Below are positions 1 to 64,000 of a stretch of 64,000 bases of DNA, piece after piece. The DNA comes from Rhodanobacter sp. DHG33 (GTDB lineage: Bacteria > Pseudomonadota > Gammaproteobacteria > Xanthomonadales > Rhodanobacteraceae). The translations under genes and the position numbers were made by a program. The notes below the pieces were generated by a model, which searched no databases, was not told where the DNA came from, and saw only the letters and a list, made by a program, of their open reading frames with translations. The stretch spans positions 504,757 through 568,756 of the forward strand of contig NZ_JACYXM010000006.1 in the NCBI RefSeq assembly GCF_014843005.1. Direction: 5' to 3'. Positions within the stretch are counted from its first letter, which is position 1, and each line of letters begins with the position of its first letter.

Positions 1-216
1 CAGCAGCAGTTCCTCGCCGCGCTCCTTCCGTTTCAGCAGCATCAGTCCGACCAGGTAGGCGATGGCGTGCACGCTGGCGACGATCGCGAGGCAGGCGATG
101 CGTTCCAGAAACGTGGTCAGCCACATCGGGCATTCCGCCTGGATCAGGAAATAGACGACATAGGGTGGGCACTGGCTCCACAGGGCCAGCCAGGCGCGTT
201 TCTCGAGTGACGACAT
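1..216 (-). CDS. Small membrane protein, 3' end outside the window
   Basis: Seventy-two codons are visible from an ATG at 216 reading off the left edge, so the protein is incomplete. An AAGGGG Shine-Dalgarno sequence sits about 6 nt before the ATG. Two hydrophobic stretches (about residues 18-32 and 42-61, the second rich in A/I/V/L) look like membrane segments, followed by a basic KRKERG stretch that is probably cytoplasmic. I do not recognise the family. A promoter with a perfect dyad lies just upstream (250-277), which suggests regulated expression, perhaps by a regulator encoded further left. Confidence 0.55.
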   Translation of the reverse strand, partial: MSSLEKRAWLALWSQCPPYVVYFLIQAECPMWLTTFLERIACLAIVASVHAIAYLVGLMLLKRKERGEELLL

Positions 217-249
217 GGATTTCCCCTTGGGTTAATTATGGTGTACTTA

Positions 250-277
250 ATGTTAGATATTTTTGACATGATGTCAA
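250..277 (-). promoter_or_regulatory. Promoter with overlapping palindrome
   Basis: Read on the minus strand, TTGACA (277-272) and TAACAT (255-250) are 16 bp apart, a good sigma70-type pair in an AT-rich pocket. The -35 box lies inside the perfect dyad TTGACAT-G-ATGTCAA (263-277). A repressor bound there would cover the -35 element of the small membrane protein gene starting at 216. Confidence 0.5.
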
Positions 278-373
278 GCAAGTAATTCTTGATGCCTACT
301 TTGCTGTTCCTTTGGATCGAGCGCCGGCACTCCCCGGCTCGGGGTATCGACCGGACGCGGGGAATGCCTGTAC

Positions 374-1015
374 CTATCGAGCAAGCACCACATGGGTAGC
401 CAAAGGCGTGGCCACGTGCTCGGTCACGCGGAAGCCCTGCGCCGGCAGATCCAACCCCTCGAACATGGCCTCGCCACGGCCCAGCACGACCGGGGAAATG
501 GCGAAGTGCAATTCGTCCACCAGGCCGGCCTGCAGGTACTGACGCACCGTGCTCACGCCGCCGCCGATCTTCACGTCCTTGCCGCCGCCCGCCGCGCGCG
601 CCTGTTCGAGCGCGGCCTCGATGCCCTCGGTGACGAAGTGGAAGGTGGTGCCTCCGGCCATCACGATCGGCTGCCGCGGATAATGGGTGAGCACGAAGGT
701 CGGCGCGTGGTAGGGCGGATCGTCGCCCCACCAGCCTTTCCACGATTCGTCCGGCCACGGTCCGCGCACCGGGCCGAACATGTTGCGGCCGAGGATGAAG
801 GCACCTACGCCGTGCATGGAACGCACTGCGTAGGCATCGTCCACGTCCTGCGCGCCTCCTGGCTTGCCGATCATCGCGTGGAACGTGCGCGTACCGAAGA
901 ACCACTGGTGCAGTTCCATGCCGCGCTTGCCCAGCGGGTCGTCGAGGCTCTGTTCGACGCCTGCGCCGAAACCGTCCAGCGAAAGCGAGAAAGCGGCGAC
1001 ACGAACCCTGCTCAT
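374..1015 (-). CDS. Dihydrofolate reductase family protein (RibD C-terminal domain)
   Basis: A 213-residue protein with the DHFR/RibD-C fold. It has the N-terminal beta strand ending in SLDGF, the GRNMFGP segment near residue 77, and the nucleotide-binding block around residues 140-190 with IGGG and the typical DELHFAISPVVLGRG ending. Members of this family (YyaP/YwjB-like) are probably NADPH-dependent reductases, but their substrates are mostly unknown, and this is not the housekeeping FolA. The start at 1015 precedes the conserved first strand directly. It diverges from a DGPF/YCII-domain gene; the two families often co-occur in uncharacterised stress-type clusters. The specific substrate cannot be inferred. 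Confidence 0.85.
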   Translation of the reverse strand: MSRVRVAAFSLSLDGFGAGVEQSLDDPLGKRGMELHQWFFGTRTFHAMIGKPGGAQDVDDAYAVRSMHGVGAFILGRNMFGPVRGPWPDESWKGWWGDDPPYHAPTFVLTHYPRQPIVMAGGTTFHFVTEGIEAALEQARAAGGGKDVKIGGGVSTVRQYLQAGLVDELHFAISPVVLGRGEAMFEGLDLPAQGFRVTEHVATPLATHVVLAR

Positions 1016-1185
1016 GGGATGCCCTTGATCGATGCTCCGTGCGCTTTGTATCGCGTCCGGCTTGCCGGAAGCAAAGCGGCGGTCTTTCGGGCGACTGGCG
1101 GTTTGTCGATTCGCCGCTGGGCCGTTCGTCGTCCAAGCGAGTGCCGCACGCCTTGCGTCACCGATACGCCTACAGGAGAGACACG

Positions 1186-1548
1186 ATGCGATTCCTTTCG
1201 ATGGTAAGGATCAACGAGCGCGCCGGCCAGCAGCCCAGCGCACGGCTGATGGAGGACATGGGGAAATTGATGGCGGAGCTGACTGCAGCGGGTTCGCTGC
1301 TGGACACCGCGGGCTTGACCCCTTCGACCGCAGGCAAGCGCGTGCGCCTGGCACGCGGCCGGCAGACGGTGATCGACGGGCCGTTCACCGAGTCGAAGGA
1401 AGTGGTGGCCGGCTATGCCATGCTGCAGGCCGACTCGATGGACGAAGCGCTGGAGATCACCCGCCGCTTCCTGGAGGTGCACGGCGACGAGTGGGAGATC
1501 GAGTGCGAAGTGCGGCAGGTGATGGAGCACTGCGCCGAGGCGGCGTGA
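1186..1548 (+). CDS. YCII / DGPF-domain protein
   Basis: A 120-residue protein of the YCII-related superfamily, which has a ferredoxin-like alpha/beta barrel fold. The diagnostic DGPFTESKE motif is at about residues 64-72 and is followed by a conserved hydrophobic strand and helix (GYAMLQADSMDEA). The ATG at 1186 is chosen because AGGAGA ends 6 nt before it and the conserved first strand (MRFLSMV) begins there; the longer upstream reading has no support. Such proteins are often encoded beside ECF sigma factors, DHFR-like and SRPBCC genes. Two of these neighbours are present here, but no sigma factor. The activity of this subgroup is unknown. Confidence 0.85.
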   Translation: MRFLSMVRINERAGQQPSARLMEDMGKLMAELTAAGSLLDTAGLTPSTAGKRVRLARGRQTVIDGPFTESKEVVAGYAMLQADSMDEALEITRRFLEVHGDEWEIECEVRQVMEHCAEAA

Positions 1549-1558
1549 AGCGGCCGCC

Positions 1559-1888
1559 TCAGCGTTCGACGAAGCGTTTCAGGCGTGCCAGCGCCTGATC
1601 CCACTGCGCCGCAATCGCGTCCAGCGAGCGGCGCGCTTCGTCCAGCCGCGACGGCTCCAGTTCCCACAGCCGCTCGCGCCCCTGCCAACTGTCGCGCACC
1701 AACCCGGCGTCGGCCAGCACCAGCAGATGCTTGGTGACGGCCTGCCGGGTGATGGCGGTGCCGGCGGTGAGCTGCGCGATGGACAGCGCGCCGCCGGCGC
1801 ACAACGCGGCGAGCAGCCGCAGCCGCGTGGTGTCGCCCAACGCGGCGAACACGGGGGCGGTTTTCTGCCAGGCGGGGGTTTTCGTCAT
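1559..1888 (-). CDS. ArsR-family winged-helix repressor
   Basis: A 109-residue single-domain winged helix protein. The helix-turn-helix spans about residues 35-65 (SIAQLTAGTAITRQAVTKHL) and the wing carries RERLWEL. No metal-binding CxC pair is visible, so this belongs to the non-metal ArsR group that commonly pairs with SRPBCC/AHSA1 proteins. The ATG at 1888 is 5 nt beyond the stop of the SRPBCC gene, so the two form one transcript with the SRPBCC gene first. The two dyads at 2379-2396 and 2421-2436 are its likely operators, giving autoregulation. The ligand is unknown. Confidence 0.88.
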   Translation of the reverse strand: MTKTPAWQKTAPVFAALGDTTRLRLLAALCAGGALSIAQLTAGTAITRQAVTKHLLVLADAGLVRDSWQGRERLWELEPSRLDEARRSLDAIAAQWDQALARLKRFVER

Positions 1889-1893
1889 GGTGC

Positions 1894-2355
1894 TCAGTGC
1901 CCGGCCAGGTAGCGCTGGATGTTCTGCATCTGCTGGTCCCAGCCGCCGCTGTTCATGCGGTAGGCCTCGGCGCGACGCGCCAGCGGGATGTGGTCGAAGC
2001 CGGATTCGGAAAGGCGCAGCAGGATGCCGTCGGCATGGTCTTCCAGCACGAATTCCACCAGCGTGGTCGGTTCGTGCGCATAGTTGCTGTTCGGATCGAT
2101 GGCGTAGGGATGCCAGCGGTACGAGAACAGGTGCTTGGGCTCGACGCGCTCGATCTGCAACTCGCACAGCAGGTGCTCGTAGCCGGGGTAGGTGAGGTGG
2201 CCGCTGGTGGTCTTGCCGGCGACGAAGCGTTCGCCTTGCAGTTTCATGCCGAACCAGTCGCCGAAGCTTTCGGCGTCGACCAGCGCATGCCAGACCTTGT
2301 CGCGCGTGGCCTGCAGCAGAATCTGTCGCTCGATGCGGTCGGTGCTCGTGTTCAT
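1894..2355 (-). CDS. SRPBCC / AHSA1-like domain protein
   Basis: A 153-residue helix-grip (START-like) protein of the activator-of-Hsp90 AHSA1 group. It opens with the typical IERQILLQATRDKVWHAL strand-helix and a W-[FY] segment (FGDWFGMKL), and ends with the long C-terminal helix carrying GGWDQQMQNI. The fold forms a hydrophobic ligand pocket; no enzyme activity is implied. The ATG at 2355 follows a GGAG motif. It is the first gene of a two-gene unit with the ArsR repressor, so it is probably the repressor's main target. Confidence 0.87.
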   Translation of the reverse strand: MNTSTDRIERQILLQATRDKVWHALVDAESFGDWFGMKLQGERFVAGKTTSGHLTYPGYEHLLCELQIERVEPKHLFSYRWHPYAIDPNSNYAHEPTTLVEFVLEDHADGILLRLSESGFDHIPLARRAEAYRMNSGGWDQQMQNIQRYLAGH

Positions 2356-2378
2356 GCGGTTTCTCCGGAGTGGATGAA

Positions 2379-2436
2379 TGCAACCTTGTGGTTGCACATT
2401 ACGATCCCGTCGGAAGAAATGCAACTATATGGTTGC
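2379..2436 (-). promoter_or_regulatory. Two operator dyads around the SRPBCC-ArsR promoter
   Basis: TGCAACC-TTGT-GGTTGCA (2379-2396) is a perfect 7-bp inverted repeat. GCAAC-TATATG-GTTGC (2421-2436) is a second, imperfect copy of the same site with its centre 41 bp away, about four helical turns. On the minus strand a TTGCAT/TAATGT pair with a 17-bp spacer lies between them, so the sites cover the -35 region and the transcription start. The arrangement fits autorepression by the ArsR protein. Confidence 0.6.
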
Positions 2437-2456
2437 TTGATGCGGCGTGGCCGGTG

Positions 2457-3692
2457 TCAGGCTTGCGCTTCCGCGCGCTGTACCCGCAGGCCGGCCATGT
2501 AGCGCAGCGCCACCAGCATCGCGGCCATGCCCGAGGCTGCGCCGACGCCCAGTGCCCAGCGCGGGCCGAAGTGGTCGGCGATCCAGCCGACGATGGGTGC
2601 GCCGATCGGCGTGCCGCCCATGGCGACGGCGATGCGCAGGGCCATCACGCGTCCGCGCATGGCCGGTTCCGTGGTGAGCTGCATCAGGCTGTTGGTGCCG
2701 GTGGCGAACGTCAGCGCGGCGAGACCGGTCAGCACCAGGGCAGCGGCGAACAGTCCTTCGTTCGGTGCCACTGCCGCCAGCATGCAGCCCACGCCGAATG
2801 CGGCGGCAGCCGTGCAGAGCAGGGACATGCCCGGTCGGCTGCGGTACGCGGAATACAGCGCGCCAGCCACCGAGCCGACGGCGAACGCCGAGGTGAGCAG
2901 GCCGTATTGCCCGGCTCCGCCGTGGAAGGCGGCGAGTGACATGGTCGAGATGAAGATGGGGAAGTTGAGGCCGAAGGTGCCGATCAGAAACAGCATCACC
3001 AGCACGGCCATCAGGTCGGGCCGCTGCCACACGTAGCGGAAACCTTCGGCGATGCCGCCGACCTTGCGCGACCTTCGCTCGCTGCCGTGCAACTGGTCCA
3101 CGCGCAGCAGCATCAGCGAAGCCAGCACGCCGGCGAACGAAGCGGCGTTGATGAGGAACACCCAGCCGCAACCCACGACGGCGATCAGCAGGCCGGCCAC
3201 GGCCGGTCCGATCATGCGTGCGGCGTTGAACGAGGTGGAGTTGAGCGATACCGCATTGGCCAGGTATTCGTCGCCCACCAGTTCGTTGACGAAGACTTGC
3301 CGCACCGGCGCGTCGAATGCGGAGACGCAGCCGAGCAGCAGGGCGAACACATACACCTGCCACAGCGTGACCACGCCCGTGACCGTCACCAGGCCCAGGC
3401 CCAGCGCCAGCAGACCGAGCGCGGCCTGGGTGCCGATCAGCAGCTTGCGGCGGTCGAAGCGGTCGGCGGCATAGCCGCTCCACGGCAACAGCAGCAGCTG
3501 CGGGCCGAACTGCAGGGCCATGACCACACCCATCGCACTGGCATTGCGATGGGTGAGGATGGTGAGCACCAGCCAGTCCTGCGCCACGCGTTGCATCCAC
3601 GTGCCGACGTTGGACACCAGCGCGCCGCCGGCCCATACGCGGTAGTTCCGGATGCGCAGCGAGCCGAACATGCCGGGGCCCTTCGCGCTCAC
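2457..3692 (-). CDS. Major facilitator superfamily exporter
   Basis: A 411-residue, 12-helix MFS transporter. Hydrophobic segments are evenly spaced and the loop between helices 2 and 3 has the family pattern GYAADRFDRRKLL (variant of GxxxDRxGRR, about residues 60-75). The subgroup resembles the drug-export or enterobactin-exporter-like (EntS/MFS_3) proteins. I chose the GTG at 3692 because it overlaps the upstream stop as GTGA, a translational-coupling arrangement; an internal ATG at 3671 would start just before the same FGSLRIRNYR motif. It is the last gene of the MarR-hydrolase-membrane protein-MFS unit, which points to MarR-controlled efflux. The substrate is unknown. Confidence 0.85.
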   Translation of the reverse strand: MSAKGPGMFGSLRIRNYRVWAGGALVSNVGTWMQRVAQDWLVLTILTHRNASAMGVVMALQFGPQLLLLPWSGYAADRFDRRKLLIGTQAALGLLALGLGLVTVTGVVTLWQVYVFALLLGCVSAFDAPVRQVFVNELVGDEYLANAVSLNSTSFNAARMIGPAVAGLLIAVVGCGWVFLINAASFAGVLASLMLLRVDQLHGSERRSRKVGGIAEGFRYVWQRPDLMAVLVMLFLIGTFGLNFPIFISTMSLAAFHGGAGQYGLLTSAFAVGSVAGALYSAYRSRPGMSLLCTAAAAFGVGCMLAAVAPNEGLFAAALVLTGLAALTFATGTNSLMQLTTEPAMRGRVMALRIAVAMGGTPIGAPIVGWIADHFGPRWALGVGAASGMAAMLVALRYMAGLRVQRAEAQA

Positions 3693-4018
3693 GTGCGTTC
3701 CGGTGCGTTGCCGCCGTTGAAGCGGCCGAAGTGGCGCGCCATGCAAAGACTCAGCAGCAAAGCGCCGGCGAATGCCGTGGCCAGGCATGCGATGTCATGC
3801 GTGTCGAAGCTGCCCACGTGCGCCAGCAGCCCGTAGGCAAGCGCGAGATTGAGAAAGCCCCACCACACGTTAGTCACCGAAGACGAGAGCCCCTCGCCGC
3901 GCGGCTTCGCGAAGGGGCTCTGGAACGCGCGCCCCATCAAGCCGCTGACCGCGTGGGGCACGGCATTGGCGAGCAGTGCGCCGCCGAAGAACCATGACAC
4001 GAAGTGGAGCCAGGACAT
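3689..4018 (-). CDS. Small integral membrane protein
   Basis: A 109-residue protein with three or four hydrophobic segments: residues 5-25, 50-70 and 75-95. The start WLHFVSWFFGGALLANAVPH is strongly hydrophobic. The middle has a conserved-looking loop, FQSPFAKPRGEG. I do not recognise a characterised family. It lies 14 nt after the hydrolase gene and overlaps the MFS gene by 4 nt, so it belongs to the same transcript and may assist or accompany the exporter. Confidence 0.7.
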   Translation of the reverse strand: MSWLHFVSWFFGGALLANAVPHAVSGLMGRAFQSPFAKPRGEGLSSSVTNVWWGFLNLALAYGLLAHVGSFDTHDIACLATAFAGALLLSLCMARHFGRFNGGNAPERT

Positions 4019-4032
4019 GGGGCGCCTCCGGC

Positions 4033-4596
4033 TCAGCCGCGGCTGCTTGCGAGCAAGGCGATGACCTCGGCCGTGCTGCCGGTCTCGCCCAGACGCGGGA
4101 AGATGCGCGCCACGCTGTTCGTGTGCGCCTCGGCGTTCAGGTCGTTCAGCGCATCGGTGGCAACAGTGACGTTGTAGCCGAGCTCGGAGGCCTGGCGCGC
4201 GGTAGATTCCACGCCGATGCTGGTGGCCACGCCCACGATCACGACCTGGGTCACCTCGAGTTTCTGCAGGTGTTCGTGCAGATCGGTGTGCATGAACGCC
4301 CCCCAGGTGCGCTTGGTGACGCGGTGATCGCTTGCCTGTACGTCCAGTTGGGGTACCAGTTCGGCCCAGTCCGCCGGCAGGTCGCCCATCCGCTTCGGTT
4401 GCTCGTTGCGGCCAGGTGCGGCGCCGGCGACGTTCACCAGCACCACGGGTGCGTTGTGTTTGCGGAAGGCTTGCGTGATCTCGACCACGCGGTCGATCAC
4501 CCCGGCCATGGGGTAGGCACAAGGCAGTTGCACGATGCCCTTTTGGATGTCGATGACGATGAGGGCGGTCTTGGGGTCGAGCGTGGTCAATGCCAT
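4033..4596 (-). CDS. Isochorismatase-family hydrolase lacking the usual cysteine
   Basis: A 187-residue Rossmann-like alpha/beta protein of the isochorismatase-like superfamily. Asp16 (VIDIQKG) and Lys95 (VTKRTWGAF) of the catalytic triad are present. The segment that normally carries the nucleophilic Cys (GVATDVCVEST in nicotinamidase-like members) reads GVATSIGVEST, with Gly128 at the Cys position. Cys-less members with Asp/Lys/Gly are known among true isochorismatases (EntB, PhzD), which cleave vinyl ethers by acid-base chemistry. The protein may therefore be such an enzyme or an inactive relative. No siderophore or phenazine genes lie nearby. It is second in the MarR operon. Confidence 0.85.
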   Translation of the reverse strand: MALTTLDPKTALIVIDIQKGIVQLPCAYPMAGVIDRVVEITQAFRKHNAPVVLVNVAGAAPGRNEQPKRMGDLPADWAELVPQLDVQASDHRVTKRTWGAFMHTDLHEHLQKLEVTQVVIVGVATSIGVESTARQASELGYNVTVATDALNDLNAEAHTNSVARIFPRLGETGSTAEVIALLASSRG

Positions 4597-4634
4597 GGGG
4601 GAGGCCTTGTCGGATGGAAAGTGGAATGGGTCGG

Positions 4635-5087
4635 TCAGCCTTCGGCCAGCCGCTTGAGCAGCTCGACGCCGCGGGCGAGGGCGTCCTGTTCGTTGGCGTT
4701 GAAACGCTCGCGGATGGCGTGGAACAGCCAGTCCTCGCGGGCGGTCCGGATGGCGCGGATTTTTTCGTGCGCCAGCTTGGTCAGCGAGAGCAGGGTGCGC
4801 CGTCCGTCGCCGGGGTCCGGCACGCCTTCGATCAGCATCAGTGCCTGCAGGCCGGCCACGGTGGCGCCCATCGACTGCGGCTTCACGTTCTCGGCGCGGG
4901 CCAGTTCGCTGACCGTGGCGCTGCCCTGGCGCTCCAGATGGATCAGCACGGTGATCTGCGAAAGCGTGAGTCCTTCGACGCCGACCTTTTCGCGCAGCTG
5001 GCGTTTCAGCTTGCCGACCAGCGCGCGCAGCTCGCGCGCGGTGGCCTGGGCCTGGGCGATGCGTGGGTCGTGGCGGACGATCTTCAT
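4635..5087 (-). CDS. MarR-family transcriptional regulator
   Basis: A 150-residue winged-helix protein. The recognition region is about residues 40-75 (LSQITVLIHLERQGSATVSELARAENVKPQSM) and the wing has GDGRRTLLSLT, the MarR signature. The ATG at 5087 starts just before the first dimerisation helix, although the upstream Shine-Dalgarno is weak. It is the first gene of a four-gene unit with the hydrolase, small membrane protein and MFS exporter, and diverges from the ABC exporter. The perfect dyad at 5132-5147, 45 bp upstream, is the best operator candidate and could serve both directions. Confidence 0.9.
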   Translation of the reverse strand: MKIVRHDPRIAQAQATARELRALVGKLKRQLREKVGVEGLTLSQITVLIHLERQGSATVSELARAENVKPQSMGATVAGLQALMLIEGVPDPGDGRRTLLSLTKLAHEKIRAIRTAREDWLFHAIRERFNANEQDALARGVELLKRLAEG

Positions 5088-5131
5088 GATGGCGCATCGT
5101 AGGACATAAACAGGAAAACTGCAAAGGTAAA

Positions 5132-5147
5132 CTTCATATTTATGAAG
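5132..5147. promoter_or_regulatory. Palindromic operator candidate for the MarR regulator
   Basis: CTTCATA-TT-TATGAAG is a perfect 7-bp inverted repeat, a typical size for a MarR-dimer site. It lies in the divergent gap between the MarR gene and the ABC transporter operon, in an AT-rich patch. Confidence 0.55.
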
Positions 5148-5175
5148 ACGGCCGATGCAGTGCGGCACTAGCCGG

Positions 5176-5203
5176 TTGATTTCAGAACCTATTGGTTTAG
5201 TAT
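5176..5203 (+). promoter_or_regulatory. Promoter candidate for the ABC exporter operon
   Basis: TTGATT (5176-5181) and TAGTAT (5198-5203) are separated by 16 bp, each matching four of six consensus bases. The expected start would be near 5210, about 45 nt before the ATG at 5254. Confidence 0.4.
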
Positions 5204-5253
5204 TTCAGGTCCTTGGCGGCCTGCCGGCGGCCAAAGAAACATGGGAGGCGTGC

Positions 5254-6204
5254 ATGAATGCGGTGGCACGAACGGAGCGCGACGACATCCTGGTCGTGCG
5301 CGGACTGGACAAGGTGTATCCGGGCGGCTTCCAGGCGCTGAAGCCTATCGACCTCGAAATCCGCCGTGGCGAGATCTTCGCCTTGCTCGGTCCCAACGGT
5401 GCCGGCAAGACCACACTGATCAGCATCATCTGCGGCATCGTCAACCTGGGTGCCGGCAGCATCACGGTGGATGGCCACGACGTGGTGCGCGACTGGCGTT
5501 CCACGCGTTCGCTGATCGGCCTGGTGCCGCAGGAGCTCAAGACGGATGCCTTCGAGACGGTGTGGAACACCGTGCGCTTCAGCCGCGGCCTGTTCGGCAA
5601 GGCGCCGAACGATGCCTATATCGAGCAACTGCTGAGGGAGCTCTCGCTGTGGGACAAGCGCGACAACAAGATGCTGATGCTCTCCGGCGGCATGAAGCGG
5701 CGCGTGATGATCGCCAAGGCGCTGTCGCACGAGCCGCAGCTGCTGTTCCTCGACGAGCCCACCGCCGGCGTGGACGTGGAGCTGCGCCGCGACATGTGGG
5801 CGATGGTGCGCCGGCTGCGCGAGAACGGCGTCACCATCCTGCTCACCACGCACTACATCGAGGAGGCCGAAGAGATGGCAGACCGCGTGGGCGTGATCAG
5901 CAAGGGTGAACTGATCTTGGTGGAGGAGAAGGCCGCACTGATGCACAAGCTGGGCCGCAAGCAGCTGCGGCTGCAACTGCACGAGCCGCTGGATGCGGTG
6001 CCCGGCGCGTTGGCATCGCACCATCTGGAACTGGCCGCCGGCGGCAACGAGCTGGTCTACAACTACGACACCCAGGGCGAACGCACCGGCATCACCGCGC
6101 TGCTGGCCGATCTGGCCGCGGCCGGCATCCGCTTCCGCGATCTCAGCACGCGGCAGGACACGCTGGAGCAGATCTTCCTGCAACTGGTTAAGGAGGGCGC
6201 ATGA
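5254..6204 (+). CDS. ABC transporter ATP-binding protein (YadG-like)
   Basis: A 316-residue ABC ATPase. Walker A is GPNGAGKTT (residues 46-54), the signature is LSGGMKRR (about 143-150) and Walker B is LLFLDEPT (about 162-169), followed by the switch histidine in [12 protein letters not shown]. The C-terminal 80 residues form the extension seen in ABC-2 drug/polysaccharide export ATPases. The ATG at 5254 is preceded by GGGAGG; upstream in-frame starts lack a ribosome site. It overlaps the permease gene by ATGA, so the two are made together. The pair resembles E. coli YadG/YadH, whose substrate is not established. Confidence 0.92.
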
Positions 6205-6962
6205 ACTGGTACGGCATCCGCGCGATCTACCGCTTCGAAATGGCCCGCACCGGGCGCACCCTGATGCAGAGCGTCGCCTCGCCGGTGGTTTCCACCTCGC
6301 TGTATTTCGTGGTGTTCGGTTCGGCGATCGGCTCGCGCATCACCAGCGTGGAAGGCGTCAGCTACGCAGCCTTCATCATCCCTGGCCTGGTGATGCTGTC
6401 GCTGCTGATGCAGAGCGTGTCCAATGCGTCTTTCGGCATCTATTTCCCGAAGTTCGTGGGCACCATCTACGAGGTGCATTCCGCGCCGCTGTCGTTCCTG
6501 GAGATCGTGCTTGGCTATGTGGGGGCGGCGGCCACCAAGGCGGTCATCGTGGGCCTCATCATTCTCGCCACGGCGCGCTTTTTCGTGGATTACTCGATTG
6601 CGCATCCACTGGTGATGGTGGCCTTCCTGCTGCTCACCACGATCACCTTCAGCCTGCTCGGTTTCATCATCGGCATCTGGGCGGACAACTTCGAGAAGCT
6701 GCAGGTGGTGCCGCTGATGGTGATCACGCCGTTGACCTTCCTTGGCGGCAGTTTCTACTCCATCCACATGCTGCCGCCGTTCTGGCAGAAGGTGACGCTG
6801 CTCAATCCGGTGGTATACCTGATCTCGGGCTTCCGCTGGAGTTTCTACAGCCTGGCCGACGTCAGCGTCGGCATCAGTCTTGCCGCCACCTTCGGTTTCC
6901 TTGCGCTATGCCTCGTGGCGGTTTGGTGGATCTTCAGGACGGGCTACAAGTTGAAGGTGTGA
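6201..6962 (+). CDS. ABC-2 type permease (YadH-like)
   Basis: A 253-residue ABC-2 membrane protein with about six hydrophobic helices and the conserved region [12 protein letters not shown] near residues 172-183, typical of YadH/NodJ-type permeases. It is the partner of the ATPase immediately upstream (ATGA overlap). Two of each would form the exporter. Nothing here identifies the cargo; the adjacent MarR operon makes export of a small toxic molecule possible, but this is inference. Confidence 0.9.
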
Positions 6963-7026
6963 CGCGCGGAACGATTCGTTCGCCGGCCTGTCGAACCTCT
7001 ATTGGTACAACGTACAGAGGTGGCTG

Positions 7027-7866
7027 ATGGCGAACAGGCGCGAGCGGGACATCAGCGACTGGATACCGGTGGTGATTGTCGTGGCGCTCGTCGTCGCGGG
7101 GGGCGTCTATGTGGCGCACCGTTTCATGCAGCCAGGCGCGGAGCCCGCGGCGGCATCCACCGCAGCGGCGCCCGCGAGTCCGGCGATGCCGAGTGCCGTT
7201 ACGCATCACCCGATCGCCCAGGCCGAGGTGCCTGCATCGACGTCCACGGCGCCGTTGCCCGCGTTGGACGGCAGCGACGCCAGCGTGGGCGCCGGCTTGC
7301 GTGCACTGGGCGGGGACAGGTTGCAGGATCTGCTGTCGCCACGGCAGATCGTGAACCACATCGTGGCCACCGTGGATGCGCTGCCGCGCCATGAGCTGGG
7401 CAGCGCGTCCATCCTGCCGCTGCGCACGCCGCGCGGCGCGTTCATGGCCAGTGAGACGCAGGGCACCCTCGTCGCCGATCCGCGCAATACCGAGCGCTAC
7501 GCGCCTTACATGGCCGTGGTGCGGCGCGCCGATTCCTCCGCGCTGGTGGCGTGGTACGTGCACAACTATCCGCTGTTCCAGCAGGCGTACCGCGAACTGG
7601 GCTATCCCAAGGGTTATTTCAACGACCGCCTGATCGCGGCGATCGACGACATGCTGGCCGCGCCGCAGCTGCCCCAAGCCCCCGCATTGCGGCTTGCGAA
7701 CGGGCGCTACACCTACGCCGACCCTGCGCTGGAATCGCTGTCGGTAGGCCAGAAGCTGATGCTCCGGCTGGGTCCGGCCAACGAGGCCGAACTGAAGGTC
7801 AAGCTGCGCGTGATCCGCGGCCTGCTCACGGTACGGCCATCGCTGACCGGACCGCGAGAAGGCTGA
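7027..7866 (+). CDS. DUF3014 domain-containing membrane-anchored protein
   Basis: A 279-residue protein with a short cytoplasmic start (MANRRERDISDW), one transmembrane helix (about 13-31), an Ala/Pro-rich linker (to about residue 75) and a C-terminal globular domain of the DUF3014 type. Landmarks are LLSPRQIVNHIVATVDALPRHEL and, later, YVHNYPLFQQAYRELGYP. DUF3014 proteins are common in Xanthomonadales and have no known function; the topology puts the domain in the periplasm. It follows the ABC permease by 64 nt on the same strand and may be cotranscribed. Confidence 0.85.
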   Translation: MANRRERDISDWIPVVIVVALVVAGGVYVAHRFMQPGAEPAAASTAAAPASPAMPSAVTHHPIAQAEVPASTSTAPLPALDGSDASVGAGLRALGGDRLQDLLSPRQIVNHIVATVDALPRHELGSASILPLRTPRGAFMASETQGTLVADPRNTERYAPYMAVVRRADSSALVAWYVHNYPLFQQAYRELGYPKGYFNDRLIAAIDDMLAAPQLPQAPALRLANGRYTYADPALESLSVGQKLMLRLGPANEAELKVKLRVIRGLLTVRPSLTGPREG

Positions 7867-8309
7867 AGAGGCGTTCTAGCCGAGGCTTCGCCTGCGCTCA
7901 GTCGATTTCGCAGAGCAGTGCGCGGCGAGCGTCTTCGTCGGCACGGCGTGAGTGCGTTTCCGAGCACCACGACACCAAAGGGCGCGCCGTTGCGGGCGGG
8001 CATATGGGCGTCGGTGCAACGGAGGTCTTTCCAGCGAGCATCCCTGCGACCCTACGTACTTCGCGTTCCACTGCGGAGCGGGTCAGCGGCATATGCATGC
8101 TTCACCCCTCGGCCACCCCTGTGTGGCCGTTACCTGTACTCTACCTGAATTCACACGATATGCACAATTGCCGGATGAGGTTTCGCGCACATTTTTCCGG
8201 CCATGGTCACGGCTCGGCATTGCTGCTCCGGTCGCGCACCGTGCCGCCTCGCGTGACGGCAAATAGAGCGCACAATACGGCTCCCCTTCGCTGAAAACGG
8301 AGTTCCCCC
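7867..8309. other. Intergenic region, no gene recognised
   Basis: A 443-bp gap between two plus-strand genes. Short open frames in several phases have no ribosome site or recognisable product. One small inverted repeat (GGCCAC...GTGGCC, 8111-8128) is visible. AT-rich patches around 8140-8170 and 8262-8290 may hold the promoter of the next gene. I see no RNA gene. Confidence 0.5.
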
Positions 8310-9083
8310 ATGCGCCCGACTGTTCTCGCCGCGTTGCTCGCGCTCGCCCTTCCGGCTGCAGCGTCAGCCCTGCCTGCCGCCACGTCCGGTTCGGCCGTGC
8401 CGGCTTATGTCACCGCGGCGATGAACGACCCGGCGCGCGGCGCGGCGCGCGACGACGATGCGCGCCGCCAGATGGCCGCGGTCATGGTGTTCGCCGAAGT
8501 GAAACCGGGGCGCAAGGTACTCGAGCTGGAACCCGCCAGCGGCTATTGGACGCGCGTGTTCAGCGGGATCGTGGGGCCTAAGGGCCACGTCTATGCGGTC
8601 TGGCCGAACGAGTACGCGAAAGAGGATACCGAAGACACGGCGGCGCTGGAAAAACTGGTGGCGGACCCGCACTACGCCAACATCAGCCTGCTCAAGCAAC
8701 CCGCCGCCCAGCTCAGCGTACCGGCCAAGGTCGACGTGGTGTTCACCGCGCAGAACTACCACGATTACCACGACCCGTTCATGGGCCCGGTGGACATGGC
8801 CAAGTTCGACAAGGCGGTCTTCGATGCGCTCAAGCCCGGCGGCGTGTTCGTGGTGATCGACCACGTGGCACCAGCCGGCTCGGGCTTGGCCGACACCAAC
8901 ACCCTGCATCGCATCGATCCTGCGACGGTGAAGCAGGAAGTGGAAGCCGCCGGTTTCGTGTTCGACGGCGAAAGCGACGTGCTGCGCAATCCTGCCGATA
9001 CGCACGCCTTGAAGGTGTTCGATCCCTCGATACGCGGCCACACCGACCAGTTCGTCTACCGCTTCCGCAAGCCGGCGAAGTAA
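8310..9083 (+). CDS. Exported methyltransferase-like protein
   Basis: A 257-residue protein starting with a clear Sec signal peptide (MRPTVLAALLALALPAAASA, cleavage near residue 21-25). The mature part has a class I SAM-methyltransferase-like fold of the COG4798 type: a motif I-like VLELEPASGYWTRVF near residues 70-85, then DVVFTAQNYHDYHD, then LKPGGVFVVIDH. The glycine-rich loop is degenerate (EPASGYW rather than DxGxGxG). SAM is not expected in the periplasm, so the protein may use another ligand or be non-catalytic. It stands alone between the DUF3014 gene and a convergent methyltransferase. Confidence 0.8.
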   Translation: MRPTVLAALLALALPAAASALPAATSGSAVPAYVTAAMNDPARGAARDDDARRQMAAVMVFAEVKPGRKVLELEPASGYWTRVFSGIVGPKGHVYAVWPNEYAKEDTEDTAALEKLVADPHYANISLLKQPAAQLSVPAKVDVVFTAQNYHDYHDPFMGPVDMAKFDKAVFDALKPGGVFVVIDHVAPAGSGLADTNTLHRIDPATVKQEVEAAGFVFDGESDVLRNPADTHALKVFDPSIRGHTDQFVYRFRKPAK

Positions 9084-9100
9084 GCATCGGCGCGCGGACG

Positions 9101-9814
9101 TCAGGGCCTGGCCTTGCTTCCGCGCACGATCCACACCCACGGAAACATCAGGAACAGCGGCCAGGAGCGCTGGACGTCGAGCCCGGCCTCGCGCAGCGTC
9201 TGCGCGTAGTGCGCGGTATGGCGGAAGTCGAGCAGGGCCAGCCGGCCGCCTGGCTTGAGTACGCGGGCGATTTCGCGCACGGCCTGTTCGCGGTCGGTTT
9301 CGGTGGGCAGGTTGTGGATGGCGAGGCTGGAGACGATCACGTCGAAGCTGGCATCGGCATAGGGCAGCTGGCGCATGTCGCCCGTGTCGATCTGCACGCG
9401 TTCGCGCAGGCCGGCCAGCTCGGCATTGCGCGCGGTGGCCTCGGCGGCGTTGCCGCTCTGGTCGCGTGTGCTCCACAAGTCCAGCCCGGTGGTGCGGCCA
9501 CGCGGCAGGTGGCCGGCGGTTTCGAGCAGCAGCATGCCGCGCCCGCAACCCACGTCCAGCGCCTGTTCGTCGCCGCGCAGCGCGAGCGAATCCACCATGC
9601 GTCGCAGCAAGATGCGCTTGCCGTACAGGCTGCTCAGCGTCATCAGTATGGCCTCCGCGGCCATGATGGCGCCGGTGGCGATCATCGTCCCCGTCAGTGC
9701 AGGCGGCAGGATACGGTTGGCGGTGCAACCCAATACGACCAGCAGCGGGCCGCCAATGGCGAAGCCGAGCACCAAGGTGGGTGCGTCGATGCCGAACCGC
9801 GGTTTCCCCTGCAT
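9101..9814 (-). CDS. Class I SAM-dependent methyltransferase with N-terminal membrane helices
   Basis: A 237-residue protein. Residues about 12-32 and 40-60 are hydrophobic and probably anchor it. The C-terminal two thirds is a Methyltransf_11-type domain with motif I ALDVGCGRGMLLLE (about 85-98), an acidic post-I strand (TGLDLW), FDVIVSSLAIHNL and LKPGGRLALLDF. The start at 9814 has GGGAGGA just upstream. The substrate is unknown; membrane anchoring suggests a lipid or quinone-like acceptor, which is inference. It runs convergently to the exported methyltransferase-like gene with a 17-bp gap. Confidence 0.85.
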   Translation of the reverse strand: MQGKPRFGIDAPTLVLGFAIGGPLLVVLGCTANRILPPALTGTMIATGAIMAAEAILMTLSSLYGKRILLRRMVDSLALRGDEQALDVGCGRGMLLLETAGHLPRGRTTGLDLWSTRDQSGNAAEATARNAELAGLRERVQIDTGDMRQLPYADASFDVIVSSLAIHNLPTETDREQAVREIARVLKPGGRLALLDFRHTAHYAQTLREAGLDVQRSWPLFLMFPWVWIVRGSKARP

Positions 9815-9870
9815 GGCCTATCCTCCCGACGAGATGGGCCATTGTTCGGTGGACGCCAGGGTGGCGCCAT

Positions 9871-9895
9871 TGACAGCTGTCACGCGGATCGCGTG
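9871..9895. repeat. Two adjacent small palindromes between mfd and a methyltransferase gene
   Basis: TGACAGCTGTCA (9871-9882) is a perfect 12-bp palindrome, immediately overlapped by CACGCG-GAT-CGCGTG (9881-9895). They lie between the end of mfd and the start of the downstream minus-strand methyltransferase gene. They could be an operator plus a short terminator-like stem, but there is no U-run. Confidence 0.35.
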
Positions 9896-9914
9896 ATGGG
9901 CCCTGCGGCCACGC

Positions 9915-12900
9915 TCACCCCGGGCGCCGCGCGCCCAGCAGCACCAACACTTCCTGCGCGCTGCGTATGCGTTCGCTGGCGCCGGGCAGGTCGAGAGTGA
10001 CGCGCAGCTTGTCCTGGCCGTCCAGCTTGTACACGCGCGGCAGGCTCTGGATCAGCTTGATGATCGCCATTGGATCGACCTCGGGTTTGTCGCGGAACAC
10101 GATGCGGCCGCCGTTCGGGCCGAAGTCGAGCTTGCGGATGCCCAGCGGCGTGGCCATCAGCTTGAGGCCGGACAGCGCGAACAGCGTCTTGGTCGGTTCG
10201 GGCAACAGGCCGAAGCGGTCGATCATCTCCACCTGCAGGTCGCGCAGCGAGTCCTCGTTGCGCGCGCTGGCGATGCGCTTGTACAGCGTCAGGCGCGTGT
10301 GCACGTCGGGCAGGTAGTCGTCGGGGATCAGCGCGGGCAGATGCAGCTCGACCTCGGTCTCGTGTTCGCTGGACAGGTCGAAGTCGGGCACCTTGCCGCT
10401 CTTCAGCGCACGCACGGCGCGGTCGAGCAGCTCGGTGTAGAGGCCGAAGCCGATTTCCTGGATCTGGCCGGACTGCTCGTCGCCCAGCAGCTCGCCGGCG
10501 CCGCGGATTTCCAGGTCGTGCGTGGCGAGCGTGAAGCCGGCGCCGAGTTCCTCCAGCGAAGCCAGCGCTTCCAGCCGCTTCTCCGCATCGGCGGTGATCG
10601 CCTTGCGGTCGGGCACGATCAGATAGGCGTAGGCGCGGTGGTGCGAACGGCCCACGCGGCCGCGCAACTGGTGCAACTGTGCGAGGCCGAAGCGGTCTGC
10701 GCGGTCGATGATGATGGTGTTGGCGGTGGGTATGTCGATGCCGGTCTCGATGATGGTGGTGCACACCAGCACGTTGAAGCGCTGGCGGTGGAAATCAGCC
10801 ATCACTCTTTCGAGCTCGCGCTCGGCCATCTGGCCGTGGGCCACGCCGATGCGCGCGTCGGGGATCAGTTCCTCCAGCTCGCGCGCAGTGCGCTCGATGC
10901 TCTCCACTTCGTTGTGCAGGAAATACACCTGGCCGCCGCGCTGCAGCTCGCGCTGGAACGCCTCGCGGATGGTGGCCGGATCCCACACCGAGATGAAGGT
11001 ACGCACGGCCATGCGGTGCGCGGGCGGCGTGGTGATCAGCGAGAGATCGCGCAGCCCGCTCATCGCCATGTTCAGCGTGCGCGGGATCGGCGTGGCGGTC
11101 ATGGTGAGCAGGTCGACTTCCGCGCGAAGCTTCTTCAGCTGCTCCTTCTGGCGCACGCCGAAGCGTTGCTCCTCGTCCACGATGACCAGGCCGAGGTTCT
11201 TGAACTTGATGTCGGGCTGCAGCAGCTTGTGCGTGCCCACGATCACGTCGATCTGGCCATCGGCCAGCCGCTTCAGCGCCTCGTTCACTTCCTTGGCGGA
11301 CTTGAAGCGCGACAGCACGTCCACCTTTACCGGCCAGTCGGCGAACCGGTCGGCAAAGTTGCGGTAGTGCTGCTGGGCGAGCAGGGTGGTGGGCACCAGC
11401 ACCGCCACCTGTTTGCCGGCGGTGGCGGCGGCGAAGGCGGCGCGCAGCGCCACCTCGGTCTTGCCGAAGCCCACGTCGCCGCAGATCACGCGATCCATGG
11501 CACGTGGCGCCGCGAGGTCGCCGAGCACGGCGGCGATGGCCTGCTCCTGGTCCGGCGTCTCCTCGAACGGGAAGCTGGCGCCGAATTCCTCGACCAGCAG
11601 GCGGTCGATGGGCAGCGACACGCCGCCGCGCGCCTCGCGCTGCGCGTAGATGGCCAGCAACTCCGCCGCCACGTCGCGTACTTTCTCGGCGGCTTTCTTG
11701 CGTGCGCGCTCCCACGCGTCGCCGCCTAGCGAGTGCATGGGCGCCAGTTCCGGCGCGGTGCCGCTGTAGCGGCTGACCAGGCCGAGCTGGGCCACCGGCA
11801 CGTAGAGCTTGTCGCCCTTGGCGTACTCGATGACCAGGAACTCGCCCTCCATGCCGCCCAGCTCCATCGACAGCAGGCCCTGGTAGCGGCCCACGCCGTG
11901 GTCCACGTGCACGATGGGCGAGCCAATGGAAAGCTCGGTGAGGTCGCGGATGATGGTGTCGGGGTCGCGCGCCGCGCCGCGCCGCCGGCGCCGCTCGCTG
12001 CGCACGCGCTCGCCGAACAGCTCGCGCTCGGTGAGCACGGTGAGGGCCGGCTGCTTGAGCGCGAAGCCCTGCTCCAACTGGGCGATGGTGATGGCGAACT
12101 TTTCTTCTGCAGTTGCCTGCTGCGGTGAAAGGAAGCGCTGCCAGTTTTCGACCTGCGCAGGCTTCAAGCCCGCGCTTGCCATCGTTTCCAGCAAGGCCTC
12201 GCGCCGCCCCGCCGAGTCCGCCGCAACCAGTACGCGGCCGCGATAGCTTTCGAGGAAGTGCCTGAGCGAAGTGCCCGGTTCCTCGCCCTTGCGGTTCAGC
12301 GGCAACTCCGGCGCGGGCTGCGTGCCGACGTCGACCGCGTGGGCGTGGCCGCTCTCCACCATCTCCACGCGCAGGCGCTTGTTGAGCTGTTCGCGCAACT
12401 GCTCGGGCGACAGGTATAGCTCGGCCGGCGGCAGTACCGGGCGTTCGATGTCGTGGGCGCGCTGGTCGTAGCGTTCACCGGTCTGCGTCCAGAACGCTTC
12501 GCTGGCTTCGCCCGCGCCTTCGCCGAGGACGAGTAGCGCGTCGTCGGCGAGGTAGTCGAAGAGCGTGGAGGTCTGCGGGAAGAACAGCGGCAGGTAGTAC
12601 TCGATGCCGCCCGGCGTCACGCCTTCCTTCATGTCCTGGTACAGCGGGCAGCGGCGCACGTCGATGGGAAAACGCTCGCGCAGGGCACTGCGGAAATCCT
12701 TGGCCGCCTGCTCGGTGACCGGGAACTCGCGCGCGGGCAGCAGCTCCACTTTCTCCACCGGCTGCGCAGAGCGCTGGGTTTCCGGGTCGAAGCTGCGGAT
12801 CGATTCCACCTCGTCGTCGAACAGCTCGACGCGATATGGCTCGCCCGCGCCCATCGGGTAGATGTCGATCAGCGCGCCGCGCACGGCGAAGTCGCCCGGT

Positions 12901-13379
12901 TCGGCTACCTGCGGCACGTTGCGGTAGCCGCTGGCTTCCAGCCTGCGCTGCTCGGTGGCGAGGTCGAACTTCTGCCCCTTCGCCACCACCAGTCCCGAGC
13001 CTGCGATGTGCGAGCGCGGCGCGATGCGCTGCATCAGCGTGGCCACCGGCACCACCAGCACGCCGCGCTTCACGCCGGGCAGGCGGTACAGCGTGGCGAT
13101 GCGCTGCGAGACGATCTCCGGATGCGGGCTGAAGACGTCGTAGGGCAGGGTTTCCCAGTCGGGGAAATGCAACACCGGCAGGTCGCCGGCGAAGATGCGC
13201 AACTCGTCTTCCAGTGCCGAGGCGCGCTGGGTATCGCGGGTCACCGCCACCAGCAGGCCTTCGTGCGAGCGTGCCGCCTCGGCCAGCAGCAAGGCCCGCG
13301 ACGAGCCGTGCGGCGGCGTCCAGTAGCGGCGCTGTTTCGGGGTGGTGGGAAGCGGGGGATGCGGAATCGGAGCGGACAT
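9915..13379 (-). CDS. mfd: Transcription-repair coupling factor Mfd
   Basis: A 1154-residue SF2 translocase that removes RNA polymerase stalled at DNA lesions and recruits UvrA. The N-terminal UvrB-homology region opens with HGSSRALLLAEAARSHEGLLV. The RNAP-interacting and relay region is near LPIDRLLVEEFGASFPFEETPDQEQAI. Walker A is CGDVGFGKTEVA (about residue 630), the DEEQ box is DEEQRFGV, motif III is TATPIPRTLNMAMSGLRDLS, and motif VI is QLRGRVGRS. The C-terminal D7 domain is present. The ATG at 13379 gives the normal family length; the upstream alternative at 13433 is a TTG. A TACACT -10-like box lies at 13433-13438 on the minus strand. Confidence 0.97.
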   Translation of the reverse strand: MSAPIPHPPLPTTPKQRRYWTPPHGSSRALLLAEAARSHEGLLVAVTRDTQRASALEDELRIFAGDLPVLHFPDWETLPYDVFSPHPEIVSQRIATLYRLPGVKRGVLVVPVATLMQRIAPRSHIAGSGLVVAKGQKFDLATEQRRLEASGYRNVPQVAEPGDFAVRGALIDIYPMGAGEPYRVELFDDEVESIRSFDPETQRSAQPVEKVELLPAREFPVTEQAAKDFRSALRERFPIDVRRCPLYQDMKEGVTPGGIEYYLPLFFPQTSTLFDYLADDALLVLGEGAGEASEAFWTQTGERYDQRAHDIERPVLPPAELYLSPEQLREQLNKRLRVEMVESGHAHAVDVGTQPAPELPLNRKGEEPGTSLRHFLESYRGRVLVAADSAGRREALLETMASAGLKPAQVENWQRFLSPQQATAEEKFAITIAQLEQGFALKQPALTVLTERELFGERVRSERRRRRGAARDPDTIIRDLTELSIGSPIVHVDHGVGRYQGLLSMELGGMEGEFLVIEYAKGDKLYVPVAQLGLVSRYSGTAPELAPMHSLGGDAWERARKKAAEKVRDVAAELLAIYAQREARGGVSLPIDRLLVEEFGASFPFEETPDQEQAIAAVLGDLAAPRAMDRVICGDVGFGKTEVALRAAFAAATAGKQVAVLVPTTLLAQQHYRNFADRFADWPVKVDVLSRFKSAKEVNEALKRLADGQIDVIVGTHKLLQPDIKFKNLGLVIVDEEQRFGVRQKEQLKKLRAEVDLLTMTATPIPRTLNMAMSGLRDLSLITTPPAHRMAVRTFISVWDPATIREAFQRELQRGGQVYFLHNEVESIERTARELEELIPDARIGVAHGQMAERELERVMADFHRQRFNVLVCTTIIETGIDIPTANTIIIDRADRFGLAQLHQLRGRVGRSHHRAYAYLIVPDRKAITADAEKRLEALASLEELGAGFTLATHDLEIRGAGELLGDEQSGQIQEIGFGLYTELLDRAVRALKSGKVPDFDLSSEHETEVELHLPALIPDDYLPDVHTRLTLYKRIASARNEDSLRDLQVEMIDRFGLLPEPTKTLFALSGLKLMATPLGIRKLDFGPNGGRIVFRDKPEVDPMAIIKLIQSLPRVYKLDGQDKLRVTLDLPGASERIRSAQEVLVLLGARRPG

Positions 13380-13463
13380 GGGCACGCGGGCGCTGGGGAC
13401 GCGGACGTGGAGCCGCGCCGTGAAAGCGTTCAAGTGTAGCGCGTGCGCGGGGCGCCCCTTCTT

Positions 13464-13595
13464 CCTCTCCCCGCCGGGGAGAGGATCGAGGTGAGGGGCG
13501 GGTGCTCGCGGGAATATCGCCTAGAGCTCGCTTCGGCTTTGCGGTGAGGCTAGCGTGGCCCTTACCCCAGCTTTCTCCTTCGGAGGGGAGAGGGG
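13464..13595. repeat. CTCTCCC-type intergenic palindromes
   Basis: CCTCTCCCCG-C-CGGGGAGAGG (13464-13484) is a perfect palindrome with a 1-nt centre. A second pyrimidine/purine-rich element of the same style (TTCTCC-TTC-GGAGGGGAGAGG, about 13572-13595) follows. Together they resemble the dispersed 'CCCTCTCCC/GGGAGAGGG' REP-like sequences common in Xanthomonadales intergenic DNA. They occupy the gap between the divergently read end of the GNAT gene and mfd. Confidence 0.5.
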
Positions 13596-13605
13596 GCCGC
13601 GTGCG

Positions 13606-14208
13606 TTACAGCCTCAGCGTAATCTGTGCCGTGCCCGGCTCGTCCGGCATCAGGCGGCGGATAAAGCCCAGCTCGCGGCAAAGCTCGAGCATTGGCCGGT
13701 TCTCCAGCAGGACGTAGCCCCAGATCTCGGCCAGGCCGCGGCGGCGGCAATCGTCCACCAGACGTTGCATCAGCAGTGCGCCGAGGCCGATGCGGCTCCA
13801 GTCGCGTTCGACGATCACCGAGAACTCGGCGCTGTCGGCCGCTTCGTCCACGTAGATGCGGCCCACGCCGCGGATCTCGGCCGGGCGCACCGATTCGTCC
13901 ACCAGCACCAGCGCCGTCTCGACTGCGGCATCGGTATGGCACAGGCGTTGCGCCATCGACATCGGCAGCTCGGACATTGCGTGCAGGAAGCGGCGGCGGA
14001 TGTCCTCCGGCGACAGGCGCGTGAAGCAGCGCTGCAGCGCCGCCATGTCGCCCGGCACGATCTCGCGCAGCCACAGCTCGCGGCCATCGCGGCTGTGCAC
14101 GCGCTCGCCCCGCGCGGTGTGCACGCTGAGCGTGGGGGCGTGGCGTACGTGGTCGCGCGAGGACAGCGAGGGGTGCGAGGCCATGGAGCGCAAGCTGGCG
14201 GCGTTCAT
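13606..14208 (-). CDS. GNAT-family N-acetyltransferase
   Basis: About 200 residues. A GNAT domain covers residues about 48-195: strand and helix REIVPGDMAALQRCFTRLSPEDIRRRF at the N-terminal side, the acetyl-CoA loop as VERDWSRIGLGALLMQRL (R/Q-x-x-G-x-G/A variant), and the C-terminal VLLENRPMLELCRELGF. The sequence is close to the GNAT domain of protein acetyltransferases of the Pat/YfiQ group, but the large acyl-CoA-synthetase-like region is absent. The ATG at 14208 is preferred. Its AAGAG ribosome site lies in the loop of the inverted repeat at 14211-14228. Confidence 0.85.
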   Translation of the reverse strand: MNAASLRSMASHPSLSSRDHVRHAPTLSVHTARGERVHSRDGRELWLREIVPGDMAALQRCFTRLSPEDIRRRFLHAMSELPMSMAQRLCHTDAAVETALVLVDESVRPAEIRGVGRIYVDEAADSAEFSVIVERDWSRIGLGALLMQRLVDDCRRRGLAEIWGYVLLENRPMLELCRELGFIRRLMPDEPGTAQITLRL

Positions 14209-14210
14209 TT

Positions 14211-14228
14211 CAATACTCTTGCGTATTG
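14211..14228 (-). promoter_or_regulatory. Inverted repeat at the ribosome-binding region of the GNAT gene
   Basis: Read on the minus strand, CAATAC-GCAAGA-GTATTG is a perfect 6-bp inverted repeat ending two bases before the ATG at 14208. The likely Shine-Dalgarno AAGAG overlaps the loop. It could be an operator or an RNA hairpin affecting initiation. Confidence 0.4.
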
Positions 14229-14308
14229 TGTGCAATGCAGCATGATCCGATTGCTTCCCGGATGCAAGGTTTTATGCCTATTTGACGCAGCTGCACATGA
14301 CCTGCGAT

Positions 14309-14857
14309 TCAGCCTTGTGGCTTGCCCGCAGGCCGCCGCGGCCGCTTCGGGCCGGGCGCGGAATGGCGGCCCTGCGCGGCATCGAGCGCATCGATCCAGC
14401 CCGCACGCGAATCGGGGAACGCATCGGCGTAAGGCACGTAGGGCTTGATGTCGAGGATAGGCGTGCCGTCCAGCAGATCCACGCCGCGCACGCGCAACGC
14501 CCGTTCCTCGACGGCGACCAGCTCGACGGCGGACAAGCCGATGGCATTGGGCCGATGCGGCGAACGCGTGGCCAGCACGCCGCGCTTGCCGCCGCCGCGC
14601 GGCGGCCGCACCTGCGCCTTCCAGCCCTCGCTGCGATGGAACGCGAAGATCAGCCAGATCCGCTCGAACCCGGCGAGATCGCGAAACGTCTCGGCTGGCA
14701 ATTCGTCCACGAACTCGATGCGCGCCTCTGCCTCGGCGCCGGTCTCGGTGCCCGCCACCACGGTGGACTGGTGCGGTGCGTCGATGCGCCGCGCATAGGG
14801 CGAGCGCACATGGGCGATAGGGTAGGCGGTGAAGGGCGCGGCTTGCGGCGTCGGCAT
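14309..14857 (-). CDS. trmO: tRNA (N6-threonylcarbamoyladenosine37-N6)-methyltransferase TrmO (TsaA family)
   Basis: A 182-residue SAM-dependent methyltransferase with the TsaA/TrmO beta-barrel fold. The E. coli enzyme methylates t6A37 of tRNA-Thr(GGU). The family blocks are visible: IAHVRSPYARR (about 14-24), FERIWLIFAFHR (about 64-75), TRSPHRPNAIGLSAVEL (about 96-112) and the C-terminal ILDIKPYVPYADAFPD. ATGs at 14857 and 14876 are both possible. A TACAAT -10 box at 14890-14895 leaves only a very short leader for the longer form, so 14857 is preferred. There is no obvious operon partner. Confidence 0.93.
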   Translation of the reverse strand: MPTPQAAPFTAYPIAHVRSPYARRIDAPHQSTVVAGTETGAEAEARIEFVDELPAETFRDLAGFERIWLIFAFHRSEGWKAQVRPPRGGGKRGVLATRSPHRPNAIGLSAVELVAVEERALRVRGVDLLDGTPILDIKPYVPYADAFPDSRAGWIDALDAAQGRHSAPGPKRPRRPAGKPQG

Positions 14858-14934
14858 GGTCGGGCGGGCGAGCCATGGTATGGGGGCGTCATTGTAGTGG
14901 GCGCGTCCGCCGTCGCGGTTTTCCCTGGATGGCT

Positions 14935-15333
14935 TTATTTCGCGCGTGTCTTGCGCGTGCGCGGCGTTGCAGCGGTTTTGGCTGCGGTTCCCTGGCCCAT
15001 CACCATCGTTCCGGGTATGTGCTGCTTGCCCCAGCGTACGAACGCGAGCAGCACGTCGCCGAGGGCTTTGCCCTTCGGAGTGAGCGTGTAGGCATAGCGC
15101 ACCGGGCGTTCCTGGTAGGGCGTGCCGACGACGATACCGGCGGCCTCCAGCCGTTTCAGGCGTTCCGCGAGGATGTTGGTCGGGATGTGTTCCGGCGAGT
15201 CCGCGAGTTCGCCATAGGTGTTCTTGCCGTGCAGCAGGTCGCGCACCACCAGCAAGGTCCATTTGTCGCCCACGATGTCCAGCGAGTTCGCGACCGCACA
15301 GGCGGAGCGTGCGAAAGGTTTGGCGCTGCTCAT
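14935..15333 (-). CDS. HxlR-family winged-helix regulator
   Basis: A 132-residue MarR-like HxlR protein. Features are Cys13 in the SACAVANSLDIVGDKWTLLVVRDL segment typical of the family, the helix-turn-helix in TYGELADSPEHIPTNILAERLKRLEAAGIV, and the wing with PVRYAYTLTPKG. The C-terminus is a basic KTRKTRAK-type tail. The ATG at 15333 has GGAGAA 9 nt upstream. It diverges from a small membrane-protein gene, and the two CTTGCA-N3-TGCAAG palindromes between them are its likely operators. Some HxlR proteins sense aldehydes or quinones through the N-terminal Cys; this is possible here but not shown. Confidence 0.92.
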   Translation of the reverse strand: MSSAKPFARSACAVANSLDIVGDKWTLLVVRDLLHGKNTYGELADSPEHIPTNILAERLKRLEAAGIVVGTPYQERPVRYAYTLTPKGKALGDVLLAFVRWGKQHIPGTMVMGQGTAAKTAATPRTRKTRAK

Positions 15334-15365
15334 TCGGGCGGTTCTCCAGGGCATGCGGCTTGTCA

Positions 15366-15420
15366 CTTGCATTATGCAAGCATCTTGGGTAGCGTTGCCA
15401 TAAACTTGCAAAATGCAAGT
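15366..15420. promoter_or_regulatory. Paired HxlR operators in a divergent promoter
   Basis: CTTGCAT-T-ATGCAAG (15366-15380) and ACTTGCA-AAA-TGCAAGT (15404-15420) share the same core CTTGCA-N3-TGCAAG, with centres 39 bp apart. On the minus strand a CATAAT -10-like box for the HxlR gene falls inside the first site. The second site ends directly before the ribosome site (GAGGAG) of the plus-strand membrane gene. One regulator bound to both could shut off both directions. Confidence 0.7.
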
Positions 15421-15438
15421 TACTTGAGGAGAGCACCC

Positions 15439-16104
15439 ATGTCAGCCACAGTTCTTCCGCATCCGGCAGATTCACGGTCCGCAGGCGCCGGCGGCATTCG
15501 CCAAGGAGTCGTCCTGGTCCTGGCCGCGTGGTTCTCGCTAGTCATGGTGCTCGGCGCATCCGGTGCGTTCGTCGGGCACCCCGGGCAACCGCCGATCGCC
15601 ATCGCCATCGGGGTCGCTGCGCCTTTGCTGCTGTTCTTTGCGTGGCTGCGGTTCTCGCCATCGTTCCGCGTGTTCGTACTCACGCTCGATCTGCGCCTGA
15701 TCGCAGGCATGCAGGCCTGGCGATGGGCCGGCCTGGGCTTCCTGTCGCTGTACGCGCACGGCGTGTTGCCGGCGATGTTCGCGTTGCCGGCGGGCCTTGG
15801 CGACATGGCGGTCGGTTTCGCCGCCCCATGGATGATCCTCGCCCTCGTGCGTCGCCCTGAGTTTGCCGCCAGCCGGGCCTTCGTCCGCTGGAACGTGCTC
15901 GGCATGTTCGACCTTGCCCTGGCCATCACGCTTGGCACCTTGAGTGCCAGCCTGTCCACGGGGGCTGCGGGCGAGATCACGACCGCACCGATGGCGACAC
16001 TGCCGTTGCTGGTGATCCCGGCGTTCCTGGTCCCGCTGTTCCTGATGCTGCACACCGCGGCCTTGATGCAGAGCCGGCTCATCGCCCGCAGCGGTACGGC
16101 GTAG
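15439..16104 (+). CDS. Multi-pass membrane protein controlled with HxlR
   Basis: A 221-residue protein with about six hydrophobic segments (roughly 22-45, 52-68, 95-115, 120-140, 153-173 and 185-210). The ATG at 15439 is preceded by GAGGAG. I do not recognise a named family. Its position back-to-back with HxlR, with an operator touching its ribosome site, makes it the likely regulated target. Confidence 0.75.
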   Translation: MSATVLPHPADSRSAGAGGIRQGVVLVLAAWFSLVMVLGASGAFVGHPGQPPIAIAIGVAAPLLLFFAWLRFSPSFRVFVLTLDLRLIAGMQAWRWAGLGFLSLYAHGVLPAMFALPAGLGDMAVGFAAPWMILALVRRPEFAASRAFVRWNVLGMFDLALAITLGTLSASLSTGAAGEITTAPMATLPLLVIPAFLVPLFLMLHTAALMQSRLIARSGTA

Positions 16105-16118
16105 CAGGCCGCCGCGGC

Positions 16119-16628
16119 TCAGCGGATGCCGACGCCCACGCCTACACCGAAGCCGATGTTGGGATGCCCGGCGCGCATTTCGTCCGGAGTCCACACGTGC
16201 GACTGCGCTGCGCTCACCAGCGGGAACACATAGTCGGCCTCGCCCACCTTGCCGGCACGGCTGCCGGCCAGTTGGCCGGCGACCGTGATGGGGGCGCCAG
16301 CGGGGAAGTTCATCGGTTCGGCGTAGCCGGGCAGCACGGCGATGAAGCGGCCACTGCCGCCTGCACCGAATTTCGGGCGCTGCGAAGCATCCAGCGGGTA
16401 GGCGAGAATCTCGATCTCGCTGTGGTCAGCCAGGTTGCTTACGCCCACCACGCGACCGCCCCAGATCACCTGGCCATGCGCGTATTGCTCCGGAGCCTGT
16501 GCCACCTGCATCGGTGTGGCGGCGACGGTATCGGATGCGACCTTGTAGATCGGCGCAGGTGCGCACGCGGCGAGGCCGAGAAACAGGGCGGGCAAGGCGA
16601 GGCGGGCGAAAACGGCGGCATGGCGCAT
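16119..16628 (-). CDS. Slp-family outer-membrane lipoprotein
   Basis: A 169-residue lipoprotein. The signal peptide ends in a lipobox LGLAAC with Cys22 as the lipidated residue. The mature part has the Slp pattern: VIWGGRVVGVSNLADHSEIEILAYPLD (about 55-82), then SGRFIAVLPGYAEPMNF, then ITVAGQLAGSRAGKVGEADYVFPLV. In E. coli Slp is a starvation/stationary-phase outer-membrane lipoprotein. The C-terminus is a glycine/valine run (GFGVGVGVGIR). GGGAG precedes the ATG at 16628. Confidence 0.88.
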   Translation of the reverse strand: MRHAAVFARLALPALFLGLAACAPAPIYKVASDTVAATPMQVAQAPEQYAHGQVIWGGRVVGVSNLADHSEIEILAYPLDASQRPKFGAGGSGRFIAVLPGYAEPMNFPAGAPITVAGQLAGSRAGKVGEADYVFPLVSAAQSHVWTPDEMRAGHPNIGFGVGVGVGIR

Positions 16629-16676
16629 GGCGGGCTCCCGGATCGATGACCTGATGGCAAGGACGACGTCGTGAGC

Positions 16677-17597
16677 TTAGCGGCGGCGCGGCGTCGGGGG
16701 TAGGCGAGCTGGTTTGGCCGGTGCGCCATTGGATTCAGTCACCAGCCAGTCCAGCTTCCATTCGGCGGGACGCTCCTGCGTGAGCAGGCGCGCCATCGCG
16801 CGCAGCGGCTCGCGCAGGGTTTCGTCGAGCTGCCAGGGCGCATTGACGATGGCCATGCCGGAACCGTTGAGGCGCAACGGCGAATCGTCGCCATGCACCA
16901 GCAGTTCCGCGCGCAGCACGCGTTTTGCGCCGCAGTGTGTGAGCCAGCGCAGGAAGGGCTGCACTTGGCTGCGCCGCTTGATCGGGTACCAGATGGCGTA
17001 GATGCCGCCGGGCCAGCGCTGCAGCGCTTCCTTCAAAGCCTGTTCGATCAGCCGGTACTCGGCTTCCTGCGCTTCGTAGGGCGGGTCGATCAGTACCAGG
17101 CCACGCTTTTCCCTGGGCGGCAGCAATGCCTTCAGCGCTTCATAACCATTGCGCGCGTGCACGTGGACGCGCGCATCGTGGTGGAACAGCTCGCGCAACC
17201 GCACGGCTTCCTCGGGATGCAGTTCGCACAGCTGCGCACTATCGGTGTCGCGCATGGCTTGTGCCGCCTGCAGGGGCGAGCCGGGGTAGACCTTGAGCCC
17301 CTGTTCGTTGCCGGGCAGCGCGAGGATGGCGTCCAGCCAACGGCGCAACAGTGGCGGCAGCGGTTCGTGGCTGGTGCCAACCAGGTCGGGAAACAGCAGG
17401 CGGGCGATACCGTCCTTGTATTCGCCGGTCTTGCCGGCTTCGCTGCCGTCCAGCGCATAGCAGCCGCTGCCGGCGTGGGTATCGACCACGCAGAACGGCG
17501 CGGGCTTGTGCTTGAGCGCCTCGATCAATGCCAGCAGCACGGCGTGCTTGAGTACGTCGGCGAAATTGCCCGCGTGGTAGGCGTGGCGATAGTTCAT
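16677..17597 (-). CDS. rlmJ: 23S rRNA (adenine2030-N6)-methyltransferase RlmJ
   Basis: A 306-residue SAM-dependent rRNA methyltransferase. It begins with the diagnostic MNYRHAYHAGNFADVLKHAV (residues 1-20), continues with the SAM motif VVDTHAGSGCYAL (about 37-49), and has the N6-adenine catalytic motif DPPYE near residue 165 within VLIDPPYEAQ. Slightly longer than the E. coli protein (280 residues) because of a Pro/Arg-rich tail (PPTPRRR). Monocistronic, with the start at 17597. Confidence 0.95.
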   Translation of the reverse strand: MNYRHAYHAGNFADVLKHAVLLALIEALKHKPAPFCVVDTHAGSGCYALDGSEAGKTGEYKDGIARLLFPDLVGTSHEPLPPLLRRWLDAILALPGNEQGLKVYPGSPLQAAQAMRDTDSAQLCELHPEEAVRLRELFHHDARVHVHARNGYEALKALLPPREKRGLVLIDPPYEAQEAEYRLIEQALKEALQRWPGGIYAIWYPIKRRSQVQPFLRWLTHCGAKRVLRAELLVHGDDSPLRLNGSGMAIVNAPWQLDETLREPLRAMARLLTQERPAEWKLDWLVTESNGAPAKPARLPPTPRRR

Positions 17598-17660
17598 GGC
17601 ATCGTTCGTGGACAGGGTGCGCCAGTATAGGCCGCAGGCCGCACGGAGCCTGCTCCAGAG

Positions 17661-17690
17661 TTGAGCGGGTGCGGTATGCGTGGCTATGCT
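17661..17690 (+). promoter_or_regulatory. Promoter candidate of the copper operon
   Basis: TTGAGC (17661-17666) and TATGCT (17685-17690) are 18 bp apart. The expected transcription start falls at about 17697, the same base as the ATG of the copL-like gene, so that gene may be translated from a leaderless message. Confidence 0.4.
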
Positions 17691-17696
17691 GACCGC

Positions 17697-18035
17697 ATGA
17701 GCCGTTCGATCCCCCGCTATCTGCGCCGTTGCCGCGTGCTGTTTGCGCTGGCGCTGTGCGCATGGTTGGGCCTGGCTACCGCAGTGTTCGCGAAAGCCGA
17801 CTGCTGCGCGGACATGCAGGGCATGGCGACGATGACGCACCACCACGGCGCCCCTGCGCCGGTACATGCGAACGGCATGCATGCGGATTGTGCCTGCGCC
17901 CACATGACGGCGACGCTGCCTGTTTTTGCCCTGCCGGTCGGCTCTGCGCATTTCGCCGCGGCAGCCTGGCGGCCGCGGCCTGCGACCGCCCCCGATCGAG
18001 CCCGCGCGCCACCTTTGCGACCGCCGCTGGCCTGA
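17697..18035 (+). CDS. copL: CopL-like copper-binding regulatory protein
   Basis: A 112-residue exported protein: basic start, hydrophobic core (VLFALALCAWLGLATAVFA, residues about 13-31), then a Cys/His/Met-rich region (CCADMQGMATMTHHHG and CACAHM). The tail is Pro/Arg/Ala-rich. Position and composition match CopL, the small metal-binding protein encoded before copAB in Xanthomonas that is needed for copper-induced copAB expression. Homology is judged from pattern and context because these proteins are poorly conserved. An in-frame ATG at 17676 is an alternative start. It leads the copL-copA-copB-cytochrome c operon. Confidence 0.72.
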   Translation: MSRSIPRYLRRCRVLFALALCAWLGLATAVFAKADCCADMQGMATMTHHHGAPAPVHANGMHADCACAHMTATLPVFALPVGSAHFAAAAWRPRPATAPDRARAPPLRPPLA

Positions 18036-18123
18036 TTCACTCCGTCCGCGCCGACTCGTTCGGCTGATCGCCTGCGCATGCAGGCCCGTGGTCGCGCGTG
18101 CGGCCACGCATCGGGAGTGAGGA

Positions 18124-19797
18124 ATGAACACGCTGGATTCGCGCGACGTGCAATGGTCGCGGCGACGTTTCGTGCAGGGTCTGATGCTGGGCGGCGTGGC
18201 CGCAGGTCTGGGCATGCGCGCCTGTACGGCCATGGCGCAGGCGATGCGCCCCGTGTCCCGCGAGCTGCGCGGCACGCAGTTCGATCTGTCCATCGGCGAG
18301 TTGCCGGTGGATTTCACCGGGCGCAAGCGCGTGGCCACCGTAGTGAATGGCCAGCTGCCTGCGCCGCTGCTGCGCTGGCGCCAGGGCGACACGGTGACGC
18401 TGCGCGTGACCAACCGCCTGCGCGTGCCCAGTTCCATCCACTGGCACGGCATCCTGCTGCCGTCCGGCATGGACGGTGTGCCGGGCATCAGCTTCGGCGG
18501 CATCGCGCCGGGCGAGACGTTTACGTACCGTTTTCCGGTAAGGCAGAGCGGCACTTACTGGTACCACGGCCATTCCGGCTTCCAGGAGCAGACCGGCCTG
18601 TACGGCCCCATCGTGATCGAGCCGGCAGGTGGCGAGCATTTTCCAGCCGACCGCGACTATGTGGTGATGCTCGGCGACTGGACGGACGAGGATCCGCTGG
18701 CGATCTACGCCCACCTCAAGAAGCAGGGCGACTACTACAACCATGCCGAACCCACCGCGCCGGATTTCCTGCGCGACGTGCGCGCGCAGGGGCTGCGCCA
18801 GGCGCTGGCGGAGCGGCGCATGTGGCAGCGGATGCGCATGAGCCCCAACGATCTCTCCGACGTGGGCGGCACCACCTATACCTACCTGATGAACGGCCAC
18901 GCACCGGCCGCCAATTGGGAAGGCCTGTTCGGGCGCGGCGAGAAAGTGCGGCTGCGCTTCATCAACGGTTCGGCGATGACGATCTTCGACGTGCGCATTC
19001 CCGGCCTGAAGATGACTGTGGTGGCCGCCGACGGCCAGGACGTGGAGCCCGTGAGCGTGGACGAATTCCGCATCGCCGTGGCCGAGACCTGCGACGTGAT
19101 CGTGGAGCCCGCCGCCGACCGCGCCTGGACCGTGTTCGCGCAATCCATCGACCGCAGCGGCTATGCCCGCGGCACGCTGACGCCGCAGCTAGGCATGGGT
19201 GCGCCCGTGCCGGCCATGGACGCGCGCCCGGTGCTTTCGATGGGCGACATGATGGGGGCGATGGACGGCGCAGGCATCGCACGCCATGCCGCCACGGAAT
19301 ACCGCAATCCCGGTGTGGACATGCGCGTGGACACGCCCCGACGCAACCTCGACGATCCGGGTGCCGGCCTCCGCGACAACGGCCGGCGCGTACTCACCTA
19401 TGCCGACCTGCACACCCTCGGCGGTTCGCTGGACACGCGCGAGCCCGGCCGCGAGATCGAGCTGCATCTCACCGGCAACATGCAGCGCTACATGTGGTCG
19501 TTCGACGGCGTGAAGTTCTCCGACGCGAAGCCCGTGCATTTCCGTGCCGGCGAGCGGTTGCGGCTGGTGCTGGTCAACGACACCATGATGAACCACCCCG
19601 TGCACCTGCACGGCATGTGGAGCGAGCTGGAAAGCCCCGATGGCGGATTCCAGGTGCGCAAGCACACCCTCAACGTGCAGCCCGCGCAGCGCATCGCTTA
19701 TGGCGTCACCGCGGATGCGCTGGGCCGCTGGGCCTACCACTGCCACATGCTCTACCACATGGAGACGGGGATGATGCGCGAGGTGCTGGTGTCATGA
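18124..19797 (+). CDS. copA: Copper resistance multicopper oxidase CopA
   Basis: A 557-residue periplasmic multicopper oxidase, with a Tat signal (SRRRFVQGLMLGG, residues about 12-24). Copper ligand motifs are in order: HWHG (about 106-109), WYHGHSGFQEQTGLYG, HPVHLHGMW and the C-terminal HCHMLYHMETGM, the trinuclear and type 1 sites. A Met-rich segment (MGDMMGAMDGAG, about 372-383) lies before the third cupredoxin domain. CopA oxidises Cu(I) to less toxic Cu(II) and binds copper. It overlaps copB by ATGA. Typical family length is 550-620 residues. Confidence 0.96.
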   Translation: MNTLDSRDVQWSRRRFVQGLMLGGVAAGLGMRACTAMAQAMRPVSRELRGTQFDLSIGELPVDFTGRKRVATVVNGQLPAPLLRWRQGDTVTLRVTNRLRVPSSIHWHGILLPSGMDGVPGISFGGIAPGETFTYRFPVRQSGTYWYHGHSGFQEQTGLYGPIVIEPAGGEHFPADRDYVVMLGDWTDEDPLAIYAHLKKQGDYYNHAEPTAPDFLRDVRAQGLRQALAERRMWQRMRMSPNDLSDVGGTTYTYLMNGHAPAANWEGLFGRGEKVRLRFINGSAMTIFDVRIPGLKMTVVAADGQDVEPVSVDEFRIAVAETCDVIVEPAADRAWTVFAQSIDRSGYARGTLTPQLGMGAPVPAMDARPVLSMGDMMGAMDGAGIARHAATEYRNPGVDMRVDTPRRNLDDPGAGLRDNGRRVLTYADLHTLGGSLDTREPGREIELHLTGNMQRYMWSFDGVKFSDAKPVHFRAGERLRLVLVNDTMMNHPVHLHGMWSELESPDGGFQVRKHTLNVQPAQRIAYGVTADALGRWAYHCHMLYHMETGMMREVLVS

Positions 19798-20861
19798 GCG
19801 CATTCATCCGCAACACGCTGGCCTGCATGGCGTTGGCGCTGTCGACGATGGCATGGGCGCAGCAGACCGACCCCGCACCGGCTAGCAGTACGGGCATGGC
19901 CATGGACATGGGCGGCATGGCGATGCCGGGCACGCCACAGGGATCTGCGCAGCCAGCGAAACCAGCGATGCAGACCAGGCAGGCCGAACCTGCGTCCGCG
20001 AGCAGTACCGCCACGGACATGGGTGGCATGGACATGTCCTCGATGCCCGGCATGGATCACGCCAGCCATGCCGGAGACACCATGCCTGCCATGAGCCACG
20101 GTCAGGCGCACGACATGGGCGCCATGCCCGGCATGCGCATGCAAGGCGGTGCGCCGCCGCCGGATGCGCGCAGCGCCGACTACTCCGACAACAACAGCTA
20201 CAACGCGATGCCCGGCATGGACATGCGCGACGCCGAGCCGCTGGGCATGCTGCGCTTTGACCAGCTCGAAGCCTTCGACGGCCTGCATGGCAACGGCCAG
20301 TCGTGGGAGATGGAAGGCTGGTATGGCACCGACACTGACAAGCTGTGGTTGCGCAGCGAAGGCCAGCATGGAGACGGCAGGTTCGACGACAGCGATATCG
20401 AGGCCTTGTGGAGCCATGCCGTGGCGCCGTTCTGGAATACCCAGCTCGGTGTGCGCAACGACTTCGGCGACGGTTCCGCGCGCCAGTGGCTGGCGTTCGG
20501 CGTGCAGGGGCTGGCGCCGTACTGGTTCGAGCTGGAGGCCACGGCCTATGCCGGTTCGAGCGGCCGCACGGCGGCGCGTCTGCGAGCCGATTACGAACTG
20601 CTCATCACCCAGCGCCTGATCCTGCAGCCGGAGTTCGAGGCGAACTTCTACGGCAAGGACGATCCGCAGCGGCGACTTGGCAGCGGCTTGTCCGACGCCG
20701 ACTTCGGCCTGCGCTTGCGCTACGAGATACGCCGGCAGTTCGCCCCTTACGTGGGTGTGGTGTGGACGCGCCGTTTCGGCGGCACGGCGGCTTTCGCACG
20801 CGATGAAGGCCGCCCCGTTTTCGACCGCCAGCTAGTCGCTGGCCTGCGCATCTGGTTCTGA
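19794..20861 (+). CDS. copB: Copper resistance outer-membrane protein CopB
   Basis: A 355-residue protein with a Sec signal peptide (cleavage after AWA, about residue 22). A Met/Gly/His-rich N-terminal region (several MDMGGM, MPGMD and MSHG units, residues about 32-140) is likely to bind Cu(I). The C-terminal 220 residues are a CopB-type beta barrel starting near LGMLRFDQLEAFDG and ending in the aromatic F (LRIWF), as in outer-membrane barrels. It is translationally coupled to copA. It probably sequesters or exports copper at the outer membrane. Confidence 0.94.
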   Translation: MSAFIRNTLACMALALSTMAWAQQTDPAPASSTGMAMDMGGMAMPGTPQGSAQPAKPAMQTRQAEPASASSTATDMGGMDMSSMPGMDHASHAGDTMPAMSHGQAHDMGAMPGMRMQGGAPPPDARSADYSDNNSYNAMPGMDMRDAEPLGMLRFDQLEAFDGLHGNGQSWEMEGWYGTDTDKLWLRSEGQHGDGRFDDSDIEALWSHAVAPFWNTQLGVRNDFGDGSARQWLAFGVQGLAPYWFELEATAYAGSSGRTAARLRADYELLITQRLILQPEFEANFYGKDDPQRRLGSGLSDADFGLRLRYEIRRQFAPYVGVVWTRRFGGTAAFARDEGRPVFDRQLVAGLRIWF

Positions 20862-20871
20862 GGATCAAGCC

Positions 20872-21480
20872 ATGAAGAAGAGTGTCGAACGCACGCTAGT
20901 TGTCGCCGTCACGCTCGCGGTGCTCGCCGCCGGCGCGGGTGCCTATGCCTGGTCGGGGCTGTACGACATCGGCGCCGATGCGCCGCACTGGAAGCCGACC
21001 TATGCCTTGCTCGAAACTCTGCGCGACCGCTCCATCCATGCACGTGCCGGTGATCTCGCCATGCCGGATCTCGACGATCCGCAGCGGATCCTCAAGGGCG
21101 CAGGCCAGTACGCAGCCATGTGCACCGGTTGCCACCTCGCGCCGGGCATGCGCGATTCCGAAATCCGCCCCGGCCTGTATCCGCAGCCGCCGGACCTCTC
21201 GCAGCAGCAGGTAGATCCCCGGGCCGCGTTCTGGGTCATCAAGCACGGCATCAAGATGAGCGCGATGCCCGCCTGGGGCAGCAGCCACGACGACGCCATC
21301 ATCTGGAGCATGGTGGCCTTCCTGCGCAAGCTGCCGGGCATGACGCCGGTCCAGTACAAGGCCATCGTGGCCAAGGCGCCGCCGGACGACGACATGGACG
21401 CCGGCGACGATCATCCTGCAGCCGGCCATCCGGGCATGGGCGACATGCCCGGGATGGCCGGCACGCCTCCCGCTCAGTAG
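20872..21480 (+). CDS. Membrane-anchored c-type cytochrome with Met/His-rich tail, copper operon
   Basis: A 202-residue monohaem cytochrome c. One N-terminal hydrophobic segment (residues about 8-27) is an anchor or uncleaved signal. The haem site is C84-T-G-C87-H88 and the distal Met is in KMSAMPAWGSSHDD. The last 30 residues are rich in Asp, His and Met (HPGMGDMPGMAG), like the metal-binding parts of CopA and CopB. It starts 10 nt after copB, so it is part of the operon. A role as electron acceptor for Cu(I) oxidation, or as a copper-responsive electron carrier, is inferred from position. Its end overlaps the convergent reductase gene by 7 bp. Confidence 0.88.
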   Translation: MKKSVERTLVVAVTLAVLAAGAGAYAWSGLYDIGADAPHWKPTYALLETLRDRSIHARAGDLAMPDLDDPQRILKGAGQYAAMCTGCHLAPGMRDSEIRPGLYPQPPDLSQQQVDPRAAFWVIKHGIKMSAMPAWGSSHDDAIIWSMVAFLRKLPGMTPVQYKAIVAKAPPDDDMDAGDDHPAAGHPGMGDMPGMAGTPPAQ

Positions 21481-22115
21481 GCCGCGGTAATGCGGCGGCG
21501 CGGGGCGTCGCCTTTCTCGACGCGGTCGAGCAGGGCGACGGCATAGTCGGCCACGGTGATGCGGCTGACGCGGTTGGCGTCGGTCAGCAACTGGTCGCCA
21601 CCGATGCGGTAGTGGCCGGTGCGCTCGCCGTCCTCGATCAGCGCAGCAGGGCTGATATAGGTCCAGGCCAGCGGCGAGGCGCTGGCGCGGAAGGCTTCCA
21701 GCGCGCGGCCCTGGGCTTCGGCTTCGGGCTTCCATGCCGCCGGGAAATTCGGATCGTCGAGTACACGCACGCCAGGGGCGGTCTCCAGGCTGCCAGCACC
21801 GCCGACCCAGACGAGGCGCGGCACGCCGGCCGCAGGCAACTGGTCGAGCAGGATGCGCGCGTTGCCGGGCAGACTGTCGGGGTTGCCGTCGCGGCGGGCG
21901 GACAGGCTGGCCACCACCGCGTCGCTGCCGCGCACGGCCGTCAACCAGGTCTGCGGGTCCGCCACGTCGCCGGTGACGACGCGGAGCTTGTCGTGGTGCG
22001 TGTCGAGACGGGCCGGGTCGCGCACGACGGCGGTCACGTCGTGGCCGCGCGCCAGCGCTTCGGCGAGGATGGCGTGGCCGATGTGGCCGGTGGCGCCGAA
22101 CAGTGCGATGTGCAT
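21474..22115 (-). CDS. NAD(P)-binding Rossmann protein (NAD(P)H-binding SDR-like family)
   Basis: A 213-residue atypical short-chain dehydrogenase of the NAD(P)-binding_10 type (YwnB/NmrA-like). The nucleotide-binding motif is MHIALFGATGHIGHAIL (GxxGxxG, residues 1-17), followed by TAVVRDPARL. No classical YxxxK catalytic pair is obvious, which is common in this group. The start at 22115 begins directly with the first strand. It diverges from a LysR regulator across a 113-bp gap with a dyad, so it is the likely regulated gene. The substrate is unknown. Confidence 0.87.
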   Translation of the reverse strand: MHIALFGATGHIGHAILAEALARGHDVTAVVRDPARLDTHHDKLRVVTGDVADPQTWLTAVRGSDAVVASLSARRDGNPDSLPGNARILLDQLPAAGVPRLVWVGGAGSLETAPGVRVLDDPNFPAAWKPEAEAQGRALEAFRASASPLAWTYISPAALIEDGERTGHYRIGGDQLLTDANRVSRITVADYAVALLDRVEKGDAPRRRITAAY

Positions 22116-22193
22116 GGAAAGTCTCCGGTGGAAGGGGAACGAGGCACAGCATGCGCCCTCCCATTCGCTCGATAAACCACCCATCATGGAATT

Positions 22194-22218
22194 CACTGTA
22201 AAGTTTTGATTGACAGTG
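22194..22218. promoter_or_regulatory. Inverted repeat in the LysR divergent promoter
   Basis: CACTGT (22194-22199) and ACAGTG (22213-22218) form a perfect 6-bp inverted repeat with a 13-bp AT-rich spacer, 11 bp before the LysR start. Size and position fit a LysR-type binding region. The spacer is too long for a LexA box (CTGT-N8-ACAG). Confidence 0.45.
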
Positions 22219-22228
22219 GAGGGAGCAT

Positions 22229-23128
22229 ATGGGCGAGGTCAATCTCAACCGGCTGGCGGTGTTCGTGGCGCTGGTGCGCGCCGGTTCGTTCACCGCGGCG
22301 GCGGAACAGCTGGGCCTCACCAAGGCGATGGTGAGCCAGCACCTTGCGCGGCTGGAGCGCGAACTGGGCGTGGCGCTGCTGGTGCGCAGTACGCGGCGGA
22401 TGACGCTGACCGAAGCCGGCGCCGCCTTCCATGCCGACTGCGTGCGCATCCTGGGCGAAGCGGATGCGGCGATCGCCCGCGTCGGCGAGAACCGCGAAAC
22501 CCCGCGCGGCACGCTGCGCCTCACCGCGCCGGTGAACTACGGCGCGATGGTGGTGGCGCCCGCGCTGGCCAGCTTCCTGCGGGCTTGCCCCGAGGTGAGT
22601 ACCGAGCTGGTGCTGGACGATGGCATCAGCGACCTGATCGGCGGCCGCTTCGACCTGGCGATCCGCGGTGGTCCGCTGCGGGATTCCAGCCTGCGTGCGA
22701 TCCGCCTCGCAGGCTTCCGCCAACTGCTGGTGGCGGCGCCGGTCTATCTCGATGTGCGCGGCCGGCCACGCAAGGCGCAGGACCTGGCGCAGCACGATGC
22801 GATCCAGCTATCGGTGCTCAGCTCGCCGGCGAACTGGACCTTTACCGCGCGCAACGGCAGCCAGGTTCGCGTACGCCTGACCCGTCGCGCCGCGGCCGAC
22901 AGCGCCGCCGCGGTGCACGCGATGGCGCTGGCCGGCGCCGGCGTGGCGGTGCTGCCCGACTTCATGGTGCAGGCCGACCTGGCGGCGGGCCGCCTCGAAC
23001 ACCTGTTGCGCGCCCAGCGTTTGCCCGAAGGAAGTTTCCACGCGGTTTACGCCGGGCTGCATGCCCCCGCGAAGGTGCGGGCTTTCATCGACCACCTGCG
23101 GGCGAGCCTTGCGGACAATGCGGTGTGA
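22229..23128 (+). CDS. LysR-type transcriptional regulator
   Basis: A 299-residue LTTR. The N-terminal winged helix (residues 1-65) has LAVFVALVRAGSFTAAAEQLGLTKAMVSQHLARLE, and a linker helix follows. The substrate-binding domain is about 92-295 (GTLRLTAPVNYGAMVVAPALASFL, and the C-terminal GAGVAVLPDFMVQADLAAGRL). The pattern matches the CrgA-like subgroup, often found back-to-back with an oxidoreductase gene, as here. GGAGG lies 8 nt before the ATG at 22229. Confidence 0.93.
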   Translation: MGEVNLNRLAVFVALVRAGSFTAAAEQLGLTKAMVSQHLARLERELGVALLVRSTRRMTLTEAGAAFHADCVRILGEADAAIARVGENRETPRGTLRLTAPVNYGAMVVAPALASFLRACPEVSTELVLDDGISDLIGGRFDLAIRGGPLRDSSLRAIRLAGFRQLLVAAPVYLDVRGRPRKAQDLAQHDAIQLSVLSSPANWTFTARNGSQVRVRLTRRAAADSAAAVHAMALAGAGVAVLPDFMVQADLAAGRLEHLLRAQRLPEGSFHAVYAGLHAPAKVRAFIDHLRASLADNAV

Positions 23129-23170
23129 AAGTCCACCGCGGGACGGTTGATCCCTTGGCCGGAGTAAGCG

Positions 23171-24100
23171 CTATTCGACGATGTTGTGGCTCTCGGCGAC
23201 CCCCAGCAGTTCCGGCTGCTCCGCTTCGCCGTGTTTGCGGTGGAGCAGCGGATGCGCGAACACGGCAGCCAGGATTACCGCCACGCCGGCATAGAACCAG
23301 CCGTCCAGCTGGCGCTGCTCGCCGAGCAACAGCATCGCCAGTACGATCGCATAGACGGGTTCCAGGTTGGTCACCATCTGCACGCCGAAGGCGCTCAAGT
23401 GGCGCAGCGCCACCAGTGCCAGCGCGAACGGCAGCAGGGTGCAGCCGAAGGAAAGCGCGAGAAGCAGCAGCGTGTCGTGCATGTTCGGCAGCACGAAGGC
23501 AGCGCCGCTGTGCGGCAGCAGGGGTGCCAGCAGGCCGAGGAAGACAGTGCCGGCGCCCAGCTCGATGCAGGTGATGGTGAGCGGGTCGCCGTGTTCCACC
23601 ATGCGTTTGTTGAATGCACTGAACAGGGCCACCAGCAAGGCGCACACCACGCCCACCGCGATGCCCACGCGCATGCTCGCGGGCACGCCGCCCACCACCA
23701 TCGCCACGCCGGGCACCACGGCGACGCCGATCAGCATTTCGCGCGGGTCGAACTTGCGCTTGGCGATCCATGGCTCCACGAAGGCGAGGAACACCGGCCC
23801 CAGCGCCATGCAGGTGGCGCCCACCGAAGCGTTGGCGAGCTTGATCGCAGCGTAGAAGGTGAGCCAGTGCAGCGACACCAGCACGCCGATGCCGGCATAG
23901 GCCCAGCGCAGGCGTGCCGGCATCGCACGCAGGCCGCGCCACACGCGCGGCATCAGCAGCAGCGCCACCGTCACCAGCAGCACGCGCCACCACACCAGCG
24001 GCAGCGCCGGCAGGCTGATCAGCTTGCCGAGGATGGCGGTGAAGCCCCACAGCAGGACGCAAAAGTGGATCTGCAGGCGGGCCTTGCTGACGGCTTGCAT
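23171..24100 (-). CDS. EamA/DMT-family transporter
   Basis: A 309-residue protein with ten hydrophobic helices in two EamA repeats (roughly residues 8-140 and 150-290). The first repeat ends with the typical YAAIKLANASVGATCMALGPVF and the second with LSAFGVQMVTNLEPVYAIVLAMLLLGE. DMT proteins export or import metabolites; the substrate is not predictable. The ATG at 24100 places the first helix at the N-terminus; longer in-frame readings have no ribosome site. Unlinked to its neighbours. Confidence 0.9.
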   Translation of the reverse strand: MQAVSKARLQIHFCVLLWGFTAILGKLISLPALPLVWWRVLLVTVALLLMPRVWRGLRAMPARLRWAYAGIGVLVSLHWLTFYAAIKLANASVGATCMALGPVFLAFVEPWIAKRKFDPREMLIGVAVVPGVAMVVGGVPASMRVGIAVGVVCALLVALFSAFNKRMVEHGDPLTITCIELGAGTVFLGLLAPLLPHSGAAFVLPNMHDTLLLLALSFGCTLLPFALALVALRHLSAFGVQMVTNLEPVYAIVLAMLLLGEQRQLDGWFYAGVAVILAAVFAHPLLHRKHGEAEQPELLGVAESHNIVE

Positions 24101-24221
24101 GGAGTGCGCATCGATAGGGGAACGTCGCATTCTACGTTGCGCCCGTCGACCCGGAAATTGAAAAGTGCAGCCAGGGATGGCTGCCCGTTTGATCCTCGCG
24201 ATCAGGGACGATCGCAAAGAT

Positions 24222-26330
24222 TCAGTGTCGCAGCTGCTGCAGCACCGTGGTGCAGGTACTCACGTTGTCGGTGTCGTGGCTGGGGGCGACCAGGGCCAGC
24301 AGTGCCGCCGCCGGCGTGGCGACCACGCCCAGTGCCAGCGCGCCGGCGCCGCGTGCGATCAGCGGGCCCGCGTGCACGCCCACATCGGGTTGCTTCAGGG
24401 TGCCGCGCACGTACAGCGGCGAGCGCAACGTGAACAGGCGGATGCCCTTGGTGTGCGGGACCACGTCGAGGTCGAGTTTTTCGTTGGCGAAGTTCACCGT
24501 GCCCTTCACGTCGATCAGCGCATCCTGCGTATCGAACACGAACAGGCGCGTGCGGAACAGGCCGTCCTGCGCCACGAAATCGCTGGCGGCGCAATCGATC
24601 TTCACCGTCTTGTCGCCGAACAGCTTGCCGAGCACGATGTTGCCCACGTTGAGGCCGGCCATTTCCAGCAGGTTGCGGCTGATCGCACCGTTGTTCATCA
24701 GCAACTTCAATTCGCCGCTGGAGCTGCCGAGCAGGGTGGCGACGGAGTTGCCGCGCGCGTCCAATGCGGCGTCGCCGTTGATCTCGCCGAGGCTGGTCTG
24801 CATTGCCGCGAAGCTTTGCGACAGCTGCTCGATGCGCAGGCCGCGCACGCCGAGTTTCAGCGTGCCGCGCATCGGCGCCGCGCTGCCGTCGAGGCGCAGC
24901 ATGCCGTCCACCCGACCGCCGGCCACGCCGAAGTGCAGTGGGTCCAGCGTGAGCGTGCCATCGTCCATCACGAGATGCGTGGACAGCGACTGGATCGGCA
25001 GCGAAGGGCCGTGCTCGATGCGCCCGGCGGCGAAGGTCACGTCGGCGTCCATCGCTTTCCAGCGGTCGGTGCGGAAAGTCTGCGTGGGCAGCACGCGATC
25101 CGAGGCGGCGGGCGGCGGTGCGGTGGTGCTGGAGCCGCCGCCGCCGACCAGCGGCGCGAGGTCGGCGAAGCGCAGCTGCGTGGCCTGCAATTTGCCGCTG
25201 AGCTTCGGTCGCGCCCCGCCGGTGACGTAGTCGATGTCGCCGGCGATGTCGCTGCCGCCCACGCGTGCGCGGAAGTCGTGGTAACCGAAACGGCTGCCGC
25301 TGCGTCCGAGCGTCGCGGTAAGCCGGCCGCGGGTGGCATAGGCCGGCGTGTCGGGCAGGGTCACGCCGAGGATGGGATAGAGCTTCGCCATGCTGGAACC
25401 GGCCAGCCACAGGTGCAGGTTCAGCGCGCCAAGGTGGATGGGATCGGTGAGCGTGCCGACCAGGGCGATGTGGGTGTCGCCGATGCGCAGCTTCGCCTGC
25501 AGCGGAAACGGCTGGTTGGACTGCTGCAGCGCCAGCACGGCACCGATCCTGCCGCTGCCTTCCAGCGGCGCGCCCTGGTAGCTGCCTTTCGCGCTCCACG
25601 CGAACTGGTAGCTGGACGGCTGCGCGCTCGTGCCGTTGGCCTGGTCCTGCGCGTCCTGCTTGTCCATCGTCGTTCCGGCACCGCGGCCGGCGCTGCTCAC
25701 GGCCTGCGTGCGTGCATCCGCCGTCGCCTGCGCCACGATCTGGTCATAGGGGATCGCCTGCTGCAGCGGTTCGATGTGCGCATCGATCTTCACGCGGCCG
25801 GTGGCGTCGTCCAGCGCGATCTGACCGGCGTCGAAGCCGATGGCGCCGAGATCCACCGTCCATGCGGAAGGCGTGCCGCCCTGCGGCAGGTCGAACGTCC
25901 AGTTGGCCTGGCCATGCGCGTCGCGCTCAAGATCCACGCTGGGGTTCACCAGCTGCAGGGTGGGGATGCGTACGCGGTGCTGCAGCAGGTCCAGCGGCGA
26001 CAGGCTGAAGCGCAGCGCGTCGAGGTGCGCGAACTGCGGCTGTTTCGTCCATGCCGGATTGGCGATGGAGATGTCGCGCGCCACGATGTGCGGCCACGGT
26101 ACCCATGCGCGCCAGCCCTGCGACTGCGGATCGCGCATCCACTGCACGCCGAGGTTGCCGTTGATCGCGAACGGGCGGCCGATCGCCGTGCTGGCTTGCG
26201 CGTCGATGGTCGGCTTGAGCTTGTTCCAGTCGAACAGGGACAGGGTTATCACGAGTGCTGCAGCCAGCACGATGAGCAACGTCACGGGCACGCCGATGAT
26301 CCATGCCAGCAATTTGTGACTGCGCTTCAT
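24222..26330 (-). CDS. AsmA-family inner-membrane protein
   Basis: A 702-residue protein with one N-terminal transmembrane helix (about 9-31) followed by the AsmA start pattern LSLFDWNKLKPTIDAQASTAIGRPFAINGNLGV. The remainder is a long beta-rich periplasmic domain with repeated strands. The C-terminal AsmA_2-like part has FGDKTVKIDCAASDFVAQDGLF and LDLDVVPHTKGIRLF. AsmA-like proteins form lipid-conducting bridges or affect outer-membrane assembly. There is an extended Ala/Asp/Gln/Thr-rich insert (about 205-240). Monocistronic. Confidence 0.9.
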   Translation of the reverse strand: MKRSHKLLAWIIGVPVTLLIVLAAALVITLSLFDWNKLKPTIDAQASTAIGRPFAINGNLGVQWMRDPQSQGWRAWVPWPHIVARDISIANPAWTKQPQFAHLDALRFSLSPLDLLQHRVRIPTLQLVNPSVDLERDAHGQANWTFDLPQGGTPSAWTVDLGAIGFDAGQIALDDATGRVKIDAHIEPLQQAIPYDQIVAQATADARTQAVSSAGRGAGTTMDKQDAQDQANGTSAQPSSYQFAWSAKGSYQGAPLEGSGRIGAVLALQQSNQPFPLQAKLRIGDTHIALVGTLTDPIHLGALNLHLWLAGSSMAKLYPILGVTLPDTPAYATRGRLTATLGRSGSRFGYHDFRARVGGSDIAGDIDYVTGGARPKLSGKLQATQLRFADLAPLVGGGGSSTTAPPPAASDRVLPTQTFRTDRWKAMDADVTFAAGRIEHGPSLPIQSLSTHLVMDDGTLTLDPLHFGVAGGRVDGMLRLDGSAAPMRGTLKLGVRGLRIEQLSQSFAAMQTSLGEINGDAALDARGNSVATLLGSSSGELKLLMNNGAISRNLLEMAGLNVGNIVLGKLFGDKTVKIDCAASDFVAQDGLFRTRLFVFDTQDALIDVKGTVNFANEKLDLDVVPHTKGIRLFTLRSPLYVRGTLKQPDVGVHAGPLIARGAGALALGVVATPAAALLALVAPSHDTDNVSTCTTVLQQLRH

Positions 26331-26519
26331 GATCGTCTCCCTGTGGCCGCGATGCGGTACCCGATGGCGATGGTGATGCGCTTAGGCTTAACCGATGGAA
26401 TGAAAAGATTTCGTAGTGAACGTCCGGTTCAGCTAGTTGTGCGCTTTGTGCAGGGATGTTCTTTGCATGCGGCCGCTGTGGGTATCGGCGGGTGTGCAGG
26501 GCCGTTGCGACAGAAAAGA

Positions 26520-27314
26520 TCAATCCTCGTTTGGATCCGCCTTCCAGTAGCCCGTGGCCTTGATCCAGTCCTTCGGCACGCCGCGCTGCTCCAGCCATTG
26601 GCGCATGCCGCGGGCGCGGCTGGATTCGGTGGCGATCCACCAGAAGCAGTCGCCTTCGATGGCAGGCAACCCATGCAGCGCGTGTTCCAGCGTTTCGCCT
26701 TGCGTTCCGTCGCGTTCGAACCAGTGCGTTTCCACATTCGCGCGCGAGAACAGCACCTGGCGATCGGCGGCTCCCGGGATTTCGACCAGCACGGTGGCGT
26801 TCATGCCTGCGGGCATTTCGTCCAGCCAGCGGCCGATTGCGGGCAGGGCGGTCTCGTCGCCGATCAGCACGTAGCGGTCGAAGTCGCTGGCGATCACGTG
26901 CGAGCCGCGCGGGCCGCCGGCGCCGATGCATTGCCCCGGCGCAGCCTGTTCGGCCCAGCATGAGGCGGGGCCGTCGCCGTGCAGCACGAAGTCGACCACC
27001 AGCTCACCGCGCGCGGTGTCATGATGGCGCGGCGTGTAGTCGCGCATCGGCGAAGGCTCGCGGCCGGCGGGGAATTCCGGACCGTTCGGACCAAGCCTGG
27101 GCAGCACGAGTTCGCCGTCGCGGTTGGGGAAGAACAGCTTCACGTGATCGTCGGGCGCAGCGCTGCGGAAGCCGCGCAGCTCGGCACCGCCGAGCGTGAC
27201 GCGCTGCATGTGCGGCGTGATGCGCTCGACGCGCAGCACGTCGAGCCTGCGCAGCACGACATCGTGGCGCAGACGCTGGTGGACGTGCCGCTCCATAACG
27301 TCGGCGGCCGTCAT
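26520..27314 (-). CDS. yqjH: Siderophore-interacting protein / NADPH-dependent ferric-chelate reductase (YqjH-like)
   Basis: A 264-residue flavoprotein. An FAD-binding barrel (residues about 22-135) carries MRDYTPRHH (RxY[ST] FAD motif) and GPRGSHVI. A short NADPH-binding domain (about 140-264) has YVLIGDETALPAIGRWL, FWWIATESSRARGMRQWL and the terminal KDWIKATGYWKAD, all hallmarks of the ViuB/YqjH SIP family. It releases iron from ferric siderophores by reduction. The ATG at 27314 overlaps the stop of the PadR gene (ATGA); an alternative ATG is at 27296. Cotranscription with a His-rich PadR repressor matches the E. coli YqjI/YqjH regulatory pair. Confidence 0.92.
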   Translation of the reverse strand: MTAADVMERHVHQRLRHDVVLRRLDVLRVERITPHMQRVTLGGAELRGFRSAAPDDHVKLFFPNRDGELVLPRLGPNGPEFPAGREPSPMRDYTPRHHDTARGELVVDFVLHGDGPASCWAEQAAPGQCIGAGGPRGSHVIASDFDRYVLIGDETALPAIGRWLDEMPAGMNATVLVEIPGAADRQVLFSRANVETHWFERDGTQGETLEHALHGLPAIEGDCFWWIATESSRARGMRQWLEQRGVPKDWIKATGYWKADPNED

Positions 27315-27961
27315 TCGCGGGTCTCCTTGGCGGCGATTTCGCTGGCGGCGCGTTCGAGAATCGCGGCCACGCGCTCGGCCTCGGCCTTGTCCCAGCTCAC
27401 GCGCATCAGCATCGCGTGCTTGAGCGCGTGCATGGCCTTGCGCACGCGCATGGGCGCGGCCATCTTCGCCGCTAGCCTGGCGCTGTGTTCGGTGCGTGCG
27501 TTGGCGGCGTCCACGGCAGCGCGGTTCTCGTCGAGGAAGGCGCGGCCTTCGTCGGTGATCGCATACAGCTTGCGGTTGCCCGCTTCGTTCTCCACCGACG
27601 CGTAACCCATGTCCTCCAGCATGGCGAGGGTGGGATAGATCGCACCGGGGCTGGGGGTGTACTGGCCGTGGAACATCTCCTCGATCATGCGGATCAGTTC
27701 GTAGCCGTGGCGTGGCTGCTGTTCGATCAGCGCCAGCAGCAGCAGCTTGAGGTCGCCGTGGCCGAACATGCGACCACCGCCGCCGCGGCGGCCGCCGCGC
27801 AGCCCGTCCCAGCCGCCGAAGGCGTCGCCGCCGCGGCTGTCGTCGAACGGGCCGTGGCGGCCGGCGTGGAAGCCGCGTCCGTCGCCTTCCATGTCGAAGG
27901 AGTTGAAGTCGCGGTGATGGTGGTGATGGCGGATGTGCTGGAAGAAGTGGTGCATGCGCAT
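27311..27961 (-). CDS. yqjI: His-rich PadR-family regulator (YqjI-like)
   Basis: A 216-residue regulator. Residues 1-65 are His/Gly/Arg/Asp-rich with a five-His run (residues 12-16) and look like a metal-binding extension. The PadR winged helix follows (DLKLLLLALIEQQPRHGYELIRMIEE, then TPSPGAIYPTLAMLEDMGYA), and the C-terminal part is helical. E. coli YqjI has the same build; it represses yqjH and itself, and nickel inactivates it. Here both genes are in one operon with the regulator first, not divergent as in E. coli. GATATATC boxes just upstream are candidate operators. Confidence 0.9.
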   Translation of the reverse strand: MRMHHFFQHIRHHHHHRDFNSFDMEGDGRGFHAGRHGPFDDSRGGDAFGGWDGLRGGRRGGGGRMFGHGDLKLLLLALIEQQPRHGYELIRMIEEMFHGQYTPSPGAIYPTLAMLEDMGYASVENEAGNRKLYAITDEGRAFLDENRAAVDAANARTEHSARLAAKMAAPMRVRKAMHALKHAMLMRVSWDKAEAERVAAILERAASEIAAKETRE

Positions 27962-27970
27962 GATAGGTTC

Positions 27971-28014
27971 CGATATATCGAATTAGTGAATTCAAGATAT
28001 ATCGTAGATATGTC
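27971..28014 (-). promoter_or_regulatory. Repeated GATATATC boxes upstream of yqjI-yqjH
   Basis: CGATATATCG (27971-27980, a perfect palindrome), GATATATCG (27996-28004) and GATATGTC (28007-28014) lie within 45 bp upstream of the ATG at 27961, offset by 24 and 11 bp. The AT-rich segment stands out from the surrounding GC-rich DNA. The boxes are the likely binding sites for the PadR protein and overlap the probable promoter. Confidence 0.6.
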
Positions 28015-28079
28015 TTTTGCAAGCCCTCGGGTGGACTCTGGCCGGCGAGGATGACCGTCTTTGGGCATGGCCGGGCTCA

Positions 28080-28116
28080 AACGGTTTCGGCCACCCAATC
28101 GGTGGCCGAAACCGTT
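28080..28116. terminator. 16-bp perfect hairpin, terminator-like without U-run
   Basis: AACGGTTTCGGCCACC (28080-28095) pairs completely with 28101-28116 around a 5-nt loop. It lies 79 bp past the stop of the minus-strand methyltransferase gene and about 65 bp upstream of the yqjI operators. On the minus strand only TTT follows, so intrinsic termination would be weak. It may be a boundary or processing element, or a repeat. Confidence 0.5.
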
Positions 28117-28194
28117 GCATGACTCGCGGAATGCAGGGGCGGGGCCCCGGGCGCCGTGCAGAAACCAATCAAGGCCTGCAAGAAAGGGGCGGCT

Positions 28195-28770
28195 TCAGCC
28201 CTTGCGCCGGATGCGCCAGACCCAGGCCGGCGGCAGATTGAGCCAGGCGCCGCCCACGCGCTCGGCCTGCAGCCCCAGGCGATGCCGCAACGAACGCGGC
28301 ACCGGGCAACGCAAGCCGTAGGTGAACTGGTAGAGCGCGCCATCGGACTGCAACTGGCGCTCGAACACGCCTTCGATGATGGCGGCGACCTTGTCGGCCG
28401 GAATGGACAGCAACGGCAGCCCGCTGATCACGGCGCTGGCGCGCTCGTCGCCGAACAGCGACGAGGAGCGGCCCAGGCGCGCGGCGTCCATGCGCAGCAC
28501 GCGCGCATGCGGGTAGCGCTGGGCCAGCGCGGCGGCCAACACGGCATCGGTCTCCACCAGCACCAGGCGGTGGCCGGGCAGCCCGCGCTCCAGCAGCGCC
28601 CGCGTGAATACGCCGGTGCCGGGGCCGAGCTCGATCACCGGACCGTGCGCATGGTCGACATGGGCGGTCATCAGCCGTGCCAGCGCGGGGCCGGAGGGCG
28701 CCAACGCGCCCACGCTGCGCGGATCGCGCATCCAGGCCCGCAGCAGATGCATGGTGTCGTTCAATGGCAT
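28195..28770 (-). CDS. Phospholipid N-methyltransferase-like SAM methyltransferase
   Basis: A 191-residue class I methyltransferase related to the rhizobial PmtA / rRNA dimethylase-like group. N-terminal FLxxWxxxPxxVGAxxPSS-like motif as LRAWMRDPRSVGALAPSGPALARLM, motif I VIELGPGTGVFTRALLERG (about 45-63), ETD post-motif, then ISGLPLLSIPADK and YQFTYGLRCPVPRSL. PmtA methylates phosphatidylethanolamine; whether this one does is not shown. An internal ATG six codons downstream is an alternative start. Monocistronic. Confidence 0.82.
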   Translation of the reverse strand: MPLNDTMHLLRAWMRDPRSVGALAPSGPALARLMTAHVDHAHGPVIELGPGTGVFTRALLERGLPGHRLVLVETDAVLAAALAQRYPHARVLRMDAARLGRSSSLFGDERASAVISGLPLLSIPADKVAAIIEGVFERQLQSDGALYQFTYGLRCPVPRSLRHRLGLQAERVGGAWLNLPPAWVWRIRRKG

Positions 28771-28839
28771 GGGCGATGAGATGATCGGTTGCCTGGACTC
28801 ACCTTAACCGGAATGGGCGACGCGGATGTTCGGATAGGG

Positions 28840-29781
28840 TTATGGCATCACCGGCTTGCCGCCGTCCCGCACCGGGACGTCGATATTGCACAGCTCGATC
28901 TTGCCGGCGGGCAGCGTGTAGAAGCTGTCGCGGCGGTTGCGCTTGGCGTCGACCAGCGCGGTGAAGGTGGCGCTGTCGGTGCGCAGCACCTGGATGTTCG
29001 CGCGTTCCGCGGGTGGAAGATCCGCAGCGAGGCGCACCGAAAGGATGGGCAGGCGCTGCTTGGCGTCGGCATAGAAGCCCATCGGCGCGGGGCCGCGCGG
29101 CAGGGCGGAAAGCAGGGGCATGCCTTCCAGCACGCGGCCGGCGATGGCTAAGTTGCGGTCCAGCGTGCGCGGCGACTGGCCGATCACCGCGTACAGCGAA
29201 CTGCCGTTGCCGCTGTCGGGCGCAGTGTCGCGCGCCACGCCCACCGCGCCGTAGCAGTGCGTGAGCCATGCGCGGCCGGTGGCCGGATCGCGCGCGGCGG
29301 GGAAGCCTTCGCTGAAGCCCACCTGCGGCGCGTACACGTCGCCGTCGGGCAGCGCCGTCCACGGCAGCTTGGCATCGATGGCGCGGGTGTATTCCGGCGG
29401 CAGGGTTTTCTTCGCCTTGCCCAGCGATTTCAGCTTGGCCGGATCGGGATGGTCGTCGTCGCTGACCGGGTCGTCCCACTGCGCCACGAAGTTGTCCTGC
29501 ACGCGGTTGACCGAGGTGCCGTCGAAGTAGTGCTCGCGCACCAGCGTGCGGATGTTGGCCGCGTGCAGCGGCGTGAAATCCGGCGCGAGCTCGATCACCA
29601 CGCGACCCGTGGGCAGCTGCATGTAGATCAGGTTGTCCGGATCGGGCGTGCGCCATTCGGAAGGCTTGGACGCATCCAGCAGTTCCTTCGCGCTGGGCGT
29701 GGGCTTGTCCTGCGCAGCGAAGCCGGATGAAGCGGCGAAGGCGAGCGTGGCCGCAATGGCGGCGGCAAGGTGGCGGCGCAT
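28840..29781 (-). CDS. Exported cyclophilin-type peptidyl-prolyl isomerase
   Basis: A 313-residue protein with a Sec signal peptide (cleavage near residue 22, GFA-AQ). A divergent cyclophilin domain begins near residue 50 (NLIYMQLPTGRVVIELAPDFTPLHAANIRTL), with YFDGTSVNRVQDNFVAQWDDP replacing the usual FHRVIxxFMxQGGD. An insert of about 60 residues precedes GSSLYAVIGQSPRTLDRNLAIAGRVLEGM. The C-terminal 70 residues extend beyond the domain. Key cyclophilin Arg/Phe residues are only partly kept, so catalytic strength is uncertain. Probably acts in periplasmic protein folding. Confidence 0.87.
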   Translation of the reverse strand: MRRHLAAAIAATLAFAASSGFAAQDKPTPSAKELLDASKPSEWRTPDPDNLIYMQLPTGRVVIELAPDFTPLHAANIRTLVREHYFDGTSVNRVQDNFVAQWDDPVSDDDHPDPAKLKSLGKAKKTLPPEYTRAIDAKLPWTALPDGDVYAPQVGFSEGFPAARDPATGRAWLTHCYGAVGVARDTAPDSGNGSSLYAVIGQSPRTLDRNLAIAGRVLEGMPLLSALPRGPAPMGFYADAKQRLPILSVRLAADLPPAERANIQVLRTDSATFTALVDAKRNRRDSFYTLPAGKIELCNIDVPVRDGGKPVMP

Positions 29782-29904
29782 GGTGATCTCCCCGGATCGT
29801 GGCGATTCGGCACGTTAGCAGGTGCCGGTTCGTAGGTGCGCCATCAGCGGAAGCGCACGAAGCTGCGCCAGGCCGAGTGCGTCATGTCGAAATGCGTAGT
29901 GGGT

Positions 29905-31299
29905 TTATTTCCGTTCGAGCGCGGGTTTGCCGGCACGCCGGCCTTTCCAGACATAGCCGATCCCCAGCAGCACGAACCACACCGGGCTGGCCAGCAGGGC
30001 GGCGCGGGTATCGGCCTGCAGGCAGAGCAGCACCACCACGAACGCGAAGAACGCCAGGCACACCCAGCACATGAGAACGCCGCCGGGCATCTTGTAGTCG
30101 GAGCTCTCGTGCTGCTGCGGACGCTTGCGCCGGTAGGCCATGTACGCGCACAGGATCAGCGACCACACGAACATGAAGAGCACGGCGGACAGCGTGGTGA
30201 CGAGGGTGAACGCGGTGACCAGATTGGGGACGAGGTAGATCAGCGCCGCGCCCAGCAGCAGGCAGAAGCAGGAGAACAGCAGGCCCAGCGAAGGCACCGC
30301 CGCCTTCGACAGGTGCGCGAACGCCTTCGGCGCATGGCTTTCGTCGGCCAGGCCGTACAGCATGCGGCTGGTGGAGAACATGCCGCTGTTAGCCGAGGAG
30401 GTGGCCGAGGTCAGCACCACGAAGTTGATCAGGCTCGCCGCCGCCGGTATGCCGGCCAGCACGAACAGCTCCACGAACGGGCTCTTGTCCGGCTCGACCA
30501 GGCGCCACGGCGTCACCGCCATGATCGCCGCCAGTGCCAACACGTAGAAGATGATGATGCGCACGGGGATCGAATTGATCGCCTTCGGCAGGTTGCGCCG
30601 CGGGTCCGCGGTCTCGGCGGCGGTGGTGCCGACCAGCTCGATGCCGACGAAGGCGAACACCGCGATCTGGAAACCGGCGAAGAAACCCGTCAGCCCGTGC
30701 GGAAAGAGGCCGCCGTCGTTCCACAGATTGGCCAACGAAGCCTTGTTGCCAGCGGGCGAGTGGAAGCCCCACATCACCAGCGCGAAACCGACCACCACCA
30801 GCGCGATGATGGCGACGATCTTGATCAGCGCGAACCAGAACTCCAGCTCGCCGAACATCTTCACCGTCGCCAGGTTCAGGCCGAGCAACAGCAGCACGCA
30901 CAGCAGCGCGGGTATCCACGACGCGAGGTGCGGCAGCCAGAACTGCGTGTAGGAGGCGATCGCGATCACCTCGGCGATGGCGGTGACGATCCAGCAGAAC
31001 CAGTACGTCCAGCCGCAGAAGAAGCCCGCCCACGGTCCGAGCAGGTCGGTGGAGAAGTCGATGAACGACTTGTACTCCAGGTTCGACAGCAGCAGTTCGC
31101 CCATCGCGCGCATCACGAAGAACAGCATCACGCCGATGATCAGGTAGACCAGCAGGATCGACGGGCCGGCCAGGCTGATCGTCTTGCCCGAGCCCATGAA
31201 CAGCCCGGTGCCGATGGCGCCGCCGAGGGCGATCAACTGCAGGTGGCGGTTGGAGAGGCTGCGCCTCAGGTGATCCGGTTGCTCCGTGGAAGCGGTCAT
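29905..31299 (-). CDS. cycA: D-serine/D-alanine/glycine transporter (CycA-type)
   Basis: A 464-residue, 12-helix amino acid-polyamine-organocation permease. It closely follows the E. coli CycA pattern: SNRHLQLIALGGAIGTGLFMGSG (about 17-39), MRAMGELLLSNLEYKSF, WTYWFCWIVTAIAEVIAI, LNLATVKMFGELEFWFALIK, GFFAGFQIAVFAFVGIELVG and SANSGMFSTSRMLYGLA. CycA imports D-Ala, D-Ser, Gly and D-cycloserine by proton symport. The ATG at 31299 aligns with the E. coli N-terminus; longer upstream readings do not. It diverges from the PadR-HAAS pair and is not obviously linked to it. Confidence 0.93.
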   Translation of the reverse strand: MTASTEQPDHLRRSLSNRHLQLIALGGAIGTGLFMGSGKTISLAGPSILLVYLIIGVMLFFVMRAMGELLLSNLEYKSFIDFSTDLLGPWAGFFCGWTYWFCWIVTAIAEVIAIASYTQFWLPHLASWIPALLCVLLLLGLNLATVKMFGELEFWFALIKIVAIIALVVVGFALVMWGFHSPAGNKASLANLWNDGGLFPHGLTGFFAGFQIAVFAFVGIELVGTTAAETADPRRNLPKAINSIPVRIIIFYVLALAAIMAVTPWRLVEPDKSPFVELFVLAGIPAAASLINFVVLTSATSSANSGMFSTSRMLYGLADESHAPKAFAHLSKAAVPSLGLLFSCFCLLLGAALIYLVPNLVTAFTLVTTLSAVLFMFVWSLILCAYMAYRRKRPQQHESSDYKMPGGVLMCWVCLAFFAFVVVLLCLQADTRAALLASPVWFVLLGIGYVWKGRRAGKPALERK

Positions 31300-31412
31300 G
31301 CGGGCGCCGAGGTCGTGGACGGGCAGCCACGATAGAAGAAACGCAGTATCCCCGCCAATGGCGCTAGCCATGACGATCTGCCGGCGGCGACACAGCCATG
31401 ACTTCCGGCGCA

Positions 31413-31436
31413 TGTACTAGTGTGAAGTAAACACTA
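31413..31436 (+). promoter_or_regulatory. PadR promoter and overlapping operator
   Basis: TAGTGT-GAAGTAA-ACACTA (31418-31436) is a perfect 6-bp inverted repeat over the expected transcription start. A TGTACT -10 box (31413-31418) with a weak -35 18 bp upstream (GACACA, 31389-31394) precedes it. This fits autorepression by the PadR protein and argues that translation starts downstream at the GTG at 31475 and not at the ATG within the operator. Confidence 0.5.
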
Positions 31437-31474
31437 TGTTTCACTCCAAGCTATGCAGCAGGGCGGGCAAGCAC

Positions 31475-31837
31475 GTGGACGAGATCGACGGCCAACTGAA
31501 GAAGTTCCAGAAGGAGCTTTCCGCCGGCACGGTGTCGCTGGTGCTGCTGGCCGTGCTGGGGCAGTCGCGCCAGCCGCTGTACGGCTACCAGATAGCCAAG
31601 CGGCTGGAGCAGGCGGGCGAGGGCGTGCTCGCGGGCAAGCAGAGTGCGCTGTACCCGGTGCTGCGCAACCTGGAGGGCGCGGGGCTGCTGGACAGCGAGG
31701 TGGAGCCCTCGGTGAGCGGGCCGCCGCGCCGCTATTACCGCATCACGAAATTCGGCCGCGAGGTGCTACGCGAATGGATTGCCGCGTGGAACGCCAGCCG
31801 CGACTCCGTCGACAAGGTTCTGCAAGGGGAAGTGTGA
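31475..31837 (+). CDS. PadR-family transcriptional repressor
   Basis: A 120-residue compact PadR winged helix: ELSAGTVSLVLLAVLGQSRQPLYGYQIAKRLEQ (about 11-43), then KQSALYPVLRNLEGAGLL and the wing SGPPRRYYRITKFG. I prefer the GTG at 31475 (homologous proteins start with MDEID). The ATG at 31436 would add 13 residues with poor codon use (TTT, CTA, AGG) and lies inside the operator. It is coupled (TGATG) to a HAAS-domain membrane protein gene, a partnership very common for this PadR type. Confidence 0.88.
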   Translation: MDEIDGQLKKFQKELSAGTVSLVLLAVLGQSRQPLYGYQIAKRLEQAGEGVLAGKQSALYPVLRNLEGAGLLDSEVEPSVSGPPRRYYRITKFGREVLREWIAAWNASRDSVDKVLQGEV

Positions 31838-32766
31838 TGACCATGCCACGCACCATCAACGAATACCTCGAACAACTGCGCGTCGCTTTGCGCGGCGCCG
31901 ATCCCGCGCTGATCCAGGACGCGCTGTACGACGCCGAGGAACACCTGCGCGCCGAACTCTACGAGCGCCCCGGCCGCGACGAGGCCGCCATGCTCGAACA
32001 CGTGGTGGAGAGCTATGGCGCACCGGATGAAGTGGCCGAGATCTACCGCGACCAGGAGATCAAGATCCAGCGTGCGATCCGGCCGCCGCCGCCGCCGAAG
32101 CGGCGCTCGGTCGCCGGCCGCTTCTTCGGCGTGATTGCCGATCCGCGTGCCTGGGGCGCACTGTTCTACCTGCTGTTCGGGTTGGTCACCGGCATCGCGT
32201 ACTTCACCTGGGTGGTTATGGGCCTTTCGATGTCGGCGGGCTTCTCCCTGCTCATCATCGGCCTGCCGTTCATCGTGCTGTTCTTCGGCAGCGTGCGCGG
32301 GCTTGCGCTGCTGGAAGGGCGCCTGGTGGAAACCATGCTGGGCGTACGCATGCCGCGCCGGCCGCCGTATCCGCCGAAGGACATGACGCTGTTCCAGCGC
32401 ATCGGCGCGATGTTCACCGATCCGCGCAGCTGGAGCTCGATGTTGTATGCGTTGCTGCTGCTCCCGCTGGGCATCTTCTACTTCACGTTGATCGTGACGT
32501 GGCTCGGCATCTCGCTGGGTTTTGCCGCTGCGCCCGTGCTGAAGCTGGTCGCCGTGTCCGAGCATTGGGACATCGGCACCTGCGTTGGCCTGGCGGACTC
32601 GACTTGCCGTGGCATCGAGTGGCTGAACGGTTGGGGTGGTGCGAGCGTGCTCTGCGTCCTCGGCGTGCTGCTGTTCTTTGTGCTGCTGCACGTGGTGCGT
32701 GGGCTTGGCCATATGCATGGCTTGTTGGCTAAGCATTTGCTGGTGCGTGGGGTGGAGCGGGGGTGA
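31837..32766 (+). CDS. HAAS (DUF1700)-type membrane protein with putative sensor domain
   Basis: A 309-residue protein. The N-terminal soluble HAAS helical region (residues 1-75) has INEYLEQLRVALRGADPALIQDALYDAEEHLRAEL and YGAPDEVAEIYRDQE. A proline run (RPPPPPKRR) leads to two homologous membrane blocks, each RVIAD/FTDPR-[AS]W followed by two or three hydrophobic helices (about 100-175 and 195-260), as in the 'putative sensor' family, plus a last helix (about 275-295). It is the usual target of the cotranscribed PadR repressor, probably in envelope-stress sensing. Overlap with padR is 1 nt. Confidence 0.87.
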   Translation: MTMPRTINEYLEQLRVALRGADPALIQDALYDAEEHLRAELYERPGRDEAAMLEHVVESYGAPDEVAEIYRDQEIKIQRAIRPPPPPKRRSVAGRFFGVIADPRAWGALFYLLFGLVTGIAYFTWVVMGLSMSAGFSLLIIGLPFIVLFFGSVRGLALLEGRLVETMLGVRMPRRPPYPPKDMTLFQRIGAMFTDPRSWSSMLYALLLLPLGIFYFTLIVTWLGISLGFAAAPVLKLVAVSEHWDIGTCVGLADSTCRGIEWLNGWGGASVLCVLGVLLFFVLLHVVRGLGHMHGLLAKHLLVRGVERG

Positions 32767-32851
32767 GCTCGTGGGGCGAGCTTCTTTGGTTTCGCCTGCA
32801 GCATTGGTTTCGCCAGTGACAGAGCTGTTTCGTGCGCCTGCCGGCGCCCGA

Positions 32852-32887
32852 GCTACTTTCTCTTTGCGTGCTCAAAGAGAAAGTAGC
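32852..32887. repeat. Left-end hairpin of the repeat island
   Basis: GCTACTTTCTCTTTG (32852-32866), loop CGTGCT, then CAAAGAGAAAGTAGC (32873-32887): 15 perfect base pairs. It ends 86 bp after the HAAS gene and could also act as a terminator-like structure, but no U-run follows. Confidence 0.75.
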
Positions 32888-32959
32888 CAAAGAGAAAGAG
32901 CACCCCGATGCGGCGCTCTCCGGGCATCCTGCCCTCCGAGTCCGTGAGGCGGGGCCGGG

Positions 32960-33087
32960 CTTTTCGGCCGGACTCCTGTCCGGTCGAAAAGGCATCGCCC
33001 TCCATGGCGATGCCCGCTGCGCGGCCTGATCGTCCCCGCCTCACCGCCGCATAGGGGCCCCGGAAAAGCAGCGCGCTCCCAGCGCGC
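32960..33087. repeat. Tandem hairpins inside the repeat island
   Basis: Three stems follow one another. CTTTTCGGCCGGAC pairs with GTCCGGTCGAAAAG (32960-32991, one mismatch, 4-nt loop). GGCATCGCC pairs with GGCGATGCC (32991-33014, 6-nt loop). GCGCGCT pairs with AGCGCGC (33071-33087, 3-nt loop). A transcript here would be heavily folded. Confidence 0.6.
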
Positions 33088-33118
33088 AGAAGCCACGGCC
33101 AGAGCAGAATCAAACCAA

Positions 33119-33167
33119 AGCAGAGCCAAGCTAAAGCAGAGAGCAGAGAGCAGAGCCAAGCTAAAGC
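33119..33167. repeat. Nineteen-base direct repeat inside the island
   Basis: AGCAGAGCCAAGCTAAAGC occurs at 33119-33137 and again at 33149-33167, 30 bp apart, with AGAGAGCAGAG-like sequence between. The copies are identical, which suggests recent tandem duplication and possible copy-number variation. Confidence 0.75.
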
Positions 33168-33192
33168 GGGGCGAAGTACCAACGTCTCTGTT

Positions 33193-33280
33193 CGTCATCC
33201 CGGCGCAGGCCGGGATCCAGTAGCGATCACGCCTGTTCGAGCATCACAGCCACTGGATTCCGGCCTGCGCTGGAATGACG
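33193..33280. repeat. Nested inverted repeat with dRS3-like arms
   Basis: The 29-nt arms 33193-33221 and 33252-33280 are inverted copies with three mismatches and a 30-nt loop. Each arm starts with CGTCATYCC, ends with ATCCAGT and holds its own GC-rich core (CCCGGC-GCAG-GCCGGG in the left arm). The arms resemble the widespread proteobacterial GTCATTCC...GGAATCCAG repeats. Confidence 0.65.
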
Positions 33281-33439
33281 AGCAAGACATGCAGAGCGAA
33301 GCGCCCCAGGGTCTTGCCCTCAGTTCCCAGATACGGCGAGGTGTGGCCGCTGTGCAGGACGTGTCGCCGAACGTAGTTCCAATCTCCTCGACACCACCTG
33401 CTCGTAGTCCCGGCGGATTACATAAGGCCATTTCTCTGG

Positions 33440-33473
33440 GTTACTTCTCTTTGGGCCAGCAAAGAGAAGTAAC
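33440..33473. repeat. Right-end hairpin of the repeat island
   Basis: GTTACTTCTCTTTG (33440-33453), loop GGCCAG, CAAAGAGAAGTAAC (33460-33473): 14 perfect base pairs. Compared with the left hairpin it has one C-G to T-A pair change and loses one T and its paired A, so every difference in the stem is compensated. Confidence 0.75.
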
Positions 33474-33552
33474 TCGGGCGCCGGCAGGCGTCCGAAACCG
33501 CTCTGTCGCTTGCGAAAGAACGAACAAATGCAGCGCGCCCGATATTTCTCAA

Positions 33553-35121
33553 TCACCTGTAATTGAAATCCGGCGAAGCCAGCAGAAAAGTATTCCACTC
33601 CTGCTGCGAGTTGGCCTTGGCCAGCGCCCCGCGCGTAACGGCTGAGAGGTGCGGCTCGATGGCGTCGTAGTACAGCCGCGTAGCCAGCATCGGAAAGCCG
33701 GCTTCGCGCGTCTTGCTGCCCGGTGGGGTGAACAGCTGGGTATTGCCGTTGCCGATGGCGGCGGCGATGTCGAAGCGGGTCGAGAGCTGTCCCGAGCCCG
33801 TCCAGCTTGCGCCGTCCAGCGGCCAGCCGTCCGGCGTGATGCGGCCGTACGGCGGTTCGCCCAGCTGGTCGAGCCAGTACACCAGCGGCAGGGCGTTCGC
33901 GATGGGTTTGCCGTCGTAGGCCATGCGCACCGAAGAGATCACGAAGCGCGTGGGGTCCATGAACTGCCGCCCGCTCGCCAGCATTTCGGGGGCATCGAAC
34001 ATCGTACGCAGCACCGCGGCGATGTCGCCGTCCGTCTGCCGGAAGGTCTGCGCCATCCGCGCCACCAGCGCGGGCGGCGGCTGATCGGCCACGAAGTACT
34101 GCGCAAGCCGGCGCGAGACGAACTGCGCACAGGCGGGCTGGTGCACGATGATGTCCACCGCCTGCTTCACTTCGTCGAAACCGCGTCCCCTGATGTGCTG
34201 GCCGAGCAAGACCTTGTCGCTGAAGTCGTGCCGGTACGGATTGAACTGGAACAGGCCGTGCTGCACCACGAGCGGTGCGGCTTTCGCGTTGAAGTGCTGC
34301 GGCTTACCGTCCACCGGTGCGATGCCCACGCCGGTGAGGATCAGCGCCAGCTGCTGCACGTCCTGCTGGGTGTAGCCCGAGCCCACACCCAGCGTGTGCA
34401 GCTCCATCAGTTCCCGCGCGTAGTTCTCGTTGACGTGGCCCTTGGCGTTTTGTGCGTTGTCGAGGAACTCCAGCATCGCCGGGCTTTCCAGCGTGGCCAT
34501 CACCAGGTCCCTGAACTTGCCCAGCGCGTGCGGACGGATCACGCGCTGCTCGTAGTCGGCCAGCTCCCAGCGGATGCGGCCCTTGGGCGCGTACACGCTG
34601 AAGTGGTTGAGCCAGAACCACACCAGTTGCTCCTTGAGTTGGTCAGGTCCGTACACGGCCTGCAGCAGCTCGATCTGCCGCGCCTGCTGCATCAGCTCGT
34701 TGCCGTGCTGCTGCCACGCTTTGTTGGCGGCGTCCTTCTCCGGGCCTGCGGGCATTGCCTTGGTCTGCTGCTGGGCGTCGTACAGATCGCCCAGCAGTTT
34801 CGGCATGGGCGTGTCCGCCGCCTCGAAGCCATGGATCAGCCCGACAATCTGCGGCGGCAGCGAGCCAGGCACGCGGTCGGCCAGTTGTGCGTCGAGCAGG
34901 CCGCCGCGGCCCAGTTTCCGGTAGCGGGCCACGTCCGCGTTGTCGACACCGAAGCCGTCGCGACGCAACCAGGCCAGGTCGGCACCGTTGAATGCGCCAT
35001 GCATTGCCGCTGCGCTGGCCTGCATGGGCTGGCTGGCGCAGGCGGAAAGCAGCAGCGTCAGGATCGCCAGCAGGACAATGGGCGCGCAACGGAGCTTGGC
35101 GGCGAGGTATGGGTTGGGCAT
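33553..35121 (-). CDS. DUF1800-family lipoprotein
   Basis: A 522-residue protein with a lipoprotein signal (LTLLLSAC, Cys28). The DUF1800 domain runs to the C-terminus: LAWLRRDGFGVDNADVARYRKLG (about 48-70), QLVWFWLNHFSVY, NENYARELMELHTLGVGSGYTQQDVQQL, RPHALGKFRDLVMATLESPAML and the final EWNTFLLASPDFNYR. It is a paralogue of the DUF1800 protein at 36834-38420, but without a DUF1501 partner directly downstream. The ATG at 35121 is chosen for its signal peptide. DUF1800 function is unknown; the pair is thought to be envelope-associated. Confidence 0.88.
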   Translation of the reverse strand: MPNPYLAAKLRCAPIVLLAILTLLLSACASQPMQASAAAMHGAFNGADLAWLRRDGFGVDNADVARYRKLGRGGLLDAQLADRVPGSLPPQIVGLIHGFEAADTPMPKLLGDLYDAQQQTKAMPAGPEKDAANKAWQQHGNELMQQARQIELLQAVYGPDQLKEQLVWFWLNHFSVYAPKGRIRWELADYEQRVIRPHALGKFRDLVMATLESPAMLEFLDNAQNAKGHVNENYARELMELHTLGVGSGYTQQDVQQLALILTGVGIAPVDGKPQHFNAKAAPLVVQHGLFQFNPYRHDFSDKVLLGQHIRGRGFDEVKQAVDIIVHQPACAQFVSRRLAQYFVADQPPPALVARMAQTFRQTDGDIAAVLRTMFDAPEMLASGRQFMDPTRFVISSVRMAYDGKPIANALPLVYWLDQLGEPPYGRITPDGWPLDGASWTGSGQLSTRFDIAAAIGNGNTQLFTPPGSKTREAGFPMLATRLYYDAIEPHLSAVTRGALAKANSQQEWNTFLLASPDFNYR

Positions 35122-35201
35122 GCGGTTTATCCGCGGTGGGGGCGGGGGCTTCGGTGTATCGTGCGGCCTGGGCTGGCTACCCGCCAGCATTTGGAGGCTG
35201 T

Positions 35202-35618
35202 ATGGCTATCCAGGCACGCTCGTCCCTGTGGCTGTTGACGGGGTTCGCGGCGGGTATTGTCGCCACGGTGGCGGTTACCTCGCATGCGACAACCCCGCCC
35301 ATGGCCACGCCCGCGCGGTTGACGGGACACTATTCGGTTTCCATCGACGAGATCCGCCAGAACCTGGTGTTCGGTGATTTCTTCTCGGATCGCTATTCGC
35401 ATGCGGTCACGCTGTCCGACGGCTCGGTGCACGAGGTGACACTGCGCGCGGTCAGCCGGAACGGCCAGCCCTTGCTGGAGCTCACCGATGCCTCCGATGG
35501 CAAGGTGGCGCATTCCTTCATGGGGCCGTTCGGCACCACGACCAACGGCAAGTTGATGGTCAACGTGAAGGATGAGGACGAAGTACGTACCGAGATGCAT
35601 CGGCTCACCGGGCGCTGA
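35202..35618 (+). CDS. Small exported protein of unknown function
   Basis: A 138-residue protein with one N-terminal hydrophobic segment (SLWLLTGFAAGIVATVAVTS, residues about 8-27) acting as signal or anchor, then a compact beta-rich region (HYSVSIDEIRQNLVFGDFFSD, and later SFMGPFGTTTNGKLMVNVKDEDE). TGGAGG lies 4-9 nt before the ATG at 35202. I do not recognise a family. It sits between the two DUF1800 genes on the opposite strand and ends 3 bp from the convergent DUF1501 gene. Confidence 0.7.
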   Translation: MAIQARSSLWLLTGFAAGIVATVAVTSHATTPPMATPARLTGHYSVSIDEIRQNLVFGDFFSDRYSHAVTLSDGSVHEVTLRAVSRNGQPLLELTDASDGKVAHSFMGPFGTTTNGKLMVNVKDEDEVRTEMHRLTGR

Positions 35619-35621
35619 CCG

Positions 35622-36824
35622 TCATACCAGGCGCAAATCCTTGGGCTTGGCTTGCGGGAACACCGTCTGCAACTGGCTGGAGCTCAGGCCCCACAGCCGC
35701 GTGAACATGCCGCCCAGTACATCGCGATAGTCGTTGAGCACCTGGTAGTCGCGGTTCTGCAGCAGGTTCGGCGGAGTCACCGCGAGCTGTTCGCCCGCAA
35801 GGCGGCCGCCGGCCACCTTGCCGCCCAGCACCCAGTGCACGGTGCCGTGGCCGTGGTCGGTGCCGTGGTCGCCGTTTTCGCGGAAGGTGCGGCCGAACTC
35901 GGAAAGCACCACCACGGTGGTGTCGTTCCACGCGTCGCCCATCGCGTCGGCATAGGCGGCGAGGCCTTCGCCGAGGTTCTTCAGGTTGTTGGCGAGGCCG
36001 CCCTTGGTGCTGCCCTGGTTGACGTGGGTGTCCCAGCCGCCCACGTCCACGAAGCCGAGCCGGTACTGGTCGCGCATCAGGGTGGCGATGCGCCTCGTCT
36101 CGGCGGCGAAATTGTGCGCGCTGGGGGCGCCGCGGCTGGCGGCCACCATCTCGTTGCGCAGGTCGTCGGATACGGTCTTGGGCAGGGCGAGGCCGTCGGC
36201 GCTGGCCTGCGCCAGCGCGGTGCCCTTGTACATGCCGGCAAGGATGGCCGACTGGCGCGCGTCGAAGTGCGCCTTGGGGTCGCTCTGCAGCGAGATGTTG
36301 GGGATGTCGCGCCCCGCGCCCTGGAAGCTCAGCGGCAGATTGTTGGTGAAGGCGATGGCCGGCGTGGCGTTGTTGAGCGCGCCGGAGAGCCGCGCCATGA
36401 AGCCGGAGCGATAGTTCGTGTCGTGGCCCAGCGGCTGCCCGCGCTCGATGTGGTCCTGCGTTTCGAAGTGGCTGCGCGAGAGGTCGTTGGTGCCGGCGAA
36501 GGGAATGAAGGCGAGCTGTTTCTTCTGCCACAGCGGGTAGAGCGAGTCGCGCACTACCGGGCTCAGCGCCCAGTCGGCATCCAGCGGCAGTGCGCTGTCC
36601 GGATTGGCCGCGTCGGGCTTGGCGATGGCCAGCGTGGGGCGCGACTCGTAGTAGAAGTCGCTGCCGCAGGGCACCAGCAGGTTGTTGCAGTCGTAGCCGC
36701 CGCGCAGGAATACCAGCAGGAAGCGCGGTGTGCCCGCGGGCGCGGCGAACAGTCGGCCCGAGAACGACAGCGTGGACGCGGCGGCGGCACCGGCGGCGGC
36801 AAGCAGGAATTCGCGGCGGTTCAT
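35622..36824 (-). CDS. DUF1501-family Tat-exported protein
   Basis: A 400-residue protein with a Tat-like signal (NRREFLLAAAGAAAASTLSF, residues 2-21), then FLLVFLRGGYDCNNLLVPCGSDFYYESRP. Later conserved blocks are DVGGWDTHVNQGSTKGGLANNL, TVVVLSEFGRTFRENGDHGTDHGHG and GRLAGEQLAV. The D/H-rich blocks are those of the DUF1501 (sulfatase/alkaline-phosphatase-like fold) family and may bind metal. It follows the DUF1800 gene at 36834 by 9 bp, the standard DUF1800-DUF1501 pair. Function unknown. Confidence 0.9.
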   Translation of the reverse strand: MNRREFLLAAAGAAAASTLSFSGRLFAAPAGTPRFLLVFLRGGYDCNNLLVPCGSDFYYESRPTLAIAKPDAANPDSALPLDADWALSPVVRDSLYPLWQKKQLAFIPFAGTNDLSRSHFETQDHIERGQPLGHDTNYRSGFMARLSGALNNATPAIAFTNNLPLSFQGAGRDIPNISLQSDPKAHFDARQSAILAGMYKGTALAQASADGLALPKTVSDDLRNEMVAASRGAPSAHNFAAETRRIATLMRDQYRLGFVDVGGWDTHVNQGSTKGGLANNLKNLGEGLAAYADAMGDAWNDTTVVVLSEFGRTFRENGDHGTDHGHGTVHWVLGGKVAGGRLAGEQLAVTPPNLLQNRDYQVLNDYRDVLGGMFTRLWGLSSSQLQTVFPQAKPKDLRLV

Positions 36825-36833
36825 GGCGTCACC

Positions 36834-38420
36834 TCAGCGGTAGTTGAAGTCGGGCGAGGACAGCAGGAAGGTGTTCCACTCGGCGGGCGACTTCGCCTTG
36901 GCGAGCGCGTCGCGGGTGGCATCGGAAAGGGTAGGGGCGACGGTGTCGCGATACAGTGCGGAGCCCTGCAGATCGGGCGTGCCGGGCGACAGGTTGCTCT
37001 TTGCGTAGCCATCGCCGGAAACGAACAGGCGATTGCGGCCGCTGCCGATCACGCGCGCGAAGTCGAAGCGCTTGCTGAGCTGGCCGGAGCCGGTCCAGCT
37101 TGCCGAATCCAGCGGCCAGCCGTCCGGCGTGATGCGGCCGTACAGCGGCTCGCCCATCTGCTGCAGCCAGTTCTGCAGCGGCGCGGCGTTGGGGATGGGC
37201 TGGCCGTCGTAGGTCATGCGCATCGCGGAAACCACGAAGCGCATCGGATCCTTGAATTTCTGGCCGCCGACCGCGGCGGCATCTTTCGACAGCATCATCG
37301 TGCGCATCACCGAGGCGATGTCGCCATCGGTGTTCTGGAAGGTACGCGCCATCGCATCCACCAGCGCCGGCGAAGGCTGGTCGGCGATGAAGTATTCCGC
37401 CAGTTTGCGCGAGACGAATTGCGCGCAAGCCGGCTGGCGCACGATAAGGTCCACAGCCTGCCCGATCTCCGCGTAGCCGCTGCCCGGAATGGTCTGGCCG
37501 AGGAAGGTCTTGTCGCCGTCGTCGTGCTTGGTCGGGTTGAACACGAACAGGCCGTCGCGCACGTAGCCGAGCCGCTCGCGTCCGAATCGGCCGGCGCGCT
37601 GCGCCACTTTCGGCGGCGCAAGGCCGGCACCGGTGAGTACGCGCATCAGCTGCTGCACGTCGGCCTGCGTATAGCCCGAACCCACGCCCAGCGTGTGCAG
37701 CTCCATCAGCTCGCGCGCATAGTTCTCGTTGGTCTTGTCCTTGACGTTCTGCGCGTTGTCGAGGAACACCAGCATGGCCGGACTGGTGAGCGTGGCCATC
37801 ACCAGGTCCTTGAACTTGCCCAGCGCGTGCGGGCGGATCACCTGTTCCTCGTAGTTCGCGGCGAACACGCGTACCGCGCCCTTGTTCGCGTACACGCTGA
37901 AATGGTTGAGCCAGAACCACACCAGCTGTTCCTTGAGCTGGTCGCCGCCGTAGATCGCATGCAGCAGCTCGGCCTGGGCGGCCTGCTGGTCGAGGCCACG
38001 GCGATACTGCTGCAGCGCCTTCTTCGCGACGTCCTTGTCGGGGCCGGCAGGCATGTCCTTGAATCGCCGCTGGCTGTCGCGGAAATCGGCCAGCAGGTCG
38101 GGCAGTGGCGTGTTCACCACCGTCAGGGCCTGGATCTGCGTGGCGACCTGCGGCGGCAGCGTGTCGTCCGTGCCGGCCAATTGCGCGTCGAGGAAGCGGG
38201 CGCGGCCGAGCTGGCGATAGCTCGCCAGCGTGGCGCTGTCCAGGCCGAAGCCGTCGCGGCGCAGCCATGCGATGTCGGAAAGACTCAATCCGTCCACCGT
38301 TGCCGTGACGGTGGCCGTGGCCAGGCGTTGGGGAGCGGCTGGTCCTGCGCAGGCCAGCGCGGGCAGGCAACCCATCAGCAGGCCCAGTGCACGGCGGCGA
38401 AGCATCGGTACGGCAGGCAT
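36834..38420 (-). CDS. DUF1800-family exported protein
   Basis: A 528-residue protein with an N-terminal signal (LRRRALGLLMGCLPALACA, residues about 7-25). The domain landmarks match those of the paralogue at 33553-35121: IAWLRRDGFGLDSATLASYRQLG, QLVWFWLNHFSVY, NENYARELMELHTLGVGSGYTQADVQQL, FVSRKLAEYFIADQPSPALV and EWNTFLLSSPDFNYR. An ATG five codons downstream (38405) is an alternative start. It is the first gene of a two-gene operon with DUF1501. The biochemical role is unknown. Confidence 0.9.
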   Translation of the reverse strand: MPAVPMLRRRALGLLMGCLPALACAGPAAPQRLATATVTATVDGLSLSDIAWLRRDGFGLDSATLASYRQLGRARFLDAQLAGTDDTLPPQVATQIQALTVVNTPLPDLLADFRDSQRRFKDMPAGPDKDVAKKALQQYRRGLDQQAAQAELLHAIYGGDQLKEQLVWFWLNHFSVYANKGAVRVFAANYEEQVIRPHALGKFKDLVMATLTSPAMLVFLDNAQNVKDKTNENYARELMELHTLGVGSGYTQADVQQLMRVLTGAGLAPPKVAQRAGRFGRERLGYVRDGLFVFNPTKHDDGDKTFLGQTIPGSGYAEIGQAVDLIVRQPACAQFVSRKLAEYFIADQPSPALVDAMARTFQNTDGDIASVMRTMMLSKDAAAVGGQKFKDPMRFVVSAMRMTYDGQPIPNAAPLQNWLQQMGEPLYGRITPDGWPLDSASWTGSGQLSKRFDFARVIGSGRNRLFVSGDGYAKSNLSPGTPDLQGSALYRDTVAPTLSDATRDALAKAKSPAEWNTFLLSSPDFNYR

Positions 38421-38587
38421 GTATCCGTTTCCCGGCGAAAGACTCGGAGGGATTCAACGGCGAGCATGCCGGAGCCGATGACTTTCGCGCGGCAAATTCG
38501 TGCGTGGGTTCGCTGGCGATTCATGTTTCGCAGCAATTTGCGCACGCCGCGCAGCGGTTACCATGCGCCACCTGCCGGAGCGATGCG

Positions 38588-39196
38588 ATGCCCAAGACCT
38601 ACGACCGCGCCTATTTCGACAAGTGGTACCGCCATCCCGCGCACGCCGTGGGCTCGCCGGCCGAGCTGAGGCGCAAGGTGGCGATGGTGGTGGCGCAGGC
38701 GGAGTACTACCTCGGGCGGCCGTTGCGCAACGTGCTGGACGTGGGCTGCGGCGAGGGCACGTGGCGCGCGCCGCTGCGCGCCCTGCGGCCCGGCATCGAC
38801 TACCGCGGGCTGGATGCCAGCGACTACGTGGTGGCGCGCTACGGCCGCAGCCGCAACATCGGCCTGGCGCGCTTCGGCCAACTCGAACACCTGCGTTTCG
38901 ACACGCGCTTCGACCTGATCGTGTGCACCGACGTGCTGCACTACCTCAAGCCCGCGGAAATCCGCGCGGGCCTTGCCGGCATCGTCGAGATGCTGGAAGG
39001 CGTCGCCTTCCTCGAGCTGTTCACCAGCCGGGACGACGTGGAGGGTGACCGCCACGGTTTCCTGTCGCGGCCGCCGCGCTGGTACCTGCGCGAGTTCGGC
39101 AGCGCCGGCTTGCTGCCGTGCGGCTCGCACTGCTATCTCGGTCCGCGGCTGGAGCGGCGCATCGCGGCGTTGGAGCGCGCGCAGATGCCTGCCTAG
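38588..39196 (+). CDS. Class I SAM-dependent methyltransferase
   Basis: A 202-residue methyltransferase. It opens with YDRAYFDKWYRHP (residues 4-16), motif I is VLDVGCGEGTWRAPLRAL (about 49-66), then DYRGLDASDYVV, DLIVCTDVLHYL and FLELFTSRDD. The start MPKTYDRAYFDKWYR is characteristic of a small methyltransferase group common in Xanthomonadales with no assigned substrate. GGAG lies about 8 nt before the ATG at 38588. No operon partner. Confidence 0.86.
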   Translation: MPKTYDRAYFDKWYRHPAHAVGSPAELRRKVAMVVAQAEYYLGRPLRNVLDVGCGEGTWRAPLRALRPGIDYRGLDASDYVVARYGRSRNIGLARFGQLEHLRFDTRFDLIVCTDVLHYLKPAEIRAGLAGIVEMLEGVAFLELFTSRDDVEGDRHGFLSRPPRWYLREFGSAGLLPCGSHCYLGPRLERRIAALERAQMPA

Positions 39197-39249
39197 CCGC
39201 ATTGCCATCCGGTGCGGGCGGCAGGCGGAAAAATCCACAAGGGGAAGAC

Positions 39250-41010
39250 ATGCTTCGGAAAGCGCAGATCCTGTTCGTTGGCGCCGCCATGCTGCTCAGC
39301 GGCGCCGCCTTCGCTGGTACGTCGTGCCATCTGGCCGATTACGGCGCCCTGCCGGTCGAGATGGAGGGAAATCGGGCCACCACGATGGTCGCGATCAACG
39401 GCCAGAACACGCGCCTCATCCTCGATACCGGTGCCATGTTCAATACCATGTCGCGGGCCAACGCCACCGACCTGAAGCTGCGCGAATCGATGCTCCCCTT
39501 CGATCTGCGCGGCTCCGGCATCGGAGGCAGTTTCGGCGTCGAATTGGCGCGCGTCAGGGACTTCGGCATCCTGGGCGCCACGCTCCACAACGTCGAGTTC
39601 CTGGTCGGCGGCTCGGACAGCGGCATGGCCTTCCTGGGCGCCAGCTTCCTCGACGTGTTCGATCTCGACATCGATCTCGCGCACGGCAAATTGCACCTGA
39701 TGAAGCCCTCCGACTGCGGCGCGCAGCCGATGGCCTACTGGGTCACGGACGGCCGCTTCGAGACGGCGGACCTGCTTTCTTCCATGAACGCGCATGACCG
39801 CCGCAGCTTCGTCGAGGTCGTCATCAACGGCAAAAAGATCCGCGCCATGCTCGACAGCGGCTCCGAGGCGACCTTGCTGACGCGCAGTGCGGCCGAGGAG
39901 GTGGGCATCGACCTCTCTGCCATCGGAGCGAAAGCCGCCGGGCGGATGGCCGGCGCAGGCGCCAAGTCCCTGCAGACCTGGGTGGTGCCCATAGCCAGCT
40001 ATTCGATCGGCACCGAAACCATCAGCAACAGCAAGGTGCTGGTGATGGATGGCCGCATCGGCCTGGGCGAGGATGCGCCCGACATGCTGCTGGGCGTGGA
40101 TTTTTTCCTGGCGCATCGCATCTACATCGCGAACAGCCAAAGGAAGATCTATTTCACCTACAACGGCGGGCGCGTGTTTTCGCTGGCGCAGGCGCCCGGC
40201 GACAGCAGCAAGCCGGATGCCGCGGCAACTGGTACCGGAGATGCGCTCAAGACGGCGGATGACTATGCGCTGCGCGGGCAGGCCGACCTCTCGCGCGGCG
40301 AGACCACGGCGGCGCTGGCTGACCTGGACAAGGCCATCGGCATGGATGCGGGCAAGGCAGACTGGTATGCCACGCGAGCACGCGTGCACATGCGGCTGGG
40401 TCAGCCGGACACCGCCATGAGCGACCTCGACCAGGCCATCAAGCTCGATCCCAGCGATGTCGGTAACCTGCTGCAGCGCGCGAAGCTGAAACTGGCGCAC
40501 AAGGACAAGGCGGGCGCGCAGAGCGACGTGGCGGCGGCGCGGCAACTGGCGCAGCCGGGGTCGCAGCAGTCGCGCGTCATCGCGCAGTTCTACATCGCGA
40601 CAGGCCAGCCTGCCGAAGCGCTGCCCCTGCTCGATGACTGGATCAACCTGCACGGCAACGACCACGCCATGGGCGCCGTGCTCAACGATCGCTGCCGCGC
40701 GCGCGCCTTCGCCAACGTGATGGCCGACAAAGCGCTGCGCGATTGCCGCAAGGCGATCAAGCTCGACGGCGCGAGTCCCGCCTATCTGGAAAGCGAAGCA
40801 CTGGCGCAGTTGCGGCTGCAGGACTACGCCGATGCGATCACGAATTTCCAGCAAGTGGTGTCGCAGCAGCCGCGCTGGGCATGGGCGCGTTATGGCCTGG
40901 GCCTGGCGAGGATACGCAGTGGCCAGCCCGATGCGGGGAATGCCGATCTCGCTGCGGCCAAGGCGATCAATCCCGAGATCGGTGCGAAGTTCGAGCAGTA
41001 CGGCATTTGA
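39250..41010 (+). CDS. Exported double-retropepsin protein with TPR repeats
   Basis: A 586-residue protein with a Sec signal (cleavage near residue 22, AFA-G). It has two retroviral-type aspartyl protease modules in tandem. The first has the active Asp59 in LILDTGAMFNT and ends with FLGASFLDVFDLDID. The second has Asp202 in AMLDSGSEATLL and ends with LLGVDFFLAHRIYI. The two could form an intramolecular pair, as pepsin lobes do. Residues about 335-580 contain at least four TPR-like helix pairs (ALADLDKAIGMD, AMSDLDQAIKLDPSD, AITNFQQVVSQQP). GGGGAAG precedes the ATG. Probably a periplasmic protease; targets unknown. Confidence 0.88.
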   Translation: MLRKAQILFVGAAMLLSGAAFAGTSCHLADYGALPVEMEGNRATTMVAINGQNTRLILDTGAMFNTMSRANATDLKLRESMLPFDLRGSGIGGSFGVELARVRDFGILGATLHNVEFLVGGSDSGMAFLGASFLDVFDLDIDLAHGKLHLMKPSDCGAQPMAYWVTDGRFETADLLSSMNAHDRRSFVEVVINGKKIRAMLDSGSEATLLTRSAAEEVGIDLSAIGAKAAGRMAGAGAKSLQTWVVPIASYSIGTETISNSKVLVMDGRIGLGEDAPDMLLGVDFFLAHRIYIANSQRKIYFTYNGGRVFSLAQAPGDSSKPDAAATGTGDALKTADDYALRGQADLSRGETTAALADLDKAIGMDAGKADWYATRARVHMRLGQPDTAMSDLDQAIKLDPSDVGNLLQRAKLKLAHKDKAGAQSDVAAARQLAQPGSQQSRVIAQFYIATGQPAEALPLLDDWINLHGNDHAMGAVLNDRCRARAFANVMADKALRDCRKAIKLDGASPAYLESEALAQLRLQDYADAITNFQQVVSQQPRWAWARYGLGLARIRSGQPDAGNADLAAAKAINPEIGAKFEQYGI

Positions 41011-41062
41011 AGGCGGATCGGGCCGTGGGTTTTCCCTTTCCCGCAGGTTCGTCGCAGGTGCG

Positions 41063-42544
41063 TCACTTGTTGCCCGTCTCCCCATCGTGCTGGTCCTGCC
41101 ACCAGCCGCCACCCAAGGCTTGGAACAACGCAGCCGTGTCGCTGTAGCGCGCAACACGCGCCTGCACGAGCGCGACTTCGGCCTGCTGCCAGGTCTGTTC
41201 GGCCTGCAGCACGGCGAGACGGTTCACGTCGCCCAGGTCGAACTGGCGGCGGTTGATGTCGAGACTGTGCCTGGCGGCCTGCTCGGCGACCTGCGCGGCT
41301 TGCAGTGCATCGGCATCGGCCTGCAGTGCGTACAGCGTGTCGGCCACGTTCTGCAGGGCGGCAATCACCGCGCCGCGGTACTGCGCCTTGGCTTCGTCCA
41401 GCGCGGCTTCGGCCGCGCGCTGCTGATGCTTCAGCGTGCCGGCGTCGAAAATCGGTTCGCTGACGTCGGCGGCGAGATTCCAGAACGCCGAGCCATCCTT
41501 GAACAGATCACCGATGTTCATGCGCGAGCTGCCGGCATTCGCGCTGAGCGTGAATTTCGGCAGGCGGTTGGAGACGGCCACGCCCACTTGCGCGCAGGCC
41601 GCGTGCAGCTGCGCTTCGGCGGCGCGCACGTCGGGACGCTGCGCCACCACTTGTGCCGGCAGGGTGAGCGGCAGCGTCTCGGGCAAGTGCAGGTCGGCCA
41701 GGTCGAAGTCGGTCACCGAGGCCTCGGCGGGCGACTGGCCGAGCAGGGCGGCGATGGCGTCGTTCTGCTGGTTGAGCTGCTTCTGCAACGGCGGCAGCGT
41801 CGCCTGCGCCTGTGCCAGCGCGGCGACCTGCGCGGCCACGCCCGACGGTGCGAGCTGGCCCAGCTTGAGCTGGCGCTGGAACGAATCCAGCGTGTCCTGC
41901 TGCGCGGCGATGATCTTCTGCGTGGCTTCGACCTGCGCGCGCAATCCGGCCTGCTGGATCGCGGCGACCACCACGTTGGAGGTCAGGCTGAGCCGTGCCG
42001 CTTCCAGCTGGAAGCGCTGCACGTCGGTCTGCGCACGCAAGGCCTCGAGCTGGCGGCGATTGCCGCCGAACAGGTCCGGTGCCCACGACACTTCGAGCTG
42101 CGCGGTGTGCAGCGTGTAGTAGTAGGCGTTGGAGGCGGCGGGACTGGCCAGGGTGCTGGCCACGCGCTGACGGTTGACGTTGTAGTCGGCCGTGACCTGC
42201 GGAAACAGCGCGCCCTTGCCGGCGGCCTGCGCTTCCTGTGCCTGGCGCAGGGCGGCCTGCGCGGCAGCCAGCCCTGGGTTGGCCTTGAGCGATTGCTTGA
42301 TGAGCGCGTCGAGCTGCGGCGACTGGAACAGCGTCCACCACTGCGCGGGTACGTCCATGCCGACGGCAAAATGCTGCGCATCGCCGCCCTGGCCCACGGC
42401 AGCCGGCATCGGTTGCGCTGTGTAGCGGTCGTCCTTCGGCGCGTCAGGGCGATGGTAGTCGGGGCCGACCATGCAGCCGGCGAGCAGGGTGGCGCCGGCC
42501 AGTAGCGGCAGCACGCGGAATGTGCGGGTGAGGTATGTCTTCAT
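41063..42544 (-). CDS. RND efflux outer-membrane factor (NodT/CzcC-type lipoprotein)
   Basis: A 493-residue TolC-like outer-membrane channel lipoprotein: signal with lipobox LLAGC (Cys24), then VGPDYHRPDAP typical of NodT-family proteins. Two long coiled-coil repeats (about 90-290 and 300-480) contain GLAAAQAALRQAQEAQ and LNQQNDAIAALLGQSPAE, then RPDVRAAEAQLHAACAQVG. The third gene of the adaptor-pump-channel operon, 46 bp after the pump gene. It completes the path across the outer membrane. Confidence 0.92.
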   Translation of the reverse strand: MKTYLTRTFRVLPLLAGATLLAGCMVGPDYHRPDAPKDDRYTAQPMPAAVGQGGDAQHFAVGMDVPAQWWTLFQSPQLDALIKQSLKANPGLAAAQAALRQAQEAQAAGKGALFPQVTADYNVNRQRVASTLASPAASNAYYYTLHTAQLEVSWAPDLFGGNRRQLEALRAQTDVQRFQLEAARLSLTSNVVVAAIQQAGLRAQVEATQKIIAAQQDTLDSFQRQLKLGQLAPSGVAAQVAALAQAQATLPPLQKQLNQQNDAIAALLGQSPAEASVTDFDLADLHLPETLPLTLPAQVVAQRPDVRAAEAQLHAACAQVGVAVSNRLPKFTLSANAGSSRMNIGDLFKDGSAFWNLAADVSEPIFDAGTLKHQQRAAEAALDEAKAQYRGAVIAALQNVADTLYALQADADALQAAQVAEQAARHSLDINRRQFDLGDVNRLAVLQAEQTWQQAEVALVQARVARYSDTAALFQALGGGWWQDQHDGETGNK

Positions 42545-42590
42545 GCGAGCACCTGTGGCGGCGCGCCGTGTGCGGGCGCGCCGCGTTGGA

Positions 42591-45500
42591 TCAGTGGACG
42601 ATGCCTTGCGCGGTGAGCGGGCTGGGTACGCGCGGCGGATGCCGGCGTTCGAAGCGGCTTTCCATCGCGTAGTACAGCGCGGGCAGCAGGTACAGGGTGA
42701 GCAGGGTGGCGATGGCGAGGCCGCCCACCACCACGGTGGCGAGGCCGCGCTGCACGTCGGTGCCGATGCCGGTGGCGAGTGCGGCGGGCAGCATGCCCAT
42801 GGTGGCCACGGTGGCGGTCATCAGCACCGGACGGAAGCGCTCGGCGGCGCCTTCCACCACTGCCTGCGCCAGTGCGACGCCCTGCGTGCGCAGCCGGTTG
42901 ATGTTGGCGACCATGATGATGCCGTTCTGCACGGCCACGCCGAACAGGGCGATGAAGCCCACGGCGGTGGCGATGTTCAGCGTCTCGCCGCGCAGATGCA
43001 GCGCGACCAGGCCGCCCAGCGTGGCCAGCGGCACCACGCCCAGCACCAGCAGCGCCTGCCGCAGCTTGCCGAACTCGCCGAACAGCAGCACCGCCATCAT
43101 CGCCATCACCATGCCGAGCACCACGATCAGCCGCGCCTGTGCGCGTTCGGCTTCCTGGAAGGTGCCGGCCCATTCGAGCCGGTATGCCTGCGGGTCGTAC
43201 TGCACCTTCTGTGCGATCAGCGACTGCGCCTGCGCCACCAGTTTCGACAGCGCGAGCCGGTCGTTGTCCACCGTGATCGACAGCTCGCGCTTGCCGCCCT
43301 CGTGCGCGATGCTGCCTTCGCCGGTCTGGTAGGCGATGTGCGCCACCAGCGACAAGGGAATCTGGCCGCCGCTGGCGGTGGTGAGCGGCAGCTTGCCGAT
43401 CGCTTCCACGTTGTTCGCCACCGTGTCGGACACGCGCGCGGTAACGTTGTAGATGCGGTCGGCCACGTACACCTGCGTGATCGGCGCGCCGCCGATGGCG
43501 GTCTGGATCAGGTTGCTGATGTCGGACACGTTCACGCCGTAGCGTGCGGCGGCGTCGCGGTCCGCTGCGATCACCAGCTGCGGGATCGGCGGGTCCTGGA
43601 AGATCGCCGCCTCGGTGCCGGGTATCGTCTTCAGCGTGTTCACGATCCTGTCGCTGAGCTGGCGCATCTGCTTGAAGTCGTCGCCGTAGACGTACAGCAC
43701 CAGCGCGCTGTGCGCGCCGCTGACCATGTCGTCCTCGCCGTCGCTGATCGGCTGGCTGACGCCGATGGTCATGCCGGGCAGCTCGCGATCCAGCTTGCTC
43801 TGGAAGCGCCGCACGAAGGCGGCCTTGCTCTCGCCGCTGGGCCAGGTGTCGTAGGGCTTGAGCCCCACCGCCACTTCGACGTGCGAGGGCGTCCACGGAT
43901 CGGTGCCGGTGTCGTTGCGGCCCAGCTGGGTGACCACGTAGGACACCTCGGGGAAGCTGCGCACCACGCGGCGCAGGTCGCTGGCCATGGCGCTGGCCTG
44001 GTCCATCGACAGGCCACTGGGCATCTGCACCTGCAGCCACAGCGAGCCTTCGTCCAGCGTGGGCAGGAAGGCGCGACCCAGCGTGGCGCCCAGCACGATG
44101 ACGGCCAGCACCGCGAACGCGGTGGCCAGATAGGCCACGCGCAGGTGCTTCAGCAGCCGGTCGAGGCTGGACCTGAAACCGGCATGCAGCCGTTCCAGCG
44201 GTTTGTTGTGGAACGGCTTGCGCGGCTTGCGCAGCGCGAGATAGGCCAGCCCCGGAATCAGCGTGATCGTGCACAGCAGCGCGGCCAGCAGCGCGTAGCC
44301 CACGGTGAACGCCATCGGCCGGAACAGCTTGCCTTCGGCATGCTCGAAGGCGAACAGCGGGAGGTAGGCGGTGACGATGATCAGTGTGGCGAAGAAGATC
44401 GGCTTGCCCACCTGCGCGGTGGCGGCCATCACGTCGGCGCTGGCCAGTTCTTCGTTCGGCTTGGCCTCGCGGCGCAGCAGGATCGCCTCCGTCACCACGA
44501 TGGCGCCGTCCACGATCACGCCGAAGTCGATCGCGCCGATGGAGAACAGGTTCACGCTCATGCCGGTGAGGTGCATCAGGATGAACACCGTCACCAGCGA
44601 CAGCGGGATCACCGTGGCCGTCACCAGCGCCGCGCGCGGGCTGCCGAGGAACAGGATCAGCACGAGGCAGACCAGGCCCACGCCTTCCATCACGGTGTGG
44701 AACACCTTGTCGGTGGTGGCGTGCACCAGGTCGTCGCGGTCGAGGTAGGGCACGATCTTCACGCCCTTCAGCGCGAGCTGCTTGTTGAGCTCGGCTACCT
44801 TGGCGTGCAGGTCCACCAGCACCACGGACGGGTTCTGGTACTTCAGCAGATCGACGATGCCTTCGACGGTATCCGGGTTGCTGTCCTTGCCGAGGATGCC
44901 TTCGCGCACCTGGTGGCCGTAGCGCAGCTGGCCGAGGTCGCGCACCTTCACCGGCGAGCCGTTCGACTGGCTCACCACGATGTCGCCCATGTCCTTCAGC
45001 GAATGCACCATGCCGATGCCGCGCACGATGTAGCTCTGCTCGCCGCGCGTGATGCGGCCGCCGCCGGCGTTCGCCGTGTTGGCGGTGATGGCCTGCATCA
45101 CCTGGCTCACGCTCACGCCGTAGCGCAGCAGGCTGGCCGGGTCGAGCACCAGCTGGAACTCCTTGGTGTAGCCGCCGAAGTTGTCGACGTTGGCCACGCC
45201 AGGCACGCTTTCCAGTGCGGGGATCACCACCCAGTTGTTGATCTCGGACAGCTGCATCAGGTTCTGCGTGTCCGATTCCAGCGTGTAGCGGTAGATCTCG
45301 CCGGCGGGACCGGATACGGGGTCGAGGCTGGGCGTGATGCCGGGCGGCAGCTGCGCCTGCCCGATGCGCTCGGTCACGCGCTGGCGCTCCCAGTAGTCCT
45401 CGCTGCCGTCCTTGAACACCAGGGTGATCAGCGACAGGCCGAAGGTGCTGCTGGAGCGCATGTGCACCAAGCCCGGCGTGCCGGCCAGCGCGCGTTCCAG

Positions 45501-45704
45501 CGGCGTGGTGATCTGCTGTTCGATTTCCTCGGCGGCGAGGCCAGGCACCTGCGTGGTGACCTGGGCGGTGACGGCGCTGAGTTCGGGATAGGCCTCGATG
45601 GAAAGCTGCGTCCACGAATACCAGCCGAAGAGCGCGACGAGGATGGCGACCACGAAGCACAGCGAGCGCTTCTGGAAGCAGAACTCGATGATGCGGTTAA
45701 TCAT
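42591..45704 (-). CDS. CusA/CzcA-type heavy-metal RND efflux pump
   Basis: A 1037-residue, 12-helix RND transporter. The HME-type proton-relay signature GAIDFGVIVDGAIVVTE lies in helix 4 (about residues 390-405), placing it with metal pumps, not drug pumps. Other landmarks are MINRIIEFCFQKRSL at the start, PELSAVTAQVTTQVPGLAAEEIEQQI and FGVAVQNGIIMVANINRLR in helix 10. The substrate could be Co/Zn/Cd/Ni or Cu/Ag; the motif does not decide between them. The ATG at 45704 overlaps the adaptor stop by 8 bp. Confidence 0.94.
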   Translation of the reverse strand: MINRIIEFCFQKRSLCFVVAILVALFGWYSWTQLSIEAYPELSAVTAQVTTQVPGLAAEEIEQQITTPLERALAGTPGLVHMRSSSTFGLSLITLVFKDGSEDYWERQRVTERIGQAQLPPGITPSLDPVSGPAGEIYRYTLESDTQNLMQLSEINNWVVIPALESVPGVANVDNFGGYTKEFQLVLDPASLLRYGVSVSQVMQAITANTANAGGGRITRGEQSYIVRGIGMVHSLKDMGDIVVSQSNGSPVKVRDLGQLRYGHQVREGILGKDSNPDTVEGIVDLLKYQNPSVVLVDLHAKVAELNKQLALKGVKIVPYLDRDDLVHATTDKVFHTVMEGVGLVCLVLILFLGSPRAALVTATVIPLSLVTVFILMHLTGMSVNLFSIGAIDFGVIVDGAIVVTEAILLRREAKPNEELASADVMAATAQVGKPIFFATLIIVTAYLPLFAFEHAEGKLFRPMAFTVGYALLAALLCTITLIPGLAYLALRKPRKPFHNKPLERLHAGFRSSLDRLLKHLRVAYLATAFAVLAVIVLGATLGRAFLPTLDEGSLWLQVQMPSGLSMDQASAMASDLRRVVRSFPEVSYVVTQLGRNDTGTDPWTPSHVEVAVGLKPYDTWPSGESKAAFVRRFQSKLDRELPGMTIGVSQPISDGEDDMVSGAHSALVLYVYGDDFKQMRQLSDRIVNTLKTIPGTEAAIFQDPPIPQLVIAADRDAAARYGVNVSDISNLIQTAIGGAPITQVYVADRIYNVTARVSDTVANNVEAIGKLPLTTASGGQIPLSLVAHIAYQTGEGSIAHEGGKRELSITVDNDRLALSKLVAQAQSLIAQKVQYDPQAYRLEWAGTFQEAERAQARLIVVLGMVMAMMAVLLFGEFGKLRQALLVLGVVPLATLGGLVALHLRGETLNIATAVGFIALFGVAVQNGIIMVANINRLRTQGVALAQAVVEGAAERFRPVLMTATVATMGMLPAALATGIGTDVQRGLATVVVGGLAIATLLTLYLLPALYYAMESRFERRHPPRVPSPLTAQGIVH

Positions 45705-46827
45705 TGAGCAGCACTCCGCCCGCAACGACCACGCGGTCGCCTGCCTGGAGGCCCTTCAGCACACGCGCACCGCCGTTATCGTCGTAGCTCAGTTCCACTG
45801 TGCGGCGCTCGAACGTCCACGGTGACACTTCCACGAACACGGTGGTGCTGTCGTTGTTCATCAGCAGCGCGGACTCCGGCACGAACACCTGGGCCGGCTG
45901 CGCCGCGGCGAGGCTGGCACGGGCGTACATGCCGGGCTTCAGCGCGTGGTCGGCGTTGTCGATGGCGATGCGCACCGGGTCGCGGCGGCTGGCGGGATCG
46001 ATCACGGCACCCACGGAATACACGGCGCCGCGGAATGTGCGGCCCGGATACGCCGGCACGATGGCGGTGGCGGCCTGGCCCTTCGCGACCAGGCCCAGCG
46101 CGTCCTCCGGCACTTCGGCGGTGACCCACAGCTTGTCGATGTTGGCGATGGTCATCATCGATGCGGTGGCGTCGTTGACGAACGCACCCGGCGCGATCGA
46201 CAGCGCGGTGATCGTGCCGTCCATGGGCGCCCGCACCTGCATCGGGCGCGCTCCGTTTTTGGCGTCGGCGTTGCCGCCCAGCGCGGCGAGCCGCATCTGG
46301 GCACGCCGGTATTCCGCCTCGGCCTGCACGTAGCCGCTCTGCGCGGCCTCCAGATCCTTCACGGCCGCACCACCGGCCTGCTGCACGCCGTGCGCGCGGT
46401 CCAGCGCTTTCTTCGCGAGGTTCAGCGCATCGCGCGCCTTGTCCACGTCGGCATAGGCCTGCGCGAGGTCGCCGGAATCGATGACCGCCAGCAATTGACC
46501 ACGCTGCACGTGGTCGCCGAGATTCACGTCCAGCGAGACCACGCGGCCGGTGAGCGCAGGCAGCACATTGGCCATGTGCGCGGGATCGGCTTCGACGTTC
46601 GCGGGAAACTCGAGTTCGTGCGGCGCCTGCTGCAGCTCGACCGGCGCTACCTTCAGGCGCTTGCGCAGCGGCGAATCGGCCGGCACTTCGAGCTGCTGGC
46701 CGTGGACGACGAAGGCGGGTGCGGCTTCCTGCGCCGACTCGTCGTGCGAGCAGCCGCCCAGCAGGCAGCCAAGAATGAGTGCGAGCGTGCAGAGGGCAGC
46801 GCGCGGATGGGAAAAGGTGTTGAACAT
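45697..46827 (-). CDS. RND efflux periplasmic adaptor lipoprotein (CzcB/CusB-type)
   Basis: About 376 residues with a lipoprotein signal (LGCLLGGC, Cys26). The adaptor order is clear: a short barrel strand (ELEFPANVEADPAHMANVLPALTGRVVSLDVNLGDHVQRGQLL is the biotinyl-lipoyl half), a helical hairpin (about 125-185) with DKARDALNLAKKALDRAHG, then IRAPMDG-like VRAPMDGTITALSIAPGAFV, and the membrane-proximal domain with SALLMNNDSTTVFVE. An ATG three codons upstream (46836) is an alternative start. It is the first gene of the metal efflux operon, before the pump and channel. A short ORF with a strong ribosome site lies upstream. Confidence 0.9.
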   Translation of the reverse strand: MFNTFSHPRAALCTLALILGCLLGGCSHDESAQEAAPAFVVHGQQLEVPADSPLRKRLKVAPVELQQAPHELEFPANVEADPAHMANVLPALTGRVVSLDVNLGDHVQRGQLLAVIDSGDLAQAYADVDKARDALNLAKKALDRAHGVQQAGGAAVKDLEAAQSGYVQAEAEYRRAQMRLAALGGNADAKNGARPMQVRAPMDGTITALSIAPGAFVNDATASMMTIANIDKLWVTAEVPEDALGLVAKGQAATAIVPAYPGRTFRGAVYSVGAVIDPASRRDPVRIAIDNADHALKPGMYARASLAAAQPAQVFVPESALLMNNDSTTVFVEVSPWTFERRTVELSYDDNGGARVLKGLQAGDRVVVAGGVLLND

Positions 46828-46884
46828 GACTGGCATCCGATGCAGCCCGGACGGGCGAGGGCGGATGCCTGCAGGCCATCGGCC

Positions 46885-46986
46885 CTACATCGGCATCACG
46901 CCGGACGCAGCGATCCGGTGAGGTGTGGAATCGTTTGGAGTTGCGCCGGCAGGGGGCGCAGCAGGAGGTCTACTGTCGTCAGGCAT
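46885..46986 (-). CDS. Candidate 33-residue leader peptide before the RND operon
   Basis: A short ORF whose ATG (46986) has a perfect GGAGG five bases upstream. It ends with TAG 57 bp before the adaptor start. The product begins MPDDSRPPAAPPAG and is rich in Pro, Thr and Ala. Codon use (AGA, several CCT) is unlike the neighbouring genes, so it may be spurious. If real, it could be a translated leader that couples ribosome movement to expression of the efflux genes. Confidence 0.25.
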   Translation of the reverse strand: MPDDSRPPAAPPAGATPNDSTPHRIAASGVMPM

Positions 46987-47474
46987 GGTGGCCTCCATGA
47001 TCCATCACGAAGCAGGACGGAGCCTGCGGTGCGTGCATGGCGGAAAGATGACAGGCGCGCGCATACGTACGGCGCGGATGCGCCGGCTGCAGCAGCTGTC
47101 TTGAAACAGGGAAGCGGTGGAACATGGGCTCGCCTCTGCATGCGCACACGGCGCATGACGGCGGCCCGTCCCTCAGTCGAGAAAGACGAAAGCCGACCGC
47201 ACGCGGTCGCAGGCACTCATCGGGTTGTGGAACGCCAGCGATCGCAAATGCTTGCGTCCGCCGGCGCGTCGACTGGGATAACTGTCCATTTCTCGCTGGG
47301 AGTGGCCAAAGAAGCCGCCGGCCTGGCCGACGGCGCGCGCAATGTAGTCGCGGGTTGCGGGGCTGTCAACGCATTTGGACGGCCGAATTCCGGGGACGGC
47401 GAACCATGCTGCGTGGCAGCAGGATTTGGCGCCTGAATCGTTGCTGAGGCCGCCAGGGCAGGCCTTGGCCGTGA
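46987..47474. other. Intergenic region upstream of the RND operon, no gene recognised
   Basis: About 490 bp between the RND operon leader and the end of the AIM24-like gene. It must hold the RND promoter (minus strand), but I find no convincing -35/-10 pair or metal-regulator dyad. Open frames present in several phases have no ribosome site or recognisable product. Confidence 0.4.
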
Positions 47475-47508
47475 GATACGAAGGCCGCCTCGCGGCGGCC
47501 TTCGTATC
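47475..47508. terminator. Strong hairpin downstream of the AIM24-like gene
   Basis: GATACGAAGGCCGCC (47475-47489), loop TCGC, then the perfect complement 47494-47508: 15 bp. It lies 74 bp past the stop at 47582. No T-run follows, so it may need a factor or protect the transcript end. Confidence 0.65.
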
Positions 47509-47581
47509 GGTCTGGCGGATAGAACGGCCGGGGCGCCGCGTCGCGATTTCATGCGATCGCCTGTGGCGCGATCCCGATGCC

Positions 47582-48349
47582 CTAGTCGTTGTTGCCCAAT
47601 ACCGAACCGATGACGCCGCCGAGCAGGCCGGCACCGATGCCGGTCGATGCCGCGCGGTTGCCTTCGCCCGGCATGTATTCGGCGATCTGGTGGGCCAGGC
47701 GCGAGATGGGCAGGGTCTGCAGCCACACCGTGCCGGGCCCGGTGAGCGCGGCGAGGAAGATGCCGTCGCCGCCGAAAATGGCATTGCGGATGCCGGGCAC
47801 GGTGGTGATCTGGAAGTTCACCGAGGCCTGGAAGGCGCCGACGTGTCCGGGGTGCACGCGCAGCGTTTCGCCCGGAGCCAGATCCTTCTGGATGAGTTCG
47901 CCGGACAGTTCCAGCCACGCGGTGCCCGATCCGCTGATCCGCTGCAGCAGCAGGCCGGAGCCGCCGAAAATGCCCGCGCCCAGCGACTGCTGGAAACCCA
48001 CGCCGATGGCGACCTGCGACGTGGCGCAGAGGAAGCCGTGGCGATGCACCATGTATTCGCTGCCCGGCGCCACCGGTACCGGCACGATGTGGCCCGGCAC
48101 CTTGGTGGCAAACGCCACCACGCCGGGGGACTGCACGGCGCGGTAATCCGTCATGAAGAAGCTGCCGCCGCCCGCCACGCGCTTGAACATGCCGAGCAGG
48201 CCGCCGCCGCCGCCCATCTGGGTATGTGTGGTCATCTGGATCGACGCGCTCATCCAGGACAGCTCGCCGCTTTCGGCAAAGACGCTTTCGCCGGGATCGA
48301 GCTGCACTTCGAGCACGGGCATGGTGGTGCCCTGGATATGGGTTTGCAT
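47582..48349 (-). CDS. AIM24-like / TIGR00266 family protein
   Basis: A 255-residue beta-sandwich (tryptophan RNA-binding attenuator-like) protein of the AIM24 superfamily. Repeated beta motifs include LDPGESVFAESGELSWMSASIQM (about 17-39), then GGGGGLLGMFKRVAGGGSFFMTDYRA, VAPGSEYMVHRHGFLCATSQVAIG and FGGDGIFLAALTGPGTVWLQTLP. A Gly-rich C-terminus follows. Bacterial members are widespread and of unknown function; some link to membrane or tellurium-stress genes. GGAAG precedes the ATG at 48349; an internal ATG at 48322 is possible. Monocistronic. Confidence 0.88.
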   Translation of the reverse strand: MQTHIQGTTMPVLEVQLDPGESVFAESGELSWMSASIQMTTHTQMGGGGGLLGMFKRVAGGGSFFMTDYRAVQSPGVVAFATKVPGHIVPVPVAPGSEYMVHRHGFLCATSQVAIGVGFQQSLGAGIFGGSGLLLQRISGSGTAWLELSGELIQKDLAPGETLRVHPGHVGAFQASVNFQITTVPGIRNAIFGGDGIFLAALTGPGTVWLQTLPISRLAHQIAEYMPGEGNRAASTGIGAGLLGGVIGSVLGNND

Positions 48350-48469
48350 GGCAAGGCTTCCGTGTGATGGTTGGCAGGGAGAATCCGTCCGCGGCTGCAG
48401 CTGCCGCCGCGCGCCCCGCGGAAGATACGCTTCCGTGCAGCGCGCCGTAAGTCCTGCCCGTCACAAGCA

Positions 48470-48493
48470 GAAGGCCGCCTTGCGGCGGCCTTC
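48470..48493. terminator. Terminator-like hairpin after typA
   Basis: GAAGGCCGCC (48470-48479), loop TTGC, GGCGGCCTTC (48484-48493). It lies 25 bp beyond the typA stop at 48518. It shares the AAGGCCGCC/GGCGGCCTT core with the hairpin at 47475-47508. Confidence 0.65.
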
Positions 48494-48517
48494 GGTTGCA
48501 TCGATGGAACGGCTTGC

Positions 48518-50365
48518 TCAGCTGCCGCGCGAGGCCCGCTTGCGGTCGTTCTCGGTGAGGTGCTTCTTGCGCATGCGGATTTCCTTCGGGGTGACCTCGA
48601 CCAACTCGTCGTCGTCGATGAAGTCCAGCGCCTGCTCCAGCGTGAACTTGGTCGCCGGGGTCAGCTGGATCGCATCGTCCTTGCCCGAGGCGCGCATGTT
48701 GGTCAGCGGCTTCGGCTTGATGGCATTGACGGTGAGGTCGTTGTCCTTGGCGTGGATGCCGATCAGCTGGCCTTCGTACACCGAGTCGCCTTCGGCGGCG
48801 AACAGCTTGCCGCGATCCTGCAGGGGGCCGAGCGAGTAGGCCGGGGTGGTGCCGCCTGCGTTGGCGATCATCACGCCGTTGAGGCGCTTGGCGATCGCGA
48901 CGGGCGTGTACGGGCCGTAGTGGTCGAACACGTGGAACAGCAGGCCCGAACCCTGGGTGAGGGTCTTGAACTGGTTCTGGAAGCCGATCAGGCCACGCGC
49001 CGGGATCATGTACTCCAGGCGCACGCGGCCCTTGCCGTCGGAGACCATGTTCTTCAGGTCGCCCTTGCGGATGCCCAGGCGCTCCATGACGCCGCCCTGG
49101 TGCTGCTCCTCGATGTCGACGACCAACTGCTCGATCGGCTCCATCTTCTGGCCGTCGATTTCCTTGATGATGACCTCCGGACGCGACACGGCCAGCTCGT
49201 AGCCTTCGCGGCGCATGTTTTCGATCAGCACCGAGAGGTGCAGCTCGCCACGGCCCGAGACCAGGAACTTGTCGGCGTCGGAGCCGTCTTCCACGCGCAG
49301 CGCCACGTTGTGCACCTTCTCGCGGTCGAGGCGCTCGCGCAGCTGGCGGCTGGTGAGGAACTTGCCGCCCGACAGATCCTTGTTGCCGACGAACGGCGAG
49401 TTGTTGACCTGGAAGGTCATGCTGATCATCGGCTCGTCGACGCTCAGCGCCGGCAGCGCTTCGGGCACGTCCGGCGAAGCGATGGTGTCCGAAATGGTCA
49501 GCTCGGGGATGCCCGAAATGGCGACGATGTCGCCGGCTTCGGCGCTGTCCTGCTCGATGCGCTCCAGGCCGAGGAAGCCGAGTACCTGGCCGATCTTGCC
49601 CTGGCGCTTCTTGCCGTGGCGGTCGATCACGGCGACCTGCATGCCCTTCTTCAGGGTGCCGCGCTGGATGCGGCCGATGCCGATGACACCGACGAAGTTG
49701 TTGTGGTCCAGCTGGCTGATGCGCATCTGGAAGGCGCCTTCCGGATCGACGTCCGGCTTTGGCGCGTGCTTCATGATCGCTTCGTACAGCGGGGTCATGT
49801 CGCCTTCGCGGGCGTTTTCGTCCAGCGAGGCGTAACCGTTCAGCGCCGAGGCGTAGACGATCGGGAATTCCATCTGCTCATCGGTGGCGCCGAGCTTCTC
49901 GAAAAGATCCCACACCTGCTCGACCACCCACTCCGGACGCGAGCCCGGGCGGTCCACCTTGTTGACCACGACGATGGGCTTGAAGCCCATGGCGAAGGCC
50001 TTCTGCGTCACGAAACGCGTCTGCGGCATCGGGCCGTCCATCGCGTCGACCAGGATCAGCACGGTGTCCACCATCGACAGCACGCGCTCCACCTCGCCAC
50101 CGAAGTCGGCGTGGCCGGGGGTGTCGACGATGTTGATGCGGTTCTTGGTGCCGGTCTTCTTGTCTTCCCAGGTGATGGCCGTGTTCTTGGCCAGGATCGT
50201 GATGCCACGCTCCTTTTCCTGGTCGTTGCTGTCCATCACGCGCTCGGCCAGCACGGTGCGCTCGTTGAGCGTGCCGGACTGCTTCAGCAGCTGGTCGACG
50301 AGGGTGGTCTTGCCGTGGTCGACGTGGGCGACGATGGCGATGTTGCGCAGGTTTTCGATGGACAT
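48518..50365 (-). CDS. typA: Ribosome-associated GTPase TypA/BipA
   Basis: A 615-residue translational GTPase. G1 is AHVDHGKTT (residues 13-21), G2 lies near [15 protein letters not shown]3 is [12 protein letters not shown] and G4 is NKVD (in [12 protein letters not shown]). EF-G-like domains III and V and the BipA-specific C-terminal domain follow ([25 protein letters not shown], near residues 400-425). It acts in late 50S assembly and stress growth, especially in the cold. Full family length. A TATAAT -10 box precedes it at 50425-50430. Confidence 0.97.
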
Positions 50366-50424
50366 GGGCTGGGCTCGGGCGACGCGGGGTCGTCACGCAG
50401 GTTTCTGAAGGGCTGAATCGGCCG

Positions 50425-50430
50425 ATTATA
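50425..50430 (-). promoter_or_regulatory. -10 box of typA
   Basis: On the minus strand this is a perfect TATAAT, 60 bp before the typA ATG. No clear -35 box is seen at 16-18 bp upstream. Confidence 0.45.
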
Positions 50431-50546
50431 CGCGCTTGGGCGGCAATCCGCTCGTGCTTTCGCCCGTGCCCGGGGCCTGCGCTATTCTTGGCGATCCACG
50501 CGCCGCGCAGCGGTGCAACGATTCTGAAACCAAGCCGAGGAACGCC

Positions 50547-51056
50547 ATGGCCATCCAAGTCACCCTGCACACCAACCGCGGCCCGATCCGCCTCAAACTG
50601 CACGACGACAAGGCGCCGCTGACCGTGGCGAATTTCGTGAACCTGGCCAAGCGCGGTTACTACGACGGCCTGTCGTTCCACCGCGTGATCGCCGACTTCA
50701 TGGTCCAGGGCGGTTGCCCCGAGGGCAGCGGCCGCGGCGGCCCGGGCTACAAGTTCGAGGACGAATTCCACCCCGCGCTGCGCCACGACAAGCCGGGCGT
50801 GCTCTCCATGGCGAACGCCGGCCCGCGCACCAACGGCAGCCAGTTCTTCATCACCCACGGCGCCACGCCGTGGCTGGACGGCAAGCACAGCGTGTTCGGC
50901 GAAGTGGTGGACGCGAACGACCAGCAGGTGGTCGATGCGATCCGCCAGAACGACGCCATTGAGAAGGTCACGGTGGAGGGCGACGCAGATGCGCTGCTCG
51001 CCGCCAAGGCCGACCGCGTGCAGGAATGGAACAAGACGCTGGACGCGCGCGGCTGA
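50547..51056 (+). CDS. ppiB: Cytoplasmic cyclophilin-type peptidyl-prolyl isomerase
   Basis: A 169-residue cyclophilin with no signal peptide. Active-site motifs are intact: [13 protein letters not shown] (about 49-61, with the catalytic Arg), then [35 protein letters not shown] (about 87-121). It speeds cis-trans isomerisation of prolyl bonds in the cytoplasm. GAGG lies 6 nt before the ATG at 50547. It diverges from typA. The extra C-terminal 30 residues are charged ([15 protein letters not shown]). Confidence 0.95.
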
Positions 51057-51136
51057 GAATCCCGCGGGCAGGCGCCGGGCTGCCCGCCTTTTCCCTAATT
51101 CCCGGTTTCGTCAAACATCATGAAAGGAGATCGGCG

Positions 51137-51577
51137 ATGTCCATACTCGACAGTTTGAGCGGCCTGCTTGGCGGTGGTGGTCAGGGCGATGCCGGCGGGG
51201 CATCGTCGCTGGTCAACGTGGCCGGCCAATTGATCCAGCAGGCCGGCGGCGTGCAGGGTCTGGCCAGCACGCTGCAGCAGCACGGCCTTGGCGGTGCGGT
51301 GCAGTCGTGGATCGGCAACGGCGCGAACCAGTCGGTGTCGGCCGAACAGCTGGGGCAGGCGCTGCAGAACGGCGGCCTGGGCTCGGTGGTGCAGGAAGCG
51401 GCCGGCAAGCTGGGCGTCGATCCGGGCCAGCTGATGGGCCAACTGGCGCAGGTGCTGCCGCACGCGGTGGATCACCTCACGCCCGACGGCCAGGCTCCGG
51501 CGGGCGGTGGCGGCGGCTTCGATCTCTCGTCGCTTGGCGGCCTGGCCGAGAAGCTGCTCGCGGCACGCGGGGCCTGA
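51137..51577 (+). CDS. YidB-family (DUF937) protein
   Basis: A 146-residue protein, Gly/Gln/Ala-rich. It has the YidB-like pattern: SLSGLLGGGGQG at the start, IQQAGGVQGLASTLQQHGLGGAVQSWIGNGANQSVSAEQLGQAL (about 34-77), then GLGSVVQEAAGKLGVDPGQLMGQLAQVLPHAVDHLTPDG. The function of this family is unknown. AAAGGAGA lies 8 nt before the ATG at 51137. It follows the cyclophilin gene by 80 nt and ends before a strong bidirectional terminator. Confidence 0.9.
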   Translation: MSILDSLSGLLGGGGQGDAGGASSLVNVAGQLIQQAGGVQGLASTLQQHGLGGAVQSWIGNGANQSVSAEQLGQALQNGGLGSVVQEAAGKLGVDPGQLMGQLAQVLPHAVDHLTPDGQAPAGGGGGFDLSSLGGLAEKLLAARGA

Positions 51578-51652
51578 GGAGCTGTAGTTCCTGCTGTCGT
51601 TCCTGACCGCAGGGAGCATCCGGGCCGCCATTCGTGGCGCACTTCCTTCAAA

Positions 51653-51688
51653 CAAAAAGCGCGGCAGGGCAACCTGCCGCGCTTTTTG
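51653..51688. terminator. Bidirectional intrinsic terminator
   Basis: CAAAAAGCGCGGCAGG (51653-51668), loop GCAA, CCTGCCGCGCTTTTTG (51673-51688): 16 perfect pairs with the A/T tails built into the stem, so it works in both directions. It separates the convergent YidB-like and GlsB-like genes. Confidence 0.9.
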
Positions 51689-51701
51689 TTGGCGGTAAAG
51701 C

Positions 51702-51962
51702 TCAGAGGCTGACGAAGCGCAGCAGGTAGACCAGGATGCACGCGCCGACGATCGACATCAGGAACCCGGCGGTATGGAACTTCGAACCCGGCTCCGGCTT
51801 GTTAAACAGCGTGGCGATGAAGCCGCCGATGATCGAACCCACGATGCCCACCACGGTGGTCAGGATGAACCCGTAGTGCTCGGCACCGGGCACGATCCAG
51901 CGTGCGATCACGCCAACGATGAAGCCGACGATGATGGACCAGATGATATGGAACATGCGCAT
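51702..51962 (-). CDS. GlsB/YeaQ/YmgE-family membrane protein
   Basis: An 86-residue protein with three hydrophobic helices (about 4-22, 30-50 and 65-83). The family pattern is IIVGFIVGVIARWIVPG, then TTVVGIVGSIIGGFIATLF. These 'transglycosylase-associated' proteins are small stress-linked membrane proteins with no defined activity. GAGGGG lies 3-8 nt before the ATG at 51962; the second ATG at 51956 is less well spaced. Confidence 0.9.
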   Translation of the reverse strand: MRMFHIIWSIIVGFIVGVIARWIVPGAEHYGFILTTVVGIVGSIIGGFIATLFNKPEPGSKFHTAGFLMSIVGACILVYLLRFVSL

Positions 51963-52103
51963 TACCCCTCTGTCTGAATCTTCGGGTGGAAAGGCCAAGT
52001 GCTGTCCACCGCCGGTTCGTCTGGCGGCGCCCGCATCATGCCAGCAGTGCCGGGCGGCGGCGATAGGACGAATTCCTGCCGCAAGCGATTGATGCGACGC
52101 CGC

Positions 52104-52113
52104 ATGCTAAAAT
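52104..52113 (+). promoter_or_regulatory. Extended -10 promoter of the aminotransferase gene
   Basis: TGCTAAAAT combines a TGn extension with TAAAAT (52108-52113), about 56 bp before the ATG at 52170. No good -35 is visible, as is usual for extended -10 promoters. The same GCTAAAAT core precedes prpB and acnD. Confidence 0.5.
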
Positions 52114-52169
52114 CGTCCGGTTCGCCGCATCGAATCTGACGATCCCCTCCCCACGATCCAGAGGAAGCC

Positions 52170-53369
52170 ATGCCCCAGCTTGCCCAGCGTGTCGGCCGCG
52201 CCAAACCCAGCGCGATCATGGTCATCGCCTCCAAGGCGAAGCAGCTCAAGGCCGCCGGCCGCGACATCATCAGCTTTTCCATCGGCGTGCCGAATTTCCT
52301 GCCCGGCGAGCACGTCTACGCCGCGGCGCGCGAGGCGCTCAAGCACGACAGCGGCCAGTACGGCAGCAACCGCGGCGCGGATGCGCTGCTGGACGCCTTC
52401 CTGAAGCACATCGAGGCCCTGGGTTTCAGCGGCTACGGCCACGCCAACCTGTCGGTGGGCATCGGCGCCAAGCAGGTGCTGTACAACCTGGCCGAGGCGA
52501 TGCTGGACGAGGGCGACGAGATCGCCTTCGCCGCGCCGTACTGGACCACCTACCACGACATCGCCGACATCGTGGGGGCGAAGGTCAACGTGCTGCATTG
52601 CGGCCCTGCGCAGAACTACAAGCTCACGCCGTCGCAGCTCGACGCCGCGCTGGCGCGCAAGCCCAAGGTGTTCCTGTTCAACAACCCGTCCAACCCGACG
52701 GGCATGGTCTACACGCGCGAGGAAATCGCTGCGCTGGCCGAGGTGCTGGCGAAGCATCCCGACACCTGGATCATCACCGACGACATCTACAACTCGATGG
52801 TGTTCGACGGCATCGGCTACCACAACTTCGTGTTCGCGAAGCCGGAGCTGAAGGACCGCCTGGTCTTCGTCGACTCGGTCTCCAAGACCTACGGCATGCC
52901 AGGTTGGCGCGTGGGCCTCATCGCCGGTCCCGAGAGCGTGGCCAAGGCGGTCACCACACTCAACTCCAACCACATCACCAGCGTGCCGGAAGTGATCACC
53001 GCCGCCGCGGTGGCCGCGCTCACTGGTCCGCAGGACATCCCGCAGGCCAAGTGCGCCGAGTTCGCCAAGCGCCGCGACATCGTGGTGGAGGGGCTCAACG
53101 CGATCCCGGGCGTCAGCTGCCCGCGGCCGCAGGGCGCGTTCTACGCGTTCCCGGATATTTCCGTGGCGTTCGGCAAGAGCCATGCGGGCACGAAGATCAC
53201 CAGCGACGTGGAGTTCTGCGCCGCGCTGCTGGAAGCCAAGGGTGTGGCCTGCGTGCCCGGCTCGGCTTTCGGCGAGCCGCGCGCGCTGCGCATTTCCTAC
53301 ACTTGTCCGTTCGAGCAATTGCAGCCCGGCATCGAGCGCATCCAGGAATTCTTCGCCGAGCTCGCCTGA
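52170..53369 (+). CDS. Class I/II pyridoxal-phosphate aminotransferase (AspC Ib-like)
   Basis: A 399-residue fold-type I aminotransferase. The PLP-binding Lys239 lies in SVSKTYGMPGWRVG. NNPSNPTG (about 171-178) and the Asp/Tyr motif ITDDIYNSM (about 204-212) match the subgroup Ib aspartate/prephenate-type transferases. R-x-SY near the C-terminus (LRISYTCPFEQL) supplies the carboxylate-binding Arg. Likely substrate is aspartate/2-oxoglutarate, but other amino acids are possible. It is followed by a REP-like repeat and then mdh, so a link to C4 metabolism is plausible. Confidence 0.93.
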   Translation: MPQLAQRVGRAKPSAIMVIASKAKQLKAAGRDIISFSIGVPNFLPGEHVYAAAREALKHDSGQYGSNRGADALLDAFLKHIEALGFSGYGHANLSVGIGAKQVLYNLAEAMLDEGDEIAFAAPYWTTYHDIADIVGAKVNVLHCGPAQNYKLTPSQLDAALARKPKVFLFNNPSNPTGMVYTREEIAALAEVLAKHPDTWIITDDIYNSMVFDGIGYHNFVFAKPELKDRLVFVDSVSKTYGMPGWRVGLIAGPESVAKAVTTLNSNHITSVPEVITAAAVAALTGPQDIPQAKCAEFAKRRDIVVEGLNAIPGVSCPRPQGAFYAFPDISVAFGKSHAGTKITSDVEFCAALLEAKGVACVPGSAFGEPRALRISYTCPFEQLQPGIERIQEFFAELA

Positions 53370-53379
53370 TCCCACCCTT

Positions 53380-53434
53380 GTGGAAGCGCTTCGTGCGCGA
53401 TCGGCACAACCATCGCGCACGGATGCGCTTCCAC
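53380..53434. repeat. Paired REP-like element (BIME-type)
   Basis: A 22-nt arm (53380-53401, starting GTGGAAGCGC and ending GTGCGCGAT) and an inverted 23-nt arm (53412-53434) are separated by 10 nt. They differ only in the middle three or four bases. The sequence matches the general GTAGGAGCGC...GCGCGAT style of REPs common in Pseudomonas and Xanthomonadales. It lies between the aminotransferase gene and mdh. Confidence 0.75.
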
Positions 53435-53474
53435 GAAAGATGCATTGAATGTCCCACCTGAGGAGTCATCGTCC

Positions 53475-54458
53475 ATGAAAGCCCCCGTTCGAGTTGCCGT
53501 TACCGGCGCCGCTGGCCAGATCGGCTACGCCTTGCTGTTCCGCATTGCCGCCGGCGACATGCTGGGTCCCGACCAGCCGGTGATCCTGCACCTGCTGGAA
53601 ATCACCCCGGCGCTGCCCGCCCTGCAGGGCGTGGTGATGGAACTCAACGACTGCGCGTTCCCGACGCTGGCCGGCGTGGTCGCCACCGACGACGTCAACG
53701 TGGCCTTCAAGGACGTGGACTATGCGCTGCTGGTCGGCGCCCGTCCGCGCGGCCCGGGCATGGAGCGCAAGGATCTGCTGGAAGCCAACGGCGCGATCTT
53801 CGCCCCGCAGGGCAAGGCGCTGAACGACCACGCCAAGCGTGACGTGCGCGTGCTGGTGGTGGGCAACCCGGCCAACACCAATGCGCTGATCGCCCAGCAG
53901 AACGCCCCCAGCCTCGACCCGAAGTGCTTCACCGCGATGGTGCGCCTGGACCACAACCGCGCGCTGTCGCAGCTCGCCGAGAAGACTGGCAAGCACACTA
54001 CCGACATCAAGAAGGTCACCATCTGGGGCAACCACAGCTCCACCCAGTACCCGGACCTGCACCACGCCACCGTCGACGGCAAGGCGGCGCTGTCGCTGGT
54101 CGACCAGGCCTGGTACGAGAGCGACTTCATCCCCACCGTGCAGCAGCGCGGTGCGGCCATCATCAAGGCCCGCGGCGCCTCGTCGGCGGCTTCCGCCGCT
54201 TCCGCCGCGATCGACCACATGCGCACCTGGGCGCTGGGCACCGCCGAGGGCGACTGGGTGTCGATGGGCATCCCGTCCGACGGCTCCTACGGCATCGAGC
54301 CGGGCGTGATCTTCGGCTACCCGGTGACCGTGAAGGACGGCAAGTACGCCATCGTGCAGGGTCTGGCGATCAACGCCTTCTCGCAGTCGCGCATCGACGC
54401 CACCAACAAGGAACTGCGCGAGGAGCGCGCTGGCGTAGAGCACCTGTTCGCGAAGTAA
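53475..54458 (+). CDS. mdh: Malate dehydrogenase
   Basis: A 327-residue NAD-dependent malate dehydrogenase of the type close to cytosolic/Thermus enzymes. The nucleotide motif is [14 protein letters not shown] (residues 8-21). The substrate-binding loop is [14 protein letters not shown] (about 93-106), and the catalytic His is in [16 protein letters not shown]. It interconverts malate and oxaloacetate in the TCA cycle. The ATG at 53475 has AGGAG nine bases upstream; the longer reading from 53445 has no support. A very strong terminator follows. Confidence 0.97.
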
Positions 54459-54480
54459 TCGCCGCGATACCGGCAGGCGA

Positions 54481-54517
54481 AACGAAGAAGGGCGGCCACT
54501 GGCCGCCCTTCTTCGTT
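54481..54517. terminator. Bidirectional terminator between mdh and ahpF
   Basis: AACGAAGAAGGGCGGCC (54481-54497), loop ACT, and the exact complement 54501-54517: 17 bp. It serves the convergent genes ending at 54458 (plus) and 54536 (minus). Confidence 0.88.
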
Positions 54518-54535
54518 GCAGCAAGGTGCGAACTA

Positions 54536-56116
54536 TCAGGCAGCGGCGGCTGCCGGCGCCGAGCTGCGGATCAGGTGGTCGAACGCGCCGAGCGCGGCAG
54601 TGGAACCCGCGCCCATCGCGATCACGATCTGCTTGTACGGCACCGTGGTGGCGTCGCCGGCCGCGAACACGCCGGGCAGCGAGGTCTGGCCGCGGGCGTC
54701 GATGACGATCTCGCCGCGCGGGCTGAGTTCCAGCGTGCCTTTCAGCCACTCGGTGTTGGGCAGCAGGCCGATCTGCACGAAGATGCCTTCCAGCGAGAGG
54801 CTGTGCATGACGCCGTCGTTGCGGTCCTTGTAGACGAGGCCGCTGACCTTCTGGCCGTCGCCCAGCACCTCGGTGCTTTGCGCGCTGACGATCACGTCAA
54901 CGTTCGGCAGGCTGCGCAGCTTGCGTTGCAGCACTTCGTCGGCGCGCAACTTGCCGTCGAATTCGATCAGGGTGACGTGGGCCACGATGCCGGCCAGGTC
55001 GATGGCCGCCTCCACGCCGGAGTTGCCGCCGCCGATCACCGCCACGCGCTTGCCCTTGAACAGCGGGCCGTCGCAGTGCGGGCAATAGGCCACGCCCTTG
55101 TTGCGGTATTCGTTCTCGCCGGGCACGCCCATCTGCCGCCAGCGCGCGCCGGTGGAAAGCACCACCGACTTCGCCCTCAGGGTGGCGCCGTTTTCCAGCC
55201 CGATCTCGATCAGGCCGCTGGCCGATTCGCTGGCGGATACGAGCGTGGTCGCACGCTGCAGGTTCATGATGTCCACGTCGTAGTTGCGGACGTGCTGCTC
55301 CAGCGCGGCGCCCAGCTTGGGGCCTTCGGTGTATTCGACCGAAATGAAGTTCTCGATGGCCATGGTGTCCAGCACCTGGCCGCCGAAACGCTCGGCCGCC
55401 ACGCCGGTGCGGATGCCCTTGCGCGCGGCGTAGATCGCCGCCGCGGCGCCGGCCGGTCCGCCGCCGACCACCAGCACGTCGAAGGCCTGCTTGGTCTTGA
55501 TCGTCTCGGCGGCCCGCGCGGCGGCGCCGGTGTCGAGCTTGGCCACGATCTGCTCCAGGCTCATGCGGCCCTGGTCGAAGACTTCGCCGTTGAGATAGAC
55601 GGTGGGCACCGACATGATCTGGCGGCGGTCCACTTCGTCCTGGTAGAACGCGCCGTCGATGGCGACGTGATGGATGTTGGGGTTCAGCACGCTCATCAGG
55701 TTGAGCGCCTGGACCACGTCCGGGCAGTTCTGGCAGGACAGCGAGAAGTAGGTCTCGAAGTGGAATTCGCCTTCGAGGTTCTGCACCTGCGCGATGGTTT
55801 CTGCGGCGGCCTTGGAGGGATGGCCGCCCACCTGCAGCAGCGCCAGCACCAGCGAGGTGAACTCGTGGCCCAGCGGAATGCCGGCGAAGCGCACGCCGAT
55901 GTCGGTGCCCTGGCGGTTGATCGCGAACGAGGGCTTGCGCTGCTCGCTGTCGTCGCGGCGCAGGGAGATCTTGTCGCTCATCGCGGCGATCTCGGTCAGC
56001 AGCTCGTCCAGTTCGCGCGATTTCGCGCTGTCGTCCAGCGCGGCGACCAGTTCGATCGGCTGGCTGAGCCGTTCCAGGTAGCCCTTCAGCTGGGTCTTGA
56101 TGGCTTCGTCGAGCAT
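54536..56116 (-). CDS. ahpF: Alkyl hydroperoxide reductase subunit F
   Basis: A 526-residue flavoprotein disulfide reductase. The N-terminal tandem thioredoxin-like region (1-200) has the redox pair in [11 protein letters not shown]. Then a thioredoxin-reductase module with FAD motif [19 protein letters not shown], a second CxxC in [11 protein letters not shown], and the NAD(P) motif [14 protein letters not shown]. It passes electrons from NADH to AhpC. The ATG at 56116 with AGGAG upstream gives the normal family length (about 520). It is downstream of ahpC, with a hairpin between them. Confidence 0.96.
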
Positions 56117-56255
56117 GGCGAGCACTCCTGCATGGATGCGGGAAATCGAATCGGAAAGGAACGCTTGTGAAAGCGGCCTGCGCCAGAGGGGGAGGGGGCG
56201 GCAGGCGGGGAGCGATGCCGGGCGCAAGCCGCTGGCACAAGCATCCTGGGAGGGT

Positions 56256-56282
56256 GGAACCGGGCGGCGTGCGCCCGGTTCC
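56256..56282 (-). terminator. Intercistronic hairpin between ahpC and ahpF
   Basis: GGAACCGGGCG (56256-56266), 5-nt loop, CGCCCGGTTCC (56272-56282). It lies 25 bp after the ahpC stop and 140 bp before ahpF. It may partly terminate or stabilise the ahpC transcript, giving more AhpC than AhpF. Confidence 0.6.
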
Positions 56283-56306
56283 GGTACGGCGTGTTGCGTG
56301 TCGCGA

Positions 56307-56870
56307 TCAGATCTTGCCGACCAGGTCCAGCGAGGGAGCCAGGGTCTTCTCGCCTTCCTTCCACTTGGCCGGGCACACTTCGCCCGGGTGGCTGGCGACG
56401 TACTGCGCGGCCTTCACCTTGCGCAGCAGTTCCTTGGCGTCGCGGCCGATGCCGCCGGCGGTGATCTCGACGATCTGGATCTTGCCCTGCGGGTCGACCA
56501 CGAAGGTGCCGCGGTCGGCCAGGCCGGCGTCCTCGATCAGCACTTCGAAGTTGCGGCTGATCGCGTGGGTGGGGTCGCCCACCATGGTGTAGCCGATCTT
56601 CTTCACCGCGTCGGAGGTGTCGTGCCACGCCTTGTGCGAGAAGTGCGTGTCGGTCGAGACGCTGTAGATCTCCACGCCCAGCTTCTGGAACTCGGCATAG
56701 TTGTCGGCCAGGTCTTCCAGTTCGGTCGGGCACACGAAGGTGAAGTCGGCCGGGTAGAAGAACACCACGGACCACTTGCCCTTAAGGTCGGCCTCGGTCA
56801 CTTCATGGAACTTGCCGGCCTTGAACGCCTGGGCCTTGAACGGCTTCACTTCGGTATTGATCAAAGACAT
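56307..56870 (-). CDS. ahpC: Alkyl hydroperoxide reductase peroxiredoxin AhpC
   Basis: A 187-residue typical 2-Cys peroxiredoxin. The peroxidatic Cys47 is in FTFVCPTE, the resolving Cys166 in EVCPAKW, and the C-terminal YF-like helix ends in LVGKI. It reduces hydrogen peroxide and organic peroxides, and is recycled by AhpF downstream. A candidate OxyR site lies 73-109 bp upstream of the ATG at 56870. Confidence 0.97.
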
Positions 56871-56942
56871 CTGGTGGTCTCCGTTGCGGGTGGTTGGGTG
56901 AGTCGATGGGGCTCATTCTAGGCGGCCAGTCTGATTCGTCCA

Positions 56943-56979
56943 ATTGATTGTTGGCATGGACATCATTGTCCGTGGCTAT
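56943..56979 (-). promoter_or_regulatory. Candidate OxyR-binding site upstream of ahpC
   Basis: Read on the minus strand, four tetrads ATAG, CAAT, ATGC and CAAT follow one another with exact 7-base gaps. They match 12 of 16 positions of the OxyR consensus ATAG-N7-CTAT-N7-ATAG-N7-CTAT. Within it is GGACA-TCAT-TGTCC (56958-56971). No oxyR gene is in the window. Confidence 0.45.
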
Positions 56980-57033
56980 CAATGCCGCCATGCATCGCTG
57001 TGCTGCAGCAAGAGCTGCATGGGGTGCGTGGGC

Positions 57034-57039
57034 TAAAAT
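57034..57039 (+). promoter_or_regulatory. -10 box of prpB
   Basis: TAAAAT within GGCTAAAATGAG, 22 bp before the prpB ATG, leaving a leader of about 15 nt that contains the CGGAGG ribosome site. No -35 consensus is visible, so activation by a regulator is plausible. Confidence 0.45.
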
Positions 57040-57060
57040 GAGCGTTTTGACGGAGGCCAC

Positions 57061-57945
57061 ATGACGCAATCAACCACTGCAGGCGCCCGCTTCCGCGCCG
57101 CGCTCGCCGCCGAATCCCCGCTGCAGGTGATGGGCGCCATCACGGCCTATGCCGGCCTGATGGCCAAGCGCGTGGGCTACAAGGCTCTGTATCTCTCCGG
57201 CGGCGGCGTGGCCGCCAATTCGCTGGGCATGCCCGACCTCGGCATCTCCACCATGGAAGACGTGCTCACCGACGCGCGCCGCATTGTGGACGCCACCGGC
57301 CTGCCGCTGCTGGTCGACATCGACACCGGCTGGGGCGGCGCCTTCAACATCGCGCGCACCATCCGCAACTTCGAGCGCATCGGCGTGGCCGCAGTGCACA
57401 TGGAGGACCAGGTGGGCCAGAAGCGTTGCGGCCATCGTCCCGGCAAGGAAGTGGTGCCGAAGGACGAAATGGTCGACCGGGTGAAGGCTGCGGTGGACGC
57501 GAAGACCAGTGCGGATTTCGTGCTGATGGCACGCACCGACGCTGCCGCAGTGGAAGGCATCGATGCCGCCATCGACCGCGCCTGCGCCTACGTCGAGGCC
57601 GGCGCCGACATGATCTTCCCCGAGGCGATGAAGACGCTGGACGACTACCGCAAGTTCAAGGCCGCGGTGAAGGTGCCGATCCTCGCCAACCTCACCGAAT
57701 TCGGCTCCACGCCGTTCTTCACCACCGAGGAGCTGAAGGGCGCCAACGTGGACATCGCGCTGTACTGCTGCGGTGCCTATCGCGCCATGAACAAGGCTGC
57801 GCTGAACTTCTACGAGACGGTGCGCCGCGAGGGTACCCAGAAGAACCTTATCGATACCCTGCAGACGCGCGAGGAGCTGTACGACTTCCTGGGCTACCAC
57901 GCCTACGAGGACAAGCTCGACACGCTGTTCGCCAAGCAATCCTGA
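57061..57945 (+). CDS. prpB: 2-Methylisocitrate lyase
   Basis: A 294-residue isocitrate lyase/PEP-mutase superfamily enzyme that cleaves 2-methylisocitrate to pyruvate and succinate, the last step of the methylcitrate cycle. The active-site motif is [10 protein letters not shown] with Cys123 at the same position as in E. coli PrpB. Mg ligands lie around [14 protein letters not shown] (about 81-94). C-terminal features include [17 protein letters not shown] precedes the ATG at 57061. First gene of the prpB-prpC unit. Confidence 0.96.
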
Positions 57946-58002
57946 CGCTGCATTCCGCATCGTTCCGCCGTTTCGCAATCCCTGCATCACAGGAGACACC
58001 CG

Positions 58003-59148
58003 ATGAGCGAGCAAGTCCTTCCCAAGGCCAAGAAGTCCGTGGCGCTGTCCGGCGTGGCCGCCGGCAACACCGCGCTGTGCACGGTGGGCCGCAGCGGCAA
58101 CGACCTGCACTACCGCGGCTATGACATCCACGACCTGGCCACCAAGGGCTGCTTCGAGGAAGTGGCGTACCTGCTGGTGCACGGCGTGCTGCCGAACTGG
58201 ACGGAGCTGCAGAACTACAAGGCCAAGCTCAAGCGCCTGCGCGGCCTGCCCGCACCGGTGAAGGCCGCGCTGGAACTGCTGCCCGCCGCCACCCATCCGA
58301 TGGACGTGATGCGTACCGGCTGCTCGGTGCTGGGCACGGTGCTGCCGGAGAAGGACGACCACAACGTCACCGGCGCGCGCGACATCGCCGACCGCCTGAT
58401 GGCCAGCTTCGGCTCGATGCTGCTGTACTGGTACCACTTCAGCCACAACGGCAAGCGCGTGGAGACCGAGACCGACGACGACTCCATCGCCGCGCACTTC
58501 CTGCACGTGCTGCACGGCAAGGCGCCCGGCGAACTGCATGCGAACGCACTGGACAAGTCGCTGGTGCTCTACGCCGAGCACGAATTCAACGCCAGCACCT
58601 TCACCGCACGCGTGATCGCCGGCACCGGTTCGGACATGTATTCGGCCATCACCGGCGCCATCGGCGCGCTGCGCGGGCCCAAGCACGGCGGCGCGAACGA
58701 AGTGGCGATGGAGATCATCGCGCGCTACCGCAGCGCCGGCGATGCCGAGGCGGATATCCGCGCCCGCGTCGAGCGCAAGGAAATCGTGATCGGCTTCGGC
58801 CACCCGGTGTACACGGTGTCCGATCCGCGCAACGTGATCATCAAGGAAATCTCGCGCAAGCTCTGCACCGAGGGCGGCAACCCGACGCTGTTCGACGTGT
58901 CCGAGCGCATCGAGAAGGTGATGTGGGACATCAAGAAGATGTTCCCCAACCTCGACTGGTACTCGGCCAGCGCCTACCACATGATGGGCGTGCCCACCGC
59001 GATGTTCACACCGCTGTTCGTGATCGCGCGCACCTCCGGCTGGAGCGCGCACGTGATCGAGCAGCGCGAGGACGGCAAGATCATCCGCCCCAGCGCCAAC
59101 TACACGGGCCCGGAAGATCTGGCATACGTGGCCATCGACAAGCGCTGA
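58003..59148 (+). CDS. prpC: 2-Methylcitrate synthase
   Basis: A 381-residue citrate-synthase-family enzyme condensing propionyl-CoA with oxaloacetate. It has the short-form start [33 protein letters not shown] typical of PrpC, the catalytic His regions in [19 protein letters not shown] and [13 protein letters not shown], and Asp in the late [25 protein letters not shown] block. It follows prpB by 57 nt with AGGAGA before the ATG. A bidirectional terminator ends the unit, so acnD/prpF need their own promoter. Confidence 0.96.
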
Positions 59149-59168
59149 AACGCGACGCGCCGATGAAG

Positions 59169-59198
59169 CGAAAAGGGAGCCAGCCGGCTCCCTTTTCG
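59169..59198. terminator. Bidirectional terminator between prpC and terC
   Basis: CGAAAAGGGAGCC (59169-59181), loop AGCC, GGCTCCCTTTTCG (59186-59198): 13 bp with A/T tails in both arms. It serves prpC (ends 59148) and the convergent TerC-family gene (ends 59207). Confidence 0.88.
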
Positions 59199-59206
59199 TT
59201 GCGCGC

Positions 59207-59875
59207 TCAAGCGGCGGAAGCGTTCCTCCGCCGGACCAGCCAGCTGCCCCCGCAGATCAGCACAACCAGCGCGATTTCCAGCAGGCGGCTGGTCCATGGG
59301 TGCGAGGAGAACCAGCCGTGCACCAGGTGGTCATGCGCGATCATACGGCCGGCTGTCCAGGCGATGGCGGCTGCACCCAGGTAGACGATGGCAGGGATGC
59401 GCTCGATCAGCCTGAGGATCAGGGTCGAACCCCACACCACCAGCGGCACGCTGATCAGCAGGCCGGATGCGAGCAGCGGCAGGTTGCCGTGGGACGCGCC
59501 TGCAATCGCCAGGACGTTGTCCACCCCCATCAGCGCGTCGGCGACGACGATGGTGCGCACCGCCGACCAGAAGCCGTCGGCGGCGGAGACATCGTGCGAC
59601 GGATCGTCCTGCTTCAGCAGCTTCCAGGCGATGGGCAGCAGCAAGATGCCACCGAACAGCATCAATCCCGGCAGCCGCAGCAGCCAGATCACCACGGCGC
59701 TAAGCGCGATGCGTACCGCCACGGCACCAACCGTGCCCCAGAGCACGGCGCGCTTCTGCAGTGTCTTCGGCAGATCGCGTGCGGCCAGGGCGATCACGAT
59801 GGCGTTGTCGCCGGCCAGCACCAGATCGAGCAGCACGATGGCCGCCAGGCTGGAGAGAAGTTCGGTGGGTGCCAT
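59207..59875 (-). CDS. TerC-family membrane protein, likely manganese exporter (YjbE-like)
   Basis: A 222-residue TerC/YjbE-type integral membrane protein with about seven helices. The conserved acidic intramembrane motifs are LLDLVLAGDNAIVIALAARDLP (about 17-38) and VADALMGVDNVLAIAGASHG (about 111-130), the likely metal-binding Asp/Asn pairs. AAGGA lies 8 nt before the ATG at 59875. A yybP-ykoY-type manganese riboswitch lies directly upstream, which indicates Mn(II)-induced expression and a Mn-efflux role. It interrupts the methylcitrate gene block on the opposite strand. Confidence 0.9.
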   Translation of the reverse strand: MAPTELLSSLAAIVLLDLVLAGDNAIVIALAARDLPKTLQKRAVLWGTVGAVAVRIALSAVVIWLLRLPGLMLFGGILLLPIAWKLLKQDDPSHDVSAADGFWSAVRTIVVADALMGVDNVLAIAGASHGNLPLLASGLLISVPLVVWGSTLILRLIERIPAIVYLGAAAIAWTAGRMIAHDHLVHGWFSSHPWTSRLLEIALVVLICGGSWLVRRRNASAA

Positions 59876-59938
59876 GCGTTGGTCCTTGCGCGTGAGACAA
59901 ATGCAGTGATGGCGGACACGCGCTGCCCGCCATGACTG

Positions 59939-60050
59939 CAAAAGTCTCGTTCGCGGCAAAGCCGCCGCAGTGACCGGAGCGGTGCCCGCTCGTGATGACG
60001 ACCACTGCGTGAGCACCCGATGAAGCGGCGCCCGGAACTACTCCCTTTTG
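59939..60050 (-). promoter_or_regulatory. yybP-ykoY manganese riboswitch
   Basis: Minus-strand leader. The closing stem is CAAAAG (60050-60045) paired with CTTTTG (59944-59939). The 5' strand continues into GGGAGTAG, the conserved loop of this class. Then come a GGGCGCC/GGTGCTC hairpin, a long arm closed by GCAGTG/CACTGC with CGTCATCACGAGCG inside, and a GCGGC-TTT-GCCGC hairpin. ACGAGAC precedes the closing strand, matching the second conserved loop (AGCAAGACC in the consensus). Downstream, ATGGCGG/CCGCCAT (59909-59933) forms a possible expression-platform stem before the terC ribosome site. Identified by eye against the remembered consensus. Confidence 0.78.
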
Positions 60051-60104
60051 GGGTCAGTATCTAGCTATGGTCGATGCCTGATGCATGCCAGTCAAGCCGG
60101 ACCC

Positions 60105-60133
60105 TTAAGGAAGCGGCGCGCAACCGCTAAAAT
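60105..60133 (+). promoter_or_regulatory. Promoter candidate of acnD-prpF
   Basis: TTAAGG (60105-60110) and TAAAAT (60128-60133) with a 17-bp spacer, 50 bp before the acnD ATG. The GCTAAAAT core is shared with the prpB and aminotransferase promoters. Confidence 0.45.
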
Positions 60134-60182
60134 GGGCCGCTAACACGTCTGCCGGCGTCCATCTCCAGGGTTCTTGATATCT

Positions 60183-62777
60183 ATGAATACCGTCTACCGC
60201 CAATCCCTTCCCGGCACGTCGCTGGACTATTTCAATGCGCGCGCCGCCGTGGAGGCGATCCAGCCGGGTGCCTACGACGCGCTCCCGTACACCTCGCGCG
60301 TGCTCGCCGAGAACCTGGTGCGCCGCTGCGATCCGGCGATCCTCACGGAATCGCTTAAGCAGATCATCGAGCGCAAGCGTGAGCGCGATTTCCCGTGGTT
60401 CCCGGCGCGGGTGGTGTGCCACGACATCCTTGGCCAGACCGCCTTGGTGGATCTGGCCGGCTTGCGCGATGCGATCGCCGACCGCGGCGGCGACCCGGCC
60501 AAGGTGAACCCGGTGGTGCCGGTGCAGCTGATCGTCGACCACTCGCTGGCGGTGGAGTGCGGTGGCTTCGACCCGAACGCGTTCGCGAAGAACCGCGCGA
60601 TCGAGGACCGCCGCAACGAGGATCGCTTCCACTTCATCGAGTGGACCAAGAAGGCGTTCGAGAACGTCGACGTGATCCCGCCGGGCAACGGCATCATGCA
60701 CCAGATCAACCTGGAGAAGATGTCGCCGGTGATCCAGGTACAGAATGGCGTGGCCTATCCGGACACCTGCGTGGGCACCGACAGCCACACGCCGCACGTG
60801 GATGCGCTCGGCGTCATCGCCGTGGGCGTGGGCGGCCTCGAAGCGGAAAACGTGATGCTCGGCCGCGCCTCGTGGATGCGCCTGCCCGACATCGTGGGCG
60901 TGGAACTCACCGGCAAGCGCCAGCCCGGCATCACCGCTACCGACATCGTGCTTGCGCTGACTGAATTCCTGCGCAGGGAGAAGGTGGTCGGTGCGTATCT
61001 CGAATTCCGCGGCGAAGGGGCCGCGAGCCTGACGCTGGGCGACCGTGCGACCATTTCCAACATGGCGCCCGAGTACGGCGCCACCGCCGCGATGTTCTTC
61101 ATCGACGGCCAGACCCTCGACTACCTGCGCCTCACCGGCCGCAGCGACGAGCAGGTCAAGCTGGTGGAGACCTACGCCAAGGCTGCGGGCCTGTGGGCCG
61201 ACACGCTGGAGCACGCGCAGTACGAGCGCACGCTGACGTTCGACCTGTCCTCGGTCGTGCGCAACATGGCCGGCCCGTCCAACCCGCACAAGCGCCTGCC
61301 GACGTCGGACCTTGCTGCGCGCGGCATTGCCGGCGAATGGGCGGAGCAGCCGGGCCAGATGCCCGATGGTGCGGTGATCATCGCGGCCATCACCAGCTGC
61401 ACCAACACCAGCAACCCGCGCAACGTGATCGCCGCCGCCTTGCTGGCACGCAATGCGAACGCGCGTGGCCTCACGCGCAAGCCGTGGGTAAAGAGCTCGC
61501 TCGCACCCGGGTCCAAGGCGGTGGAGCTGTACCTGAAGGAAGCGAACCTGCTGCCGGAGCTGGAGAAGCTCGGCTTCGGCATCGTGGCTTTCGCGTGCAC
61601 CACCTGCAACGGCATGTCCGGCGCGCTCGATCCGGCGATCCAGCAGGAAATCATTGACCGCGACCTGTATGCCACGGCGGTGTTGTCGGGCAACCGCAAC
61701 TTCGACGGTCGCATCCACCCGTACGCCAAGCAGGCCTTCCTGGCTTCGCCGCCGCTGGTGGTTGCCTACGCCATCGCCGGCACCATCCGCTTCGACATCG
61801 AAAAGGATGTGCTTGGCGTCGATGCCGACGGCCAGCCGGTGACGCTCAAGGACATCTGGCCAAGCGACGAGGAGATCGACGCGATCGTGTCCTCCAGCGT
61901 GAAGCCGGAGCAGTTCCGCAAGGTCTACGAGCCGATGTTCGCGCGTACCGGCCACACCGGCACCCGCGCCGCACCGTTGTACGACTGGCGCGCGCAGAGC
62001 ACCTACATCCGCCGGCCGCCGTACTGGGAAGGCGCGCTTGCGGGCGAGCGTACGCTGAAGGGCATGCGCCCGCTTGCGGTGCTCGGCGACAACATCACGA
62101 CGGACCATCTGTCGCCGTCGAACGCGATCATGCGCAACAGCGCCGCGGGCGAATACCTCGCCAGGATGGGTCTGCCGGAAGAAGACTTCAATTCATACGC
62201 GACCCATCGCGGCGACCATCTCACCGCGCAGCGCGCCACTTTCGCCAATCCCACGCTCGTCAACGAGATGGCCGTGGTCGATGGCGAAGTGAAGAAGGGT
62301 TCGCTGGCGCGCGTGGAGCCGGAAGGCAAGGTCATGCGCATGTGGGAAGCGATCGAGACCTACATGGATCGCAAGCAGCCGTTGATCGTGATCGCCGGTG
62401 CCGACTATGGCCAGGGTTCGTCGCGCGACTGGGCAGCGAAGGGCGTGCGTCTGGCGGGCGTGGAAGCCATCGCGGCCGAAGGCTTCGAGCGCATCCACCG
62501 CACCAACCTGATCGGCATGGGCGTGCTGCCGCTGGAGTTCAAGCCGGGCACCAACCGCAAGACGCTGGGCATCGACGGTACCGAGACCTTCGACGTGGCG
62601 GGCGAGCGCACGCCGCGCGCCGACCTCACGCTGGTCATCCATCGCAGGAATGGCGAACGCGTCGAGGTGCCGGTGACCTGTCGTCTGGACACCGCCGAGG
62701 AAGTGTCGATCTACGAGGCGGGCGGGGTGCTGCAGCGCTTCGCGCAGGATTTCATCGAAGCCTCGCAGGCGGCCTGA
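60183..62777 (+). CDS. acnD: Fe/S-dependent 2-methylisocitrate dehydratase AcnD
   Basis: An 864-residue aconitase-superfamily enzyme dehydrating 2-methylcitrate in the AcnD/PrpF variant of the methylcitrate cycle. The 4Fe-4S ligands are Cys406 (ITSCTNTSNPRNV), Cys472 and Cys475 (FACTTCNGMSG). The swivel domain has the GADYGQGSSRDWAAKG loop near residue 740. The start MNTVYRQSLPGTSLDYFNARAAVEAI is typical of AcnD. The ATG at 60183 is preferred over the TTG at 60174. It is followed after a hairpin by prpF. Confidence 0.96.
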   Translation: MNTVYRQSLPGTSLDYFNARAAVEAIQPGAYDALPYTSRVLAENLVRRCDPAILTESLKQIIERKRERDFPWFPARVVCHDILGQTALVDLAGLRDAIADRGGDPAKVNPVVPVQLIVDHSLAVECGGFDPNAFAKNRAIEDRRNEDRFHFIEWTKKAFENVDVIPPGNGIMHQINLEKMSPVIQVQNGVAYPDTCVGTDSHTPHVDALGVIAVGVGGLEAENVMLGRASWMRLPDIVGVELTGKRQPGITATDIVLALTEFLRREKVVGAYLEFRGEGAASLTLGDRATISNMAPEYGATAAMFFIDGQTLDYLRLTGRSDEQVKLVETYAKAAGLWADTLEHAQYERTLTFDLSSVVRNMAGPSNPHKRLPTSDLAARGIAGEWAEQPGQMPDGAVIIAAITSCTNTSNPRNVIAAALLARNANARGLTRKPWVKSSLAPGSKAVELYLKEANLLPELEKLGFGIVAFACTTCNGMSGALDPAIQQEIIDRDLYATAVLSGNRNFDGRIHPYAKQAFLASPPLVVAYAIAGTIRFDIEKDVLGVDADGQPVTLKDIWPSDEEIDAIVSSSVKPEQFRKVYEPMFARTGHTGTRAAPLYDWRAQSTYIRRPPYWEGALAGERTLKGMRPLAVLGDNITTDHLSPSNAIMRNSAAGEYLARMGLPEEDFNSYATHRGDHLTAQRATFANPTLVNEMAVVDGEVKKGSLARVEPEGKVMRMWEAIETYMDRKQPLIVIAGADYGQGSSRDWAAKGVRLAGVEAIAAEGFERIHRTNLIGMGVLPLEFKPGTNRKTLGIDGTETFDVAGERTPRADLTLVIHRRNGERVEVPVTCRLDTAEEVSIYEAGGVLQRFAQDFIEASQAA

Positions 62778-62790
62778 CCGCCTTCCGATC

Positions 62791-62820
62791 CGCAGGCGAT
62801 GCCACGCGGCATTGCCTGCG
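62791..62820 (+). terminator. Intercistronic hairpin between acnD and prpF
   Basis: CGCAGGCGATGCC (62791-62803), loop ACGC, GGCATTGCCTGCG (62808-62820): 13 pairs, one of them G-U. No U-run follows. It lies 14 nt after the acnD stop and may stabilise the acnD message or attenuate prpF. Confidence 0.55.
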
Positions 62821-62881
62821 GTTGGCGACTTCGCCAGGAATTGACGCGAGCGAAGTCCAATCACCACAGGACAACTCATCC

Positions 62882-64000
62882 ATGGCGTACCCTCCTCAGA
62901 CCCGCATCCCCGCCACCTACCTGCGCGGCGGCACCAGCAAGGGCGTGTTTTTCCGGTTGCAGGATCTGCCCGAAGCGGCGCAGGTGCCGGGCGCCGCGCG
63001 CGATGCGCTGCTGCAGCGCGTGATCGGCAGTCCCGATCCCTACGGCAAGCAGATCGACGGCATGGGCGGAGCCACCTCCAGCACCAGCAAGACGGTGATC
63101 GTGTCCGGAAGCGCGCGGCCTAACCACGACGTCGATTACCTGTTCGGCCAGGTGGCGATCGACAAGGCCTTCGTGGACTGGAGCGGCAACTGCGGCAACC
63201 TTTCGGCGGCAGTGGGCCCGTTCGCTATCGCCGGCGGCCTGGTCGACCCTGCACGCGTGCCCCACGACGGCATCGCCACGGTACGCATCTGGCAGGCCAA
63301 CATCGGCAAGACCATCATCGCCCACGTGCCGATGACCGGCGGCGCGGTGCAGGAGACCGGCGACTTCGAGCTGGACGGTGTGACGTTCCCCGCCGCCGAA
63401 GTGCAGCTGGAGTTCCTGGATCCGGCCGCCGAGGAAGACGGGGCAGGCGGCGCCATGTTCCCTACCGGGAATCTCGTGGACGATCTGGAGGTGCCCGGCG
63501 TCGGCACGCTCGAGGCGACCATGATCAACGCCGGCATTCCCACCATCTTCGTCGAGGCCGCCGCGATCGGCTATACCGGCACGGAGCTGCAGGACGCCAT
63601 CAACAGCGATGCCAAGGCGCTCGCGATGTTCGAGGCCATTCGCGCGCACGGCGCGCTGCGCATGGGCCTGATCAAGTCGCTCGACGAAATCGCCACGCGT
63701 CAGCACACGCCCAAGGTGGCTTTCGTGGCACGGCCGGCCGACTACGTCGCATCGAGCGGCAAACCGGTCAAGGCGGGCGATGTCGACCTGCTCGTGCGCG
63801 CCATGTCGATGGGCAAGCTGCATCACGCCATGATGGGCACGGCAGCAGTGGCCATCGGCACCGCCGCGGCCATTCCGGGCACGCTGGTGAATATCGTCGC
63901 GGGCGGCGGCGAGCGTCAGGCGGTGCGCTTCGGCCATCCGTCGGGGACGCTGCGGGTCGGTGCCGAGGCGGCGCAGGTCGACGGTACGTGGACCGTCACC
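62882..64000 (+). CDS. prpF: 2-Methylaconitate isomerase PrpF, cut by the window end
   Basis: The first 373 residues are visible and the frame is open at the right edge. PrpF belongs to the diaminopimelate-epimerase-like fold and isomerises 2-methylaconitate so that AcnD product can enter the next step. Signature blocks are ATYLRGGTSKGVFF (about 11-24), GMGGATSSTSKTVIV (about 60-74), DWSGNCGNLSAAVGPFA (about 100-116), MINAGIPTIFVEA and the SM(x)KLHHA(M)MGT segment. A full PrpF is about 390-400 residues, so only a little is missing. AGGA precedes the ATG by 10 nt. Confidence 0.94.
   Translation, partial: MAYPPQTRIPATYLRGGTSKGVFFRLQDLPEAAQVPGAARDALLQRVIGSPDPYGKQIDGMGGATSSTSKTVIVSGSARPNHDVDYLFGQVAIDKAFVDWSGNCGNLSAAVGPFAIAGGLVDPARVPHDGIATVRIWQANIGKTIIAHVPMTGGAVQETGDFELDGVTFPAAEVQLEFLDPAAEEDGAGGAMFPTGNLVDDLEVPGVGTLEATMINAGIPTIFVEAAAIGYTGTELQDAINSDAKALAMFEAIRAHGALRMGLIKSLDEIATRQHTPKVAFVARPADYVASSGKPVKAGDVDLLVRAMSMGKLHHAMMGTAAVAIGTAAAIPGTLVNIVAGGGERQAVRFGHPSGTLRVGAEAAQVDGTWTVT

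Follow-up and report, generated by a model that had tools for sequence, protein, structure and literature searches.

A dispersed two-unit repeat of Rhodanobacter and its relatives with a putative triple-helix pseudoknot at each end

The locus and its element

The window analysed here is a 64,000 nt stretch of the Rhodanobacter sp. DHG33 contig NZ_JACYXM010000006.1. In it, a HAAS/Sensor-domain gene on the + strand ends at 32766 and is convergent with a DUF1800 gene on the - strand (33553-35190). Between these two genes, at 32810-33516, lies one copy of a widespread bacterial repeat.

The initial annotation described this island as gene-free, with inverted ends that each fold into a 14-15 bp hairpin. 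The window copy fits that description. Its inner open frames are mechanical, inverted-repeat analysis recovered a 51 nt outer repeat (32808-32858 and 33467-33517, 88% complementary), giving the copy terminal inverted repeats of the kind found in MITEs, and the hairpins are perfect, with 15 bp on the left and 14 bp on the right. The stem differences between the two ends are compensated, as was also proposed (GCTACTTTCTCTTTG/CAAAGAGAAAGTAGC versus GTTACTTCTCTTTG/CAAAGAGAAGTAAC). An Rfam scan of the window returned 0 matches at the gathering score; a known Rfam RNA was rejected, with Xoo1 and ncS011 far under threshold. A tRNA search of 30000-36000 found none, and a scan of 32700-33600 for sigma-70-like promoters found no promoter-like site. 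The features of the element are as follows.

32810-33087, - strand (the probable RNA sense, centre to outer end): A unit (left), with genus-wide homologues
32810-32849, - strand: outer part of the end module common to the units, in which a short GC hairpin (CGCC/GGCG) adjoins the putative triplex hairpin
32852-32887: left terminal hairpin S1, arms 32852-32866 and 32873-32887, 15 bp, perfect
32889-32897: putative left third strand AAAGAGAAA, mirror image of the purine arm 32874-32882
32868-32903: predicted pseudoknot stem S2, loop 32868-32872 (GTGCT) with 32899-32903 (AGCAC)
32898-33056, - strand: A core, a multibranched domain predicted from folds and covariation (helices 4-9)
33071-33087: GCGCGC hairpin at the inner edge of A (helix 10), also terminator-like on the - strand
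33095-33310: variable spacer between the units, with AG-rich short repeats and a REP-like insert
33189-33284: independent dispersed inverted repeat of GTCATCCCGGCGCAGGCCGGGATCCAG type, within the spacer
33313-33516, + strand (the probable RNA sense, centre to outer end): R unit (right)
33431-33437, + strand: putative R third strand TTTCTCT, parallel to the purine arm 33461-33467 (AAAGAGA)
33426-33457, + strand: predicted R pseudoknot stem, GGCC 33426-33429 with loop GGCC 33454-33457
33440-33473: right terminal hairpin, arms 33440-33453 and 33460-33473, 14 bp, perfect

The sense strand of the A unit was taken from a wobble asymmetry in the hairpins, B units and R units that is absent in A alone. 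The spacer occupies the position at which other copies carry cargo. The GTCATCCCGGCGCAGGCCGGGATCCAG-type repeat has matches in at least 13/15 genomes of the genus, with at least 98 matches in the top genome.

A multi-copy family of paired units

The repeat was expected to belong to a multi-copy family, and it is indeed dispersed in its own genome, genus and taxonomic family. The genome searches reported the best matches and scored few candidates per genome, and the counts are lower bounds. A 761 bp query gave at least 86 matches in the own genome which, when grouped, include at least seven copies with both units, along with 15 R units and one A unit that stand alone, and fragments; two further diverged units are also present. 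Matches were found in at least 14/15 genomes of the genus, own included, and in at least 168/233 genomes of the family, representing 23/26 genera (at most three candidates scored per genome). When one hairpin class was compared with named genomes, at least 73 stretches were returned, 65 from Rhodanobacter, two from Dyella and six from metagenome bins. In a class-level search with a 75 bp module, at least 23/369 genomes match, own included; such hairpins were listed in 17 of the other 22 and in none of the remaining five.

Mapping of the modules on the loci shows two units arranged tail to tail and facing outward; in the window copy they are of different kinds, A on the left and R on the right. 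The units have in common an outer end module of approximately 87 bp, which is followed by one of three inner domains: A (~200 nt, multibranched), B (diverged from A but with its fold) or R (~110 nt). The end module contains a pyrimidine/purine hairpin of 14-15 bp, followed by a purine tract and then by a short sequence that can pair with the hairpin loop. After de-duplication, 213 elements were recovered. These include A with inverted B (52), A with inverted R (27), A with inverted A (11) and B with inverted B (2), together with single A (76), R (13) and B (12) units, some of them from cut loci, and 20 other combinations. Partners can differ at orthologous sites, where an A unit is joined to R in one genome and to B in another, as in L050 (R/A) and L071 (B/A) and in L178 (B/A) and L180 (R/A).

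The same two-unit design was seen in genus g185 of family f159 (L271, L287, L288 and L320-L389). In seven loci (L020, L022, L041, L042, L045, L060 and L061) the loop of the R hairpin contains approximately 70 nt extra, and several of these extras have a short motif in common with the A core.

Covariation was assessed over 68 pairs in 56 A units. Standard pairs make up 97.9% of 3793 cells compared with 88.7% in shuffled data, a percentage that leans towards the chosen pairs because these were drawn from consensus folds of the same alignment. Both partners have changed in 385 cells, where shuffles average 129, and covariation scores 0.270, compared with 0.102 for shuffles and 0.03-0.09 for slid registers; the number of further pair types (53 versus 55.6) is not above the shuffles. 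The CGCC/GGCG hairpin (helix 1) is paired in 98.0% of cells with four pairs showing double changes, and S1 (helix 2) in 98.8% with double changes at 8/15 pairs. S2 (helix 3) is paired in 91.1% of cells, with two pairs showing double changes and an outermost pair that fails in 20/56 copies. One stem of the A core has been swapped wholesale between copies (GCATCGCC/GGCGATGC and GCGAGTCC/GGACTCGC). Together with the full and partial homologues at many places in the own genome, the A-unit covariation supports the view that the island is more than a chance arrangement.

Third strand, loop contact and acting molecule

Immediately inward of the terminal hairpin lies the purine tract, which mirrors the hairpin's purine arm. 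In the commonest class the tract resembles a second copy of that arm, and the window 9-mer AAAGAGAAA is itself mirror-symmetric. The mirror image is revealed by asymmetric classes (AAAAGAGAAG/AAGAGAAAA, AAGAGAAAAG/AAAAGAGAA, AAAGGAGAAG/AAGAGGAAA, GAGAGAAAG/AAAGAGAG and AAAGAAAGAG/AGAAAGAAA), and arm and tract change together across approximately 10 asymmetric arm classes. Among 119 unique units (of 214), the hairpins of which were found without use of the tract or the loop contact, 946/1006 positions (94.0%) match the mirror image, in a set that was oriented by the letters next to the foot and keeps a few misoriented rows. When the downstream sequences were dealt among arms of equal length, 5000 shuffles gave a mean of 701 (sd 18.5) and a maximum of 768, and slid registers gave 33-57%. 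A third strand derived from a direct repeat, which matches at most 64.5% of positions versus the 94.0% of the mirror image, was rejected. When each lineage and arm class was represented by a single row, with artefacts kept, the mirror match is 416/471 against a shuffled maximum of 357; these shuffles, like those used for covariation, ignore phylogeny, and the lineages are not independent.

Mirror symmetry of purine and pyrimidine tracts, together with a third tract, is the pattern published for an intramolecular triplex (PMC4666352, main text). Beyond the tract, the loop-complementary stretch has on average 4.26/5 matches (shuffled maximum 3.72), and because of this contact the end module is read as a pseudoknot. 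Taken together, covarying arms, a mirror tract and a loop contact are the mark of an intramolecular triple helix that a pseudoknot holds in place. Both sequence hallmarks of an RNA major-groove triplex pseudoknot are present, namely a parallel, covarying pyrimidine third strand and a stem between the loop and downstream sequence. From these sequence comparisons, we consider it very probable that the end module is under selection as a triplex-pseudoknot. Selection on the hairpin itself, as originally argued from the two ends of the window copy, is supported by the covariation of the A-unit stems and by the comparison of arms with third strands. The claim that the hairpin covaries holds for its two strands but was too narrow, as the covariation also takes in the third strand and the loop contact. 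The initial annotation had likewise overlooked that the two units differ in their inner domains, and the dispersed inverted repeat at 33189-33284.

Telomerase RNA and the SAM-II riboswitch contain RNA pseudoknots with a major-groove triplex. They resemble the end module in topology only: both have an H-type pseudoknot whose U/C-rich loop runs parallel to the stem's purine strand, but they are single genes or riboswitches, whereas the module belongs to a dispersed repeat with tens of copies per genome. Triple-helix ENE elements, found in plant and fungal transposon RNAs, are thought to stabilise RNA. They too place a triple helix in the RNA of repetitive elements, but they are eukaryotic, have a different fold and need a poly(A) strand, and we claim no homology.

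The third strand of the end module consists of purines when read from the outside inward (class II). In the opposite direction, from centre to outside, it is a pyrimidine strand that runs parallel to the purine arm (class IV). According to the main text of Holder et al. (2015; PMC4666352), a class II triplex does not form in RNA, whereas class IV is possible in RNA. The strand on which the fold acts was approached through wobble pairs. On the centre-to-outside strand, 316 unique hairpins have 97 G-U versus 14 A-C wobbles (14 lineages to 0), in a survey the pattern of which left out the AATAGAAAG class and with a bias that lies largely at one foot position (37/42 C.A cases, counted as lineage/class rows). 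This bias points to RNA read from the centre to the outside. For pairs predicted for both strands, wobbles stand at 16 to 2 in B and 13 to 5 in R, and an RNase P control (30 family sequences) gave 15 to 2 on its sense strand. Only this shared-pair count is usable, because when pairs predicted for either strand were pooled the RNase P control leaned the wrong way (186 G-T to 260 A-C). In A units wobbles are rare overall and have no clear bias (27 outward G-U versus 22, of 3513 cells), which would also fit selection on DNA. Consensus folds score better in the outward direction, with -155.5 outward and -138.7 inward for B, -42.6 and -40.2 for R, and -117.7 and -116.6 for A. On the outward sense strand the short stem is crossed by a loop of only 1-2 nt, a tight span for the proposed fold.

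A further indication comes from genus g185, where the arm CAATAGAAAG has a T in its purine strand. In the outward reading, a third-strand G lies opposite this T in 29/29 occurrences (eight variants, overlapping loci included, third strand unfiltered). G.T-A is the accepted exception (third) triad of the pyrimidine motif, and in 97 unique rows 686/792 cells fit T.A, C.G or G.T (shuffled maximum 566). Taken as sequence evidence, these patterns make RNA probably the acting molecule, and we take it to be appreciably likelier than DNA.

Triplex-forming repeats of the PIT, BoxC and TM kinds are already known in bacteria. In the main text of Holder et al. (2015; PMC4666352), intrastrand triplex motifs are described as abundant, with the G/C-rich TM_ECO foremost among them. 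The fold described here could act in single-stranded DNA, as a class II (pyrimidine-purine-purine) intrastrand triplex of the PIT, BoxC and TM kind that arises in replication or recombination; selection would then be on the DNA structure or on the recombination of copies with one another. Such a reading draws on the almost pure Watson-Crick stems, with mismatches that are symmetric in A. With approximately 8-10 triads, a loop of 6 nt and a second linker of approximately 5 nt, the motif lies within the ITxF definition given there (Y-R-R tracts in one strand, stem 6-15, loops 1-6); copies may therefore be listed anonymously in the accompanying database. As in PIT, BoxC and TM_ECO, a pyrimidine-purine-third strand arrangement in one strand recurs in many intergenic copies, in inverted pairs of two types and with variability between relatives; inverted pairs of type A and type B are reported for TM in E. 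coli (PMC4666352, main text). A TM-like G/C-rich triplex repeat also lies on both sides of one copy (L187). The wobble strand bias of the hairpins, seen also in B and R, is not expected for DNA, however, the G opposite T fits the pyrimidine motif, and the in vivo data in the main text of PMC4666352 do not themselves support stable TM triplex formation. A single-stranded DNA triplex is thus a possible reading but a rather unlikely one.

The family also differs from TM_ECO, which is G/C-rich and approximately 37 nt long (PMC4666352, main text), in having an A/T-rich stem of 8-10 triads set within structured units of 200-290 nt, and in its loop contact and three-strand covariation. The TM_ECO/BoxC sequence (CCCTCNCCC N3-6 GGGNGAGGG N3 GGGNGAGGG) is not that of the A/T-rich end module. 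No word beginning xanthomon, rhodanobacter, pseudoknot or covar appears in the main text of PMC4666352, and in the open-access literature we found no description of an A/T-rich, pseudoknotted, covarying triplex form inside a large two-unit element.

The L187 composite is framed on the outside by an 82 bp inverted repeat (90%; ~6310-6388 and 7051-7130) that contains the TM_ECO/BoxC-like G/C-rich triplex repeat. Similar sequence precedes many other copies.

Dispersal, cargo and significance

Empty sites in close relatives had been proposed as a check. In one relative, genome G004, only 88 bp separate the two flanking genes and the element is absent. The remaining relatives hold other sequence between this gene pair, so that the difference may reflect either gain or loss of the element. 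At further sites both flanks match an element-free locus (L187/L114, L047/L121 and L028/L251; 83-93% identity), and other comparisons are apparently element-free (L051/L117, L121/L047 and several against L192 and L112 that leave gaps of 0.2-2.3 kb). The filled and empty sites are too diverged for junctions to be read, and L187 and the window copy alone gave alignments of both flanks close to the site. No target-site duplication was seen at five compared sites, at three of which only one flank aligned and the alignments stopped short of the junctions.

Mobile element and structured RNA, the two alternatives first offered, need not be either/or. A plain MITE-like element, in which an unlinked transposase binds the long inverted ends and the hairpins have no role beyond that binding, would account for those ends, for the high copy number and for the relative with the gene pair and no element. 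Against it stand the target-site duplication not seen at the compared sites, the common single A or R units, the joining of the ends to different inner domains (A, B and R), and a conserved third strand and loop contact that transposase sites do not need; we regard this explanation as unlikely. In the examined loci we saw neither a transposase tied to the ends nor an autonomous copy. L079 contains an IS30-type gene and the L399 insert contains ISXO2-like and DDE transposases, all of which resemble ordinary insertions. In L079 (2012-3076) the IS30-type transposase gene lies between a B-unit core and an end-module fragment, as if inserted into the end hairpin.

REPs and BIMEs are defined by a 20-40 bp palindrome with a conserved GTAG foot. 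BIMEs, REPs and MITEs resemble the present family as dispersed intergenic palindromic elements that form inverted composites, but here the units are 200-290 nt, the foot varies (GTAG, GTAA, GGAA, GTCA or GTGG), the multibranched core is conserved and the examined loci give no link to a transposase.

The position between convergent genes, which was noted for the window copy and is correct there, is not a family trait. Gene orientation was callable with a rough gene caller at 98 sites (66 further sites were uncallable), of which 36 are convergent, 54 tandem and eight divergent, and a preference of the element for convergent genes is not borne out. Four terminator-like sites lie in 32700-33600 where shuffles give 0.6: two overlapping at 33071-33088 (-), one at the end of the left gene (32765-32783, +) and one within the right gene (33570-33582, -). 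That the elements are immobile bidirectional terminators or 3' mRNA stabilisers for neighbouring genes is most improbable, for all these sites and the relative rarity of divergent positions (8/98 versus 31/139 adjacent gene pairs in the own genome, rough gene caller), since neither terminal triplex hairpin is among the terminator-like sites, 54/98 sites are tandem, presence differs between orthologous sites and the A core is far larger than a terminator.

In some copies the two units enclose genes. Among the loci examined, nine tail-to-tail pairs enclose 1.1-2.8 kb, and seven of the inserts have a GC content of 0.50-0.56. Four genomes of one or two contigs contain 26 tail-to-tail pairs, counted by eye, with 93-180 bp between the units in 20 and approximately 1.0-5.1 kb of cargo in 6/26 (insert GC 0.54-0.62, loci 0.59-0.65). 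L227, with 1.39 kb of cargo, and L214, with none, are the same site by both flanks, and L062 and L219 differ by a low-GC insert of approximately 1.0 kb. L247, L249 and L206 have a common left flank (91-94%) and three different inserts; the right flank is common to L249 and L206 (88%), and that of L247 matches neither. In 30 Rhodanobacter genomes examined at the L247 site (of 45 with the flanking gene, and including the source genome of L247), a unit or fragment lies within the fetched stretch in 13 and none in 17.

Selected open frames were scanned with PADLOC, which gave matches in 4/13 inserts and none in nine. The matches are a CAP12-type TIR (PDC-S35) in L247, DUF5131 plus a partner (PDC-M30) in L249, DUF5343 (PDC-M34A) in L070 and TIR_2 (1e-7) in L401. 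Some cargo genes thus resemble anti-virus genes and are candidate defence genes. The inserts of L247, L249 and L206, from Rhodanobacter and Dyella, are enclosed by A units and adjoin the same gene, and two of them include candidate defence genes.

Several apparent cargo pairs were set aside. A possible 6.9 kb transposon of the own genome, with R (C11:547142) at one end and A (C11:553745) at the other, was taken as coincidence because the inner frames look by eye like ordinary chromosomal genes. The 3.5-4.0 kb A+...A- pairs of G102 (GC 0.64-0.66) and the A+...A- pairs of L189 and L206, which enclose ordinary-looking genes by eye, were also taken as coincidence. Integron gene cassettes likewise consist of low-GC accessory genes framed by structured sites, but here the cargo lies between two inverted units and an attC-like stretch was seen in the L068 cargo only. 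An integron cassette array was rejected, as attC does not accompany each cargo. A loose attC pattern scan of nine inserts gave three matches (L070, L247 and L249), none convincing. The L068 cargo (1810-3037) encodes two small secreted-type proteins with the attC-like stretch, found by eye, between them, and with only this one stretch L068 was also rejected as an integron array.

The explanation we prefer is a dispersed, non-coding element of two units, A and an inverted B or R, each ending outward in the shared module. This module would fold as an H-type pseudoknot with an intramolecular triple helix. The terminal stem of 14-15 bp would take up a polypyrimidine strand in its major groove, parallel to the purine arm, and the triplex would be locked by a second stem of 4-5 bp, which the hairpin loop forms with the sequence adjoining the third strand. 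The fold would act in RNA read from the centre outward, with T.A-T and C+.G-C triads (class IV). As no sigma-70-like promoter was seen in the window copy, this RNA may be made mainly by read-through from neighbouring genes. We infer that the triplex serves as a cap that protects the outer transcript end from decay or unwinding. As non-autonomous elements, copies would move or be exchanged, and the neutral centre of their tail-to-tail arrangement would leave room for accessory genes, which may also be exchanged. The comparisons on which this explanation is based show covariation of the two-strand stems and of the three-strand module, and a wobble strand bias in the hairpins, B and R. For the whole, a two-unit element with triplex-pseudoknot ends that acts in outward RNA, we see about an even chance.

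More speculatively, and with considerable doubt, paired triplex-capped non-coding RNA units might be a new kind of modular platform in Gammaproteobacteria, one that spreads without cargo and provides exchange sites at which accessory genes, anti-phage systems among them, are swapped between the two inverted units; the window copy would then be the empty form. Triple helices in bacteria have so far been proposed from sequence patterns, with little evidence of selection on the third strand. In this family the third strand changes with both arms in many lineages, which makes the triplex question testable. If the RNA reading is true, genomes throughout a large family would each have tens of copies of a triple-helix RNA module. 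Should the cargo observation prove general, the elements would also help to explain how some accessory and defence genes come to be placed between housekeeping genes.
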